Below are positions 1-64,000 of a DNA stretch of 64,000 nucleotides, in pieces. The translations under genes were made by a program, and so were the position numbers. Numbering within the stretch: position 1 is the stretch's first letter; every line of letters starts with the position of its first letter. The notes below the pieces were generated by a model, which saw nothing but the letters and a program-made list of their open reading frames with translations, had not been told where the DNA came from and searched no databases. Origin of the DNA: Thelephora terrestris. Taxonomy: Eukaryota; Basidiomycota; Agaricomycetes; Thelephorales; Thelephoraceae. Where the stretch lies: NCBI GenBank assembly GCA_015956445.1, contig WIUZ02000012.1:806001-870000 (forward strand), read 5' to 3'.

Positions 1-2
1 GG

Positions 3-474
3 TGCCTTTCTATCGTCGCCGCGTCTTTCGTTGTTTCTCAGCTGGTTGGCCTTGGTGTCCAGGACATCAAACACCTGCAATACGCGGTTGTCTTGGTCGG
101 TATTTCATATGGTGGGGTGTTCGGACTGTTGCCAACAATCATCATCGAATGGTTTGGAATGGGTCCGTATACAGTTGCTCATTTCCGTCTAAACTGCGAG
201 AACTCACGCCCTCTTCCTCGTCGAATGGTCAAACAGACCACTTCTCAGAGAACTGGGGCCTTGTTTCCCTATCCCCGCTCGTAATGGGGAACATATTTTC
301 CATGGTCTTCGGGCGGATTTTCGACGCCCATTCATCACATAGCGAGCATGGTATGCGTTGCTTTGAGGGAGCGCGGTGTTACTCCGCGAGTCTGTACATG
401 ACCACCTTGGCTTGCCTTGGTGCCTTTATGTTGGCTGTTGTAGCTGCGAAACGAGACCAGAAGTATGGATAGAA
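3..474 (+). CDS. MFS transporter, Mch1/nodulin-like, C-terminal part
   Basis: Only the 3' end is in the window. Frame 3 reads from the edge into a hydrophobic stretch (VLVGISYGGVFGLLP, then IEWFGM), crosses a 74-nt GT..AG intron (163-236) and continues DHFSENWGLVSLSPLVMGN, IFSMVFGRIFD and a last hydrophobic helix (LACLGAFMLAVVAA) before the stop. The pattern of last transmembrane helices, the GRIFD loop and the Cys-containing segment before the last helix match the C-terminal half of fungal Mch1-type (monocarboxylate-transporter-like, nodulin-like) MFS carriers. Substrate cannot be told from this fragment. It is convergent with CDC14. The open frame through the intron in frame 2 is not coding. 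Confidence 0.7.
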
Positions 475-1117
475 CTCTTGACAGCCCATAGGCAACCACT
501 GTTGACACCAGAAATGAACTCTTAACATACTATCCTGCAATGACCACTCAATTTGCCATCTGGTTGTCCATGGGTAAGGTCAAACAGTTTACCAAACACC
601 GCTATGTCATTCAATGAGGGCTTGTAGTGGGTTATGTTTGTGGTGTAGATAAAGGAAAGACGATAGCAGGGTACATGCTAAGACGTGCGAGAGTGGAAGA
701 TATCATGGACAACGAAGGAGAAGAGTAAACCAAAAAATGTTGCACAGCTGAAAGCGTGGAAGCGAGGGGGCTGGGACGGGGGGGTACGAGGTGATAGGAT
801 GGTGTGCGTGTCAAAGCGGAAAACCAAATGAATGAACGATGAAGCGCTTGAAACCGGGTCAAACAATAATTACAAGGGAAAGCGGCGCAAAGGTTACGCC
901 CATTATGGTATGCCAAGGATATGTGCAGCGGGAATAAGCAAGGAAAACAATTGGACGATTGGACCTTGATTTCGGGGATATCACGTGGAATGGCAAGCAG
1001 AATGCATGAGATCGAGCGGACGAAGAGCAGGGTGCACAGAGTTCGAGGCTTGATCGTAGCCTCCAGGACCACGACTCAGTGGTGCAAGAAGTGGGATATG
1101 AAAACTCAACCAGTACC
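475..1117. other. Convergent 3' intergenic region
   Basis: About 640 bases between the end of the transporter and the stop codon of CDC14. I see no conserved protein, RNA gene or clear repeat. Open frames on the minus strand here have low-complexity, intron- or UTR-like translations and probably belong to the CDC14 3' untranslated region. Confidence 0.5.
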
Positions 1118-3539
1118 TCAAGCCTCACTGAAACTGCTCCTTCTCCTCCTCGAGCTCCTCAAGCTTGGCTTCTCCGTACGGCTCGTGGGTATTGAAACCG
1201 CTCCCGCGTTTTCAGAGACCCATGCAGAGTCCTCCCTCACCTCACTCAAAGCCACGCTTCCGCTCCTGTTCGCCGAACGTGTCACGACGGCCAGGTCGCA
1301 TAGGGAGCTTGAAGCCTGGTGCTTGGGCCTCTTTCCTGCCAAGGTAGGGAGTTTCGAAGGGAGTGCGGGCGAGCTAGGGGTGGGAGTTTTCGGCGGGGCC
1401 TTCTTCGTGGCCGTGGTATTACCGTTGGAATTGGAATTCTCGTCGGACTTGGTATTGATGTTCATCAGCATGGGCTTTGACGTTGTGCTCCTCGTGGTCG
1501 TCCCATGAGCTAGCCTGGGTATCTTATTCGGCGGCTGCGCGCTACTGACGGGCTTCTTGCTCTTTACTGGACTTCCGGTGGTGAGATTATTTGCCTGCCC
1601 CGGCATGATTCTGTTCTTCAGGCTTGTGGTCGATCGGGTCACCCTGGTTGGTCGCTGTTCCGAAGCCGCGACTCTCGTGGTAGGCGCAGCGGAGCGAGGG
1701 GCAGTCTTCTTGACTTTCTGTGGCCGAACTGGACTTGTGGTATCCGTAGTCGTCGTAGTCGTCGTGGTTGTCGCCGCGATGATCGGCGGGAAAACTTCGT
1801 CAGTGTCCTCTTCCTCCCAGTCGTTCGTGCTTTTCCGCTTAGCCACTGGGGTCTTTCGAGGTTGACCAGGTGGGGAAATGAGCTTCGCCTTCTCCTGGGC
1901 GGCAGCGACATGTCTGCTCGGAGTCACAGGCGGCAGCTGCTTTGTAATGAGTGTTGTGGCGGCAGCGGCCGTTGTCGAAGCCTCGTTCATCTCCTCGTCC
2001 TCCGCAGGGGGAGTAGCAGGCGCAACAACCTTCGCAGCAGCGGTAAGGGCAGCAATTTGCTGTGCTTGAAGCTTCTTCATCTCGTCCACAGCCGCCCATT
2101 TTGCCCATTCTAGTTGCTTGAGGTACATGTATTGTTGTTGCGGGCCGACCACTGTCCCAGGACGAACGATGCGCATGAAGGCGATGGCCTCTGTCGCAGT
2201 GAACCCAAATTTCCAGACCAGATAAGCACCTATTAGGGTGCCCGTTCGCCCAAGACCTGCTTTGCACTAGAAACGAAGGATCAGCGGCCGGCTTTGAACA
2301 AACGAGGCATCACGATGAGCAACTCACGTGAACAGCAACGACACCTCCGCCTTCTATAACTTCATCCGCCATATCGATGAATTTCCTCACGATTTCGTCG
2401 GTGGGGTTTGTCCCATCATCGAAGTAGAGTTCGGCGTGATCGATTGACCGATCGAGGAACAGCTGACGATCGTAGAGCTCGTTGTTGAGCCTAACGACAA
2501 GCTTGACATTCCTCTGCTCGAAGTAGTCGAGGCAATTCAAAAACTGCTGAGGTAACTTCCTCTCGAGAGCGTGCCTGGACGGACTGGGGCTAGCTTGACT
2601 GTTCTTCTCCTTCTGTTTCTTGATCCAACTAGGATCGACCGGGGAAGCGAAGGCGATGAAGTTTGGCGTTAGCCAGTTCCAGTCGCCATTCTCCACCTTC
2701 TCGTAGAACTCGTAATCATCCAGGTTGAATTCTGAGAAATTGCACAGCCCGCACTGGATGGCTTTCCAAATACCCCATAGGCAGTCTTGGATGTTTAAGT
2801 TAAAGTCGGACTTGCCCTTGCCTGCATCGCGAAAGCAAAGAAACTCGAGCTCAGCAATAGGCTGGAAAGCTTCCCAGGGTGTCCGACGGTGTACAACCAT
2901 CTTCGAGCAAAGGAGCGTGCATATAGGTTAGCGGGGATGGGGGATATGCGGATATATGACGTACGACATAGAGAGCTATTAGCAACGCAGCGTTGGCTTT
3001 CTTCCTCGGGTCACTTGACGAATAGAATACTAGCCGATAGGGGGCCAGGTCCTTATCCTATCCCACAGACCTCGATTTCAGCATCCCCTCACAATCGGGA
3101 CATCAAACATCCACTCACCTCGAGCAACTCGTGTATCAGGATACACGCCCTATAGACCATCGCCATGTTCAAGGGTCCCCAGTCCTGATAAAATGAAAGG
3201 TAGAATAGGTCGCCATCGAGGGTGAAATAGTAATACGAGGCTTGAGAATCGGCTTCGGAGGCGGGTTCGGTCCTGGAGCCGCTAGCACCGTAACCGGCGC
3301 CTCGGATTGGGGGAGGTTTGAACTCTGAAGTATGGGTGTTGAGGTTCTGCGGCTTGGGTAGGGACCCGGGAAAGGTGGTGAAATACAACCTGCGCAGATA
3401 GATAAGCCGACGAGGCGACCATGGGTGGAGACGCCACTTGGACAAAGCCGCAAGAAAGAGTGGGTGTGAAAGGTAGAAGGATGGGTTACCTTTCCGTGAA
3501 CTTTGAGAGGGGCTCGCAATTGAGCGTGTTTGTGGTCAT
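1118..3539 (-). CDS. CDC14: CDC14 dual-specificity protein phosphatase
   Basis: Cdc14 removes Cdk-type phosphates to drive mitotic exit and cytokinesis. The protein starts [10 protein letters not shown]; a first intron (3390-3489) joins to ERLYFTTFP. The family's N-terminal domain follows ([73 protein letters not shown]). The catalytic loop is split by intron 2267-2327: AVH joins CKAGLGRTG, giving the HCx5R signature with the catalytic Cys at 2264-2266. [11 protein letters not shown] follows, as in yeast Cdc14. The tail of roughly 300 residues is Ser/Thr/Lys/Pro-rich with a Thr run, typical of the disordered Cdc14 C terminus that carries localisation and Cdk sites. Divergent from SND2 with 168 bp between start codons. 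Identity is secure; some internal intron edges are approximate. Confidence 0.93.
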
Positions 3540-3707
3540 ATTTCGTTTGGACTACAAACCGGCGATCTTGCTGGGATGAAGGAAGAAGCGAATTTCGGCG
3601 GGGGGAGGGTAAGCAGAAACCAGGCGAGGCGCGGTTCGTGTGTGGCCAGTGGGAGGATCACTGATGGCTTCCCACGACTGCAACGTCTCTCTCTTTCGCC
3701 AGCGACC

Positions 3708-4385
3708 ATGGCAAATGCTTCCGCAAAGAAAACGGCGGCAAACAATGAGCGAACCATATCAAACCTACGACAGGGCCTTCTCATTGTTATAACGCTCTCC
3801 ATGCTCATCCGGCTCATCTTCCGCACAAAATCACTCTCACCCACCCAACCTTCCTTCTGGATACACATCTTCTCGCACATACTCTCTACTATCACCGCTA
3901 GATATCTATCCAAAATAGGGGAACCAAAGCGGTCTGCTACAGGAGAGCTTATCTCACCCGGGGAAGACCTCAATCAACCGGGGGTAACCGAATGGTATTT
4001 CGACGTCATATATGTTTCGTGTAAGCGTGTTACAAATTCTCTGATTCCTGCCTTTCAAACTGCATTTCGTAGGGGCATGCCAACTCGGAAGTGCAATATT
4101 TGGTGAAATGTTCTGGTGGCTAGCCGCAGCCGTAAGCCTTGGCTCTTTCACTCCGGTCACGTTTAGACAATAACCAACACATCATAGATCCCGCTATATG
4201 CATTTTACAAGATTTGGACGTCATTCCTTGGACCATACCTCGGCTGGGGAAATTCCTCTGAACCATCCGATGACAAAGAGGACAACACTTCTCAGCAAAC
4301 GAGCAAACGACAGGAGAAACTCAAAAAACGTAGCGAGCGAGGAGATCCTCGTGTCCAGACGAAGACTCTCAAGAAGCAGCAGTGA
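3708..4385 (+). CDS. SND2: SND2/TMEM208-type ER membrane-targeting protein
   Basis: Small polytopic ER protein of the SND (SRP-independent) targeting route. The ATG at 3708 gives MANASAKKTAANNERTISNL, then two helices (LLIVITLSMLIRLIF; FWIHIFSHILSTITARYL). Two introns follow: one after VIYVS and one before IPLYAFYKIW (exon 3 begins at 4188, 66 codons). The joined second half reads ACQLGSAIFGEMFWWLAA, IPLYAFYKIWTSFLGPYLG, then a charged, Lys-rich tail ending TKTLKKQQ. Length of about 180 residues, two hydrophobic pairs and a basic cytosolic tail are as in TMEM208/Snd2. An upstream in-frame extension to 3576 exists but has no supporting similarity. Confidence 0.85.
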
Positions 4386-4441
4386 ATGCTAGTATAATTT
4401 ACACAATACATTCAGCATGGCACAAGTCGTCATATATACCG

Positions 4442-5600
4442 TCAAGATGTGCCAGGTTTCAGTTTCCAGCGCTTTCGTTGGTAGCCAATAGCCTGCCCAT
4501 TTACGATCGCGCCGAGTAGCTTTGCATCTTCGTCATCGGGGTTGTCTTCTGTCGCGAGCATCAGACTCTTCAGTGATTCCTGTACGAGAGCCGCAGTCTG
4601 CAGTTTTTTCTCGAGTGATTGGACAGCGGCCTTCTTCATTGGTGCGACCTGGGGGAAACAGGTCCAATTAACATGTAACCACATACTCAAATAGCCCGCA
4701 CCGGTGTTCTCAGATATGTGTGTTTTGGAGGCAGGGTAGGCGTGTAATGAGGTATGCTTCTCAGTGTCGCGGGTATGACCAAACCAGGTTCATCCTCGTC
4801 TGTGTTAATCATGCGTGGCAAGGGAGGTGTAGGTTCAGGCAGCACAAGGGTTGCAGCTTGGATCTGGTGGGGATCTAAGGGAATGATCAATTGCGTAGTG
4901 AGCATGATAGGCAGAAGACGCGCGCCTGATGACTTGCGATTTTTACCTCTTGGCCCTGGGGAAACCTTCCTTAACTGGTCCACATCCACGTTTCGTTCCT
5001 TGCACGCTAGCAACAGATCCGTCGCAATAGGACCGGACCTATTCGCGAGGTTCGCGAGCTCGTGCGCCCTCTCAAAGAGAGTCTTAACATCTATACAAGA
5101 TATCAGAAACATGACCTTGGCGCCAGGATAAAAGACTGCACACATTCAACAACTTCTGCCTCCAACCTATTCAACACACCAAGTTCGGCTCCATCAAATC
5201 CTGCTTTCTTCAATTCAGCGAGCACCAGCTTTTCAATGGCCTTGGTTGCCACCTCGGGATTAATTGACGAATAATCCGGTGGGGGAGGAGGTTCAGCTGG
5301 ACTAGTCGGGCGTGCGTACAGTGATGAATAGGATTGGCCATAGTATGACGGATAAGACGTCGGCGTATAAGGCAGCGTCATTCCCGATAGACCACTCATG
5401 GTCATCGCGGACGCGTATGGTGGGACGGTGTACGACCCGTACGAATATGGCCCTGAACCGGAGGCATAACTCGTGGTTGTGGTTGAGTAGCCGGAGGGAT
5501 TAAACGTTGTTGTCGTGGATTGAACTGGCTGGATCAGGGACGTGTACACAGACGTTGTGGGCGGTGTGTAAGGAGTTGTGGTGTAAGACGGGCCAGACAT
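4442..5600 (-). CDS. TAF8: TFIID subunit 8 (TAF8)
   Basis: A subunit of the general transcription factor TFIID that pairs with TAF10 through a histone fold. The start at 5600 (MSGPSYTTTPYTP) leads into a Tyr/Ser/Thr/Pro-rich arm, then the histone fold: ATKAIEKLVLAELKKAGF, LGVLNRLEAEVVE, an intron, VKTLFERAHELANLANR, TDLLLACKERNVDVDQL. After a linker comes the TAF8 C-terminal motif IPHYTPTLPPKHTYLRTP, an intron, and VAPMKKAAVQSLEKKL with an acidic, then basic tail. An in-frame ATG at 5645 would add 15 residues; I prefer 5600 because the upstream part looks like leader. All parts of the family are present in order. Confidence 0.88.
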
Positions 5601-6770
5601 GATGACCGTCAAGGTGATGTTGGGCGCTTCTGTCGATCGATCCACCCTCCGTTAGCACTGGCAGGGCGCGTATGCCACTTCGGAATCTGTTCGCCGGGCA
5701 ACTTGCTCGCCCACCTTCGAGTTTTACCCCACGATGGTGGTGATGTAAAGTAGCTTGTGGGCTCATGTGCTGATAGCCAACCCGAGAAACTGTGGAATCG
5801 AAGTCTTATATCGGAGCCGACTTTGATTACCTCCGTTCTGGCGACTCGACACTTCCCATCCTTTCCCATCCCGCTGATGAACTTTCGCAAGATCTGGAGC
5901 TTGACAACTACGCGCCCATCCTTCTCACAGCCCTAGAGATCTGATCCTGGCTAGCTGACCCCAGCCATGACTGGGCAGCCCTCATTTTGGGTCTGGCACA
6001 AGCCTCATAACGAGTGTATGTTCGAGATCGTACTCTTGTGCGAGGACGATGGAATAATTGTGGATGCCTTTGCCTTATGGCTTGCGGACCGTGACAATAT
6101 CCCCCTGGTTTAGTATGCGTGTGCTATTTCGCCAAGCGCATGGAAAGAGATTCTCCCCAGCTTTACAGCAGGCAGCTACCAAAGCTCCGCAACTGGGACA
6201 GTGAGCTCACGGCCTTGGCATCTTTCGCTTGTTGAACCGCGTCAACGTCAACATGGATGACACGATGGATGTACAAGAATGGACACTGAGGTTTACTTAT
6301 TTCTGACCTTTTTTTCACCTTTTCCGCAACCTCAAAGTATAATATCTATGTTCCTGATGACTGAGGAGTTCCTGACTGCGTACAGCCTAGGTTCCACCTT
6401 CACAGGAACTACCTGGGCTGCTGATCATCTTTCCTCACAGAGGTCCCCTGGCAAGATCCCTGTCCAATAGTCTGGTGGAAATTGCCCACAGAGACTAGGG
6501 AATACATATACCAGATATCCACTCATGCATGCTGTGGCTATTGGAGGTAAACAACACTAGTATACTATAAAAGAAACAATATGGGAAAGAAACGGGCGCC
6601 GAAGCTACATTCCCACCAACCTAATGACCGCCTGGATACATGAACACACTTCAGTGGTGCATATAAGACGTAGCGAGAGATTATACAGCTGTGTGCAATC
6701 ACAGCTGGCACAACTTCGCCGGCAAGGAAGGCATGCAAGTAACGAGTGGTGGAAAAGTGCTCCCCAACTG
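5601..6770. other. Gene-free stretch between TAF8 and RAP1
   Basis: About 1.2 kb without an intact gene. The middle (about 5780-6260) holds a decayed coding relic described separately. The part from 6270 to 6770 shows only short frames; those on the plus strand at 6620-6950 lie opposite the last RAP1 exon and are not coding. Confidence 0.5.
5780..6260 (+). pseudogene. Decayed coding relic, family unknown
   Basis: One plus frame from about 5820 reads FDYLRSGDSTLPILSH, LELDNYAPILLTALEI, stop, SWLADPSHDWAALILGLAQ, stop. A neighbouring frame continues MFEIVLLCEDDGIIVDAF and ALWLADRDNIPLV. The amino-acid composition is helix-forming and protein-like, and the pieces follow one another, but stops and a frame change prevent an open gene and no splice signals rescue it. 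It looks like the C-terminal part of a dead host gene. I do not recognise the family with certainty; the short Trp/Leu-rich helices would suit an HEAT- or DUF6535-like agaricomycete protein. Confidence 0.35.
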
Positions 6771-8600
6771 CTACTCAACATCACTCATTTCATCCAGCAG
6801 CTTACGTGCCTTCTCAAACCTCCTTCGTGTCCGCTCCGCGTTTTGATTCACGCGGAGGTAATATTCAGCGACTTCGGTTGGGTCAAATCGGTATGCCGCA
6901 GCGACCTCCCTCACGCAAGCGCCATCATCGATACTAAGCCGGGAGTCGGTTAGGACGAGTGGGAAGGGCGTGACGATGTCGGAAAACTCACCCAGGATCT
7001 ACCCTCCTTCGCTTGGGGTCATCCTCTAATGTATCCTCCTGAGACAAACCCCGTTTCTTGCTCCACGCAGGTGGAGGGGCGTCACCAACCCTGATCGCCC
7101 ACTCGCTGCCCTCTTGCGACTCCTCAAACGATGTCAGAGTCGCTGTCCGTAGGGTGTCGGCAACACTGATCAACGCGGATTGTGGTAGGGCAGAATTCGT
7201 TGCTGCTGACTCTCGGTACACCAAGTTTCCCGAGGTGGGTGCCGAGTTACGGACGGAGGAAGATGTAGACCCAGACGCGCCGCAAAGGTCCAACGGAACA
7301 GGACTATCTTGTTTTAGTGGCTTCTTGGGCTTCTTTGCCTTCTCCTCGACGAATCGCACGTAACCGTATTGGCCTTTCTCCCCCGGCACTACCGGGCGTT
7401 GTGACACTATGTTTGCGATAACGACGTCGAGGCGGGTAGAATTTTTCTTGTAACGCTCCCGCCAGGACTGCCAGGTGTGTCTGCTCACCCAGCCGTAACC
7501 AGCCTCATTGACCTGAACTCGTTTAGGACACAGTGCGCAGTAACGGGAACGGACGAACCTTTTCACACAATTGTTGGTATAATCGGTTGCCGGTCCTTCC
7601 ACCGCTTTCCTTGAATGGAATTTTGAGCGCGATGTACTCGCACAAGTGTTGCTCGTCGGAATTCGTAAACTGTGTTCGTCTGTCATGCAGAGGTCAGAAG
7701 AGAAATGGAAGTTCGAGAAGAAAAAAGGCGCCCACTCCTCACCCGGGCGTCTTCCACCGGGGTTTTTGTAAACTGAAGGGGTGTACGAAACCCGTCCCGC
7801 AGCTATGCATTTATTGATCCACTCAAAGTGTTCAATGTACTTTCCAGGAGAACTCTCGTACTCCTTGACGAGCTGCATAAACACTGTTGTTTGGTTATCG
7901 GCAAGAATGACGCGCGCCCCCTCTTCTGACACGTCCGGGTCACCACCGGAATGCTGATAGTAGTCTATTCAACGCGTATTGCGCGCATGAGAATAAGTGG
8001 ACGCGACAAACCGAGACGATCGCCGCAATATTTCCGCGCACGATCACGTTTGAAATGCTTCGGTGGATATGAATCCCAATCGGTCTGCCCTCATGCACGA
8101 AGATTTGCTTAAGTAGCACCCCTTTCGACTCGCATATTTCGACGAAGGTGTAAGGAACAACGAATCGCTCCGGCCGATCTGCAGTCAACCAGCAAGATCG
8201 AAGACGGATGCCCTCGGGAGTGTCAGGTTGAATCAACACGTAACCCGCCCTTGGGACTTTGTCTTCTACACGTCCGCCTAACCTCTGCTCGCGTTAGATC
8301 AAAGTCAGTACAAAATATAAATCTATTCACTTTCGTGGAAACCTCACCGTGATAGTGTTGGTGACGCGTGACTTGAGTTGCTCCGGAACATCTTTTTGGA
8401 TGAAGAATTTTATAGCAGCACCGTCATCGTCGAGGAATATAGACTGTGCGGGAAGTCAGATGAACGGGTGGAGGTGGGGGCGCAGAAAGAGATCCTAACC
8501 ATGATTTCTGTCTTACTGACGTCGTGGAAAGGGTTAGGGTTACCTCGCCGCTTGCCGAGGCCGATCGGCCTTGCACGCCGTGACAACTCCGGAAGAACAT
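6771..8600 (-). CDS. RAP1: RAP1-like telomere protein (BRCT plus MYB-like domain)
   Basis: Shelterin-type protein. The N-terminal exons give SIFLDDDGAAIKFFIQKDVP, then LGGRVEDKVPRAGYVLIQP and a BRCT domain ending IEHFEWINKCIAAGR. A typical Rap1 MYB-like segment follows: SRYCALCPKRVQ, then YGWVSRHTWQSWRERYKK, equivalent to the H-x-S/T-W-Q-S helix of human RAP1. A linker with basic stretches (KAKKPKKPLKQ) leads to KKRGLSQEDTLEDDPKRRRV. The frame stops at 6988 but a GTGAGT donor there joins to a last exon (DDGACVREVAAAYRFDPTEV, AEYYLRVNQNAERTRRR) ending at 6771, which resembles the short helical C-terminal part of Rap1. The start at 8600 is the least certain point; the true first exon could differ. 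Confidence 0.78.
8531..8542 (+). repeat. Two telomere-type TTAGGG units
   Basis: The plus strand reads GGGTTAGGGTTA, two tandem telomeric units, inside the proposed first exon or first intron region of the RAP1 gene. Two units can arise by chance, but the location is striking. Confidence 0.7.
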
Positions 8601-8795
8601 GATGATGATGGCTGGCATCGCGACAACCAAATCACTTGCGTCTTGTTATGAAGTTGACTGAGTTAGCTCACAAATTTTCTTTCACACGAGTCATCTCATT
8701 ACCAAGCCAGTCTTGAGCGGGTTCAGTGATGTACCGTCGATCGTCCTAACTCCGGTTGACTCTCATTCACTTTCCACTACGTTCTCTCACCAACT

Positions 8796-9684
8796 ATGAC
8801 ATTGCCAAACGGTGGCCCAGTTACCCAGACCCCTACATACAGAGCGTCGAGACCACAAGTGGTTGGAGCCGAGATTCCCCAAAAACCTTTCCCGATCTAT
8901 CTTTCCGGGGCAGTCCAGAAGGGTTTTGGGAGGGGCGGTAAGGACCTTGGGTGTCCCACCGGTCAGTCTCAACTTCGTACAAAAATACCACGGTGGGACT
9001 AACTGTGGGTGGGCAGCCAATCTGCCAGACGATTCGCTCCCCCAGATGGTGGACGTCACACCCCCGGGTGTATACTTCGGTTATGCCCAGGTCTCCGCAC
9101 GTCGTTCTGACGACGAGGTAAACGGCCCTTCCTCAGGTACGCTCGAAGAGGAACAGACCAAGGTTCACCCGATGGTCATGAGCTTGGGCTGGAACCCATT
9201 CTACAAGAACGAGAAGTTGACTGCAGTACGTCACCCTTCCAGTTCATTGTGCTTGCGGCAAGATGAGATATGACACCTAACCGTCTGTCTCCTTTTTTCT
9301 CGGGGTACAGGAAATCCACGTCATGCACCCATTCAACGCAGACTTTTACGGACATGAGATGAAGGCCGTTGTGCTCGGGTACATTCGACCGGAATTAGAT
9401 TACACATCAAGAGGTACGTATCAGCGCTGGTTCCCCCACCATGACCAATTTCTTCCACGGCCCCCGTCCTCTCCGCATCTCCCAACATGTTCTCGTTTTT
9501 TATTGATTGTCCCTCATCGATGATTACTCAACCCGCTCCTTGCGGTTTCTGCTTTTTAGAGGGCCTGATTGAGGATATTGAGACGGATAAGCGGGTTGCT
9601 CTCAAGTCCCTCATGAGGCCAGCTTACCAGAAGTTCGCACATGACGAACACTTTGTTACCCCCGTGCACGAAAATCACCCTTAA
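8796..9684 (+). CDS. FMN1: Riboflavin kinase (FMN1)
   Basis: Phosphorylates riboflavin to FMN. ATG at 8796 (MTLPNGGPVTQ) leads to RPQVVGAEIPQKPFPIYLSG and the nucleotide-binding core VQKGFGRGGKDLGCPT. Intron 8962-9016 joins to ANLPDDSLP, completing the GCPTANLP motif of the family. PPGVYFGYAQVS, VMSLGWNPFYKNEK, then (after intron 9226-9310) EIHVMHPFNADFYGHEM and VVLGYIRPE follow; intron 9414-9559 joins TSR to EGLIEDIETDKRVA. Four exons, clean GT..AG phases, full family length of roughly 200 residues. Convergent with the acyl-CoA-binding protein gene. Confidence 0.95.
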
Positions 9685-10112
9685 TCAATAAACCAACCAT
9701 TGTATATCCCATGTCGTCGGCTCAGGCCAGTGGTACGTTTGTGTTCCCTTGATAGTGTCCGCATTAGAGGGCGGTGATTACCGTTTCTTGCGTGCGTTGT
9801 CGCTTCGTGATAAGTAGATGTGTGCAACTAATGTAGAACAATGTAGGACGAATAGATGTAAACAGAAATAAATGGAAAGCAACGAAAGCCCGGGTGCACC
9901 ACAGGATCTGTGTGTGTCCGCGAGTTTGAGTAACAAAAAATCCAGACAGTACGGGTTGATAAACCAAAATCCCACCCCCATCAGCATAGGCCCCTCCGCG
10001 TCTCTACACGCAGGCCGGGTCCAAGGCCCAAAATCATTGAGCCGTGAAGACGGCAACCTCCGTATTTTCCTATTCGATTTGACCTGTGGAAAACATCCAC
10101 AGGTCAAATTCG
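9685..10112. other. Convergent 3' intergenic region with a hairpin
   Basis: About 430 bases between the stops of FMN1 (+) and the acyl-CoA-binding protein (-). The only structure I see is the perfect inverted repeat at 10077-10109. Plus-strand frames from 9872 onward run opposite the neighbouring gene and have no similarity. Confidence 0.5.
10077..10109. terminator. Perfect 14-bp inverted repeat, 5-nt loop
   Basis: The arms ATTTGACCTGTGGA and TCCACAGGTCAAAT are exact reverse complements, separated by AAACA. It lies 4 bases past the stop codon of the acyl-CoA-binding protein gene (minus strand) and about 390 bases past FMN1. In RNA it would form a stable stem-loop at the very start of the 3' UTR. 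A role in 3'-end formation, stability or protein binding is inference. Confidence 0.6.
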
Positions 10113-11908
10113 TCAAACGCCCTGATCCACCATTCGTCTTACGCTACCGGCGCGACCGCCAACCACGGCCCTCCACAAGATGGCCAAACCGATGTAAATC
10201 TCCTTCCTTCTCATCCCACTTCGCTTCCACCCCACCTTCGCGACCGCGAGCACCGCGAGCACGAAGCTCAAGTCCAAGAACAACCTCCTTATCACCACAA
10301 ATGTTGGAGACCTATTCTCGTTCACCGCCAGGAAGGCCGCAGCCCCACGTACAGATGCAAATAGTTTTGCGAATGGTTGAAGGACGAGGGACCATAACCC
10401 CATGTCATCCAGATCGAAGGTGAGTTCTCCGGAGGAAGACGATGAACCAAACCGATTTGGCGAATTGGAGTCCCTTGGTGAATAAGCTGCCCGTGTTCGA
10501 ACGGAAGGCCGGGATATCTCCAAGGTTTCTAAACGTTCCGAGAGAGCGGCGAGGTGCGATTGTACATTCTCTACCGCTCGTTCCAACGTTTGCCTGGATC
10601 CAGGTCTCCGCTGTCCTTGGGTGGGGGCGCTGTGTGCAGCAGACCCCGGTCGCCTGTAAAACAAGATCAGAGGTCGTACTAGGGTCCCGTCACCGATGCC
10701 CATACCCAGAATCGCTGTTCCTTGATGAATGAGCCAAATGTGGAGGGTACGAAGTGGTTGCGGTATTGAAGTTGTCGCCGGGCGCTGCGGCATCTATGAA
10801 TGCAGATTTGGTTTCGTACATCGGCATCGGCTGTTGGTTAGGTACACTGTGCAGGGTGTGAACGGAGTGCACGGAGTAATTTGAAGGCGGTGGCGAGGTA
10901 AGAACGGAGCCCATAGGTGTCCGATACCTATTCCCAGACATGGCAGACAGGGAGGAAAGTGGTCGCTGGCGAGGAGTGGGTTCTGTGTACGGTGAAGTTG
11001 TGTTCCCTCGGTGTGGGCGGTCATGTTCTTCTTGCTCAGAATCGGTTTCTTCCTCCTCAGAAGTCTCTACTAGTGGGGGATTGGGGTAGTACCGTTGGGA
11101 GCCCTGGTCTCCGTAGAGATGTGAGGTATATGGGGGATTTTCTGGCTCGGGGGAACCTGAAGAACCCGATTGCCGACTCAGCGTACCTGACGCACCAAAT
11201 CCAATGATTATTGTCAGAATGAGCTATGGCACGGACAAATGCAATCGGGACGCACGACTTAGCAAAAGATTGCTCGGGTCACCCTCGAACGCCTCAAGCT
11301 CCTTTAGTAGGTCTTTCGCGATCGTCCTTTCAGGGTACTTCTTCAGAACCTAATCCATAGCAAATCTTGTCAATGGGGTAGAAATGTGCATGGCGACACA
11401 GAACTACCTTCATGAGTGCTTCGACGTACAGCCACTTGGCTTCATATTCATCCAGGTCTTTATGCTTTGCCCATGCGTCCCTGAATCACCGTAGCCCACC
11501 GAACAAGTAACAGCGTCAGAATGCAACCGCGATTGACACGTGATATCGTGCGCAAAGTCAGCGCAAGGGGATGGGACACACACCATTTCGCGCGCCCCAG
11601 CATGTCCCAAATTGCCGGCCTGGCGGACGTAACATTACCCACAGTTGCTGGAATTCGAAAGATAAAATCAATCTTGCGTGCGTGCTTGGGAAGTGGGGTC
11701 GGTATAAGTACCTTGCTTGTATAAGCTAACGCGAGAAAGGAACGAGTCAACAAAAGGACATAGAATGGGAACGAAGGTGGTGAGTAACGTACCTATACAT
11801 GGTGAGTTTCTCTTCGTAGTCGGTCTGAATTGGACCATTCTTTGGGAGACTTTGGACAATCTCGACGGCTCGGTCGAATTGTGCGTCGATAAGCTGGTGC
11901 GAGTCCAT
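10113..11908 (-). CDS. Acyl-CoA-binding domain membrane protein (ACBD4/5-like)
   Basis: Starts MDSHQLIDAQFDRAVEIVQ at 11908. The ACBP fold is built over several small exons: VEIVQSLPKNGPIQTDYEEK, LYKQGT, GNVTSARPAIWDMLGRAKW, DAWAKHKDLDEYEAKWLYVE, ALMKVLKKYPERT. The acyl-CoA-contacting YKQ and RP..WD.....KW residues are there. A long Ser/Pro-rich linker (MSGNRYRTPMGSVLTSPPPS and on) and a coiled segment (ERAVENVQSHLAALSERLET) precede a C-terminal hydrophobic anchor (FLDLSFVLAVLAVAKVGW) and a second hydrophobic stretch near the end. This layout, ACBP at the N terminus with a coiled coil and tail anchor, is that of ACBD5/Atg37-type proteins at peroxisomes. Targeting is inferred. The stop is at 10113. 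Confidence 0.8.
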
Positions 11909-12187
11909 GACTTGAGAGGAGGAAAAAATGGAGCCCGGGGAGTAGGGTGCAAGTATGAAGGAGATATAGGACCGATCCTCCTTGCAATTCCGGCCTCGAG
12001 AAGGTGGCAGTCGTGTGCTGAAGCGCTAATGATCGGCTAAGGACCGAAAGAAATATCACGTTCGACGAATCGAGGCTCTCCTTCTTCCAGAGCGGGCGCC
12101 AATTCATGCAACTTTGGGGCTAACGCCGATACGGTACGCTACTTGGGTGCGGCGGAAATCTATACACCTCCACCCTCAGACCGTAAC

Positions 12188-14223
12188 ATGCAGGCCCCGT
12201 CCTTTCCTGATGTAGCCATCTCTGCAAACGAGCATGTCCTCCGAGCCCTACAACTGAACAAAGACCACCAAGCGACGGTAAAGACGCAAATCGAACAACT
12301 AGAGAACAAACTGGCCGCCTTGGAAAAACTCCTGGTTTGTATCCACACCCCATACTCCAGTGGTGGAATTGACTGTGTACCTAGGCAACTGCAGAAGAGC
12401 ATGATGAAGACGATTTCGAACCCGAAGTGGGCGGGTATATCTCTGTTCCCGGATCCTCAGCGATCTCGGCCCCAATCACTTCCAAAGAACTCGCTTCGGA
12501 GGTGAATTGCGTCCTATCCTGTGAGACCTTTGTTGAACGACGCGTGCTCTTACCAGGACTCTCCATTCTACGCGGACAGCCAACGACGGCAGAGGTATAT
12601 AGACTTTACTGGATATCACCCAAGTTCGTCCAGGTTCTCCCGTGATATAAGAGGGGTTTTGAACCGGTTTGCGTTTCGCAGTGAAGACGAAGGAGCTCGA
12701 GGATCTCGCAGAGGCTGTGAGGACCGAGAACCATCGGTTATATGCACTTCAGGAACAACGGAAGTACGGTACCCGCTTGATTCACATCCAGAGACCAGCC
12801 TCTCACAATCATTCTCTCAACAGCGGGAACGCCGCATTGATCCAAAATCCTCCGGAAGAGTTTCTAGAACTTAACAGCGTGGGGATTGATTGGGAGCGTG
12901 TGGCAAGTACGGTATGTACACTTTTACCACCGAGTATGGGAATTGAATCACACATTCTCTCTCTCAAGATGACTTCAAGACATGGTGGTCGTACCGCCAG
13001 GGAATGTGAGATCAAATGGATCGGGGACCGCCATCCAATCATCAACCATGCCCAATGGTCTCAACCGGAAATAAGCAAGTGCAGGGATCTGATGGATACT
13101 TATCGGGCGCAACATGGGCACGGGGTGGCCGTTGATTGGGTGTGGGTCGCAAACGAACTGAAGGTAGCGTCGAGTGAATCTTCCAGACCAGGATTCTGCT
13201 CATATTCTGTTAGACAAACAGAACACCCTTGGACTGTATGCGCCATGGGATAATTCGTAAAACGCATGTTTGGACACCGGAATCCGACAACGCACTTCTG
13301 GAAGCCGTAAAGATCTACGGTCAGAACAACTGGCTTCTAGGTATTTCCAAAACAACAGGGTAACTCGTTATGCATATTGACGGGGAAGTGTACAGTCGCA
13401 CGGGTCGTTTCACCGGACGCAACAGCCCAGCAATGTCAAAACCGGTACCAAAGAACTCTTGATCCGACGCTCAAGCGTGGCCCATGGTCACCGGCAGAAG
13501 ATGCAAAGTTACAACTCGCGGTTTCAGCGTACGGGAATTCGTGGGTTGACGTGGCGGTGATGATGGAGGGGAGGAGCAATGAGCAGTGCAGGGACCGGTG
13601 GAATGAAAGACTGGATCCGAGAATCAACAGGGAGGCGTGGACGGAGGAGGAGGACAAGTTGTTGATGGACACCGTTGATGAACTTGGGGAGGGTAAGTGG
13701 AAGGCGGTGAGCGAGAAGATGGGGAACGGACGAAAGGATAGCGCCGTAAGTGCTTGGTTAGAGCTGTTCCTCACCACTTCGAACGCTGACTTGCACGATC
13801 CAGTGCAGGGCGAGATATGAGACTCTCAAGAAAGTTAAAGCGAATGCACTAGGGGATGTGGGTGAAGGTGGTAACTCGCGGTCTCCTGACGGCCAAGGAG
13901 ACAAGCAGGACGAAGCTTTCGAGACGACTCGGCCTACACCAAAGAAGCGAACATCAACCAAAGGAAAAGGCAAACAGCCTGCAATTCCGCTGCGAGAGGG
14001 AGATTTGACGCAGATAAGTGACAGTTCAGCACAACCACCTCCCAAACGACCAAGGGGTCGGCCGCCCAAGGTCGCTCAGACGCCCAAAACGCCAGGAGAT
14101 GGTGTGTCAAATGCTGAGAGTAGGCCAAGGCCTGTACCGCGTATGCGAGGTAGACCTCCGAAAGTCAAACCGCACGAGTCTCCCCCGACGGTAGATGGTC
14201 CAGGACCGGGACAAAATACATAA
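12188..14223 (+). CDS. Multi-repeat MYB protein, SNAPC4-like, with AT-hooks
   Basis: Start at MQAPSFPDVAISANEHVLRA (12188). A coiled coil (QIEQLENKLAALEKLL), an acidic stretch and DSPFYADSQRRQR lead to a second coiled segment (KTKELEDLAEAVRTENHRL). MYB repeats follow: VGIDWERVAST, GRTARECEIKWIGDRHP, INHAQWSQPEI, VDWVWVANELK, NRTPLDCMRHG, VWTPESDNALLEAVKIYG, AQQCQNRYQRTLDP, RGPWSPAEDAKLQLAV, SNEQCRDRWNERLDP, EAWTEEEDKLLMDTV, CRARYETLKKV. The order and number match the large SNAPc subunit, which activates snRNA genes, though a BAS1-like or general MYB role is possible. The tail has two AT-hooks (KRPRGRPPK, RMRGRPPK). At least seven short introns were read by eye. Confidence 0.75.
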
Positions 14224-14778
14224 TAATAGCACCTAATACGCGGCCCACATTTGGCATCCACCGCATATCAACGCCCCGCAAGAACTGTGCTCCTCCCAGA
14301 AACTTTACCGAAGCCTACCCCTGGTACAGTCGGTATGGAAGGTGGGGGGATCTTGGTCCGCACGTGGTCAGTGACTACCAAGTTCTGGGTGGGAGGATCC
14401 TGGCAGCTGTTTCAGTGAGCATGTGGCTCAGAAAGCACAGGGGAGCGTGAGGACGGTAGGTGAAATTTAGCCCGGCATCTGTCATACGGGGCTGATCGTT
14501 GAGGGAGTGATTTGAGGAGGACAGTCTTCCCAAGATAAAGCGAGTGAGGGGGAACATTGCCAGAGTGGGTAAGCAGATATTGCATAGATGATCAACAGAG
14601 TTAAGATGAGCCTGTCGTTATTCACTCGGTGGCGATCGTCACCGCGCTGCACGGCCCGCAGTTGCATTGCCTCGACAGTGTCGACCAGAGTTGTGATTGC
14701 GGAGCATAAATTGCCTTGCCCAATTTGCTGGCACAAGCACAAGATGACGCCGTGCTTTACTGCTACATCCATTACCGC
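14224..14778. other. Intergenic, no clear gene
   Basis: Holds a minus-strand open frame (14482-14772, beginning MDVAVKHGVILCLCQQ) that looks partly protein-like and follows directly on the uncertain gene at 14779-15631. It may be a further exon of it or its 3' UTR. Nothing else is recognisable. Confidence 0.35.
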
Positions 14779-15631
14779 TCATTTAAGCTCGGAATGCTTG
14801 ACGAGGTCGACGAACCTTTTCTCTGTCTCGAGCGAGTCTCGAGAGTGCTGTAGAAAAGCCTTGGAGTGGTTATTGATGTGAAGGAAGTTGCGTGTGTGAA
14901 AGTACCTGTACTAGGGTGCGGTGGAAACTGTCAGCCTCCACTTGAATTGCAGTATGAATGCGTTTGATGACCCTTACTAACATATAAGAGAGGTCATGGA
15001 CTATGTTGCGAATGGGTTAACGTGTTGGCAGTCGTCATTAAACGCGTTAATTGCGCAGCTGAACTGGGCGCTATATATCTCTCATCGTACCCTAATCTGC
15101 ACCGCGGAGTGGCTTGTGGCCGATGGCCGGTGACACGGTATGAGAGTTCAGGCCTTCAAGCTTCAAGCTTCAAGCCTTCTAGCGATCGGGGGAGATATTT
15201 CCTCTTCGACAGGCGAAGGTTGCGTGTTACCTCCGCATACTGGTGTGTATCGTGAAATACAGATGACGGTCTCTTGAAGCGTGGGAGGGGATTTGTGACC
15301 GTAGTCTCTTTGGACCAGTGTCGACCAAGCCGGGCTTGCCCCATAGTGAGCGTCCGCAATCAATGGCCTGATTGCGCAGCGAGGAGCAGAATGTAACGTG
15401 CGAGTGGGGTGTTTTTGAATAGCATTTCGCAGCAACGTATAGCTAGCCACGGCGTCCTTCAACAGTAGCTCTCGGGTATTGGTATGTCTGCGGCGGGTCG
15501 TCCGTGTCGTTCCTTAGTAGGCTTGTACAAGAATGTGGCACACCTGACGAGTTCCGACGATGTTGGGGATGGTAGATGATAGAGTATCCTTGAGGCCGAT
15601 GGGATCGGTTCTCCTTCGAAGGAGTCGGCAT
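14779..15631 (-). CDS. Possible small intron-rich gene, unresolved
   Basis: Protein-like pieces lie in order on the minus strand. An ATG at 15631, 152 bp from the divergent DUF2985 gene, gives MPTPSKENRSHRPQGYSIIY then HPQHRRNSS and a GTGTGC donor. Next come ELLLKDAVASYTLLRNAI and, in other frames, RFKRPSSVFHDTHQYAE. Downstream, MLVRVIKRIHTAIQVEADSF, then HRTLVQ joins over a GTACTT..AAG intron to AFLQHSRDSLETEKRF and VDLVKHSELK, stop at 14779. The last two exons are helical and convincing as protein; the middle cannot be assembled by eye. I do not recognise the family. It could also be a decayed gene. Confidence 0.35.
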
Positions 15632-15783
15632 GCTATTTATAGTGATCGAAAGATTCGAGTGGCGCGAGATGGCGCCCACGTAAGCCGACCTTCCCGGGGA
15701 ACTTCCCGTCACATCAGCTTGGGACGACTTTCGCTACATACTCCACTCCCCATCCACAACAGCTGTGTCGTCGCTGGCCAACG

Positions 15784-17877
15784 ATGCCGTCCATCCGCGT
15801 CAAGACCCCACGGTCTTTTTACAAGTTCTTAGAAGGAGAGCCCCCGGGTTCGCCTGATCCAACAAACAGACGGCCTCGTTCCAAATCCGTGATCGAGGTC
15901 TTCTCCGGGCCCCCTTTCCTGCAGTCTCCAGACCTTCAATCACCTCGACCGGAATCATATGCTCCGAATCTAAGAAGAGCTTACAGTAGAGTCTCGCAGC
16001 AGATTTCCAATACATCAAGAGAGGGACTTCCTGGGCCGTCATCCCCACTGCAGTACCGAGGAAGCAATGCTTCCCAGGACAACTCCGCTATGTGGGAGGA
16101 AGACGACGAAAACGAGGCTGTCATAGATCATCTGGACGTTATTGGTGCGTGATTCCTGTACGTGCGACAACGTTTACAGAGAGACTGAACCCGCTTCCGT
16201 AGACCCACAAGTAGCGACCGTGTCGAATCTTACAAATGCTGCAAACTCTATCGTTATGTATGTCGTGGTGCACATCACCTAGATGTTTGATTGACATGTA
16301 CACAGACCACCGATGTCTCTTTATTCCCTGAAACCGACGGTTGTGTTATCACGTGCTGACCGGAGATCCCGCCTCCACCTTGAAGAGGGAGGGGAACTTG
16401 GAATGGAGAACGAGCTGGACATGCACGTTGCAGACTTGCTGAGGTACGTTCGTGACAATGTGGCGAGTTTACCGCTGCTCAACGGGCGACAGCGAGCAAA
16501 ATCGATTTAAAGGAATCATGAAGGGAGTGTGGAGCTTCGTGAAAACCCGTCCGTGCCTCTTCCTTACCGCGTGTCCTCAGGTACTGACAACATAGTAGCT
16601 CTCGGCGTATGTACTTTTCTTGTCTCCGTTGATCGGCGGCTCACCATTCTCCACTGAAGTTTGTTACAGCCGTCTATGGCTTTGCAGTAGGCACGCCCCT
16701 TTCGTCCCCTATAGTACTTCGAGTCCGGCTGATCTGTCGCAGTTTTCTGGGGCGCAGCGATAGTTTTCTTCCTGGCGAAGTTCATCAACTTTCATAATGC
16801 AGAGAAACAAGGGTTTTGGGTTGAAGTATCTTCCCAGGTCGAAAACGGCAAGCGTATCCATCCTTGCAGTCCAGTCGCAACGCTCATCCCGATCCATTAT
16901 AGCTTTGTTTACAGCTACCGGCGTCGGCTTTATTCCCTTCCGCGCTATGGACACTTACCGTAAGTGCGGACCTCCAATTCACCGTCCAGGCCGGCTGAAG
17001 GTCAGTAGGGATGTACAACATCTGGTACTTCAAACGCAAGGTCCACCAGCTGCGGAAAGAGCGGGGTTTACCACCCCTTTTAGACGAGGATGACCTCCCA
17101 GACCCAGTATATGACCCGAATTATGTTGGACTCCCACCATGACTTCGCTTCTTAAGCTAACACCGACTCTACGTAGGTCCATGTTTTGACCGATAAGGAA
17201 CAGCGAGATCTACACTATCGTGAGCTGATTTATGTCGTAATCTACACCGGCTACTGATGAGCACAGACCAACAGCAATTCATGAGATCTCAAACATGGTA
17301 CCGACCCCATGGAACAGCAACGCACAGAGCCTTTCCTATCAAGTGAGCGGTATCTTGTAGCTGGCTGGTGGTTGAGGGGTCGACTGACATCGTTTACTGA
17401 CAGCATCGCCTTGATGATATGTTGCTGTATCGACGGTAACTCTTTTTTTCAAGTTATTCTTTGCGGGACTATGTGGGGCCTCAACAGGTACGGCAGCAAT
17501 TCGTTTGCCCCGCCTTGCCGCTAAGATGCTACGCCCTTAGGTTCCAACGACCCCCTTGGTCAACTGGCATCTTAATACCTACGAGCTTCCTTTGTGGCAT
17601 CGCGTCCGCAGTCCTCATCTGGCAGGGGGGAAAGAAGACCAAACGCGTAGAAAAGGTCGAGCAGTTCCTCAAGAATGCTTTGGCCATGGAAGAAAAGCCG
17701 CGGGCACCTAACCAAGGGTCGCCGTTGCTCTCACCCCGAGCTACTCCACGTCTTCCAACCTCTCCCCTCGTCAATTCTCCTATCACAGCGAGTGGTACTG
17801 ATAGAGACGAAAAACGCGACGTCGACAGCATGGTGATCGAGTCGATGATCGTACCACCACACGAAGATATTCCATGA
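15784..17877 (+). CDS. DUF2985-like multi-pass membrane protein
   Basis: Starts MPSIRVKTPRSFYKF with a Ser/Pro-rich cytosolic arm, then HLDVIDPQVATVSNLTNAAN and HVADLLSEQNRFKGIMKGVW. Membrane segments follow: VVFWGAAIVFFLAKFINF, GVGFIPFRAMDTYR, then MYNIWYFKRKVHQLRKERG, DEDDLPDPVYDPNYVH, VLTDKEQRDLHY, QTWYRPHGTATHRAFPIN, DGNSFFQVILCGTMWGLNR, STGILIPTSFLCGIASAVLI and a Lys/Ser-rich tail. The DGNSFFQ..CGTMWG block is the hallmark of this conserved fungal family of unknown function. About twelve exons; at least one junction (donor at 16691) requires GC-AG splicing and another (16848) permits it. Function is unknown; a membrane location is clear. Confidence 0.75.
16691..16902 (+). other. Two candidate GC-AG introns in the DUF2985-like gene
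   Basis: At 16691 an intron beginning GCACGC and ending TCGCAG at 16742 is needed to join GFAV to VFWGAAIVFF in phase; the only nearby GT (16687) breaks the frame. At 16848 an intron beginning GCAAGC and ending TATAG at 16902 joins VEN to ALFTATGVGF; a GT at 16854 is a canonical alternative adding two residues. Confidence 0.45.
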
Positions 17878-18011
17878 CCATCTACGATTCCCCCTCACGT
17901 TACCATCTAAGCCTATTATCCCCTCATACAGGTTTGGTTTTGCGTTTCATAATCTTTTCTGGAGATGATTTATGTAACTATACTAAGTATTACACGAAAT
18001 AGCACCCACCG

Positions 18012-18844
18012 CTAAAACAGGATCTTTTGGTCGAGACTCTGGACCTCCTTGAAGCATTCTTCATACAGGTCTTTGAACTCATCGTCTGGTAGATCTTTTG
18101 TCGCGTCTGAGGTTTTTCCATCTTTCGCTTTTGGCTTCTTCTTCAGGTTGGGACAGATCATGACGCAGCTTGTTGGACGTTTCGTCGCGCTCGCGTGGCC
18201 GAGCTCTTCCTTTGAAGGAACAAAGACGTATGGTATTTGTGCGTCTTCGCACATCACGGGCAGGTGTGAGATTATGTCGATGGGGGTGATGTCCCCCGCG
18301 AGGATCAAGATGCTAAAAACGCAGCGCTGAATCGTGGGGAGGTGGAATATCAGATGGACTACAGTGCTCACCCTTTTTCGCCCTTCCTGATGCCCTTCAC
18401 CACCTCCTTCACACCGCGTTTTACCTGGCGGGCTTTCGACGCTGAACCGCCTTTATCAGAAAACGGCCAAAAGAAATGGGAGAACTCGCACCTTTCTTCA
18501 CCGCCCTGTTGAGTTTTTTAAGCAATTTCTTTTGAGCCAGTGGGTGCGCTATCGGAGAGAGTTCCTCTATTGGTACAACGAGTTCACCCTGTTCCTCTTT
18601 CTTCGCCTTTTTTGGTTTTTTTGTTACCTGCAGCGTCCGTGTGGGTGAAGCCTATCAGTCAAAGCCGAGTCCGCAACGAGTCGAATTATACCTTGGCATC
18701 TTCAGCGTTGTCCATTTCGACATCCTCCCGGACGTCAGTAGCAGCGGCTTCGACAGGATCCTCCTCGACGAGATCTTTCTTCTTCCTCTCTCTTTTCTCC
18801 TTTTTCTCCTTCTTTTCTTTCTTTTCCGTTGGGTCCTTGGCCAT
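18012..18844 (-). CDS. NHP2: H/ACA snoRNP protein NHP2
   Basis: L7Ae-family RNA-binding protein of H/ACA particles that pseudouridylate rRNA. The ATG at 18844 opens a very Lys/Glu-rich arm (MAKDPTEKKEKKEKK), an acidic stretch, then PIAHPLAQKKLLKKLNRAVK, SASKARQVKRGVKEVVKGIR, KGEKG and, after an intron, LILAGDITPIDIISHLPVMC, IPYVFVPSKEELGHASATKR. Those last blocks are the kink-turn-binding core shared with Nhp2/L7Ae. A Lys-rich acidic insertion and a short helix (EFKDLYEECFKEVQSL) close the protein. The basic N-terminal extension is longer than in yeast Nhp2. Head-to-head with the JmjC gene. Confidence 0.93.
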
Positions 18845-18925
18845 GATCGAGCTAAGGAAGAGTGAGGTTCGGAGCGGGGAGTCGATCACACATTGATCCC
18901 GTTCCATCACCATCCGTTGACCCTC
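18845..18925. promoter_or_regulatory. 81-bp bidirectional promoter, NHP2 / JMJD7-like
   Basis: Only 81 bases separate the divergent start codons of NHP2 and the JmjC hydroxylase gene, so both genes must share core promoter sequence or have transcription starts inside each other's first exon. Confidence 0.7.
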
Positions 18926-20276
18926 ATGAGAGACAAAGAGTCCCTGCGTTGGATATCAGAGCGATATTTTGGTAGGGGTTCGGGACACATTGATTATGGT
19001 CGATGTCTACCGCTAACCACTCGCAGAACAAAACGGAACCCACTACCAGACGTTGCTGACGCCTCCAACGCCTTTGCAATTCTCGAGGTTGGTGCATATA
19101 TCGCGCCCAGTTTTGATAAAAGGTTCGTATACCATACGAGTGCGACAAAAAAACACGTTAACTTTGTTGCACGGGTCACAGGAGTCAAGATTGCTGAGGA
19201 TCTGACTAAATTATGGACGAACGATTATCTTATCGACCGCATGGGAGAACGGCCTATATCTGTAGCTGTGACTCCTAATGGGTACCATGCAAAGTCTGTT
19301 CTCAATGCTGACTCTGACATGAAAAAAGACGGGCCGACGCCGTTACTCCTTACGACGGGACCCACTACTTTGTAGAACCATTGGTTGAGCAGATGGCCAC
19401 GTCAGAGCTACTATCCAGCCTTTCAACAGGTTCGGTGCGCTATTTTGTGATCAATTTCCATCCAGTAGTTGACGCGATCTCCCAGCGGTATCCGAACGTT
19501 CGGACATATACTACCTGCAGTCACAGAACGGGAACGTCTATCGGGCTCGCTCGGCTTCTCTGGAAGAGGGACCCGTTTCGGAGTTTGATAGCTTGAAGCG
19601 CGACATTCCAGAGGAAATTACCTGGTGCAGTGAGGCATTAGGTACCCGTTCTATTTTCCCGTTACTGGGCGGACTGACTGACAAATGTAGGTCTGCCTCC
19701 TGACGCCGTCAACCTGTGGGTTGGTGATAGTCGGAGCGTCACCAGTGTACACAGCGGTGAGAACAGCAAAATTTTACACCATTGACGTCGGTGGACCGTT
19801 CGCTCCAGATCCGTACGAAAACATTTACTGCGTGATAAGGGGGAAGAAGATCTTCACCCTGTTCCCCCCTAGCGAGGGATGGTTGCTGGAAGGTAGAAAA
19901 TCTGCGTCGCGTTGGCTTCATGATGTTGAGCGCCCTTGCAGAACGGGAATACCCCCACGCAACATACACCCGATCCTCGCCGTCTTCGGACCTCAAAATC
20001 TTGCCCTCCGGTAAGACCGTTCGGTGGTCGTCAATACCGGAGCCCGACATATATCCTCCTTCCGGAACGCACCCAATCCACATCGAGGTCGGAGCTGGGG
20101 ATGCGATCTACTTGCCAGCTGGGTGGTGGCATCACGTTCGCCAGTCTGGACCGACAGTCATCGCTCTGAACTGGTGGTATGACATGGAAATGAGTGGGAT
20201 GACTTGGGTGATGCTGAGTTTCCTCCGTGGGATGCACCTCGAGGGGGATGATAACGCCGAGGACGATAACCTCTGA
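18926..20276 (+). CDS. JMJD7: JMJD7-like JmjC hydroxylase
   Basis: Fe(II)/2-oxoglutarate oxygenase of the JMJD7 (cupin-8) group; the human enzyme is a lysyl hydroxylase acting on DRG GTPases. Start MRDKESLRWISERYF; exons join to LLTPPTPLQFSRLVHISRPV, LIKGVKIAEDLTKLW, MGERPISVAVTPNG, joined to RADAVTPYDGTHYFVEPL. Then YYLQSQNGNVY, ITWCSEALGLPPDAVNLWVG, SVTSVHSDPYENIYCVIRGK, KIFTLFPPSEGWL, and YLPAGWWHHVRQS, VIALNWWYDMEM. The iron-binding H-x-D is HSD (SVTSVHSDPYE) and the distal His lies in WWHHV. Every JMJD7 block is present in order, so the call is firm. One intron edge near 19430-19500 is unclear. Confidence 0.88.
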
Positions 20277-20415
20277 CTATCCTATTCCGTAGGTGTACTT
20301 CAGTGCACGGTGTGCGGATCTCTAACGCCAACGAACTTCAAATCCAACAGGTTTATCAGTTACTATCATTTGTCGTACGGAGGAAACATGCGCGTCTGTA
20401 AAACGTTGGAAACTT

Positions 20416-22056
20416 CTAAACGTCAACCACTCTATCGAATTCATTGAGAGCCTGCGTCTTTGCCTTCTCCTTCTCTCTGTCGCGCCAAGCACAATACTCC
20501 TCCGATTTTATCCAATCTGCCCAAGGGGTCTCTTCTAAGGTGGCCCACCACTCCTCCGCATACGGATGACCTCTCGCCTTCGCATACCCCCATGGCTTGG
20601 AAACACACGGCTGGACGTAGGGGTTCAAGACCGAAGGGAGGGAGGGACTGACAGGTCCGGTGAAGTGGACAAGGATCGGGTTGGCCATTTCGTGTAGGTT
20701 GGCCGCATCCCTGTCTGGCGTGTGGAGTTCGGCATAAGTCCCCAAGCCCTGTGCGTTCCATTCCAGGCTTAATGACTTCCAAGCTCCCCGAAAATGGACG
20801 TTCAGCACGTCCTGCTCCACGAACTTTGAAGACACCATTGACTTCGAGATTTCCCTGAGCTTCTGTACCTCACGTCTAATTCTCGTCAAGTCCATCAACA
20901 ATACCCCGGCGTTGAAATATGGTCCGTGCTCAGTCATCTCGTGGCCAAGGGGGAAACCGACGTCTGGACATGCTCCAAGCGGCTTTCCGTCCAAATCTAC
21001 ATCCCATAATCTCCCAACATCCCCCCTTGCCAGGACGTCTGCATCCAGGTATAGCGCGCGTTCAACCGGAAGTAGGTCAATCAGGTCGATCTTCGCCCAT
21101 ACTGGACCCAGGGAAGCGCCTAGACCATCGTTGCTGAGTGGGATGAATGTGAGGGAGACGTTTGGCTTCTCCGCGACGGACAGCATCATTCGGTCCTTGT
21201 CCTCGGCGCTGAGGCCACAGTCGATGACGTAGAACGTGACCCTTCGGGATGAATGTTTAACGATGCTATGGATGGTCACGGTTGCTGGCATGGCGTAGGA
21301 AGCGCCGGCCACGAGGGCGATGTTGACGCTATAACCGAACGCGTCTGCCCTGACGTCGACTGGCGCTGAGTTCTCCACGAGGAAACCGATATGCATCTCG
21401 GTTTTCTTTCGAAGTACCATCTGGTAAGTGGAGGAAATAATCTCGAACTCGTCTTTGTGGAGCTTCATGAAGGCATCGACGCCCGGTTTTGGATGGTACA
21501 GACTGTCGTTGGGCTGAACTCCCCAGAGATAGTCGTCGAAAATGATAATGGCGCCCTCGTTCGCCAGTCGCCAAGCTAGTTCGGCGTCGAGAAAGGTATC
21601 ATCTGCCCTATGGGATCCATCGATGTACAACCAGTCAAAGCCAGCGGTTTCGCCCTTGGTCGCCTCCTCGAGGAGGTCCATTAGGCCAAGGACGCTGAAT
21701 TTCTCGATCACCCTGAAAGGGCGACCGGTGAGAGCGAGATTATGGAGGATTTTTTCGTGGCGCTCTTTTCCCGCTGGAGTGGCGAAGAGGTCGAAGTGAT
21801 CGATGCACACGATGGAGCCGCCGTTTGCGCAGAGTGGAGAAGTCAGGAGGAAGATTGCAGAGCGACCTTCCCAAGACCCTATCTCGAGGATCCGTGGGTT
21901 GGGAGTGGTGACTAGCGGCATGAAGGACGTCCAAAGGGGGATGTTCCCTGAGAACCAGTCTTGGGTCTCGGTGAATCTGTATCCCTTGGTCTCATCGTCC
22001 GCCACGGTGATTGTCAAGTCCTTGTCTACGGGTGAGCTTGTGATTTTTTGGCGCAT
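20416..22056 (-). CDS. Methyltransferase-24 / GT8 glycosyltransferase fusion
   Basis: Single-exon 546-residue protein. Residues about 30-220 are a class I SAM methyltransferase of the Methyltransf_24/TylF-CmcI kind: ILEIGSWEGRSAIFLL (56-71, SAM-binding), IVCIDHFD (82-89), DWLYIDGSHRADD (141-153, metal-binding acidic loop), GAIIIFDDYLWG (168-179). Residues about 220-490 are a family 8 glycosyltransferase: VNIALVAGASYAMPATVTIH, VERALYLDADVL (331-342, DxD), YFNAGVLLMDL (380-390), EQDVLN (414-419), VHFTG (463-467). No signal peptide or membrane helix is visible, so a cytosolic enzyme is likely. It diverges from the epimerase-glycosyltransferase fusion. Substrate unknown; the fusion suggests O-methylation and transfer on the same sugar product. 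Confidence 0.85.
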   Translation of the reverse strand: MRQKITSSPVDKDLTITVADDETKGYRFTETQDWFSGNIPLWTSFMPLVTTPNPRILEIGSWEGRSAIFLLTSPLCANGGSIVCIDHFDLFATPAGKERHEKILHNLALTGRPFRVIEKFSVLGLMDLLEEATKGETAGFDWLYIDGSHRADDTFLDAELAWRLANEGAIIIFDDYLWGVQPNDSLYHPKPGVDAFMKLHKDEFEIISSTYQMVLRKKTEMHIGFLVENSAPVDVRADAFGYSVNIALVAGASYAMPATVTIHSIVKHSSRRVTFYVIDCGLSAEDKDRMMLSVAEKPNVSLTFIPLSNDGLGASLGPVWAKIDLIDLLPVERALYLDADVLARGDVGRLWDVDLDGKPLGACPDVGFPLGHEMTEHGPYFNAGVLLMDLTRIRREVQKLREISKSMVSSKFVEQDVLNVHFRGAWKSLSLEWNAQGLGTYAELHTPDRDAANLHEMANPILVHFTGPVSPSLPSVLNPYVQPCVSKPWGYAKARGHPYAEEWWATLEETPWADWIKSEEYCAWRDREKEKAKTQALNEFDRVVDV

Positions 22057-22363
22057 TCTTTGTGCTTACCATGCTCTCTCTCTCACTATGCAGGGAGTTC
22101 TTGGGGAGTGAGTGAGCAAGGATCTCCTCTTCAGGGGTTCAAGTTTATCGCAAACGTTGAATGGGCATGCCGTCACTCCGGCCACACTTTCCCAAGCGAG
22201 TTAAGATTCGTATACATATCCGCCACAGCGGGTGAAGTTTGTACACCCGCCACACTTTCATGGGCGGCGACTTTGTAATCCGCCACACTTTTGGAAGAAC
22301 TTAAACCCAGCTAGGCTGGAATCGCTATCAGCAACATCTCAAGGGCTACCTCTTTTCTTCATC
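22057..22363. promoter_or_regulatory. Shared divergent promoter with repeated boxes
   Basis: This 307-bp interval separates the start codons of two divergent glycan-enzyme genes. It contains CCGCCACACTTT at 22247-22258 and 22280-22291, the variant CCGGCCACACTTT at 22178-22190, and a half copy CCGCCACAGCGGG at 22220-22232. All are in the same orientation. Such repeated boxes are candidate binding sites for a factor controlling both genes; this is inference from position. Confidence 0.55.
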
Positions 22364-25300
22364 ATGTCCCCAGAGGACCTCGGAAAGATTCTTGTGACTG
22401 GCGGGCATGGGTTCATCGTAAGGCTGTTAAAAAACACTTCGTGACCTCCTGCTAACTCACTGGTGATACAGGGAGGCCATGTAGCCGCACGACTCGTCGG
22501 TGAAGGGCATCGCGTCCGTGTCGTCGATAATTCTCCCTCTACGTTCCACTCTCCAGAAGGAATCTGCTCCGAATTTATCCAGGGCAACTTATGTGACATT
22601 GATGTGTGCCGAAGGGCGGTGGTAGGGGTCAAGACTGTGCTTCATTTCGCAGCAAATATGGGTGGAATGGGGACTATCCACGAGCGGAACGAGTCGCAGA
22701 TCTACCGCGAAAACCACTCGATGACGATGAACCTCCTTGATGCTTCCGTTGAGGCCGGTGTCAAGCGTTTTTTCTTCGCTTCCTCGGCGTGCGTCTACCC
22801 GGGGGACCTCCAATCCGACGAGCACAAAGATGTATCTCTCCGCGAAACGGACGTCTACCCTTCAAACCCTCAAGGCCTTTACGGATGTGAGAAGCTCAAC
22901 ACCGAGCACCTCCTCCGGTCTTCGAACGGCGGCATGCTCATACAGATTGCTCGTTTCCACAATGTCTATGGTCCCCGTGGTGCTTGGAATAACGGGCGTG
23001 AGAAGGCCCCTGCAGCGATGCTTCGAAAGGCGTTTGTGGCCGCTGCCCTCCACCGCGACCATGGTATTGAGCGCCCCTGCTTCGAGATTTGGGGAAGCGG
23101 AAAACAACGGAGGAGTTTCCTCTACATCGACGACGCTGTGGACGGAGTCATCAGCCTTCTTCAATCCAAGTACCCGGAGCCAGTTAATATCGGGTCCGAT
23201 CGCTCAATCACTATTCAAGGACTTGCGGATATTGCCGTTAGATGCGCCGATTCCCCTCCAGCCGAATTCCAGTGCACCTCCCCGGGACTCCACCCTCTTG
23301 AAGTCGATACCATCGGAGTAGCGTCTCGCAACTCCAATAACGAGCTCGTGGGAGCGAAGCTTGGCTGGAAACCAAAGTATTCATTGGAGGATGGTCTAAA
23401 AGCCACTGGTAACTGGATCAACAAGGAGCTACACGATTTGACTGGCCGTCTCCTTCGCGAGCAACAACTCTCCGCTCTCCACGAATTGCAGACAAGCCGC
23501 GTTGTGGACCTCACCAACGATTCCATTTGCTTCGCAATCCTTCTACCAGTGACCTCTCGTGGCTCCCACTCACAAAAGACCTGCCTAGATAACCTTCTTG
23601 CTTTCTCCCGTTCCCTTATGGCGACGACCTACCGAGATACACACGAGGTAGGTGTCGTTTCATTCAGATTCAAAATATACCTCTCCATTGACCACGATGA
23701 TCACTTTCTCCTCAGTCCCGAGTCAAAGGCCGAAGTGACTTTGAGGACTGCTGGAATTGTAGACATTGTCACGATCGAGGCGAACCACGCGAAAGGCCAC
23801 GTCTGTGCTCACTGGCGTGATTGTGCCCGACGCGCCTTCGAGGATCAATGCGACTACTTTACTCTCCTTGGAGACGACGTCACTTTGAAGGACCCGGGAT
23901 GGATGAGGAGGATTCACGAGGAATTCAAACGATTGCAAAACGGAAAGGGCGTCCCTTTTGGCTTTGGCTGCGTGGCTTTCACCGATACGACCTTCCCGGG
24001 CATGCCAACTTTCCCTGTCATACATCGGACGCATATGGAGATCTTCGAGGGCCTAGTTGTTCCAGAGGTCTTCTTCAACCAGGATGGCGACCCTTTCCTC
24101 TTCCAACTTTACAGACGGTGGGGGTGTTCCAGTATGATCGAGGCTCGGATTGGGAACGGGGTAGGTGGAAGCAGTGGGGCGCGTTACGACAAGAGGTCGG
24201 CGTCGGACTGGACTTTCGATACCTTGGACAAGGCCGTCGCGAAAGTGGAAGACTGGTTATCACTGAAGGCTCCATCAACCGTGAAGCTGCTCACATTAGA
24301 CGTCGTTATCCCATCATATCGTGTCGACCTCAGGTTCCTCGATCCAATCCTACAACTGCGCCCTCCAGAGACCTGCTCCGTCATGTTCATAATCATCATC
24401 GACGATCCGAACTCTCCTTCGATAGATGACTTGCAGAAGAAGTACGGCGAAGACCCCTTCGTTCGCATTCGGGTGAACAAGACCAACCTTGGCGCTTCAG
24501 CTTCACGGAACCGTGGTATGAAGGAGTCTGCTGCCGACTGGATCCATTTCCTCGACGACGACATCGCTCCCGGCGACGACCTATTAGTCCGGGCTGCAGA
24601 GGTTATCCGAGAACGCCCCGGCGCCGCAGGGTTTGTCGGAACTTCCAAGTTCCCCGTCGCCGACAGCGTGTTTACGACCGCAATCCACCTCGCAGACGTT
24701 ACCTATTTCTGGGACATCGCGCGGAAGAGGCCGGGGGACAGGGACCTGCCTTGGGGAGTCACCGCTAACCTGATCGCTAGACGCAATGCAGACGGAGTCG
24801 ACTTCGATTTGATTTTTCCCAAAACCGGTGGAGGAGAGGATATCGACTTTTGCCGAAAGAAGAGGGATTGGGTGGTTTCCAAGAAGGGCGGAGGGGGCGG
24901 AGGGTTCTGCGCTGCTCCAGCTGTCGTCGTTACTCATCCTTGGTGGAACGGAGGACGTCCTTCCTTCTGGAGGTTCTATGGATGGGGAAAGGGAGACGGA
25001 GCGTTGGTCAAGCTGTACCCACAGTTTCGCTATTGCGATTTTGCCCCAAGCAGTGGCGAGACTCTCCTTCTCTGCCTCCTGGGATTCCTTTTTTCCCTTC
25101 TCACCCCCCTCGATTTTGCACACCGGGGAGAATACGTCTCACTCTCACTCTGCGGGGCGGTCGCCGTCATTCTAGCAAACGCGTTTCATTCGATCTACAA
25201 GACAACTTTCCCTGATTACGACCGTTGGGAGTTCCAGCAGTGTACCACCACCGGCTCCAGGTATGCTATCGCGGTCGTCGTGAGCGCCTTTATCAGAGTG

Positions 25301-25522
25301 GTCAGCGAGCTTGGGAGGACTGTGGGGATGTTGGAGAGGGGCGAAATCTGGTACCTTGGGAGGAGGTTCGACTGGTTCGCGGGTGGAGGGGGCAGGGATC
25401 CTATCGCCAACGAACGGAGAGGTTCTCTGCAGCGACTCGCCCTTTGCATTGTGTTCACGATGTTGCTACGAGGTTTGCAATTGTCAGTCGGACGAGCTTT
25501 CTCTTTCTCTCTCGAAATTTAG
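22364..25522 (+). CDS. GDP-mannose-3,5-epimerase-like / glycosyltransferase / GT2 membrane fusion
   Basis: A protein of about 1034 residues in two exons (intron 22418-22471). Residues 1-345 are an extended SDR sugar-nucleotide epimerase: GGHGFIGGHVA (NAD site), SSACVYP with Cys at about 125, YGCEK (YxxxK, 155-159), RFHNVYGPRGAWNNGREKAP (about 179-198), VNIGSD. Those Cys and REKAP residues match plant GDP-mannose 3,5-epimerase. Residues 370-605 look like a second glycosyltransferase-like domain with a GDDV acidic motif at about 485. Residues 627-840 are a GT-A family 2 domain: VVIPSYR, TNLGASASRNRGMKES, IHFLDDDIAPGDD (about 709-721), GGGEDIDFCRKK. Hydrophobic segments at about 882-900, 908-924, 949-965 and 1008-1020 anchor it. 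Intron-poor compared with its neighbours. Confidence 0.85.
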
Positions 25523-25861
25523 CTTACTTGATGCAAAGAATGCATGTACCCAGAGACTGGTGTTGTTGTACTTAGACTTGAAAGCCAATTGATAGAGTGA
25601 ACAGTTGAGTACTTGAGACCGCTACACTACATAGGGCCCCCACCGGTTCCCATTTCCGCAAATGAACCTACGAATTTTGCGTCAATTTGTTGCGGGCCGG
25701 TTCCAAATTGCCGGGATCATCATCTTCACCGTTGTCACGTGTGATCGGGGATTCCCGATCATCCGTTCCGCCAACTCTCGCCAACTGCTCTCTTGGGTAC
25801 GAAGGGATGGAAAAGTTCGTGTATGCCTCTTACTGACGCTCTCCTTGGTGGCTAGGGCACG
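25523..25861. other. Intergenic between the epimerase fusion and mitochondrial IF3
   Basis: About 340 bases with no gene. The one notable element is the near-palindrome TGATCGGGGATTCCCGATCA at 25742-25761, about 100 bases before the IF3 start. Confidence 0.5.
25742..25761. promoter_or_regulatory. Inverted repeat upstream of mitochondrial IF3
   Basis: Perfect 8-bp arms TGATCGGG and CCCGATCA flank GATT. The CGG...CCG layout resembles fungal zinc-cluster factor sites. Position 100 bp before a start codon supports a regulatory reading, but this is only a candidate. Confidence 0.35.
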
Positions 25862-26533
25862 ATGAGCTGGCTTTCTCGGAGCACCCTTAAGAGGCTCTAT
25901 GGTCTCACACACCAAGGGCGGTCTCTACCTTCCACACTTGCGACTTCGGGCTCACCGAAGTCATTATTGGCGTGCCAACGCCAAACTCTCCGTGCTATTT
26001 CCTCGTCTGTACCCGGCCCAAGCAAACGACCAACAGACGACGACATCCCCTTCAACCTCGTCCGTCTCGCCGACCCCGAATCCGGCTCTCTCCACCCCCT
26101 CGCATCTCTCAAAACCATCCTCCGCTCGATCGACCGTAAAACGCACCACGTAGAACTCGTGTCCGATAGGCCGGATCCGATCGTCAGGATCGTGAATAAG
26201 AAAGAAGCGCGGGAAAAGTATAAGGAGCTGAGGAAACGCGCGCAGGCTGCCGCGAGAGCGCAGGTACGCAAGGAGATACAGGTAACCTGGGGCGTTGCAC
26301 CGGGAGATTTGGCTCATAAACTGGAGAAAGTCCGGCACGAGCTGGTAGGGGGCAAAAAGGTGGACCTGATATTTGCTAGCAAGAGAGGGCAGGTGGTGCC
26401 GACGAAGCAGGAGATGGATGTACGGCTCAATGGTGTCTTGGAAACCCTCGCAGATGTTGGGAAGGAGTACCTCCCTAGGGCAGTGCGGAACGCTATGACT
26501 GTTTCATACCTCAAACCGCTGAGTCAATCATAG
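25862..26533 (+). CDS. Mitochondrial translation initiation factor 3
   Basis: Intronless, 223 residues. The N terminus is Arg/Ser/Leu-rich without acidic residues (MSWLSRSTLKRLYGLTHQGR), a mitochondrial import signal. The IF3 N domain is present as IPFNLVRLADPESG, then VELVSDRPDPIVRIVNKKEA. A helical linker (REKYKELRKRAQAAARAQVR) leads to the C domain, KEIQVTWGVAPGDLAHKL with VDLIFASKRG. The role is to keep mitoribosomal subunits apart and to check initiator tRNA at start codons. Sequence is diverged, as for other fungal mtIF3 (Aim23), but the N-domain, linker, C-domain order is clear. Confidence 0.82.
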   Translation: MSWLSRSTLKRLYGLTHQGRSLPSTLATSGSPKSLLACQRQTLRAISSSVPGPSKRPTDDDIPFNLVRLADPESGSLHPLASLKTILRSIDRKTHHVELVSDRPDPIVRIVNKKEAREKYKELRKRAQAAARAQVRKEIQVTWGVAPGDLAHKLEKVRHELVGGKKVDLIFASKRGQVVPTKQEMDVRLNGVLETLADVGKEYLPRAVRNAMTVSYLKPLSQS

Positions 26534-26923
26534 CATTACTCTTCGCGGTCTACTATATTATGTTTTGCACATAGTCCGGGAAAGAATCAAGCAGATACCC
26601 ACATCACCTTCGCGCCTTTTCGTTTTGATTGGAATTGACACCCGTTAAACGACCGGTCGAGCTGAAGGCGACGTCGGGAACATAAAACAACTTTTCGCAG
26701 CGCTACCGCCCCCCCCCCCCTACCCCCAAATGCATCTCGGCGAAAGAAAGGAACAAGAGCAACCGCCAGAGGATTTGGTCGTAATATCAATGTGAACGAG
26801 ACGACAAAAGGGGACTCTCCACAACCGTACTGGATCCCGCCTCCTGACATATATCCCCGGCGACGCAATGCAAGGTAACAACTGTCATCGTTTATTTGTT
26901 CAAGGCGGCTCTCCGAATCTGCA
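26534..26923. other. Convergent 3' intergenic region
   Basis: About 390 bases between IF3 (+) and the amidohydrolase (-). Contains a 12-base C homopolymer at 26709-26720 followed by T and five C. No gene seen. Confidence 0.5.
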
Positions 26924-28340
26924 CTATTTGCCCCAGACCGGTTCCAGATCCAAGTTGTAGACCTTCTTGGCGTTTTCGAACAGGAACTTCTTCGTCAGGC
27001 TGATCGCCTGCCTTTCGCTAATGTCGCCTCTCTTGACGAACGCGGATAACACCTTATGGCCAACATCAGTTGCGGTCCAATTCTTGGGCCACAGACACGG
27101 CCTACCTCGTAGAGAACTTCGCGGCTTTGGATAGCAGCTAAATAGAATGATTCAGGCCACCAATGCCCATCAGCTGGGGATCATTAGGAATGGGATGTCT
27201 GTGAGAATCCGCGACGACCTACTCGACCACATAATCTTGTTGAACGGCGTAATTTCTAGCAACTGTTCTACAACAGAGCATTGGCCGTGTCGACTCAAGA
27301 TCGGGGCCACCTCCCCGAAATCGACATAGACGTTCTTGTACGCAGACGCGAGGTAGCCCGCATCGCGGCTGTGGGGATAGCTACCGTGGAGAAGGACGAA
27401 CGTTACGTTTGGGAATGCCTCGATTATTGGTTGCATGTGGATTGGGGAAGACAGCGTGAGGATGATATCTGGATCACCGAGACCGGTGTGGAATTGAACT
27501 GTATGGGAGTCTTTAAATGAGATGCGATGCTGCTGAGGGTAAGTAGATAAGCGCTTGCCTGGTTTGTTGAATTCTGCGGCTATGGATAGCACAGTACGAA
27601 CCACGAAATCGTTGACTGCCTTGTGTTCCAAACGAAATACGCTTGATCCCCCAGCTTCCTCTTTCCACGAGTAAACCGTGTCGAGGATACCCCTCTTGAT
27701 ACTAGAGATGTCGTCGGAGTTGAGATTAACATTGAGGCCGGTTCGGTAAGCAACCACGGATTTGAAGCCAACAACGACAGGGTCGCGTGCGAGATCTTGC
27801 AGCGTCGTGCGAAACGCGGAGTTGAAAGCTTCAAATATGCTTGGATCCGCCGGGGACAGCGATTTAAGAATACCCTCCGGTCACTCCGTCAACGCCATGC
27901 CAATAGTTTTGGGGATAGCTGACTCTCACCTCTGCGACTACCTCAACTCGGACAAGCCGGTAAACAGAGTTATTCGTGAACCTTCCGTGCCAACTCAAGT
28001 CATTCGCCATATCTTGTGTTCCCCTTAATCCGTCATCCAAGAGCAGACACTGGATCCCCGACCTTTGCATGTTTATCTTGCATAGCTGGTCGTATTGCAA
28101 GGCGTCTCTGTGGCTTTTTATCTCCTCCCATTCCGTTTCGGGGTCCAATTCGTATAGCTCGGCAAGCTGTCTAGCTGCGCGGTATCCCGGAAGGGAGTGG
28201 ATTGCATCCTTGATCGAGTCCGGTCGTCCTTCCGATATGACGCCTTCGAAAGCGAGGCTCTGGCGGTACTCCTCTTTGAGTATCGGGTGAGCATGGTTGT
28301 CGATTGCCGGGTAATCGAATACGAAGTCCCTCAAACTCAT
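26924..28340 (-). CDS. FluG-type amidohydrolase (amidohydrolase-2)
   Basis: Start chosen at MSLRDFVFDYPAIDNHAHP (28340), since the HxH metal motif sits near residue 14 in the family. Then GYRAARQLAELYELDPETEW, IQCLLLDDGLRG, LARDPVVVGFKSVVAYRTGL (the metal-bridging Lys region), VVRTVLSIAAEFNKP, VQFHTGLGDPDIILT (second His), FVLLHGSYPHSRDAGYLASA, VYVDFGEVAP and NKIMWS. An intron then joins TDGHWWPESFYLAA (metal-binding Asp), and another joins VLSAFVKRGDISERQA and FLFENAKKVYNL. In FluG this domain is followed by a glutamine synthetase; here the stop at 26924 ends the gene and IF3 lies beyond, so it is a stand-alone amidohydrolase. Substrate unknown. Confidence 0.85.
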
Positions 28341-28707
28341 TCTGTGAGTCGCGTCGGTCAAACTTCTGATTTTCTTGTAAACCTCGGTTTCGTGCCTTTG
28401 GTCGGTGATCAAGATGGAGGTGAAGTTGAGTCGAGGTTCTCTGCTGGTGTCGAGAGCGACTCTGATGTGCATATGCACGTCATCGGCCCACGGTCTTTGC
28501 AGTGAGTAACCTTCTTGGGATAGGTGCCGATCGCTTTCAACCGGGGGTCGAACGAGGGGAAGTAATGATTCAGATCGCCATCCCTTCCTTGTCCTCACCC
28601 TCACCTCTCACGTTCGGTCCTATCTCTTATTACACTTACATCTGCTATCTGTTCCCGCTTTTTGCGACCCGTTTTCAACACCTTCCACTGTTTGCACCAC
28701 GCTTCAA
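28341..28707. other. Upstream region of the amidohydrolase
   Basis: The amidohydrolase frame stays open upstream to 28604, but the extra residues show no family similarity and probably are 5' leader. Pyrimidine-rich sequence around 28590-28680. No independent gene seen. Confidence 0.4.
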
Positions 28708-30320
28708 ATGGCCCAAAACGAGCGACAGAACAAGAGTCGGTCTACCCCTAACCACGGAAATCAGGGGGGTGTCTATACTCTCCCTCTCCCTCTCCTTCCC
28801 ACTTCACGACAAGCATCGCAAACCGATGATAATGTCCGCAAGCCCCCTCTCTACGTCGCGAAGGAAATTCGTGGCCAACTCCCAGCGCCAGAAGATGAGC
28901 CACTGAAGCTCCCGCCAATGATTCCAGGCCATGTGGCTAGTTTATTCACAGTCGGTGGGTATCACGCCGATCCTTCTTTGTTATCAGCCGGTTATCCCCA
29001 GTGCCGAGCTCCAGCCCCAACAGGGTTAGGCGGCATCATCGAGTGTCTCTTGATGCGTCACTCTCAGCCACCTGGTGAACTACAAGCCCACCATGGTAAC
29101 GGAAGTTGGCCTGCGGGTAATGGTCCCGTCTAGGTGCGGTGGTGGCCTTGCCCGATGCGGCAGGAAGCCAGCCATCTGCTTCCATCTGGTGCGATGGTAG
29201 ACTCGCCTAAGTAGGGCAGTCTCGCAACAGAAGGTCGGCCACCTGGTGGGATGAAGTCGCCCATAGATAGGCCTATCTGGTGCGACAAGAAGTCGGCCGT
29301 TTGGCCCTACCTGGGGGATACGGGTCTCACCCAAGTAGGGTAGTGGCCTAGTACCAGTGGCGGACACCTTGTCGCCGATGCGGCGTCTCATGCTTTTATC
29401 GCTGTCGCCTGTGCTACACCCACAAACGGCTGCTCTCTCCTAAGGCTTCTCGCTTAGGTTAAATCGGTGCCGGGGCGGGTGCAGCGGGGCGGACAGTTTG
29501 ACACATTCCGGCCCTGATACCTTTTCCAGCCATTCCGGAAAGAACCGATGAAGCCATAAAGAACTTCCGTTACGTGGACTATTCCTTGTTGTCCTGTTCG
29601 TCGCCAGATACGGCTCCGGAAGACAAGCAGGATATCTCTATGATCGATTGGATGGCAGTATCAGAAACCGTCGAGTCCGTGACACTCAAGCATCACGGTT
29701 CAGCTAGATCTGAAGCCCTCAAAGCCCCCCACAAAATCGTCTGGGAACTCAGGAAGCCGTACGATTGGGCTATCGCTTGTTACTACGATAGAATAACCAG
29801 GGAGTTAATGGCCAAAGACCCACGCCACGACTCTACCACCCTCAATCAGAGTCTGGTTTCCCAAGCCATCATCAAATGTGGAATGGCCGAAACCAACGCG
29901 AGGCTAGCGGCTCAAGAAATTCACTTGTCACGTCAACCCGCATTCTCTTATCCACCGTCCACATCTACCAGCTCCACCCCTTCCTCATCCTCAACAAAAC
30001 GCTTCGCCCCATATGATTCATCCAGTCGACAATCTCGACATACCAGGTCGTCACCGAGGTGCTTTCGGTGCGGAGTCATTGGTCACTTGCCGGTCGCCTG
30101 CAACTCCGAGTTGACATCCGCCGGCCTCCCCTGTGCATCATGGATCAAGGTACGGGACTCGAGATACGGGTCCCTCTTCAACGTTGCTAAGGGAAAAACT
30201 TTCTGTCGCGCTTGGGCCCGAGATGCCTACTGTCGCTTTGAAAATCACTGCAAATACATTCACAAATGCTCTATCTGTGGCGAGACGCAGCACGGAGCGA
30301 CTTTCTGCCCCTGGTAATGA
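28708..30320 (+). mobile_element. Retroelement Gag-like relic with zinc knuckle
   Basis: Two plus-strand coding-like blocks are separated by a degenerate repeat tract. The first (from 28708, MAQNERQNKSRSTPNHGNQG) is Pro/Gln-rich. The second (about 29530-30317) has a helical core (KIVWELRKPYDWAIACYYDR), a Ser/Thr/Pro linker, a CCHC-type knuckle (CFRCGVIGHLPVAC) and a terminal Cys/His cluster (FCRAWARDAYC, HCKYIHKCSICG, GATFC). That arrangement is known from Gag-like proteins of retroelements, including tyrosine-recombinase (DIRS/Ngaro-type) ones. I see no reverse transcriptase, integrase, recombinase or terminal repeats next to it, so it is incomplete and best treated as a fossil fragment. Family assignment is tentative, and an exapted host gene cannot be excluded. 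Confidence 0.45.
29185..29360. repeat. Degenerate tandem repeat (about 33-57 bp units)
   Basis: Four diverged units each open with a version of CATCTGGTGCGAT (at about 29178, 29230, 29266 and 29305) and end near GTCGGCC or GTAGGGTAGTGGCC. It lies between the two blocks of the Gag-like relic. Unit length and sequence drift, so it is an old minisatellite. Confidence 0.4.
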
Positions 30321-31068
30321 AGGGTAGTAACCCCCCTGAACGCGGACAGTTTAGAGGGCACGTTACGGGATCTTCGAGCGGCTCCTTAGCGCTACATCGA
30401 ATCGACATCGACGTTGTAGAAATTCAAATGGACAATACTAAACCTGTTGACATGCCTGGGTGCACGACGTTACGAAACATTTACATGGGCCCCCTCAGTT
30501 TCGCCCTCCCTCCCGCTCTCCTTTGTGATAGATTCTATTCCAAATGCAGTTCCTCTTGAAACGTGTCGTCGCTGGAATGCCCCGCAAGTGCTATCATTGC
30601 AAGAGCGTCGAAGTAGTTCATAGATTTGACATAAAAAGTCAGATACACGAATGGCAGCTAGTAGCGCGGGAGAGCGTCACGGTCCACGTAGGGCGAGGAA
30701 GCAGACAGCTTTGTCCGAGTATTTAGAAAGCATGCTGCGGAAGATGTTAACGAGGGCAAGTTCAAGCTCCAGAGATATGTTTTCCACGCGCACAGGCATT
30801 TCGTGTATATTTCCTCATGTTTCGCGAAGACTTTTCAGGGTCACTTATACCCACTTGGAGGTTCCCTTACGGTTCCTGGAGAGTATTCATTACACTCACG
30901 TAGCCATACTAGTTGCTTGACGAGATGGGGCGGACTCGTGCACAATGTCAACTGTAGCATCGATTAAGGATCCGAGTTCGGTGAAATACCATCTGCTTTG
31001 TCTTTGTACATCGAACCAATGAACTACAGATTGTCAGGGTGAAGTCCGGCTGAGCTTGTAGGTATCAA
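30321..31068. other. Intergenic, nothing recognisable
   Basis: About 750 bases between the Gag-like relic and the PPR-like gene. Only short frames with no family resemblance are present. It may include decayed element sequence, but I cannot support that. Confidence 0.45.
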
Positions 31069-33636
31069 TTACACCCCCCGTTGGACCCGTCCACGAGGTT
31101 TCCCGCGGGAGAGGGGCAGGCCGCGAGTTTTGAAAACCGGAATGCGCTGGGGATTGCGCCTGGGAAGAGGGCCCGGACGTATGGGCCGCAAAGGCTCAGA
31201 GTCCCCGGTGCCCACGCCTGAGGCGCGACCAACGAGCAAGAATCTGAGGCCCTCTGGGACCTTGTAACCGTACTTGTGCATCTCCGCGATAATCTCCGCC
31301 AACTTGGGGTGCCAATAACCAGTGGTTTTCCCGCTCGCCGCGAATCTTTTACCCGCCAACTTCTCTAACCACTTCCAATAGCTCCTACGGTTGTTCGTGG
31401 GCCTCGGGTACCCCATAGTGCGTCTTCCGTACAGATCGAGGAGGGCGTTGAAGTAGCGTTCATCCGGAGCAAATTTCCGCAAGGAGGGTGGCACTCGACT
31501 GGGGACGTCGTCTCTCACAGTCTCCAAGAATTGACAACGGACTTGCACCGCTCGAAACACCTGTTGACCCTTCGCCATCGCAGACGCAGTCTCCGTGTAA
31601 GTTCTCCGTCTGCCCCGCCCAATGCCACCATGGCCTCTGTTTCTCCACGAGGGTGCAGTAACTTTCCCGACTTTCCCCTTTCTTGAATGTAGCTGGAGCA
31701 TGCATGTGTATGCGTGAATAGGCAGAAACCACGGCTGACTCCCGCTCGTCCAACTGGCCTTTTCCGCTTCAACAGCCAGCCTCCAAACCCGCTCCGCCTC
31801 GACAGCCCTCCCACCTTTACCCAAGGCATTTAGGACAGCAGAGAAGAAATATGGGCCATATGGTACCGCGCAACGACCACGTTCCTCAAGAGGGATCCTT
31901 GATCCATCCTCGTCGACGAGATACAACTCGGGGATGATCTCTGTTAGTTTCTCGGCGACGATATGACCGCGGTCCGTCGCTGTCAGGTGGGTGATCAGGC
32001 CGGAGACGGTGTATGGATCCGGTGCGGCAGGGGTACGGATCACGGGCTCGGAGGGGTTTTGCATAGCGAACTCTAACTTCAGGACGTTGACGATGTGCGC
32101 CCACCGTGTCAAAGGAAATTTCGCACGGCGGGAGGACTGGATGCCTATCGGAGTGGAGTAGGCGGTGTGGGCAAAACACCTGCTATCCATCCGGATAGTG
32201 TCGTCTCGCAACAACGTGCTATTCCGGAGGAGAACGTTGGCAGCAGGCAGAGTCATGCCCCACCGTTTTCTTTGCATAACTTCCAGAAGGTCGGAAGCAT
32301 GAGCTTTTGATAGGCGATGGTGTAGACAGTAGTGTAAGAGGGCATTGTAGGCGTGTACATTGTACCTTCGTTCAGCAATCGGATCCCTTTTTCGGTCTAG
32401 TTTCCTTCCTGCGTCACAGACCAGTCTCATCAACACCTGATGAATGTACTCGTACGCGTTGACACTTCGGACATCCTCCGGAGAACCGATGTAGACGATT
32501 GCAGGTGATTTTGGAACCGATTGCAGCGCTTTGATCAGACTCGCCATAAACCGCGACGGGAGTCGTCCTGTGTCCACTGCAAAGGCTAAGTTGGCCAACG
32601 CTTGTATCGCATTCCGGAACGATGGATCCTGTGGGTCTTTCCGTGAGGTCAAGGTGTGCTCTATGCGATCGAGTAAAGACCAGTGGGTCTGCCTGTTCGG
32701 GTAAGACGGAGTGATAAAGGGTTCGGAGGGTTCCGGGGGAGGATTATTGGAACATTGATCCTTTAGGGATCGACGAAGCTGCCAGTCCTTGATGACCATA
32801 ATGAATAAGAGTGACGCCACGATGATTTCTCCCTGTAGCAAACAAGCATTTATAACGACATCGTACATGTGCTGCGTGCGTTCTTGCCGTCGGTGTCGAG
32901 CTTCTTCGAGTAGACGAACCGCAATGCGAGTGTGCTGGTCGGCGATCGGATAATTGATAAGTTCGTTTAGGCGAGTCTTGGCGGAAGCAACTTTCAACGG
33001 CCAGACGGGGGGGTAGGGGCATTGGTCAACGGTCGATGCAAGAATCGATTCCATCGTCTTGGTGCGGATACGAATGCCGTCGGCCATCATTAACTTGGCT
33101 TGTGCAGCAGCTTTGGTAGGGAGTCCGGCCTTGACAAGACTGTGAAGGAAGGAATGGGAGGCGAGACGGGTTGGCACGGGCCGGCCGAAGTCAATGAATG
33201 TGTAGCCTTCGATCGAAGATGGAGTGGAGGAGAGAAATTGCGAAAGTTTCGGTTGTGAGACCCATGAAGACACGTCCCGTTTCCTAAACTTGGGTGGAGG
33301 ATTTGAGCTTGGGGGGAAGATAGAGAACCGCATAGAGTTTAAAATGTACAATGCGTCGCCAAATTGTTTCTCCTTCCCGCACATACGAATCGTTTGAGAT
33401 GCGGCTCGGGCGAGTGCAGCTGGGGAGAGCTTCGGCGACATTCCAGTCCCGATGCGCCTCGTCGCCCGCCCCGACGCGTTCGCTAAGGCCGCAGACCGAA
33501 ACGAACGCGATTGGACGGCTGGTCGGGTTGGAAACGTGAAACGGGAGACATTCCGAGCAGGTTTTGGTGCAAAAGTGCTACGAAGGGCTGAGAGTCGGAG
33601 GGACCGGATCGTTGTTGACCATCCGTGGCATTGCAT
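31069..33636 (-). CDS. PPR-like mitochondrial protein
   Basis: Intronless, 855 residues. The first 60 residues are rich in Arg, Ser, Ala and Thr with almost no acid (MQCHGWSTTIRSLRLSALRS), a mitochondrial presequence. Helical pairs like pentatricopeptide repeats appear at FGDALYILNSMRFS, HSFLHSLVKAGLPTKAAAQA, HMYDVVINACLLQGEIIVAS, HAYNALLHYCLHHRLSKAHA, SDLLEVMQRKRWGMTLPAAN, YGPYFFSAVLNALGKGGRAV and HAYTCMLQLHSRKGK. Residues near the end (SYWKWLEKLAGKRF, AEMHKYGYKVPEGLRFLL) and a very basic C terminus suggest RNA contact. Probably binds organellar RNA; I do not recognise a specific orthologue. The start ATG at 33636 fits the presequence. Confidence 0.7.
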   Translation of the reverse strand: MQCHGWSTTIRSLRLSALRSTFAPKPARNVSRFTFPTRPAVQSRSFRSAALANASGRATRRIGTGMSPKLSPAALARAASQTIRMCGKEKQFGDALYILNSMRFSIFPPSSNPPPKFRKRDVSSWVSQPKLSQFLSSTPSSIEGYTFIDFGRPVPTRLASHSFLHSLVKAGLPTKAAAQAKLMMADGIRIRTKTMESILASTVDQCPYPPVWPLKVASAKTRLNELINYPIADQHTRIAVRLLEEARHRRQERTQHMYDVVINACLLQGEIIVASLLFIMVIKDWQLRRSLKDQCSNNPPPEPSEPFITPSYPNRQTHWSLLDRIEHTLTSRKDPQDPSFRNAIQALANLAFAVDTGRLPSRFMASLIKALQSVPKSPAIVYIGSPEDVRSVNAYEYIHQVLMRLVCDAGRKLDRKRDPIAERRYNVHAYNALLHYCLHHRLSKAHASDLLEVMQRKRWGMTLPAANVLLRNSTLLRDDTIRMDSRCFAHTAYSTPIGIQSSRRAKFPLTRWAHIVNVLKLEFAMQNPSEPVIRTPAAPDPYTVSGLITHLTATDRGHIVAEKLTEIIPELYLVDEDGSRIPLEERGRCAVPYGPYFFSAVLNALGKGGRAVEAERVWRLAVEAEKASWTSGSQPWFLPIHAYTCMLQLHSRKGKVGKVTAPSWRNRGHGGIGRGRRRTYTETASAMAKGQQVFRAVQVRCQFLETVRDDVPSRVPPSLRKFAPDERYFNALLDLYGRRTMGYPRPTNNRRSYWKWLEKLAGKRFAASGKTTGYWHPKLAEIIAEMHKYGYKVPEGLRFLLVGRASGVGTGDSEPLRPIRPGPLPRRNPQRIPVFKTRGLPLSRGKPRGRVQRGV

Positions 33637-33922
33637 GTGTTGCGCATCACTACCGCAGAATGTGAGCCAAAGGAGAGCATTGAACGCTGAAGGGCAACTA
33701 TACCATGCGCGACGCTAGCCGTGTATTTAGATGGTTTGTGGTTTGGGTGCACGAACAGGTTGTAGGCGTGAGAACCGGTCCTGACGGCGGTTCAGCCGCT
33801 TCCCGAGTTAGCGAGCAAGATGTGCTTATCCATGCGAAGGTTAACTAGGGAGTACAAGTATGTATATGGTGTGCTATAACTATTAAGCCCACCCCCAGCA
33901 GAGGGCAGATAAACCCGTAAAC

Positions 33923-34797
33923 TCAGGCGGTGAACTGCTGGGCTAAAGGCGGAGGTTGCGCAAGGATTGGCGCAGAACCAGACGTCGCCCCATAGTAGAT
34001 CCTTCCCGCAACATCTTCAACGACCCAGTTGATCCCCTCGAGGATATTGTGCCCAGTCACAGCACTACATGACATGATTGACCACTGGTGGGACTTGATT
34101 CCGTCAAGATCAAGAGCCTAAAGCTGGATTAATCGACGGGATCCATCCCACGAACCGAGGAAGATAGCCTTACAGTACGGATTTCAGCGCTGGCCATTGC
34201 ACCCCTTATATCCTGCTTGTTTGCGAATACGAGCAAGGATGCTCCGGCAAGCCTCTGCCAGGAGGGGTCAAAAACAGCTCGATGGCAAGATAGTAAATCA
34301 AGCCTACATCTTCTTGTAGTAAGGTATGGAGTTCCTGTTTGCAGTCTTCCATCCGAAGGCGATCCCCGGAGTCGACAACCCAGACGATGGCGTCGGTTTG
34401 TTCAAAGTAGTTACGCCAGTAAGGACGTAGCGTGCGCTGCCCCCCAACATCCCCTGTGTCTCGTTGAAAAAAACTCTGGGTTCTGCATCAACGATAACAT
34501 ACAAATATTCAGAGTATAACTGGAAGTTTTGTCAGGCCACAAGATAATATGAATCGCAGCCACCCACCCTTCGTGTACGAAAGTCTTGATATTGAACCCC
34601 AGGGTGGGGCTGACGGCCATGATATCTTCACCATTAAGCCGCTTCAGAATGGTCGTCTTTCCAGCATTATCAAGCCCACTGAGTGAGGTATTAGTGGCTG
34701 ATGGTGTTGGTGATCTAAAGATACCAATTCACAGAAAGAGGATACGCATCTCCCGCTCCTTTCGTCGGTTCTTGCGAATTATCGTAAGCAGGCCCAT
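33923..34797 (-). CDS. ARL2: ARF-like GTPase ARL2
   Basis: Small GTPase that works with tubulin cofactors in microtubule biogenesis. The joined exons give [39 protein letters not shown] (P-loop), [16 protein letters not shown] (switch I), [20 protein letters not shown] (switch II, WDVGGQ), [40 protein letters not shown] (NKQD), [24 protein letters not shown] with Gly2 and the short N-terminal helix match ARL2 rather than ARF or ARL3. About seven exons. The C terminus extends slightly beyond the family ([18 protein letters not shown]), an oddity that does not touch the GTPase core. Confidence 0.92.
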
Positions 34798-34986
34798 GCC
34801 GCAAGTGTTCCAATAGTGAGGCAAAAGGAAGCCCTCGTAGCTCAGGTAAACCGCCCCCGAATATGATAAGCGCTTAGAAACTTCTCAGAAAGCAGCAAGA
34901 GTCAAAGGAATGATCGCGATCGGTGCAACAGGGGATTGTGTAGGTTACGGTAATGTGCGAAAGGGATAAAAACGGTGCAAAATCAT

Positions 34987-37072
34987 CTAAACTGCCTCTC
35001 GTTTTCTAGGTGTGGCCCGTAGGATGTCGTCGACCCTGGGAGACAATGAGGCTTGGGGTTGGGGGGTAAAAAGAAGGACTTACCGAAGAATCATCTCCGC
35101 CGCTTCACTCGCACTCAGAACCACCTGCCGCTTCAGCTTGTAGCTCTCAGTGATACCCAACTGCCTCATTGATCCAATGGTGCCCTGGTCCATGTCTACC
35201 AAGAAAGGTCAGACCTTCCACATAGCCCTAAGTCGACGTAACGTACCCAGACCAGCATCGGACTGTCCATCATAATGAGCTGCCCGTAATCGAGAGACGA
35301 GATCAGAGGAATCATAACCAGCGTTGTCCGCCAGAATTGTAGGGAGCTGACGGAGAGCGTGTGAGAAAGCTTCGACGGCAATCGCCTTCTTGCCCATGAC
35401 TCTCTTCGCTTCGTTATCCACCGCGCAACTCATCAGCATTTCTGCACACCCCCCGCCCAAGGCCACGCGAGTTTCCTTAACCGTCTGAGAAAGCACCGAT
35501 AGTGCGTCATGGAGCGACCGTTCTGCCTCGTCTACCATCTGGTGGGTTGATCCCCGCAACACAACAGTGCAAGCTTGACCGGCAGCCACGCCAGAGAATT
35601 TGATAAGCTTGTTTTCCGTCAGTGCTCAAGCATTCATTCCGAATTCCGTGTGACTGACCTTATCTTCCCCGATGATAATTTCCTCGATCAAGTCACATTG
35701 GCCTAGCTTGACGAGATCAGGACGATCAAAGGTGCTGGCGATCTCACCACCGGTGACAAGGGAGAGTCGTTCCACTCCTTCGAAATCGGCATGTTCGATC
35801 GTTAGAATGCCCTTCTCTGCCAGTAGCGACTCGGGGTAGTTGTAGATCAGCTGCCGGTTGACGAACACGTTGATTCCATGAGCGGCGATAGCTTCTACTT
35901 TCGATTTCATTTTTTCCTGGAAGGCAAAATCGTCACCAAGTTGGAGTGGATAGCCGTGAGCGTACTTACCCGCTCTGCTCGTTCCAGCTCTGCGAGTTTT
36001 CCAGTGCTGTCCACTTTTACGCGTGCGCCAAATATCTTGATCTTATCGGTGTCCATAGCTATACGGTACAATTAGTAATAGGGAACCCCACGACATGAAA
36101 AGAAAGTCACACATGTATTGGCGATGAGAATTTTGGCATTTTCTAGCCTTTTTGGACAGTTTACTCCAATCGTTTTGTCCAGAATGAAACCTACGACGTA
36201 CGCCGTGGTGTGTAAGAAGACCAACTTCTCAGAGGGATGTGGTTGCCTTACCTTCGTCCAGGTAGGAATCAGTAAGCTTGCCTCCAACCTTTTTAATGAT
36301 TTGGATGTGATCGAGGTCTGTTGAACCCTGAGCAAAAAAAGGTGTGAAGATCATGAGAAGCGATACCCGTCGCACGACGTACCTTCAGCCTGAGAACGGC
36401 ATCTACAGCAAGGTTTGAGAAGTAATTTTTATCTTGCGATAGCACTTTCGATGAGAGGGTGGTCCTAGCGATATTCACAAGATCTTGACGGAATTTTACC
36501 GGATCCGCTCTGAACTCAACGAATATAGCGAGAGAAAGAAAAAAAATCAGCACTACAACTCACGAAAAGTCTTGATGCCAAACACGCACGAATTATCCAC
36601 AGCCGATTTTTCCAAAGCTTCCAACGCCGCAGCGCTTGCGATCCTATACCCCTCAATGATAGTCTGAGGATGGATCCTCTGAGCAATCAATTTCTCCGCC
36701 TCCCTCAACAGCTCCGCGGCCAATACACAAACGCTTGTCGTTCCATCCCCAACTTCGTCGTCCTGGACTTTGGAAATGTTAACCAGAATCTTCGCGGCGG
36801 CATTATCCAATTGAATAGCCTTCAGTATCGTTGCTCCATCGTTCGTGACGTTGATTTCACCGGTAGAGGCAGATTGCAGGATCTTGTTCATTCCTTTGGG
36901 GCCGAGAGTCGATTTGACGAGGTCGCCGAGGGCGAGAGCACCCACAAAAGAAGAGAGACGAGCATTCTCGGCCTTCTCTTCCGTTGCCTGTAAACGCGAC
37001 GACAGAGATCACGCTGAATTCTACTCAACCCGTTACGAGACGTACCTCTGCACCAAGGATGTTCATCGACAT
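34987..37072 (-). CDS. CCT2: Chaperonin CCT subunit beta (CCT2/TCP-1 beta)
   Basis: Subunit of the cytosolic TRiC/CCT ring that folds actin and tubulin. MSMNILGAE at 37072, an intron, then [58 protein letters not shown] (ATP-binding NDGATIL), [20 protein letters not shown] (GDGTT). Later exons give [96 protein letters not shown] and [14 protein letters not shown], ending [15 protein letters not shown]. The [10 protein letters not shown] and final R.DDI..A.PR blocks are beta-subunit specific. About eight exons. Confidence 0.94.
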
Positions 37073-37279
37073 GATAGCAAAACAGAATCTCAATGACCGA
37101 GCTTTCGCGATCTTTCCATATCGGGTCTTGTTCTCCCTCCAGGATTTTCCCACACTCACTTACACCTCCTTTCCAGCAGAAGGTGCCTATTATAGGTTAC
37201 TTCGGATAACATGTATGACAGCGTCCGTAAAAAAGTATATACGAAAGAGATAGAAAGGCTAAAGCTCGGAAAGTATTCT

Positions 37280-40200
37280 TCACGTCTCCACGCCCTGGTC
37301 GAGATGATCATTGAACAGCTCTTCACGAACTCTATCCGCCTCTGCAACCTCCTCGACAGCGGGACCGTGTTCTTTCGTGGGCTCGGGTTCGTTGGGAGAG
37401 ACCGACTCCCCATCGGAAGAGGATCTACCTTCATCACTCGTAGGCCTATCCTCAGGCTTTTCAACCGACTGATTCGAATTTCCGCTGGGAGGCGACTCGT
37501 CGCTCGGGGAGACAGGCGTGTCCGAGCTACCGGGATGTTCGTTGAGCTTAACGAGCTCATCGGCGTTAACGACCTTCGCGGCCGCAACAGCGACTGTGCT
37601 AACTACTTTATCTTCTGGGGGTTGTTTTGCTTCTTCTTCCCAGATAGCCTGACTCTTCGCTGGATCAATGGGTTCGGCAGCGAAGATGTCACGACCAGGC
37701 TCCGGATGTCCGACGAGACGAACAGACGATTCACTCTCCGGAGGGTTTCCCCCTGCGGGTGGTGCATCATCAACGATGATGGGCGCTCTACCCTCTCCAC
37801 CAACTATGGAAGCTGCCCCTATCCCTGTAGCAGCGGGACCTTTGTCGGAATAACCGGAGTACTGGTAATAATTAGGTCAAAAGATATTTCCCAGCTCGCA
37901 TGGAACTTACGTCAACGGGGAACTCGTTGCTAGAAGATTGGGGAGTCGGGGTCAGGAAATCGTTCAGGGTGAAAGAAAGAGGAGTGGGATTCACCAAGAG
38001 AAGTCCCAAGATTTCACCCATTGCGCCCTTCTACACTGATGGAGGGTCCATTGGTTCCCATATGCGAGTGGGCTGAGGTACCAGAAGTTCCAGATTGCGA
38101 CGATCATAAGGACGGCGCCGATTTGCAGCCTGATCTTGGGTCGCAGGGCAGCAGTCATTAGGTCGAAGAATGAGCAAAACAGAAGAATAGCGAAATAAAG
38201 GGCCGGAAAGTAGTGATGCAGGAAGAGTTGACGGGTCATCAGGAAGAAGGGGCCGTAATGGAGGAACCAGCCCATAAACAAGAATCCGCAGAGACTGTCA
38301 TATTTTACAACCTTCGCTGTCGGGGGATCGGTAAGGCTCGTAGTTGGCTGGTGTGGTGACTCACTGTTGTCGAAATCCCTATATCCTCGCTTTTCTCGGA
38401 GAATGAGAAGGCTACGAACGGATATGTATGCAACAGCGGCAAGTGTGCTCGACCACCAAACGAACGGATTACCAATAAGATAGATTTGTTTGTGATCCCT
38501 GACCCAAAAGTTCTGTATAGTGCTTCAGTGGGAGTAAGATCTCAGGAGTTGAAATTATCACGCACGATACCGCGTCGTAACCGAGGCCATTGGTGGGGTC
38601 GAGAATCGTAGATATGGCGATCAGTGAGACCTGCGTTGGTCACCCACATGACCTTTTGGAGCTCCCAGAACTTCTCCAAGAAACCAGGCGACCTATAATT
38701 GACCTTTGGAGCATCGGGGGGAACTATCGGACTGGTTAGAATTGGTTGGATCTGCAGCAAGCATTGGTACTGACGGTTCGGGTGAATCGCCGTCTCAATC
38801 ATCCATAGAGAATTGGCCTTCATCGCGTTCTTGTTGCACGTCACCTCCTGTTGCTCAAAGCCCCAATCCGGCAATTTTACTTTATGAGAAAAGAGGTAAC
38901 AGTTAGTCATGGCGTGTCTCAACCTGAAGACGGTACGCAATGTGCGGACGCGAATGGATGATTCCTTGTCACTCTTGTCACCGTGCTCGATCTCGACAAC
39001 CCAGTCGTCGTTCGCATCTCCGACGAAATCCACCATCCCATAACCAGAAACCTCATTCTGGAAATCAACATCAGAGACCGGGGGCCTGTAATCGTGCGAG
39101 TGGAGGTTCTTGGCCGTAACGATGTGTCTCAATCTGACTTTCATCCCAGTGGTGACGTACTGGAGGGGCTCATCGGCCCATTCGGTCTCAGGGTGACCGC
39201 TGTCCTTGGCTGCAATGATGCGCCAGTCGTTATTGAGGTCGCTGTGAGGGTACAACGTAACCTGTTGTTCTACGTTTGTCCGCCTGAGCTTATAGAAAGG
39301 ATAATGATAATGGAGAAGACTTACGTCCACTCCCTCCAGGATAAGCGTGAGCGTGCGAGTGCAGGTTTCCCCCTTGTGTATTTATGTGACGAATGGTGAC
39401 CGCAGACCCAATCGCGACGTCTTCGGTCCCGGCAACAATTAGCGATATACGACTGAACAAACAATGCCAACCCACCGGCATAAGTATCCTGCATACTGCG
39501 TCCACCAAGCGTGTGTTGAAACTCTGCGCTCATAAACCCATCACCCTCGCCTGAGTTGACCAGAATGAGGAAGTGGATCTGGAAGATAAACAGATAGAAC
39601 AAGAAAGGAACTACGATGAGACACAAAGCTCGAGCCAAAAAGTGGCGAATCCAAAGCCTGGGAGAGATGCGTATGTCGCCAAGGAGGCACCACAATTGGC
39701 TGATCGTACTGAAGCCGATGGTAGCGATAGTGAACAAGCCAACCCACTTGCAGCTTACAACAGCACCGAGTGAGAGGCCTGTAAGCATTAGCCACGTCCA
39801 CCAGCTCTCACTGAATGGATGTCGCTTGTCTTCGTTACAGAAACTAACCCATAGGAACGTAGTGAGGGCAGTGAAGAATAATAAAGGAGAGTCGAGTAGG
39901 ATATGTCGGGATTGAGTGACAATGCCGTTCTCAAAGGTGATGAGAACCGTGGCGAGGAGAGCGGTGGTTGCACGACATTCGAGAGCACGCATTGTGAGAT
40001 AGGCGAGCGGAACGGTGGCAACACCCAAGATGGCTGGCACCATTCGCATTGCGACGTACGGTACATTCTCGTAGACCCTGCAATTGTGAGGCTGCATTTA
40101 ACGATGCACGGTAGTCGAGAACGTTCGTGGACCCACTTTGCGATCTCCTTGAAATCGAAATTTCCGTTGTACCCGAAGACGAATCCCGCGAGAGTGATCA

Positions 40201-40620
40201 ATAGCTTCGCCAACGGCGGGTGTACGTCCACGAAGAACTGGCTTTTAATGTACTTTGAGGCAAATTTACCGAAGTGGACCTCATCGAAGCTACGAAGACC
40301 GAGTCGTCAAGTTAACACTGAGGGAAAGCGAATGTGGAAACTCACACCACACTATTTGGCTGCGAGATGCGAAATAACCTAACAATACACGCGACAAATA
40401 CGACGAGAACCAAGAGCTTCCACTCTGAGGGGGTCAAGGTCAAACCACCGGGGCTTGTTCTCCTGCCTCCAAAATACGGCTTCGAAGCCTGGGTCCTCCG
40501 TTCATCGGCGTCGAGGTGCTCATGTTTTGGGTGTGGAAATCGCGGTTGTGCAGGTGGAGGGGTGTAGATTTGCTGTGGCGGGGGAGAAGGCGGCCTCCTA
40601 ACGCGAACGTTTGCGGCCAT
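37280..40620 (-). CDS. PMT4: Protein O-mannosyltransferase PMT4
   Basis: ER enzyme that moves mannose from dolichol phosphate to Ser/Thr of secretory proteins. MAANVRVRRPPSPPP, a first helix (WKLLVLVVFVACIVRLFRI), then FVDVHPPLAKLLITLAGFV (the catalytic DE loop region lies in the exon just before), several membrane segments, MIR-domain blocks (NTQGGNLHSHAHAYPGG, VTLYPHSDLNNDWRI, VTTGMKVRLRHIVTAKNLHS), EKFWELQKVMWVTNAGL and the C-terminal bundle (FLFMGWFLHYGPFFLMTRQ, HHYFPALYFAILLFCSFFD). KSWDFSCNEFP, the usual PMT4 end, is formed by a splice at about 37,990. Beyond it the frame runs on through about 200 acidic, Pro/Ser-rich residues to a stop at 37280, unlike yeast Pmt4. Confidence 0.9.
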
Positions 40621-40845
40621 TGGGAAAGGAAAGGGAAAAGAGGGGACTGGAACGACGACCGTCCAGCGACTGGCTACGGATAATCTGGTTTCTCAGGTGA
40701 CGTGTAGTTAGCCGAGCAGCTCTAAGCTCATCTCCAGAAGTTCCCACGCCTGCTACTTATTTTTCTTCCGCCTCTTGGGTAAAAAATAAGTATCCAGGCA
40801 GGTATGTAAGTGATCTTTGACCTTGCCTATCGATTCGCATCGTCG

Positions 40846-41631
40846 ATGTCTGTCACGATGGCTCCAAAACTCTTGAGCGGGTGTCCCTTGTTTCAAAAGC
40901 ACGACTCAAATGCAGCCGCGCTGCAAACATATGAGGGGATTAAACTTTTACTCTCCCGGTTGCGACCCGAACAAGACTTTCTTCACGCTGACTTTGGCAG
41001 TCAAAAATTCACACTCTGGTCATTTCCCGGCGGTATCGATTCTCCCAACCAGGCGTTCGAGAATGATTCTACACCTTCCCCTGTGAAATTATCACTCCCC
41101 TGGGGGTCCGCGGGGTCTACTCTGCTAGAAACTGAGGCTTCCGACGTCAGTCCTCTCCCCAAACCTCGAGAGTCCAGCTGACCCCCAGTAATACGGGCCC
41201 GAGCTCGATGGTGAGCTTCCGAGTAGTTTCCCTAGCTCCCGTGATCGCTTCTGGCTCACAAATCCAGCCGTCCAGGAGTTTTAGACACGCCGAACCAAAA
41301 CCACTATACCCCCTTGCACGCATGCCAATTCAGTTCCACGCCGTCCCTTTGCCATTTGGCAACGACCATAAAGGGAACTCTCCACCGGATCACACGTCTG
41401 TTCCCAAACATTACCTCCTCAAACTTCTGTCGACGAAAGCCATCCTCACAGCGTGGGATCTCTGGAATTATCACAAGTTGGTTGGAGAAGGCGAACGTAT
41501 CTTGCGAGCTGTATCAGATTCCCGCCGCACAACGGTCTCGTTGCGCCTTACAGCGTATGAGAGACGAGTGTAAGAAGGCTGCCCACGATACAGAACATCA
41601 CGGAATGGAGTGGGCCAATTTCGCGGCATAG
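40846..41631 (+). CDS. Small conserved-looking protein, function unknown
   Basis: Three exons assemble cleanly. MSVTMAPKLLSGCPLFQK (ATG 40846; an in-frame ATG also at 40858), TYEGIKLLLSRLRPEQDF, FGSQKFTLWSFPGGIDSPN, then over an intron LTPSNTGPSSM, then over a second intron PSRSFRHAEPKPLYP, HYLLKLLSTKAILTAWDLWN, YHKL and over a third RMRDECKKAAHDTEHHGMEW, ANFAA, stop. All three introns keep phase 0 and have GT..AG borders, which argues that the gene is real. About 210 residues, no membrane helix, no family I can name. Head-to-head with PMT4 across 225 bp. Confidence 0.55.
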
Positions 41632-41994
41632 GTCGGTCAATACGATCCATCCTGTTACTTGTAAATCTCACTCTGAGACATTCATCGGATGTGGATAGAC
41701 AGGGTGCAGATGGTATCCGTCTTCCACTTTAGTCCGCGAATTTTTTTGCTGACTGCTCGACCCGAGAAAATACTGGAAAGGCTGCGTCGTTGTTAACGTT
41801 AAGTCTACAGTTTAAGAACGCACCGCATTGGGGGATGGATCATATGCGTTTCCTTCATGTTTCCCGCTTCTACGTTTTGAGTTGCCTTGAAGGGGACTCG
41901 GTTCAACCAGGATGAAACATCTCGAGATCAATTGTCATAGGGTGACGCCGTGCCAACTATAGTAATAACAGGATAACAATACTACTCTCCAACT
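41632..41994. other. Convergent 3' intergenic region
   Basis: About 360 bases between the small plus-strand gene and NCBP1. No gene, repeat or structure noticed. Confidence 0.5.
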
Positions 41995-44900
41995 TCACGT
42001 CTCCTCTACACCGATAGCAGCATTCCAGATCTTTTTCACCAAGACAGCGGCGGGGTCAGTGGACCCCTCGATTCGTGTCAACGACACCGTGCCTAACGTG
42101 GTCGAATACGTTCGCAAATACGCAGAATACTAGAAAAAAAGAAGTCAGACAAACCGGTTTAAAGCGCCTTAGAATCAAGAGAACGAGTGCGGGACATACA
42201 CTTCCACAGAAATGCCGATACCATCCCCATGTCTCCCAAGCCCCCCATTCCCCAGTTCCCCAGTTGATCCGGTTATGCCACACGTTCTCCTGGATTACTT
42301 CCCTCGCAAAATCATTTTTGTTCGGCTCACTCGGGAGCGGAACGAGACAGGCAGCGAACCCGTCGAGTGTGCAAGAGAGAACCGATTTTTGTTCTCTAGT
42401 GAGAGAGTTGAACGCTTTGACTGCTGTCGTCAGAGCAGGTGATTCGACGTGGTCATCTGAGGAAATGAAGGCTCAACCCCGGTTTTCTCGATAATAATCA
42501 TGCGGCCAACGTACCTGGTTTCGCGTCTGTATCTACCTCCATTGACGCTCCGTTGCCTGCCCCATCAGCGTTCGCTCTCGCGCGGTTCTCATCCTCTTCC
42601 TTCCTCAACGCGATCACTCTCTTTTTAGCAATCATCACCCGCCCATTGGCTTTATCTAACGCAGCCTTCAACAAATCCCACTGGCAATAATCCACCTTCA
42701 ATGGGCCCTCGCCGTTTCCGTGGCCACTCCCGAAAGCCCATGAAACGACATCCGTGGGGTCCACGATCTGATACTGCATAAGTTTGTCGAACACAATGCC
42801 GACCATTTGACGGTTTCGTTTCCAGAATTGAGCGGACGCTGTTAAGATATCCATCCTGGCTTCAAGGTTTGGTATACCTCCACTGGAGGAGATACCACCA
42901 GCGGCGAGGTTCCGCAGCAGGGGTAGGTAACGTTCCACAGCGTTTAGGAAGTGGGAGAAGGACCGAGAGCCCGTGTGGAGAAGAGATTGGATGGCGATGG
43001 ACCGAAGAATACTGTCGAGGTTTGCCGCGCCGTGGTTGCTCTCTGCTAACGAGTTCCTGAGAGACTCTAGGGCACTCACTACATCTGCAACTTCTGAGCG
43101 ACCACGCAACAAGCCAAGAATGGATTGAGCGGGATCGTGATAGGGGTGAACTGTGGAAAGTGCCGCTATGAGGGATCATATCCACTCGATACAGAGAGAA
43201 TTGAAACGAACCTGGGTCATCATACTCATAATCCGGACCTGGGGCTTTGTCTGGCAGAATCTGGGCCTGCGGGTTCTGGAAATCCTCCGGTAGCGTGCGA
43301 CCAATTCGGTCGTAGTACGCGAGTCTTATCTCGAATTCGACTGCTTTCCTCATGAAGCCACGTCTTGGATTTTGGGACGACAGTTGAAGATCAGGTATCC
43401 TAAGGGTCCACTCGTAAATGACGCGAAATGGCAATGAAGATGAAACCGCAAACCATTCTTTCCACACCCACTGAAAGTTGAAGTTACTCATGTGCACTGA
43501 GAACCAATCGGCAAACCTGTGACCGATTTCCACATCCAATCCGTCACCGAGGAAACTGTAAAGCTTCCGGATCGACTTTCCAACCGCTGGTCCGACGGTG
43601 GGAGGGGATAGCTTGCACAATTCCGTTATTAAAGCGATGTAGAACATGCTTCTTTGTCGCGAGTCTGGGAGTGCGAACATGGAGCCGAGGATGTTGTCTA
43701 CGACAGTATTTTCAAGTTGCCAATCCTTTCCGGGGACAGGGTCAGGGATTTCTATACCGGGGGGCGGGTTAGGTTTTGGTCGGAACGTTCCAGCAGGTGT
43801 CCACTTTGCAAACTCGAGGAGTATACGAGCGCATTCCTTTCGGTTGACATCATAGATGTCGATGATGTCGAGCAGAGTAGATTTTAGAGCATAACCTGCG
43901 GGCGTCATTGGATCTGGAACAACCTACAGGCGGGACAAGGCGGGTCAGCCTGGAGAAGGAACAGGTGGGGAGAAAGGAATTACGTCGTTATCAAACAGCG
44001 TAAGGTGATATTCTGGCCATTCTTCTCTCTTGACCTCGCTCGAGCTCTCACCAAGCGTGTCCATTTCCACCACCTCCGGAGGGACAAGAACAGAAGGGAG
44101 ATCGAACGGCGGTAGAACAGGTTCGGGGCCGTCTAAATACGGTTGGGGGAATATGTCTGACAAATTTGCAAAATCTTGCGCATTGAGCGTCTTCATGGCT
44201 GCCAAGCCACAGTCAAGGATCTATGAAGGGCGGGTTAGATGCCATAAATCAAACAGGATTTTGTCCTCACTTCGATCGACCCTTCGATGGGTTCTGTCAA
44301 TGCATGGAACCGCACCATAGGTTGAGCAAGGGACTTCAAGAAGGTGGTGGTATCGACGTATGTCTGGACGGCGTTGATTATATCGAGCACACTTGTTGCT
44401 GAGTGTTGCTTTAATGCTTGGCCAGCCTAAGGAAACCTGCGTCAGGTGTTGCATAATTATGGGTGTGGTTGGTCGTACCATGAGCAGGCCCTCGACAGCA
44501 CACAAAGCAGCGCGTTTACCTCTCCCCTGAGAAACGCCAAACTCGTCCAAAACAGTTGTGAACGATAGGAGTAGCGAAATCATTGACTGAGCCGAAACGA
44601 TGTTTGCTGTTGTTAGGTGAGAGAAGAATTGAATCTACGGGTGTCGGATGATTAGGGAGGCCGTGAGGATGGGTTGGAGCTAACGTACACATAATCTAAT
44701 CTCTCTCCAAGCAAGCTGGTCCAGGTAACCTTGGAAACCCTTCCAGAAATCCTCCAAGAGGGAACGTCCAAGCGAGACACCTTCAGGAAAGCCGGGAGCA
44801 ATCTCAGGGGGTGGCGGCTCATGCAGAATCTTGAGAAGCGCGGCGTAATACGGGATCTTGTGGGGTTGCTCTGTCACTCTATAACGAACGAGAGACGCGA

Positions 44901-45282
44901 TTGAGGTTAGTTGACCACGTTTATTGGAAACGACGCGTCTGTGGGATGGGAAACGGTGACGTACCCGATCCTGATGCATTCAGCCACGAACGGAATGCCT
45001 GCTGGGTGGTCGTATATAAATTTGGCTACCCGGTGAAGTTCCTGCAGGGGGTCCTAGCAGGACAACTCGCGTGTGAGACCAACAGGTGTTTTTTTATCGC
45101 CTTTCTATCGAGCGTACCACTTCTCCTAGCTTGAGGATTGTGCTTCGCAGTCTCTGTTCTGGGGTCTCTTGTACAGGCTCCCTATAGTCATCTAAAAATG
45201 CCGTGAACTGGTCGATTCCTAGCAAGTTCTCCCATAGTTTCGCACCTCTGTATCTTCGGCCACGACCTCGGTAACCGCTCAT
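41995..45282 (-). CDS. CBC1: Nuclear cap-binding protein subunit 1 (CBP80/CBC1)
   Basis: Large subunit of the nuclear cap-binding complex, which escorts capped RNA in splicing and export. Starts MSGYRGRGRRYRG with a basic arm, ETPEQRLRSTILKLGE, then MIF4G-type helices: YYAALLKILHEPPPPEI, LLEDFWKGFQGYLDQLAWRE, FTTVLDEFGVSQGRGKRAAL, TLNAQDFANLSDIFPQPYLD, GYALKSTLLDIIDIYDVNRK, ECARILLEFAKWTPAGTF, WQLENTVVDNILGSMFALP, SMFYIALITELCKLSPPTVG, RFADWFSVHMSNFNFQWVWK, EWFAVS and RVIYEWTLRIPDLQLSSQNP, RRGFMRKAVEFEIRLAYYDR. The last third has LTASAQFWKRNRQMVGIVFD, KLMQYQIVDPTDVVSWAF and ends near IWNAAIGVEET. Domain order is that of CBP80 (three helical repeats). Many short introns. Confidence 0.92.
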
Positions 45283-45452
45283 TCCAGCCGGATACTCTCG
45301 AGTTGTGTGGTGGGGGTAAGTTTGTGACAGACACGAGGATGTATTCGTGACGATGTCACGGGTGGTCTAGCCTATGCGCTGGTACAGTCATGGTACAGGC
45401 TAAAATCGGCTCGCACAAAGATTACATTTGTAGATTCTCAGAAAAACGCAGG

Positions 45453-46478
45453 TCAAAAGAAGTCACCTCCACCATTGTCACCTCCACCATTGTCGAAACC
45501 ACCGTTGTCGAAACCACCATCGTCGAAACCATTATCAAAACCATTATCATAACCCTGATCATAGCCGGAATTCAAACCTTCATCATAGATATGCTCATCA
45601 TGGTCATGGATGGCCTCTTCCAAGAGAACACCTCCCAACAGACCACCACCGACACCTGTATATGGGGAACCGCATAAGGACTCGATTGGAATGCGGAATG
45701 GGAGGCCAAACAATTACCTAGAGCAAGCCCTGCGCCTCCACCGAGCCCGCTGCGCTTGGGTTTACTTTGTACGTAGGCGGGTTGCGGGGGAGGATAAGAC
45801 TGTCCATAGCCACCATACCCAGGGCCAGGGCTATATCCCCCATGGCTAGAACTATTGCTGGATCCATGGTGACCACCAAATAATCCGCCCAATAGGCCCC
45901 CGGCTGTGGTTGGGTTCGGTTATCATCTGATGGGCAAGAGTTTATCAGGAGAACCCACATTTCCTCCCCCTCTCTTCGTTAGGGCCTGGGGAGTTCCACC
46001 CGGCCTGGGGCTGTCCATATCCGGAATTCGAGGGAGAGGTACCCCATTGCCCTTGTGGCGAGCCATACTGATTCTGGGGCGGAGGTAGCCCCGAAGGAGG
46101 CTGGTACTGAGACGGCGGTGGACCGGGAGGCGGAGGAGGTAAGCCAGCAGGATGCGTCCAACTTGATGAGGGCGGTTGAGTATTTGTGTTTACATAGAAC
46201 CTGAAAATCGGATGCGTTCAGATTGAGATCCAAGTCGGAGATCATGCGCATGGGCGAATATACCAGGCCTTGTAGCTGAGGGAGGGAAATGGGTTAATAT
46301 CTGGTCGGGGAACGAAGGAGATGATGTTACTTTGCGTCATACTGCTGCACCCAGCCCTGTGGCAAAGGGCGAGAATCTGGCGGCAATGATAAACACTTTG
46401 TTCCATACGTCAAGATAATGCTCAACCTGGATTTCTTGGAGGTTCACTCGGGTTACTGTACGGTGGGGGCGCAGACAT
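45453..46478 (-). CDS. WW-domain protein with Gly/Asp-rich tail
   Basis: Starts MSAPPPYSNPSEPPRNP; exons join to DSRPLPQGWVQQYDAK, N, YKAW, FYVNTNTQPPSSSWTHPAG, forming one WW domain (GW...YYVN..TQ..SW.HP). Then a Pro/Gln/Gly-rich region (PPPPPGPPPSQYQPPSG) and GGLLGGLFGGHHGSSNSSS lead over further introns to VGGGLLGGVLLEEAIHDHDE and a tail of repeats GYDNGFDNGFDDGGFDNGG ending in GDFF. Such proteins are common in basidiomycetes; the WW domain binds Pro-rich partners but the cellular job is unknown. The join at about 45,890-45,940 is inferred. Confidence 0.68.
45458..45560 (-). repeat. Short tandem repeat coding for GFDNG/GGDNG
   Basis: About ten imperfect 15-bp and 12-bp units of the type ACCATTGTCGAAACC (plus strand) code for Asn/Asp/Gly repeats at the C terminus of the WW protein. 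It is coding, not a satellite. Confidence 0.6.
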
Positions 46479-46756
46479 GATGGTAAACGAGGGGAATCGA
46501 TGGATCGCAGAAACGCAAGTGGGAGCTTTTTATAACAGCAGCGCAGCTGACCATCGCCGAATCTGGTAGACGACTCCTGCATACCGACGTTGCGCAGTCC
46601 ACCTTAAGCCCACCCGTTTGAGACCGCAACTTCATAAAGGACAGGATCTGTATACGCATAGCCATTGTATATAGGGCGACATCAGCGGACAAAGGGCAAT
46701 TGATCAAACGAGAAACACAGGCGAGGTATCGGTACATCAGCCACTTGAGCACAGCA

Positions 46757-47833
46757 TCACTCTTTTGTCTTACGCTTTTTCTCCTTCTTTTCTGGCTGAG
46801 CGGGGACCTTTTGCTTGGCCGGGGGGTTCTGGCTCTGAGGAGTCGAAGAGGATTTCTTATGTTTTTTCTCCTTTGCCGGCACAACAACGGGGGGCTTCTC
46901 TTCCTCATCATCATCGTCGTCCGAACTATCCTCGGAAGAATCTGACGAGGAGGCGGCCGAGTCTTCGGAGCTGGCGGCCACGGTGATGTCGGTCTTCTTT
47001 TTCTGTGAGCGTTTTCAGATCTCGGAATTCACCGCTAGCAGGTAACCGACCGTGGATCGCCTATCGCCGACGCCGGGGGTGGGCTCTGTGACCTGAACAG
47101 GAACTGCTACTCCGGCTTTCATCGCGTCATAGTCTAGCTTCTCCTGCTTGTACACCGCCTTCGCTTCCTCCTGGCGCCGACTGTATGTCTGGTACGGGGA
47201 CGACTGGTCAGAGGCGCGACTACGTGGATCGACGCGTCGGTTCGTACCTCTTTCTCCTCAGGTCTCATTTGTGCCCAGCGTTGGGAAATGTTGGTCAAAA
47301 TCTCGTGATTCGCCATGGAAGGGTTGGCCCTTTTCATCGCCTGGCGGACTTCGTTCTGGAACAAGAGATAAGAGGAAGGAGGTCGTTTCGGCGCGTCAGG
47401 GTCGCGAGGTTTCTTGACCCTCCTCTTTTTCACAACCTCCCCTTCTTGGGTATGGTCGGACTTGCGTTTACCGACGCCGTTGGGTTGGCCAGGAACCATT
47501 GGGAGTTGCTGGGGAGGAGGCATCATCTGCTTCATGTTCAATTGGGGGTTCACCCCCATTGGTGGACCAGCCGCGAAGGGTGATCCCATTGGGGGCATAG
47601 GTTGGATAACCTGGAGCGTAGCAGGTCCAAGGCTATGGAGCACATGAGCATACTGGTCGCTGATTTCGGCACATTTTCGCATAGTATCCGAGAGGGAGTT
47701 GAGATGGTTGAGCAGCTGGGACAAGTGATTTTTTCCTCATTAGCAAACGCGACGATGCACGAACGACGACCAGTAGAGGTACCTGCAGCTTTGCAAACTC
47801 GAATTGAGCGAGACCATCAGGGAGGTTCGACAT
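46757..47833 (-). CDS. HMG-box DNA-binding protein
   Basis: Starts MSNLPDGLAQFEFAKLQ; an intron joins LLNHLNSLSDTMRKCAEISD, a helical N-terminal region. A Pro/Met/Gly-rich linker (MGVNPQLNMKQMMPPPQQL) and a bipartite basic stretch (KRKSDHTQEGEVVKKRRVKK) lead into one HMG box: PRDPDAPKRPPSSYLLFQNE, VRQAMKRANPSMANHEILTN, ISQRWAQMRPEEKE, then after an intron YDAMKAG. A short exon, and an acidic Ser/Asp run (SSDSSEDSSDDDDDEEEKPP) with a Lys-rich end (KEKKHKK, KKEKKRKTKE) close the protein. Chromatin architecture role like HMGB/Nhp6 is likely; the N-terminal helix and acidic tail set it apart from Nhp6. Confidence 0.82.
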
Positions 47834-48204
47834 GTTTTGAGGATTGTTATCGAGACTACAAACGCCCCAAGCCCGAATCGTAAGGGGGTAAGAAAAGAAT
47901 ACAAACAGCGTCTTAGACCTCTCGTGCTATATGGCTTTAGTTTTTGAAACTCAGCTTCGCTAATGTTTACTCCGATTGGAATTTCAGGCTCCGACCCTCA
48001 CCCCTTGTCGCAGATTTTCCTTTGAGTCCTTCCTACTTACCCGTACGACTGACGGCAGCGATTTGAAACCTTAGTGTTAAACAAGCAGGCAACGAGTTCT
48101 CGTCTGTCAGCATTCTGAACGACGACGGAACTACATCGCGATTCCTAAAAAGACTTATAATCCCTCCTTGTTGAAAGCCCGTTGCGACAGCCACACGCGG
48201 CTAA
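47834..48204. other. Divergent promoter between HMG-box and PNUTS-like genes
   Basis: About 370 bases between two divergent starts. No clear motif repeats noticed. Confidence 0.5.
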
Positions 48205-51200
48205 ATGGACTCTATATACGGGGCGTGGATGCAACCCGCTGGGCCACAAGATAGCCTGCACCACCCATCTGGTCCCACAGAGCAAAGCTGGAAGGATCCT
48301 GCGTCGACAACGGCGACAAGCACCAATGGTCCCGGCCCGTCTTCAGGCTCACAGCCCACGCTGGATCTGAACGATTTTGGGCTGAGTGTGGACATCAACG
48401 GGGGTGCGTGTTTTCTGGGAACCGCTGGGGTGATGTGCAACTAACGCGGTTATTCTGTAGGGATCAACCCCCACGGCACGTCTGGCGGAACCTCGACTTC
48501 ATCGCCCGCGTCAGGGTCGCAGCAATACGGCCACTTCTCTCAGTACCCATTTTTCCTTCCCGGGCCTTTCAACGTAACTCCATACGGATCGAATCCGCAG
48601 TGGCCTCCCTCAGTCCCCTTGTCCTCATATTCTTCGTTGAATGGTGCTACCACGAACACTAACGGGCAGATGTCCTCTCCTCCCCAGATGGTAATAGAGT
48701 TGAGTATCCCCGACCATTTCCCCAACCCTGTCTGACACATGCTTATCTAGTCCCGCGCTGACAATGGGGACACCGCCCACTGCTTCCAATTCTCAACCGT
48801 ACTCATTATCGACCCGTTCCCCCTTCTCATCGTATCACAATTCGACGATGGCGATTAATCCAGCATTTGTGCACAGCTTCCCCCCGTCCCACCAGATTGC
48901 GCAATCTCCGCCGCAGACACTCGCTCCCTACGCCCTCCATGCTCCTTCACCGCCGGTCGAGACAATATCTCCGACCGCTTTTTACCAGCAATCGACGCCC
49001 TCAACCTCAACTTCCGCAACACCTCCTTCAAATACCCCGATCTCGACCTCCAACAAGCTTTCCCCACAAGCTCGCCAGGAAAGATTCAATTCTACGATCA
49101 AGCCCTTACTTCAGCCGAACCAGTTCACTGGCGCCGGCGCTGTGAGTGACCTCGCTGACAAGATCATAGCTTTGGACGTTCCAGAGGTTGATGGTCCTTT
49201 GCGGCTGGAAATACTGACGAAAATCAGGGACAACGCCGGCAATCATTACTTCCGCGCTTGGGTTGAGAATGAAGATGCGATGGATATAACACGAGAGTGG
49301 CTTAAAGCTGCTGCAAAAGGGGACGACCAGTTGGCTGAAACGATAATGCCGTTATTACATGTGAGAAGATCGTTTACGATTTCAATGATGAAAGTCCCTG
49401 AATGCCGTAATCGTCAGATAATCGACCGATTGCCTTGGTCCCTTGAGTCCCTTCGGAAAGCGAAATTGGGGAAGATAATACTGAAACTAACCAAGGAAGC
49501 ATCGATACCCGGTAAGCATCTGAGCGCATTCCTCCGTTTGTGCGAACACAACCCCGCTGCTGCGTGGTTGACCGACCTAAGCCCGGATCGTTGTACCTGT
49601 ACTTTTCCTCATATCGTTCGCAAAGAGACAAATGAGCTTGAATCTAACAATTCCTTCTCTCTGTTCGTATCGCCTCGCAGCGGTCAAGGACATGGCTTCA
49701 AATCTGGAACGTAAATGGCGACAGATGGCGTCCACCAATCCGAAAGATGACCCTTCGAAAAAGAGTGGTGACACGGAAACCTCAGAGGGTAGGTCACGAT
49801 AGTTCATCATGCCATCTCGCCCACGTGACTGACGAGACGTTTGGAAATCATTTTGCGCTAGATACGAAAACGAAAAAGAGGAAACCATCAGAACCTCCTC
49901 CAAAGCCTGGCCCCCCGGCGAAGAAGACAGCAGTTACACTAACGACCACAAAATCCACAACTACCGCCACGAAGACCAGCGCTGTCAAAGATGCGAAATC
50001 CGATTCATCATTCTTTTCTGCCCCAAAGCCCAAACCGAAGCTTCCAAGTTTCAAGAAGGCTCCTGTACCGATGAAGAAGGAACCAGAAGCTAACGTTGCA
50101 CAACCCTCCTCGCTAGATCCTTTCCAAGAGGCTTTGAAGTCGATGGCGAAAGGTCGCAAGGAATCTCCCTCTGTCACCCCCATCCCTCAACAACCAACTC
50201 CACCAACCCTGAATACAACAGCGACCGTTACTGCAGGTTTAACAAAGACTTTGAAGAAGAAGAAGTCTGTTAGTTGGGCTCCGGATGGTCGTCTGGAACA
50301 GGTCAAACTCATCGAACGAGCGGTGTATGACGACGACCCAGTAGACGTCAGCATCTTTCTCTTTGCTTCATCTTTAGATAGTTGGTGTGAAATATCCGTT
50401 TATTTACTCGGCGCTTTTGTTGTGTTGCAGGGAACGACGATTCACAACATTCGTGATCTCGATCGAGACGAGGGCGCAGCTATGCATGCCCAATTGTTCG
50501 AGGAGCTCATTGATTGGGCAGAGCCTCAAGGTGAGAGACCCTCAGATCACGTGCCACTTTCCTGTATTGATACCGAAGCCCTTCAGTTCTTGATATCCCC
50601 CAGGATATAGAGCTGAGGTCTCGGGGCGAGGCAAGTCAAGAACGGTTAGCCCAAGAAGAGCGCGAGAAGACAGCGCTAGGTGCCTTCTATATATCTGTAA
50701 CGCAGATACCTGACAGCCCTGCCGAACCACCGGTCATCACCCCGGACGATGAAGTGGATTCGACCGTTCGGCACATGGTTATCGGGCCGGATGCCGAATC
50801 GATATTTTTGTCAGCACCTCCACCGTCGGAAGCATCAGCCGGTGCATTCCACAACGATCAATTCGGCGGGCCGAGTGTTATGAGTATAGACGAAGATCCG
50901 AATAAACCCTTCCCCCCGATGGATCCCAGCATGTTATCCACCATGTCCGCTGGGCTGGGGAACATGACACCAGAGCATCTCACCCAACTCTTAGCCACAC
51001 TCGCCTCGCAGAATGGGATGTATGGTCAACAACAGCAGCAACAAGGAGTACATGGTCAGCAGGTGCCTCCTTACGGTAGCGTAGGGAATGGTACCGGTCA
51101 GGAAGATTGGAACGCGGCTCATCAACAATGGGGTGACTACGGTGGCTATCAACAGGAAGATACCGGCGATGTGCAACAACAACAGCCATCTCAACGCGGT

Positions 51201-51423
51201 GGCTGGGATCGTGGCGGCTTCCGTGGAAGAGGTCGCGGTCGCGGGCGTGGGGGAGGACTGGTGGGCGATGGATACAAGGATGGCAGAAAGCGAAAACCCT
51301 GTACGTTTTTCGCGCAAGGAAGGCGAGTAATCCTTACCCCTCTCTGGCAACGGAGGCTAATCGTCTATCTTCTGCAGGTGTAGATATGGTGACCAATGCG
51401 ACTTCAGTCACGAAGCTTACTGA
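48205..51423 (+). CDS. PNUTS/PPP1R10-like PP1 regulatory protein
   Basis: Animal PNUTS targets PP1 to chromatin and RNA polymerase II. ATG at 48205 (MDSIYGAWMQPAGPQDS). After a Ser/Pro/Thr-rich region comes a TFIIS N-terminal (LW) domain: LLQPNQFTGAGAVSDLADKI, GPLRLEILTKIRDNAGNHYF, ITREWLKAAAKGDDQLAETI, then IIDRLPWSLESLRKAKLGKI. After a Lys/Pro-rich region, KKKKSVSWAPDGRLEQVKLI matches the RVxF-type PP1 docking motif of PNUTS (SVSW for SVTW). A Gln/Gly-rich, RGG-box stretch (WDRGGFRGRGRGRGRGGG) leads to a CCCH zinc finger, C-x7-C-x5-C-x3-H (CTFFAQGR, CRYGDQCDFSHEAY). The finger is completed only if intron 51323-51377 uses a GC donor. Identity rests on all three modules in order. Confidence 0.8.
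51323..51377 (+). other. GC-AG intron inside the zinc finger
   Basis: The exon ends ..CAAGGAAG and the intron begins GCGAGT, ending TCTGCAG. Using the GC donor joins GGA AG to G TGT AGA and yields the full CCCH finger. The GT four bases later (51327) would give a stop right after the join. The borders AG|GCGAGT fit the usual GC-donor pattern. Confidence 0.75.
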
Positions 51424-51781
51424 AGTTCCATGTATTCAGTCAACTTCATTCGCGCTTCCTCCCTTCTCCTAACCCTTAGTGCACCTTCATTGTCTCCTGC
51501 TTCCGTCCTTTGCCCACGCATTGTAGATTATATTAATCACCCGCATAGCTAGCATGTTACTGAACCACCCATTTAATCATCATCATGTGCCGAATCTTAC
51601 ACCACACACGTGCGTTTGCCCATTGTACATGGCCGCTACAAAACCCTACAAAAACGCAATATCTTCTGATTCTAAAAATAGCTTCAGCCCGCACTACCGC
51701 CAGTCTGGCTGTTGGGTCCTGCGTATGCTAGAAGTCATGAAACATGCAGAGTGATTGGTGAAAGAGAGCGATCCATCGACA
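51424..51781. other. Convergent 3' region; start of duplicated block
   Basis: From about 51517 the sequence (ATTGTAGATTATATTAATCA and on) reappears at about 54934 with few changes. So the duplicated unit begins within this interval. No gene seen. Confidence 0.6.
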
Positions 51782-54700
51782 CTAACGGTTTCTGAGGGCG
51801 AGCAGGATGCGTCTCGCTTGTACAAGACTGTCAACCTTTATCCTCTTAGCGATGAAGACCGGGTCAGTAGACAATGCGTCGTACTGCATCAGCGCGTCCT
51901 CAGTGTTTCCCAACTCCGACTCCACCGCTGAAAGCCACGTATTGAAATCCGCCTCCCCCCTCATAGCGACTTCCCTTGCGACCTCCTGCAACCGCTCTTG
52001 GATCTCAGGGATCAACTCCCCGTACTTCAGCCACAAAATCTCCAGCCACAGAACTCTAGCATGCGGGTTTTCCACCTCCGAAATAGCATCTATCAGCTCC
52101 GAGTTGTCGAGGCACCTCTTCAAAGGTTGAGAGTCGTCCGGAACCGAGGCGATGTATTGCAGCAGGTTCCAATCCTTTGGGGCAATATAAGGCCGCCAAT
52201 TTTGGGAGTTGATCATACCGAGCAGGACCGTGAGGATAACATTCTGGACATCGGAGGTGTGCTCGATATCGCCAACGGCGGAGGACCAGTCTTCGTACAA
52301 GCTCCTCATTTGGTCGGGATCCATGATTGGATCAGGAGCGTTGAACCACTTGTCGCCGATGAGGGCAAGGAAAAAGAGAGCAGCTTTGCGAAGCTCGAAC
52401 GGCCTGTCGCTCTGGAAAACATACAAGATGCCGCGAACGAAAGAGGGATCGGTTGGGTCGAACTTGTTGAGAGCATCGAGGGTGTCAGGACCATAGGCGT
52501 AAGCCAAAGCGCGTAAAGCATTTTGAATTGGTTCATCCTGGTTAGGACCACCCACTGCAGCCAATTCGAAGTGATGGTTCAAGAAGTCGAGGATGTGTTG
52601 AGGATCCCCGACATAAGGCATCCACTCGTCCCACTTGTACGCGCCGTGAATGGTGAGACGGGCGGCCCGCCATTTCTCTTCGGAGTCGGTGAAAGGTGCG
52701 GGGAGCTGCATGATAGTGTGGAAGAGGTCATAGTTCTTTGAAACAGGGTCATGGTTCTTTGGAACAAGTCCAATCCCAAAAAATCGAGCGACGAGTCCCG
52801 TGTCTACCAGGGCGCGGTGGGTCATAAATGGGTTATAAATGAAGAATATCTGAGAAGGAAGGTTCTTGTATATCTTCTCGAATAGATCGCCCCTTTTATC
52901 ACTGCAGTGAAGCAGTTGAGTTACATCCTAGAAACCGGTCGAAGTCAACTAACCTCTTGTCCATGACCAGCAAGTCACTAACGTGTAACTTGATTCCGAG
53001 GGACAGACCAAAGATGAATAGGCAATCCGTTACGATCGGTGCAGGGGGAGGAGGCTCCAGCCGAAGAGAGTCCCGAGCGAACTCCCTGATATCGGCGGGT
53101 AATGAGCGACCTCTCCTGAGGATATCCCAGGCACGATAGAGGAGGATGTGACTCAACCAAGCGTGGTGAGGGACAGTGAAGGAGGGGGCGTGCAAACGTA
53201 TCTCTTCGGGGTCACCAAAGATTCGATCGATAATACCGAGAGTGGATTCTAGATCCGAGTCTCCCTCGTAGTGATGTGATCCGATGTTCGAATGCCGTTC
53301 CGAGATATAGTTGAACATAGCTTCGTCGGATTCGTCGCCAATGCACTTGCGCTGAATAACGAGGTGAAGGAATGCTCTGGCACTGAGATAGGCCTTGTTC
53401 CTGAACCTGGGAATCACCACGGGCAATTCGCGTGATTGGTCGAAGCATCTGAGTAGGTTGTCATAGAGTATTTCTAAGGGAATGGCACGGATTCCGTTGT
53501 GCCAAACGACCTCAGGGACGAACTTCGTGATCGCCAACATGACGTCCGCGTCCTTCGATCTATCGAACATCCAAGCGATGCAATTCGAGTCCAACACGAA
53601 ACCTGGCCAGTCAGTCGTCTCGTTGAATAGCGGGGGTTGCTGATCGAGATTCTCCATGGTTAACTCAACGTCACCACTAATCTCTTCCGTGTTGACGCCT
53701 CGCGTAGTGTGGGTTATGTTGGACCTTGGGCGGTGCTGTCTCCTTTTCTTGAAGAACGTGCGCACAAACCGCTTCCTAAATCTCCTGAGGTATTTCCTGT
53801 GCTCATCGTCGAAGCGGATCATGTAGCGAATAACAAGGGAAAGAGGAGTCTGGAACGGGCAGTTGTAGGATAGGGTGGCGGCGGAAACGATGAGCAAATA
53901 GAAGAGGACACCGAACGACGTGAAGCCGACAACAACCCCAGCGACTGTGTTGTTGATAGTGAAGAGGTATTTGGAAAGGGCACAACTGAGGAGGAGAAGG
54001 GCCGCTTGGAGCATGAGAGGCAGACATTCCATGACGAGGTCGAAGCGCCAGGTTACCATTCCGTTCATCTTGCGTTGTCGGTGCCGACCGCGATCTATAA
54101 TGGTATCATGCGGGTCGTCCTGAGAATAGCGGTTGAGCCATTGTTTTCCTAACATAGCAAAGAGAGCAGCGAGGAGGGAAGCAGCCAAACTTGAGTAAAG
54201 GATGGCTTCGACGTGGACTATGGCGGGATCGGGCCCAGTCCATTGAGGAAAAGCGGCGCTGGGGTCAGGTGGGGTGTGTCCAAGCGAAATATTGGCCATA
54301 AGCGTTAGGACGGTGTAGCTGAGTTGTGTGTAATCCGGTTGGAGCGAGGTCTCCACGCTGACAATGAAAGCGGATGCGACCGCGGAGAACAGACCGGCCT
54401 ATCCCAGACAGCCAGGTTCAGATCGCGAGCAAGGTGGATAAGAAACAAAAAGGTACCCACGAATATCAAGGTGGTGCTCAGGTCATCGTCGTATTTCTTG
54501 ATAAACTCGCGGTCGTGGTTGCTGGTTTGGCGTTGGAACTCTTTATAGAACTCAACGCGGGCATTATCTTCCGTTCCAAGGAGGTGTGGAAAGAGAGTCG
54601 ACAATGCTTTGAGCATGGCATCCTCCAAACTGGAAACGAAAACCGCAATCAGCAAAGGTTTGGAGGGAGGGGGTGCCATCGATTGGACGCACGCCTTTGG

Positions 54701-54934
54701 GCTGATGGCTGCTACCTCCATGCATATGGTGGAGCTGAAGCAATGAGCGTGCTCTACGGGCCACAGGAAATGAGGAGATTTGAGGTTTAGCGCTTCGGAT
54801 AATAGGAAAGCGAGGACGGTGGTCCCAATGGTAGGAGACCCTTCCATGTTGAATAACATCCATAGTTTATACACTTGACTCAAAGCACAAGTGGGACTCT
54901 GATTAGGATATAAATATTGCAAAAGACCACACAT
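51517..54934 (-). repeat. Tandem duplication, unit 1
   Basis: This block carries one DUF6535 gene and 3' flank. Unit 2 (about 54934-58240) repeats gene and flank in the same order and direction. Long identical runs, matching introns and shared 3' flank (TAGCATGTTACTGAACCACC at both) show a direct tandem duplication. Confidence 0.8.
51782..54721 (-). CDS. DUF6535 membrane protein, copy A
   Basis: Three exons. Start at 54721 (MEVAAISPKACVQSM) chosen because copy B has an ATG at the same point. Exon 1 ends STTLIFV; exon 2 starts AGLFSAVASAFIVSVETSLQ (the DUF6535 signature), then YSSLAASLLAALFAMLGKQW, LMLQAALLLLSCALSKYLF, VAGVVVGFTSFGVLFYLLIV, so four membrane segments. A large cytosolic region follows (VLDSNCIAWMFDRSKDADVM, AWLSHILLYRAWDILRRGRS). 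After SDLLVMDKR exon 3 gives SDKRGDLFEKIYKNLPSQ and helical HEAT-like sequence (HILDFLNHHFELAAVG, ALRALAYAYGPDTLDALNKF) to the stop. The DUF6535 family is expanded in agaricomycetes; function unknown. Confidence 0.82.
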
Positions 54935-55187
54935 TGTAGATTATATTAATCACACGCACAGCTAGCATGTTACTGAACCACCCATTCAATCATCATCATG
55001 TGCCAAATCTCACACCATACGCGTTTGCCCATTGTGGCCGCTCCAAAACCTTACAAAAACACAATGCATATCTGCTGATTCAAAAAATAGCTCAAGCCCG
55101 TACTACCGCGAGTCTGGCTGTTGTGTCCTGCTTATGCTAGCGAGAAATCATACATAACGATTAGTGAGAAAGAGCGATCCATCGACA
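54722..55187. other. Between the two DUF6535 copies; duplication junction
   Basis: Holds the putative promoter of copy A (54722-54930) and the 3' flank of copy B (54934-55187). The junction of the two duplicated units lies near 54930. Confidence 0.55.
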
Positions 55188-58100
55188 CTAACGCCTTCTG
55201 AGGGCGAGCAGGGTGCGTCTCGCTTCTACAAGACTGTCAACCTTCATCCTCTGAGCGATGGCGACCGGGTCAGTAGACAATGCGTCGTACCGCATCAGCG
55301 CGTCGTCAGCCTTTCCCCACTCCGACTCCACCGCTGACAGACACGCATTGAAGTCCGGCCCCTCACTCTGAGCAACTTCCCTCGTGACCTTCTTCAACTG
55401 CTCTCGGATCTCAGGGATCAACTTCTTGTAATTCAGCCACAAAATCTCCAGCCACAGAACTCTAGCATGCGGGTTTTCCACCTCCGAAATAGCATCTATC
55501 AGCTCCGAGTTGTCGAGGCACCTCTTCAAAGGCTGAGAGTCGTCCGGAACCGCGGCGATGTATTGCAGCAGGTTCCAATTCTTTGAGACAATATGGGGCC
55601 GCCAATGTTGGGAGTTGATCATACCGAGCAGGACCGTAAGGATAGCATTCTGGACATGGTGGGTGTGTTCAATATTGCCGGCGGCGGAGGACCAGTCTTC
55701 GCAAAAGGCATTTATTTGGTCGGGATTCATGATTGGATCAGGAGCGTTGAACCACTTGTCGCCGATACGGGAAAGGAAAAAGAGAGCAGCTTTGCGAAGC
55801 TCGAACGGCCTGTCTCCTTGAAAAACATACGAGATGCCGCCAATGAAAGAAGGGTCGGTTGGGTCGAACTTGTTGAGAGCATCGAGGGTGTCAGGACTAG
55901 GGGCGTAAGCCAATGCACGTAAAGCATTTCGAATTGGTTCATCCTGGTTTTGACCATTCATTACAGCCAATTCGAAGTGATGGTTTAAAAAGTCGAGGAT
56001 GTGTTGAGGATCCCCGACATAAGGCATCCACTCGTCCCACTTGTACGCGCCGTGCATGGTGAGACGAGCGGCCTGCCACTTCTCTTCGGAGTCGGTGAAA
56101 GGTGCGGGGACCTGCATGATAATGTGGAAGAGTTCATAGCTCTTCGAAGCAATCTCCTCCCCAGAGAACGGAGCGATGAGCTTCATGGCTTCCAGGGCGG
56201 AGTCAATCTCCCCTGGGGAAGAACAGGAGTTCTTGAACGTATTGTCAAGTTTCTTGTATATCTCGTCGATTTGATGGCCCTTTTTTTCACTGCAATGAGA
56301 TGATTTAGTTTCATCCTAGAAACCGTTCGAAGTCAACTAACCTCTTGTCCATGACCAGCAAGTCACTAACGTGCACCTTGATTCCGAGGAGTAGACCAAT
56401 GATGAATAGGCAATCCGTTACGATCGGTGCAGGGGGGAGAGGCTCCAGCCGAAGAGACCGCAGAACGAACTCCCTGATATCTTCGGGCAATGGGTTGCGC
56501 CTCTCGAGAACATCCCAGGCACGATAGAGGAGGATGTGACCCAACCAAGCATGGTGAGGGACAGTGAAGGAGGGGAAGTGGAAATCTATCGCTTTGTCTA
56601 TACCAAAGCCAAAGATTCGATCGATAAATCCGAGGGTGGATTCTAGATCCGAGTCTCCCTCGTAGTGATGTGATCCAATGGTCGAATGCCGTGTCGAGAT
56701 GGAGTTGAACAGAGCTTCGTCGGATTGGTTGCCAATGCACTTGCGCTGAATAACGAGGTGAAGGAGTGCTTTGGCACTGAGATAGGCCTTGTTCCTGAGG
56801 CTGGGAATCACCACAGGTTTTCCGTGTGATTGGGAGAAGCATTCGAGTACGTTGTCGTAGAGTACATCTAATGGAATAGCACGGATGCCATGGTGCCAAA
56901 CGACCTCAGGAACGAACTTCATGATCGCCAAGATAACGTCCGCGTCCGTCGATGTCTTGAACATCCAGGCGATGCACTTCGAGTCCAATACGAAACCTTG
57001 GCAATCAGTCTTCCCATTGAATAGCGGATATTGCAGGTCGAGATTCTCCATGGCCAACTCAGCTTGACCGCCAATCACGGCCACGTCAAAGGTGTTGAGA
57101 CCTCGTATAGCGTGGGGCACGCTGGACCCCGGGCGTTGCTGTCTTCTTCTCCGGATGAACGTGCGTCCAAACCACTTCCTGAATCTCCTCAGGTATTCTC
57201 TGTGCTCATCGTCGAAGCGGATCATGTAGCGAATAACAAGGGAAAGAGGAGTCTGGAACGGGCAGTTGTAGGATAGGGTGGCGGCGGAAACGATCAGCAA
57301 ATAGAAGAGGACACCGAACGACGTGAAGCCGACAGCGACCCCAGCGACTGCTTTATTGATAGTGAAGAGGTATTTGGAAAGGGCACAACCGAGGAGGAGA
57401 AGGGCCGCTTGGAGCATGAGAGGTAGGCATTCCATGACGAGGTCGAAGCGCCAGTTTTTCATTCCGTTTATCTTGCGTTGCCGGTACCGACCGCGATCGA
57501 TGATGGATCCACGCAGTTCGTCCTGAGAATAGCGGTTGAGCCATTGCTTCCCTAACATAGCGATGAGAGCAGCGAGGAGGGAAGCAGCCAAACTTGAGTA
57601 AAGGATGGCTTGGACGTGGACTGTGGCGGGATCGGGCCCAGTCCATTGAGGAAAAGCGGCGCTGGGGTCAGGTGGGGTGTGTCCAAGCGAAATATTGGCC
57701 ATAAGCGTTAGGACGGTGTAGCTGAGTTGTGTGTAATCCGGTTGGAGCGAGGTCTCCACGCTGACAATGAAAGCGGATGCGACCGCAGAGAACAGACCGG
57801 CCTATTCCAGAACAGCCAGGTTTAGATCGCGAGCAAGGTGGAACAGGAAACGAAAAGGTACCCACGAATATCAAGGTGGTGCTCAGGTCATCGTCGTATT
57901 TCTTGATAAAGTCGCGGTCGTGATCGGTGGCTTGGCGTTGGACCTTGTCGTAGAACTCGACGCGGGCGTTGGGATCCGTTCCAAGGAGGTGTGGAAAGGC
58001 CTTCGGCAATGCTTTGAGCATGGCCTCCTCCAAACTGGAAACGAAAACTGCAATCAGCAAAGGTTTGGAGGGAGGGGGTGTCGATTCGACGCACGCCTTC

Positions 58101-58240
58101 GAGCTTATGGTTGCTTCCCCCATGGTGGAGCTGAAGCAATGAGCGTGCTCTACGGGCCACAGGAAATGAGGAGGTTTGAGGTTTAGCGCTTTAAACAATG
58201 GCTTCGGATAATAGGAAAGCGAGGACGGTCTCAATGGCTG
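54935..58240 (-). repeat. Tandem duplication, unit 2
   Basis: Second copy of the block at 51517-54934, same direction. Similarity fades upstream of about 58235 and in the first part of exon 3, and remains near complete across exons 1 and 2. Confidence 0.8.
55188..58123 (-). CDS. DUF6535 membrane protein, copy B
   Basis: Paralogue of copy A, with the same three exons and splice sites. Start MGEATISSKACVESTPPPSK at 58123; exon 1 has HDRDFIKKYDDDLSTTLIFV. Exon 2 carries METSLQPDYTQLSYTVL and the same four membrane segments (SSLAASLLAALIAMLGKQW; MLQAALLLLGCALSKYLF; VAGVAVGFTSFGVLFYLLIV). Exon 3 opens SEKKGHQIDEIYKKLDNTFK, where copy A has an unrelated-looking SDKRGDLFEK stretch, then GEIDSALEAMKLIAPF, and rejoins the shared helical domain (HILDFLNHHFELAVMN). 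Both copies are open throughout. The short divergent block at the start of exon 3 is the main difference. Confidence 0.82.
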
Positions 58241-58908
58241 TGATCAATGAACCAAATGAGAGTCGTAGATTCCGCGCGGCTGTGTATATGCAGATTAGAT
58301 GCAAGCACTGGGGTACTACCGGCAAAGCCACGCATATTGGGGGATGGTATGAAAGCGAAGAACGCTGTGCCACATCCATTGTGGCAAAAAGGGAGGAAGG
58401 GAGACAAACTGTGGTTCAGGACGACCAGTGGCGCTGCTCAGTTGATCATCTCTGTCTAATCCTAGTATTCCAATCGTGCCTTTGTTCTTTTCAAGAAAAT
58501 AAAGTAAAGGAAGTTGTTTAGATGTATATGGTCGGATGTAAGTAATCCGGTGATTATACAGTACAAATGGGATAAATAAAAAGGAAAACAGCAGCGCGGA
58601 CCGTAACCCGAAAGTGACCAACGAGACAGCGAAGGATACGCAATATCGACAAGGCGGGGTGAGAGACGAAGTGGAAGAAGACAAGACGGTAGGACGTGAC
58701 CGTTACTAGAGTACAATCTACGATAGAAGAGGGAGGCCGAAACAAGGAGAACTTAGGGGGCATTGACTTGCGGGATCGACAACAAGAGGACATGGAGATT
58801 TCCGGTGTGGGATGTGTGGAATGCGAACCGCACACACATAGCACGTACAAGTAGGAATGACAGAAACACGACGAGAAAAAAAAGGGGAAGAAAATAATCA
58901 GCCAAGAG
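58124..58908. other. Intergenic, no gene recognised
   Basis: About 785 bases between DUF6535 copy B and the LDB gene (both on the minus strand): promoter of copy B and 3' UTR of LDB. Short frames show no protein family. The ATAAAGTAAAGG area near 58497 is AT-rich. Confidence 0.45.
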
Positions 58909-61900
58909 TTATCCACCACCCGTTCCTCTCCGCTTACCACGAGTCTGCCGTTTTGGTGGTGGTGCATGATCCGTGGTTGGGGATGAGGTATCATTTTGGG
59001 CCTTCCTCTTGAGAGTCGCAGCTGCCAGGGACGGCGTGGTCGTGGCCGACGTCGTTGCGGCAGGGGTTGACGCCGCCGTGACCGATGTCCCTGGGGTCGG
59101 TTGTTGAGATGGTTGCTGAGGTGGTATTGTTGGCGCAGGCTTGTTTTGCTTTAAAGGTGAAGAAGGTGGTGGCGCATTTAATGGCATAGGCTGAGACCCT
59201 TGATGGTTGTTGGGCTGGATGAGGGTGACAGCTTGGTTAGTGGTCATACTCTTTGTCATCAGGCCATCTTTCTGGAATCCTGGACCGACGGGGTTGTTGT
59301 TGGTCGCCATACGGACGTGCGGTGTTTGCGCCATCGGCATATCCTTGATCTTGTCTGCGAACTGTTTTAGGGATTCTTCATGCATGGCAAGAATGCATGA
59401 TAAATTAGTCTAGAGAGGTCGTTGCGATAGGCCCTGAACACTCACGAAGCGGACCGAGACCATTCTCATTCGAAAAGTGGATCAAATCAGTCATCTGCGC
59501 AACACTCTCTGCGAGCTGGAATGTAGGGGCGGAAAGGGGTGAACAACCAACAACAGGAGGCAGCCGAAAATGAACGCAGACCTCTAAGCACCTCATTGTC
59601 GCCTGGGGTATCCCGAACGCGTTCACGGGTTCGCCGGGGATAGAGGACCGTTCGTAGTGGACCCGGTCATGCGTTCTATCTGGTTGGGAGCCCATGCCAT
59701 TCATCCCCGGCGTGAACGTTCCCATCAGCGGAGATGGCCCAATTTTCGAGCCGGCGATTGCGTCCACCTGGATCAACTTGTGGTGGACGTTAGCATCAAA
59801 CTGCAAATGCTCGAACTTCATTGAGAAGCTCGGTGGCGCCCCTTGTGCAATGCCCATGGATGGAGAGAGGACGAGATGTGCAGTGAGAGGACCACAAAGT
59901 TGGATCGTATACCCGTTTGTGTACTTATACGTCCATGCGGCTGTGAGACATTCGACAACAAGGTGACTTGAGCCAAGAATTTTCTCTCGCGCGCCGTCGA
60001 GTGAAATGCTCATCGATTGCACGCCAGATTGGCTGGTAACCAGGAAAAATCGGGGTAATATCGGGGTGCCGATCTCTGTCAGGTCATAAGAGCGGGAAAA
60101 TTGAGCAAAAGTTCGGAGTTACGGACCGAAGGGTTTTGCTTCGTTCCGTTGGTTGTCCTTCCACAGCGTATACTTCAGAATCGCCTTTGGGGTGAAATAC
60201 TCTTTCACAAGATTTTCCCAATACGTAAGGCCAAGTTTCTTGCGATTTTTCGTGAGGCACGCTTCCCAGGATCGCGCATGCAGAACTACTCACATTCCTA
60301 TTGTCGCTAGACAGTGCTCCACTGAACTGGAGTAATCGAATGATACCCTGGCCTTGCAAATTCATCATCCTAGACACAAGGAGCCCGTCAAACATTGATC
60401 GTGGTGATGCGCCATCATAGTACGTACAATTTCTGTTGGTAGTTGGCGCCTGCGGGTTGTGGACCGGAACTTTCGGGCAAACTGCCTGAGACAGAGTTCG
60501 AGGAAGGGACACCCGTATTGTTCGGTCTTTGAGCGTTAAGAAAGGGGGGACTGGATTGGTTGGTTAAGTTTTGAACACCGGGCTGCGGCTGAGGAGGCAT
60601 GGCGTTCATGGAGGAAAGCTGGGAGGGACCCGGCTGGCTACCAGCGTTAGGGTTCTGTGGGTTCGGAACGCCTACTGAAGGCATCCGGTTTGGAGGCATC
60701 GTTGGGAGTTGCGGCTGACCAAGATGTGGAGTTCGAGATGGTCCTGCTTGTTGTGAGGGGGGTCGAGGGGTGGGGCCGGCATGTGCCTGGGGTTGCGACT
60801 GGGGGCGTTGGAGGTTAGGCATTGGGCCTCCAGCACCAATGTGTTCGCCGCCTTGGTGCTGCGGCTGTGTCTGGTGGGGCATGTTCGAAGGCTGGGATGA
60901 GGGATGAGACTGTTGATGGGACATGGAGGTAGGCATAAAGTGGCTATAATCTCCATTCCGATGCATGTCGAATTGTTGAGCGGGGGTCAAGTTCGTCAGG
61001 TTGAAGCTGTTTCTGCTCGGGGGGACGTTTTGATTGGGGACTGCGGCACCGGGGTCCTGATTAGAGGAGTCTGGGGTTTGTGAAAATCCAAATTGATTAC
61101 CACCACCAGACAAACGTGGGTTGTGCATGCCCTGGGGAAATTGAGGGTTTCCCGAATAGGAGCCATACACAGAGTTCTCGGGAGTGCGATTTTGGGGGCC
61201 AGTGTTCATAGGCTGCTGATGGGGGCCACCAGGTGTCTGCGACTGGGGGGTCGAATGGGGCGATATCTGAGAGGTTTGTTGAGATATCGACATATGAGGC
61301 TGAAAACCCATCGATTGAGGTACATTCCCCACCAGCGATTGTTGAGATCCCTGAGGTCGAGGAGCGTTCCCCGGCATGCCCTGAGTACCTTGCATATGTT
61401 GCGGTCGAGAGTTCATCCCTAAGCCCATATCCTGCCCCTGGATCTGGGGGTTCTGCTGCTGGGGCATCCGGGCCATCTGCTGAGGCGGCATCCTCATATT
61501 CTGATGGGGGAGACCTTGCGGATTCATACCCATACCTCCCATACCTCCCATTCCAGGTTGTCCGGGATGCATACCGACGATCTGGTTAAGACCAGCTTGG
61601 TTCAATCCAGGTTGCGACACGGTCCTACGAACGCCTTGGGCACCACCAGACATCATGGAGTTAGGATATCCCATGCCTTGTAGTTGATTAGGGCCGATTC
61701 CGTTCATATGGTTGGCCTGGACGGAAGACGCGGGAAGGCCTTGACCATTCTGGCCAGCAGGGAGACCAGGGTTTCGCCGTTGCTGGGTGAGGTGGTGCTG
61801 GTGGTACATCTGGGCAGGGGTCGGGTTCGGAGGTTGCGCGCTTCCCATCGCGAGAGCGGGATTCGGATTGGTGGGATTTTGCATCATGGCCATGTGGTGG

Positions 61901-61995
61901 GGCTGAGAAGAAGGGCCGGGGGGGAAATGCTGGGGATTGAGCATACCGTTTGATAGGTGTGGGGGTTGTCTGAGCATTTCTGTCTGGTGGTTCAT
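58909..61995 (-). CDS. LIM-domain-binding transcription cofactor (LDB/PtaB/Mfg1-like)
   Basis: Starts MNHQTEMLRQPPHLSNGMLN. The first exon (about 520 residues) is Gln/Pro/Met/Gly-rich and disordered (QQMARMPQQQNPQIQGQDMG). After introns come the LIM-binding core blocks: RMMNLQGQGIIRLLQFSGAL, YWENLVKEYFTPKAILKYTL, WKDNQRNEAKPF, ILPRFFLVTSQSGVQSMSIS, VVECLTAAWTYKYTNGYTIQ, FSMKFEHLQFDANVHHKLI, then RCLELAESVAQMTDLIHFSN, SLKQFADKIKDMP. A Pro/Ala/Thr-rich tail ends in a basic KRQTRGKRRG. This is the fold of animal Ldb, plant SEUSS and fungal PtaB/Mfg1, cofactors that pair with LIS1-like SomA/Flo8 for morphogenesis. Divergent from IMP3. Confidence 0.82.
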
Positions 61996-62370
61996 AAGCC
62001 GGGGAAAAGAGCGGGATTGGACGATAAAATTCTGCTCTGGGTGGGGAAGGGGCGGACTAGTATGGCATACGACCTTGGGTTAGGAGATGACGATATTAAT
62101 CGCGGGTCGAGCCAGGCGGGTGTCTGTTACGAGGAGAGAGGGTTCCGAACGCGCGTGTTGGCAGCTTAAGGGCTTGCGACAAACGGAGTGAAACCGGCCG
62201 ACGCGAATCAGGGAAAGAAAGGGGAGAGGGAAGGCGAGGGGGGCAGGAGACAAAGAGGAGGAGGGCAAAGCTGGGCCAGCTGAGATTGGCTGGAAGACGC
62301 TTCCCAACTCACACGCTCAACCGCAGATTCGAAGAACGCCACAAGTCACGCACCGTGCACTCTCTGTACC
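61996..62370. other. Divergent promoter of LDB and IMP3
   Basis: About 375 bases between two divergent start codons. Purine-rich tract at about 62215-62265. No further motif supported. Confidence 0.5.
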
Positions 62371-63201
62371 ATGGTCAGGCAGTTCAAACACCACGAGCAA
62401 AAATTGCTCAAAAAAGTCGATTTCCTAAACGTACGCCCCCTATTCCCCGCCAATTTTCATCGCTGAAACAACTTTTCAGTGGAAGCAAGATGCCAATCTA
62501 CGTGAGATAAAAGTCATGCGTCGGTACCACATCCAGGACAGGGAGGACTACAATAAGTGAGGATCATCCAAACAATAGACCCTTTCTAATCCTTTGTTTG
62601 TTCCTTAGGTATAACAAATTGTGTGGTTCACTCCGCTCTCATGCCCACCGTCTCTCTCTCCTTCCCGCTCAGGACCCCTTCCGCGCAAAAATGGAAGGGC
62701 AACTGATGTCGAAACTCTACGACATGGGAGTACTCAACTCGCAAGCAAAGCTCAGCGACGTCGACAGCAAGCTCACTGTTGCTGCCTTTTGTCGGCGGCG
62801 ACTTCCGGTCATCATGGTGGTGTCCAAGATGGCCGAGACAGTCAGTGCGGTGGGTGGCCTTTGCCCCGCGCGTCCGCCTCGAGTTTTGTCTGACGCACGT
62901 TCCTTCAGGCCGTGAAGTTTGTTGAGCAAGGCCATGTCAGGGTGGGGCCAGATACGATCACAGATCCCGCATTCCTCGTGACACGGTAAATCTCGCCTCT
63001 CATTCCTTGATTCTCAGCCTGACGCGTGTCGACTTCATGAAAGGCACATGGAAGACTTCGTCACCTGGGTCGACACCTCCAAACTCAAGCGCACAATTGC
63101 CAGGTATAACGACGAGGTTCGTGCACTGTATTAGGGTGCGGCTGAAACGCTGATCTATGGCTATTCTTTCTCTCAAGCTTGATGATTTCGATCTACTATG
63201 A
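62371..63201 (+). CDS. IMP3: U3 snoRNP protein IMP3
   Basis: S4-domain RNA-binding protein of the U3 processome that pairs U3 with pre-r[23 protein letters not shown] at 62371, an intron, [26 protein letters not shown], an intron, [59 protein letters not shown] (S4 domain), then [50 protein letters not shown] and, after a last intron, LDDFDLL. Length of about 180 residues and every conserved block match Imp3. At least five short introns. The stop is at 63199-63201. Confidence 0.94.
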
Positions 63202-63647
63202 TGCGGCTTGGACATCTGTGACGATCCCAAGATGCCATTCCATCCTCCATGGAAGCAGTTGATTTGTCTGATTGACCTGGGGCTTTGGATGCGGGCGGCA
63301 ATGCTACTATTGCAAAATCCCAGGGATCGCGGTACCGCTCCCCGGTAGCGAGTTGGATAGAAGTTAGTTACGTCTATCCTCTGGTTCCTCGAGTACGTTA
63401 CGTAGCTCGTTGAGTAGATGGGCGTTTCTGGAAGAAAGGTCAACATGAGGTGAAATTCACGTGATGCAGCCATTTACAGCGAAGACGGCACAGTCGAATT
63501 AGCGTTAACCGTTTCTCATCGCTATTCTGCATTTTCCACCCCCGTTTATCTCCAACCCTTGCCAACATACACGCACACGTAGACGATCAAGGCTGAAAGC
63601 CGAGCGTGTCCAAGCGAGCTGACCAGGCTGTTTGATACACACCAATA
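63202..63647. other. Intergenic before kinesin-3
   Basis: About 450 bases with no recognisable gene; it contains the promoter and 5' leader of the kinesin gene. A minus-strand frame (63000-63473) overlaps IMP3 and is not coding. Confidence 0.5.
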
Positions 63648-64000
63648 ATGGCCGAGTCTGGCGGGGAAGGTAATATCAAGGTCGTTGTGCGATGTCGGCC
63701 GCTCAACACTCGAGGTCCGTATCCCCCGTTTTGATTCTGAAACCCGGCTGAGCCGCCTATTCTTCCCCACCACGCGTGACAACCCTCACCACCCTTGGAC
63801 TCGACGTTATGCAGAGCTTGCCCGTGGCGCGAAACCTCTCATCAGGATGCAGGGGAACCAAACAATCCTCGACCCTCCAGAGCCAGGTTCCGCACAGGCT
63901 CAAGCTTCCTCTGGACGTGCGACCGAGCGCAAGGCTCACAACTTCACCTTCGATAAGAGTTACTGGTCGGCTGGGCCGAGGGATGAACCTGGATACTGTT
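63648..64000 (+). CDS. Kinesin-3 (KIF1/Unc-104 type), N-terminal part
   Basis: Runs off the right edge. ATG at 63648: MAESGGEGNIKVVVRCRPLN, TR, then an intron (GTCCGT...GTTATGCAG) and ELARGAKPLIRMQGNQTILD, PPEPGSAQ, KAHNFTFDKSYWSAGPRDEP, GY. The opening VVVRCRPLNTRE and FTFDKSYWS-x-GPRDEPGY are those of the kinesin motor beta-sheet and, in particular, kinesin-3 members (Unc-104/KIF1, fungal Kin3), which carry vesicles and endosomes along microtubules. The P-loop lies past the window. Partial, so the tail domains (FHA, PH) cannot be checked. Confidence 0.88.

Follow-up and report, generated by a model that had tools for sequence, protein, structure and literature searches.

Organization of the locus

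Within the 64-kb stretch of Thelephora terrestris DNA that was analysed (hereafter the window), two fusion genes, designated A and B, lie adjacent and divergent, and an open-reading-frame check of the window places both at the coordinates given below. Together they hold five glycan modules in 546 + 1034 codons that are almost intron-free.

20416-22056, minus strand: gene A, methyltransferase-GT8 fusion, 546 aa (open frame and Pfam)
20650-21324, minus strand: GT8 module of gene A, LgtC-like (Pfam Glyco_transf_8, E 6.5e-29; D-A-D in LYLDADVL)
21529-21888, minus strand: Methyltransf_24 class I SAM methyltransferase module of gene A (Pfam E 1.3e-16)
22057-22363, no strand: divergent promoter common to A and B, 307 bp between ATGs
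22179-22190, 22247-22258 and 22280-22291, plus strand: three copies of the candidate cis element C[CG]GCCACACTTT (12-mer scan)
22364-22417, plus strand: first exon of gene B, in which the nucleotide-binding fold starts (GGHGFI)
22418-22471, plus strand: gene B intron, predicted, 54 nt (GT...CTAAC...AG, with CTAAC as branch site)
22472-25522, plus strand: second exon of gene B, 1016 codons plus the stop
22472-23437 plus exon 1, plus strand: GDP-mannose 3,5-epimerase (GME) module of gene B (2c59, 1.6e-64)
23534-24112, plus strand: module 2 of gene B, putative GT-A-like glycosyltransferase, DYFxxxGDD...GW (relative in a virus contig)
24371-24628, plus strand: GT2 module of gene B, Pfam-matched part (Glycos_transf_2, 1.8e-11; second search 7.6e-12)
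25064-25492, plus strand: C-terminal transmembrane helices of gene B, about four, predicted (hydropathy scan)

Gene A runs from an ATG at 22056 to a stop at 20416-20418, with no intron seen. Gene B (22364-25522, plus strand) encodes 1034 aa and has one intron, which, as read from the sequence alone, splits the nucleotide-binding loop between GHGFI and GGH and keeps the frame. As the gene B frame stays open for 1025 codons and shows homology over much of its length, it is not a chance frame. An earlier note on this DNA had described a divergent pair with at least five enzyme modules, a short common promoter, and long uninterrupted coding sequence with one small intron near the start of gene B. 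All of these features were recovered, the modules from open frames with four Pfam matches plus module 2.

When each protein was searched against the fungus's own genome (40.64 Mb, 60 contigs), a single weak match came back besides the query gene in each case (36.9 and 27.6 bits), and neither gene thus has a close second copy there. Searched by family, the same genome holds 13 epimerase-fold places and seven GT8 places in all. Two of its GT8 exons (L266 and L267, contig C45) lie about 7 kb apart and are nearly identical in the GT8 tree, which suggests a recent duplication.

The epimerase of gene B

Judged by its sequence, module 1 is a GDP-mannose 3,5-epimerase with its catalytic residues kept. 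It belongs to the Epimerase family (Pfam 2.4e-37), and the best five matches among PDB sequences are all GMEs (1.6e-64 to 1.1e-63), led by the Arabidopsis enzyme 2c59, with the next short-chain dehydrogenase/reductase (SDR) following at 1.5e-18. Cys116, Tyr146, Lys150, Lys187 and Arg295 (numbered along the open frame from 22445), which we take to be the catalytic residues of GME with Tyr146 and Lys150 as a pair, are identical in 160/160 aligned GME rows. Other GMEs show conservation of 95% or more at 67 columns, of which 61 are kept here.

GME is known from plants, bacteria and phages. The plant enzymes (2c59, 8sg0) share with module 1 the SDR family and the five catalytic residues; the solved plant chains, however, are of 379 and 409 aa, whereas the gene B enzyme shares its chain with two transferases and membrane helices. 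The relationship is also distant: against four Bacteroidota GMEs the Arabidopsis enzyme reaches 60-62% identity, whereas gene B's best BLAST matches are 38-44% identical, bacterial, viral and plant alike, and its identity over aligned tree columns is at most 46%. The tree was built from the best 80 of 573 bacterial and the best 80 of 576 viral loci, 160 of 169 sequences passing the E-value, stop, length and duplicate filters. In it the gene B GME stays unplaced on a branch of 3.28 changes per column, and no donor clade is identifiable among the 159 other rows so chosen. Given this branch and the six near-invariant columns that differ, the product of the enzyme could have changed.

Four Bacteroidota GMEs (L052, 5422-6996; L068, 5419-6996; L078; L096) have frames of 526-538 codons and in the tree lie nearest to plant GME, among the best 80 of 573 bacterial loci. 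The added N-terminal domain of the L068 and L052 frames is presumably a Nudix hydrolase, as read from the translations. GMEs thus do enter fusions, that of gene B not being among those seen.

A transferase-like module outside Pfam

In module 2, the roughly 250 aa that separate the epimerase from GT2, no Pfam family scored above cut-off. No match was returned by tblastn in phages or plasmids at E <= 1, nor any relative by exact 8-mer scans of viral and genome contigs. Eight viral-contig matches to a first degenerate motif were rejected, as alignment held only around the motif. With a second motif, its spacing fitted to the window, a scan of viral contigs yielded one relative, namely a 243-aa protein of a 75-kb virus contig (L219) with 27% identity over 206 positions. 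The alignment scored 119 against a shuffled maximum of 54 and, with the motif masked, 54 against a shuffled maximum of 51, with 0/1000 shuffles reaching the score in either case. A scan with the two-row alignment returned the same virus contig and no other. Among prokaryotes, the family was found in 0/33 genomes (the single match among 35 records being the virus contig itself), 0/292 from the phylum of a cyanobacterium, 0/296 from that of a Bacteroidota genome and 0/388 from that of an alphaproteobacterium. These amount to about 1006 distinct genomes, one archaeon included and three centre genomes occurring twice, surveyed without a positive control, such that the empty answer carries little weight.

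The neighbours of the relative on its virus contig are glycosyltransferase-like and nucleotide-sugar genes, named by reading their translations. Of ten proteins tested from this contig, two match Pfam and three match PHROGs, the latter being an SbcC-like nuclease, a family B polymerase and a protein with a transferase match and an intein. A giant virus had been expected; the contig looks more like a large tailed phage, its class being unsure. The environmental virus contig IMGVR_UViG_3300000558_000068 (L220) has, again by reading of translations, an extended series of glycosyltransferase-like and nucleotide-sugar genes.

Structure prediction gave a model of low confidence (pLDDT 37.6 alone, 43.8 with two rows). 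Against the PDB, no entry reached E <= 0.001; ArnC, a GT2-type enzyme, came first at 8.9e-3, and the list contains ABO transferases and also TilS and IspD, at TM-scores of about 0.2-0.3. Against viral predictions, the model with pLDDT 43.8 matched a protein without a name (6.4e-4) and one protein each from Cafeteria roenbergensis virus (8.8e-4) and Chrysochromulina ericina virus (2.0e-3, with 23% identity across 148 columns), at TM-scores of 0.3-0.4. Both lists also contain unrelated folds (TilS, IspD, a packaging ATPase). An acidic motif suited to a donor site, GDD, is present in the sequence, and a GT-A-like glycosyltransferase is weakly suggested by the modelled fold.

GT2 and the predicted membrane helices

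The GT2 match that follows scores 44.7 bits against a Pfam cut-off of 23.3. Hydrophobic stretches in gene B were flagged near the C-terminus only, with no N-terminal signal, by a hydropathy threshold lax enough to flag also two stretches inside the folded modules of gene A. The enzymes of gene B probably face the cytosol, as this C-terminal placement and the missing N-terminal signal would imply.

The methyltransferase-GT8 fusion of gene A

The methyltransferase of gene A scores 61.8 bits against a Pfam cut-off of 26.3. The relatives found are of phage and bacterial kinds, 24-35% identical at 25/25 loci; at 12 of these loci the alignment is identical, and they appear to represent a single virus. 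The GT8 module scores 101.7 bits against a cut-off of 24.3, carries its DxD as DAD, and has an LgtC-type alpha-1,4-galactosyltransferase as best solved structure (1e-11). It thus resembles enzymes of the LgtC type in the acidic D-x-D and in the structure match; unlike them, and at this distance (1e-11), it is fused to a methyltransferase, and in a fungus. In the GT8 tree it joins 17 GT8s from bacteria and is separated from four others of its own genome, at a support of 86/91 that is below the star threshold of the tool, and with bacterial rows that were picked by similarity to gene A itself. Seven of 28 loci had no GT8 match and were left out; among the fungal rows, long branches come together.

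Search for either fusion elsewhere

Neither fusion was seen in the 186 loci scanned for modules, nor elsewhere in the prokaryotic and viral material searched. Round 166 GME loci, where no module 2, GT8 or methyltransferase was found near GME at 1e-3, one weak GT2 match occurred (L103), apart from its GME. The open frames at these loci are of 320-538 codons and thus too short for the layout of gene B, which is absent there. The fusion of gene A was likewise not found at the 25 methyltransferase loci, whose open frames are of 190-284 aa. A search with gene A matched 17 of 349 genomes at 1e-8, in 22 places that each cover one module. A search with the back half of gene B matched 59 of 299 genomes at 1e-4, where all places listed start at query residue 218 at least, that is, in GT2 or the stretch preceding it. 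No A-like or B-like fusion was found in these 17 and 59 genomes. The content of gene B has a counterpart in cyanophage S-SCSM1 and a Thalassobaculum plasmid, where GME lies beside glycosyltransferase genes. However, the cyanophage and bacterial nucleotide-sugar loci hold separate genes, whereas gene B of Thelephora terrestris is one protein, and their GMEs show no sister relation to that of gene B in the tree. In the literature, no description of a fungal GME-transferase fusion was found by searches of which several were narrow and may miss a spelling variant. It may also be that such a fusion is common in fungi and simply unannotated.

The common promoter

The three copies of C[CG]GCCACACTTT in the promoter are its only sites in the window, a number reached by 1/100 window shuffles. 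Across the fungus's own genome there are 261 sites, compared with eight for the reversed control. Of these, 170 lie in one dispersed-repeat context, leaving 91; among 12 sites that were read, five were in this repeat. This repeat (e.g., L200-L203 and L207) carries the promoter 12-mer, with 170 exact sites of TATTGGCCGCCACACTTT in the genome. Either the repeat spreads a promoter element, or the two share the 12-mer by accident. The 12-mer is thus a candidate cis element. On account of the shared promoter and the 12-mer, which elsewhere is mostly in the dispersed repeat, co-regulation of genes A and B is proposed.

Composition and neighbourhood

The GC3 of gene A (0.66) is slightly above the range of 11 neighbouring frames (0.51-0.64), within which gene B falls (0.62). 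The codon fit is 0.054 for gene A and 0.063 for gene B, against -0.003 to 0.082 for the neighbours, the reference frames being stretches between stop codons that match Pfam at E <= 0.001, not trimmed to exons. Scores of 0.049 and 0.037 for the reverse-complement frames come close to those of the coding frames, and the measure is therefore blunt here. The foreign origin suggested in the earlier note finds no echo in composition, which is close to that of the neighbours and not odd. Of 20 neighbouring frames scanned, 11 match families, all of cellular kinds, among them dual-specificity phosphatase (DSPc), Rap1 Myb, cupin_8, mIF3, PPR, amidohydrolase, protein O-mannosyltransferase, MIF4G and DUF6535, where the DSPc and mIF3 matches are below Pfam's own cut-off; the other nine have no family match. 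Insertion of the whole locus by a giant virus was rejected, given these 11 of 20 frames with cellular families.

Origin of the pair

The earlier note had proposed a cassette taken from a bacterium or large DNA virus. The paired, five-module glycan cassette stands as described; its transfer is not shown, in view of the host-like codon use, the lack of a GME donor and the absence of either fusion elsewhere in what was searched. In the domain phylogenies, the GME stays unplaced on its long branch and yields no donor, and the GT8 falls, at 86/91, on the bacterial side. It is quite unlikely that a single bacterium or large DNA virus supplied both genes together in the fairly recent past, and a recent transfer is not supported. 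Nearly intronless frames holding five glycan modules, a GT8 on the bacterial side of its tree, phage and bacterial relatives of the methyltransferase, and a viral relative of module 2 would all suit such an event. However, GC3 and codon use are close to those of the neighbours, the GME has no donor clade, neither fusion appears in the prokaryotic and viral material searched, the matched neighbouring frames are all cellular, and a long open frame is also found in the nearby PPR gene (881 codons).

A more serious rival holds that the pair belongs to an old eukaryotic family, passed on vertically in fungi or wider eukaryotes with patchy loss, and looks foreign owing to sampling of prokaryotes and viruses only. 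The long, unplaced GME branch, the host-like composition and the occurrence of module 2 in none of the roughly 1006 distinct prokaryote genomes are in keeping with this scenario, which is a real possibility though short of probable; the siding of the GT8 with bacterial GT8s, against four others of the fungus, speaks against it. Old foreign ancestry is in turn pointed to by this same bacterial-side GT8, by the phage and bacterial relatives of the methyltransferase and by the viral match of module 2. An older mosaic ancestry is plausible, since the one match of module 2 lies in a virus contig and the prokaryote genomes searched yielded none. Most likely, the modules are of old bacterial or viral type, were fused long ago and have since become host-like in composition.

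A model for the gene pair

Taking the locus as a whole, we lean, on balance, towards a resident fungal glycan-assembly cassette, in which a membrane-anchored gene B protein would make and use a sugar donor with gene A as its partner. In this model, the epimerase of gene B would convert cytosolic GDP-mannose to GDP-L-galactose (or GDP-L-gulose), and one or both of the gene B transferases would place that L-sugar on a lipid, polymer or protein acceptor. The transfer step would occur at the cytosolic face of a membrane, where GDP-mannose is, and the arrangement would be suited to channelling, as the donor would be made beside the transferases. The GT8 of gene A, expressed from the common promoter, would add a further sugar, and its methyltransferase probably O-methylates a sugar. 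A precedent for the working principle, and for that only, is offered by A064R of chlorovirus PBCV-1, a transferase-transferase-methyltransferase protein of 638 aa that finishes one glycan and, like the pair, joins transferases and a methyltransferase; unlike gene B, it has no epimerase among its three domains (PMC9614988). A 3-O-methylated heteroglycan has been reported from Pleurotus (PMC8829048).

In an alternate scenario, what the modules glycosylate and methylate is a secondary metabolite and not a polysaccharide or lipid-linked glycan. The co-location of two fusion enzymes, one with a methyltransferase, would fit; however, no terpene, polyketide or peptide synthase occurs among the 20 neighbouring frames (nine without a family match), and a GT2 with membrane helices would better suit polymer or lipid acceptors, such that this scenario is unlikely. 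Plant GME feeds ascorbate synthesis, and the epimerase could by analogy serve an ascorbate-like pathway, with the attached transferases incidental. This is very improbable, as the fusion of GME to two transferases points to glycan use, and as fungi are described with GULO and yeasts with a D-arabinose route (PMC4396506).

The cassette model can be carried further, albeit tentatively and with more doubt than expectation, to a fungal GDP-L-galactose (or L-gulose) pathway so far unrecorded, in which one membrane protein would make a rare donor and transfer or polymerise it, and a methyltransferase-transferase partner would help to yield a methylated L-sugar glycan, the whole built from parts of bacterial or viral type. 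If this is true, the fusion of a fungal GME to two transferases predicts L-galactose or L-gulose in a fungal glycan, which by way of such a fusion is undescribed as far as the literature search reached. It would further provide a natural case in which the enzyme that makes a donor and the one that uses it share a chain, and would introduce a transferase-like family that is not in Pfam and has a viral relative.

Elsewhere in the window, the protein O-mannosyltransferase gene (MIR and PMT_4TMC, 38545-39381) is some 13 kb away from genes A and B. The region 51514-58191 is a tandem duplication, spaced at about 3.4 kb, with two genes of DUF6535, a family that is typical of Agaricomycotina and thus points to a basidiomycete; the two are 81% identical over 496 positions.
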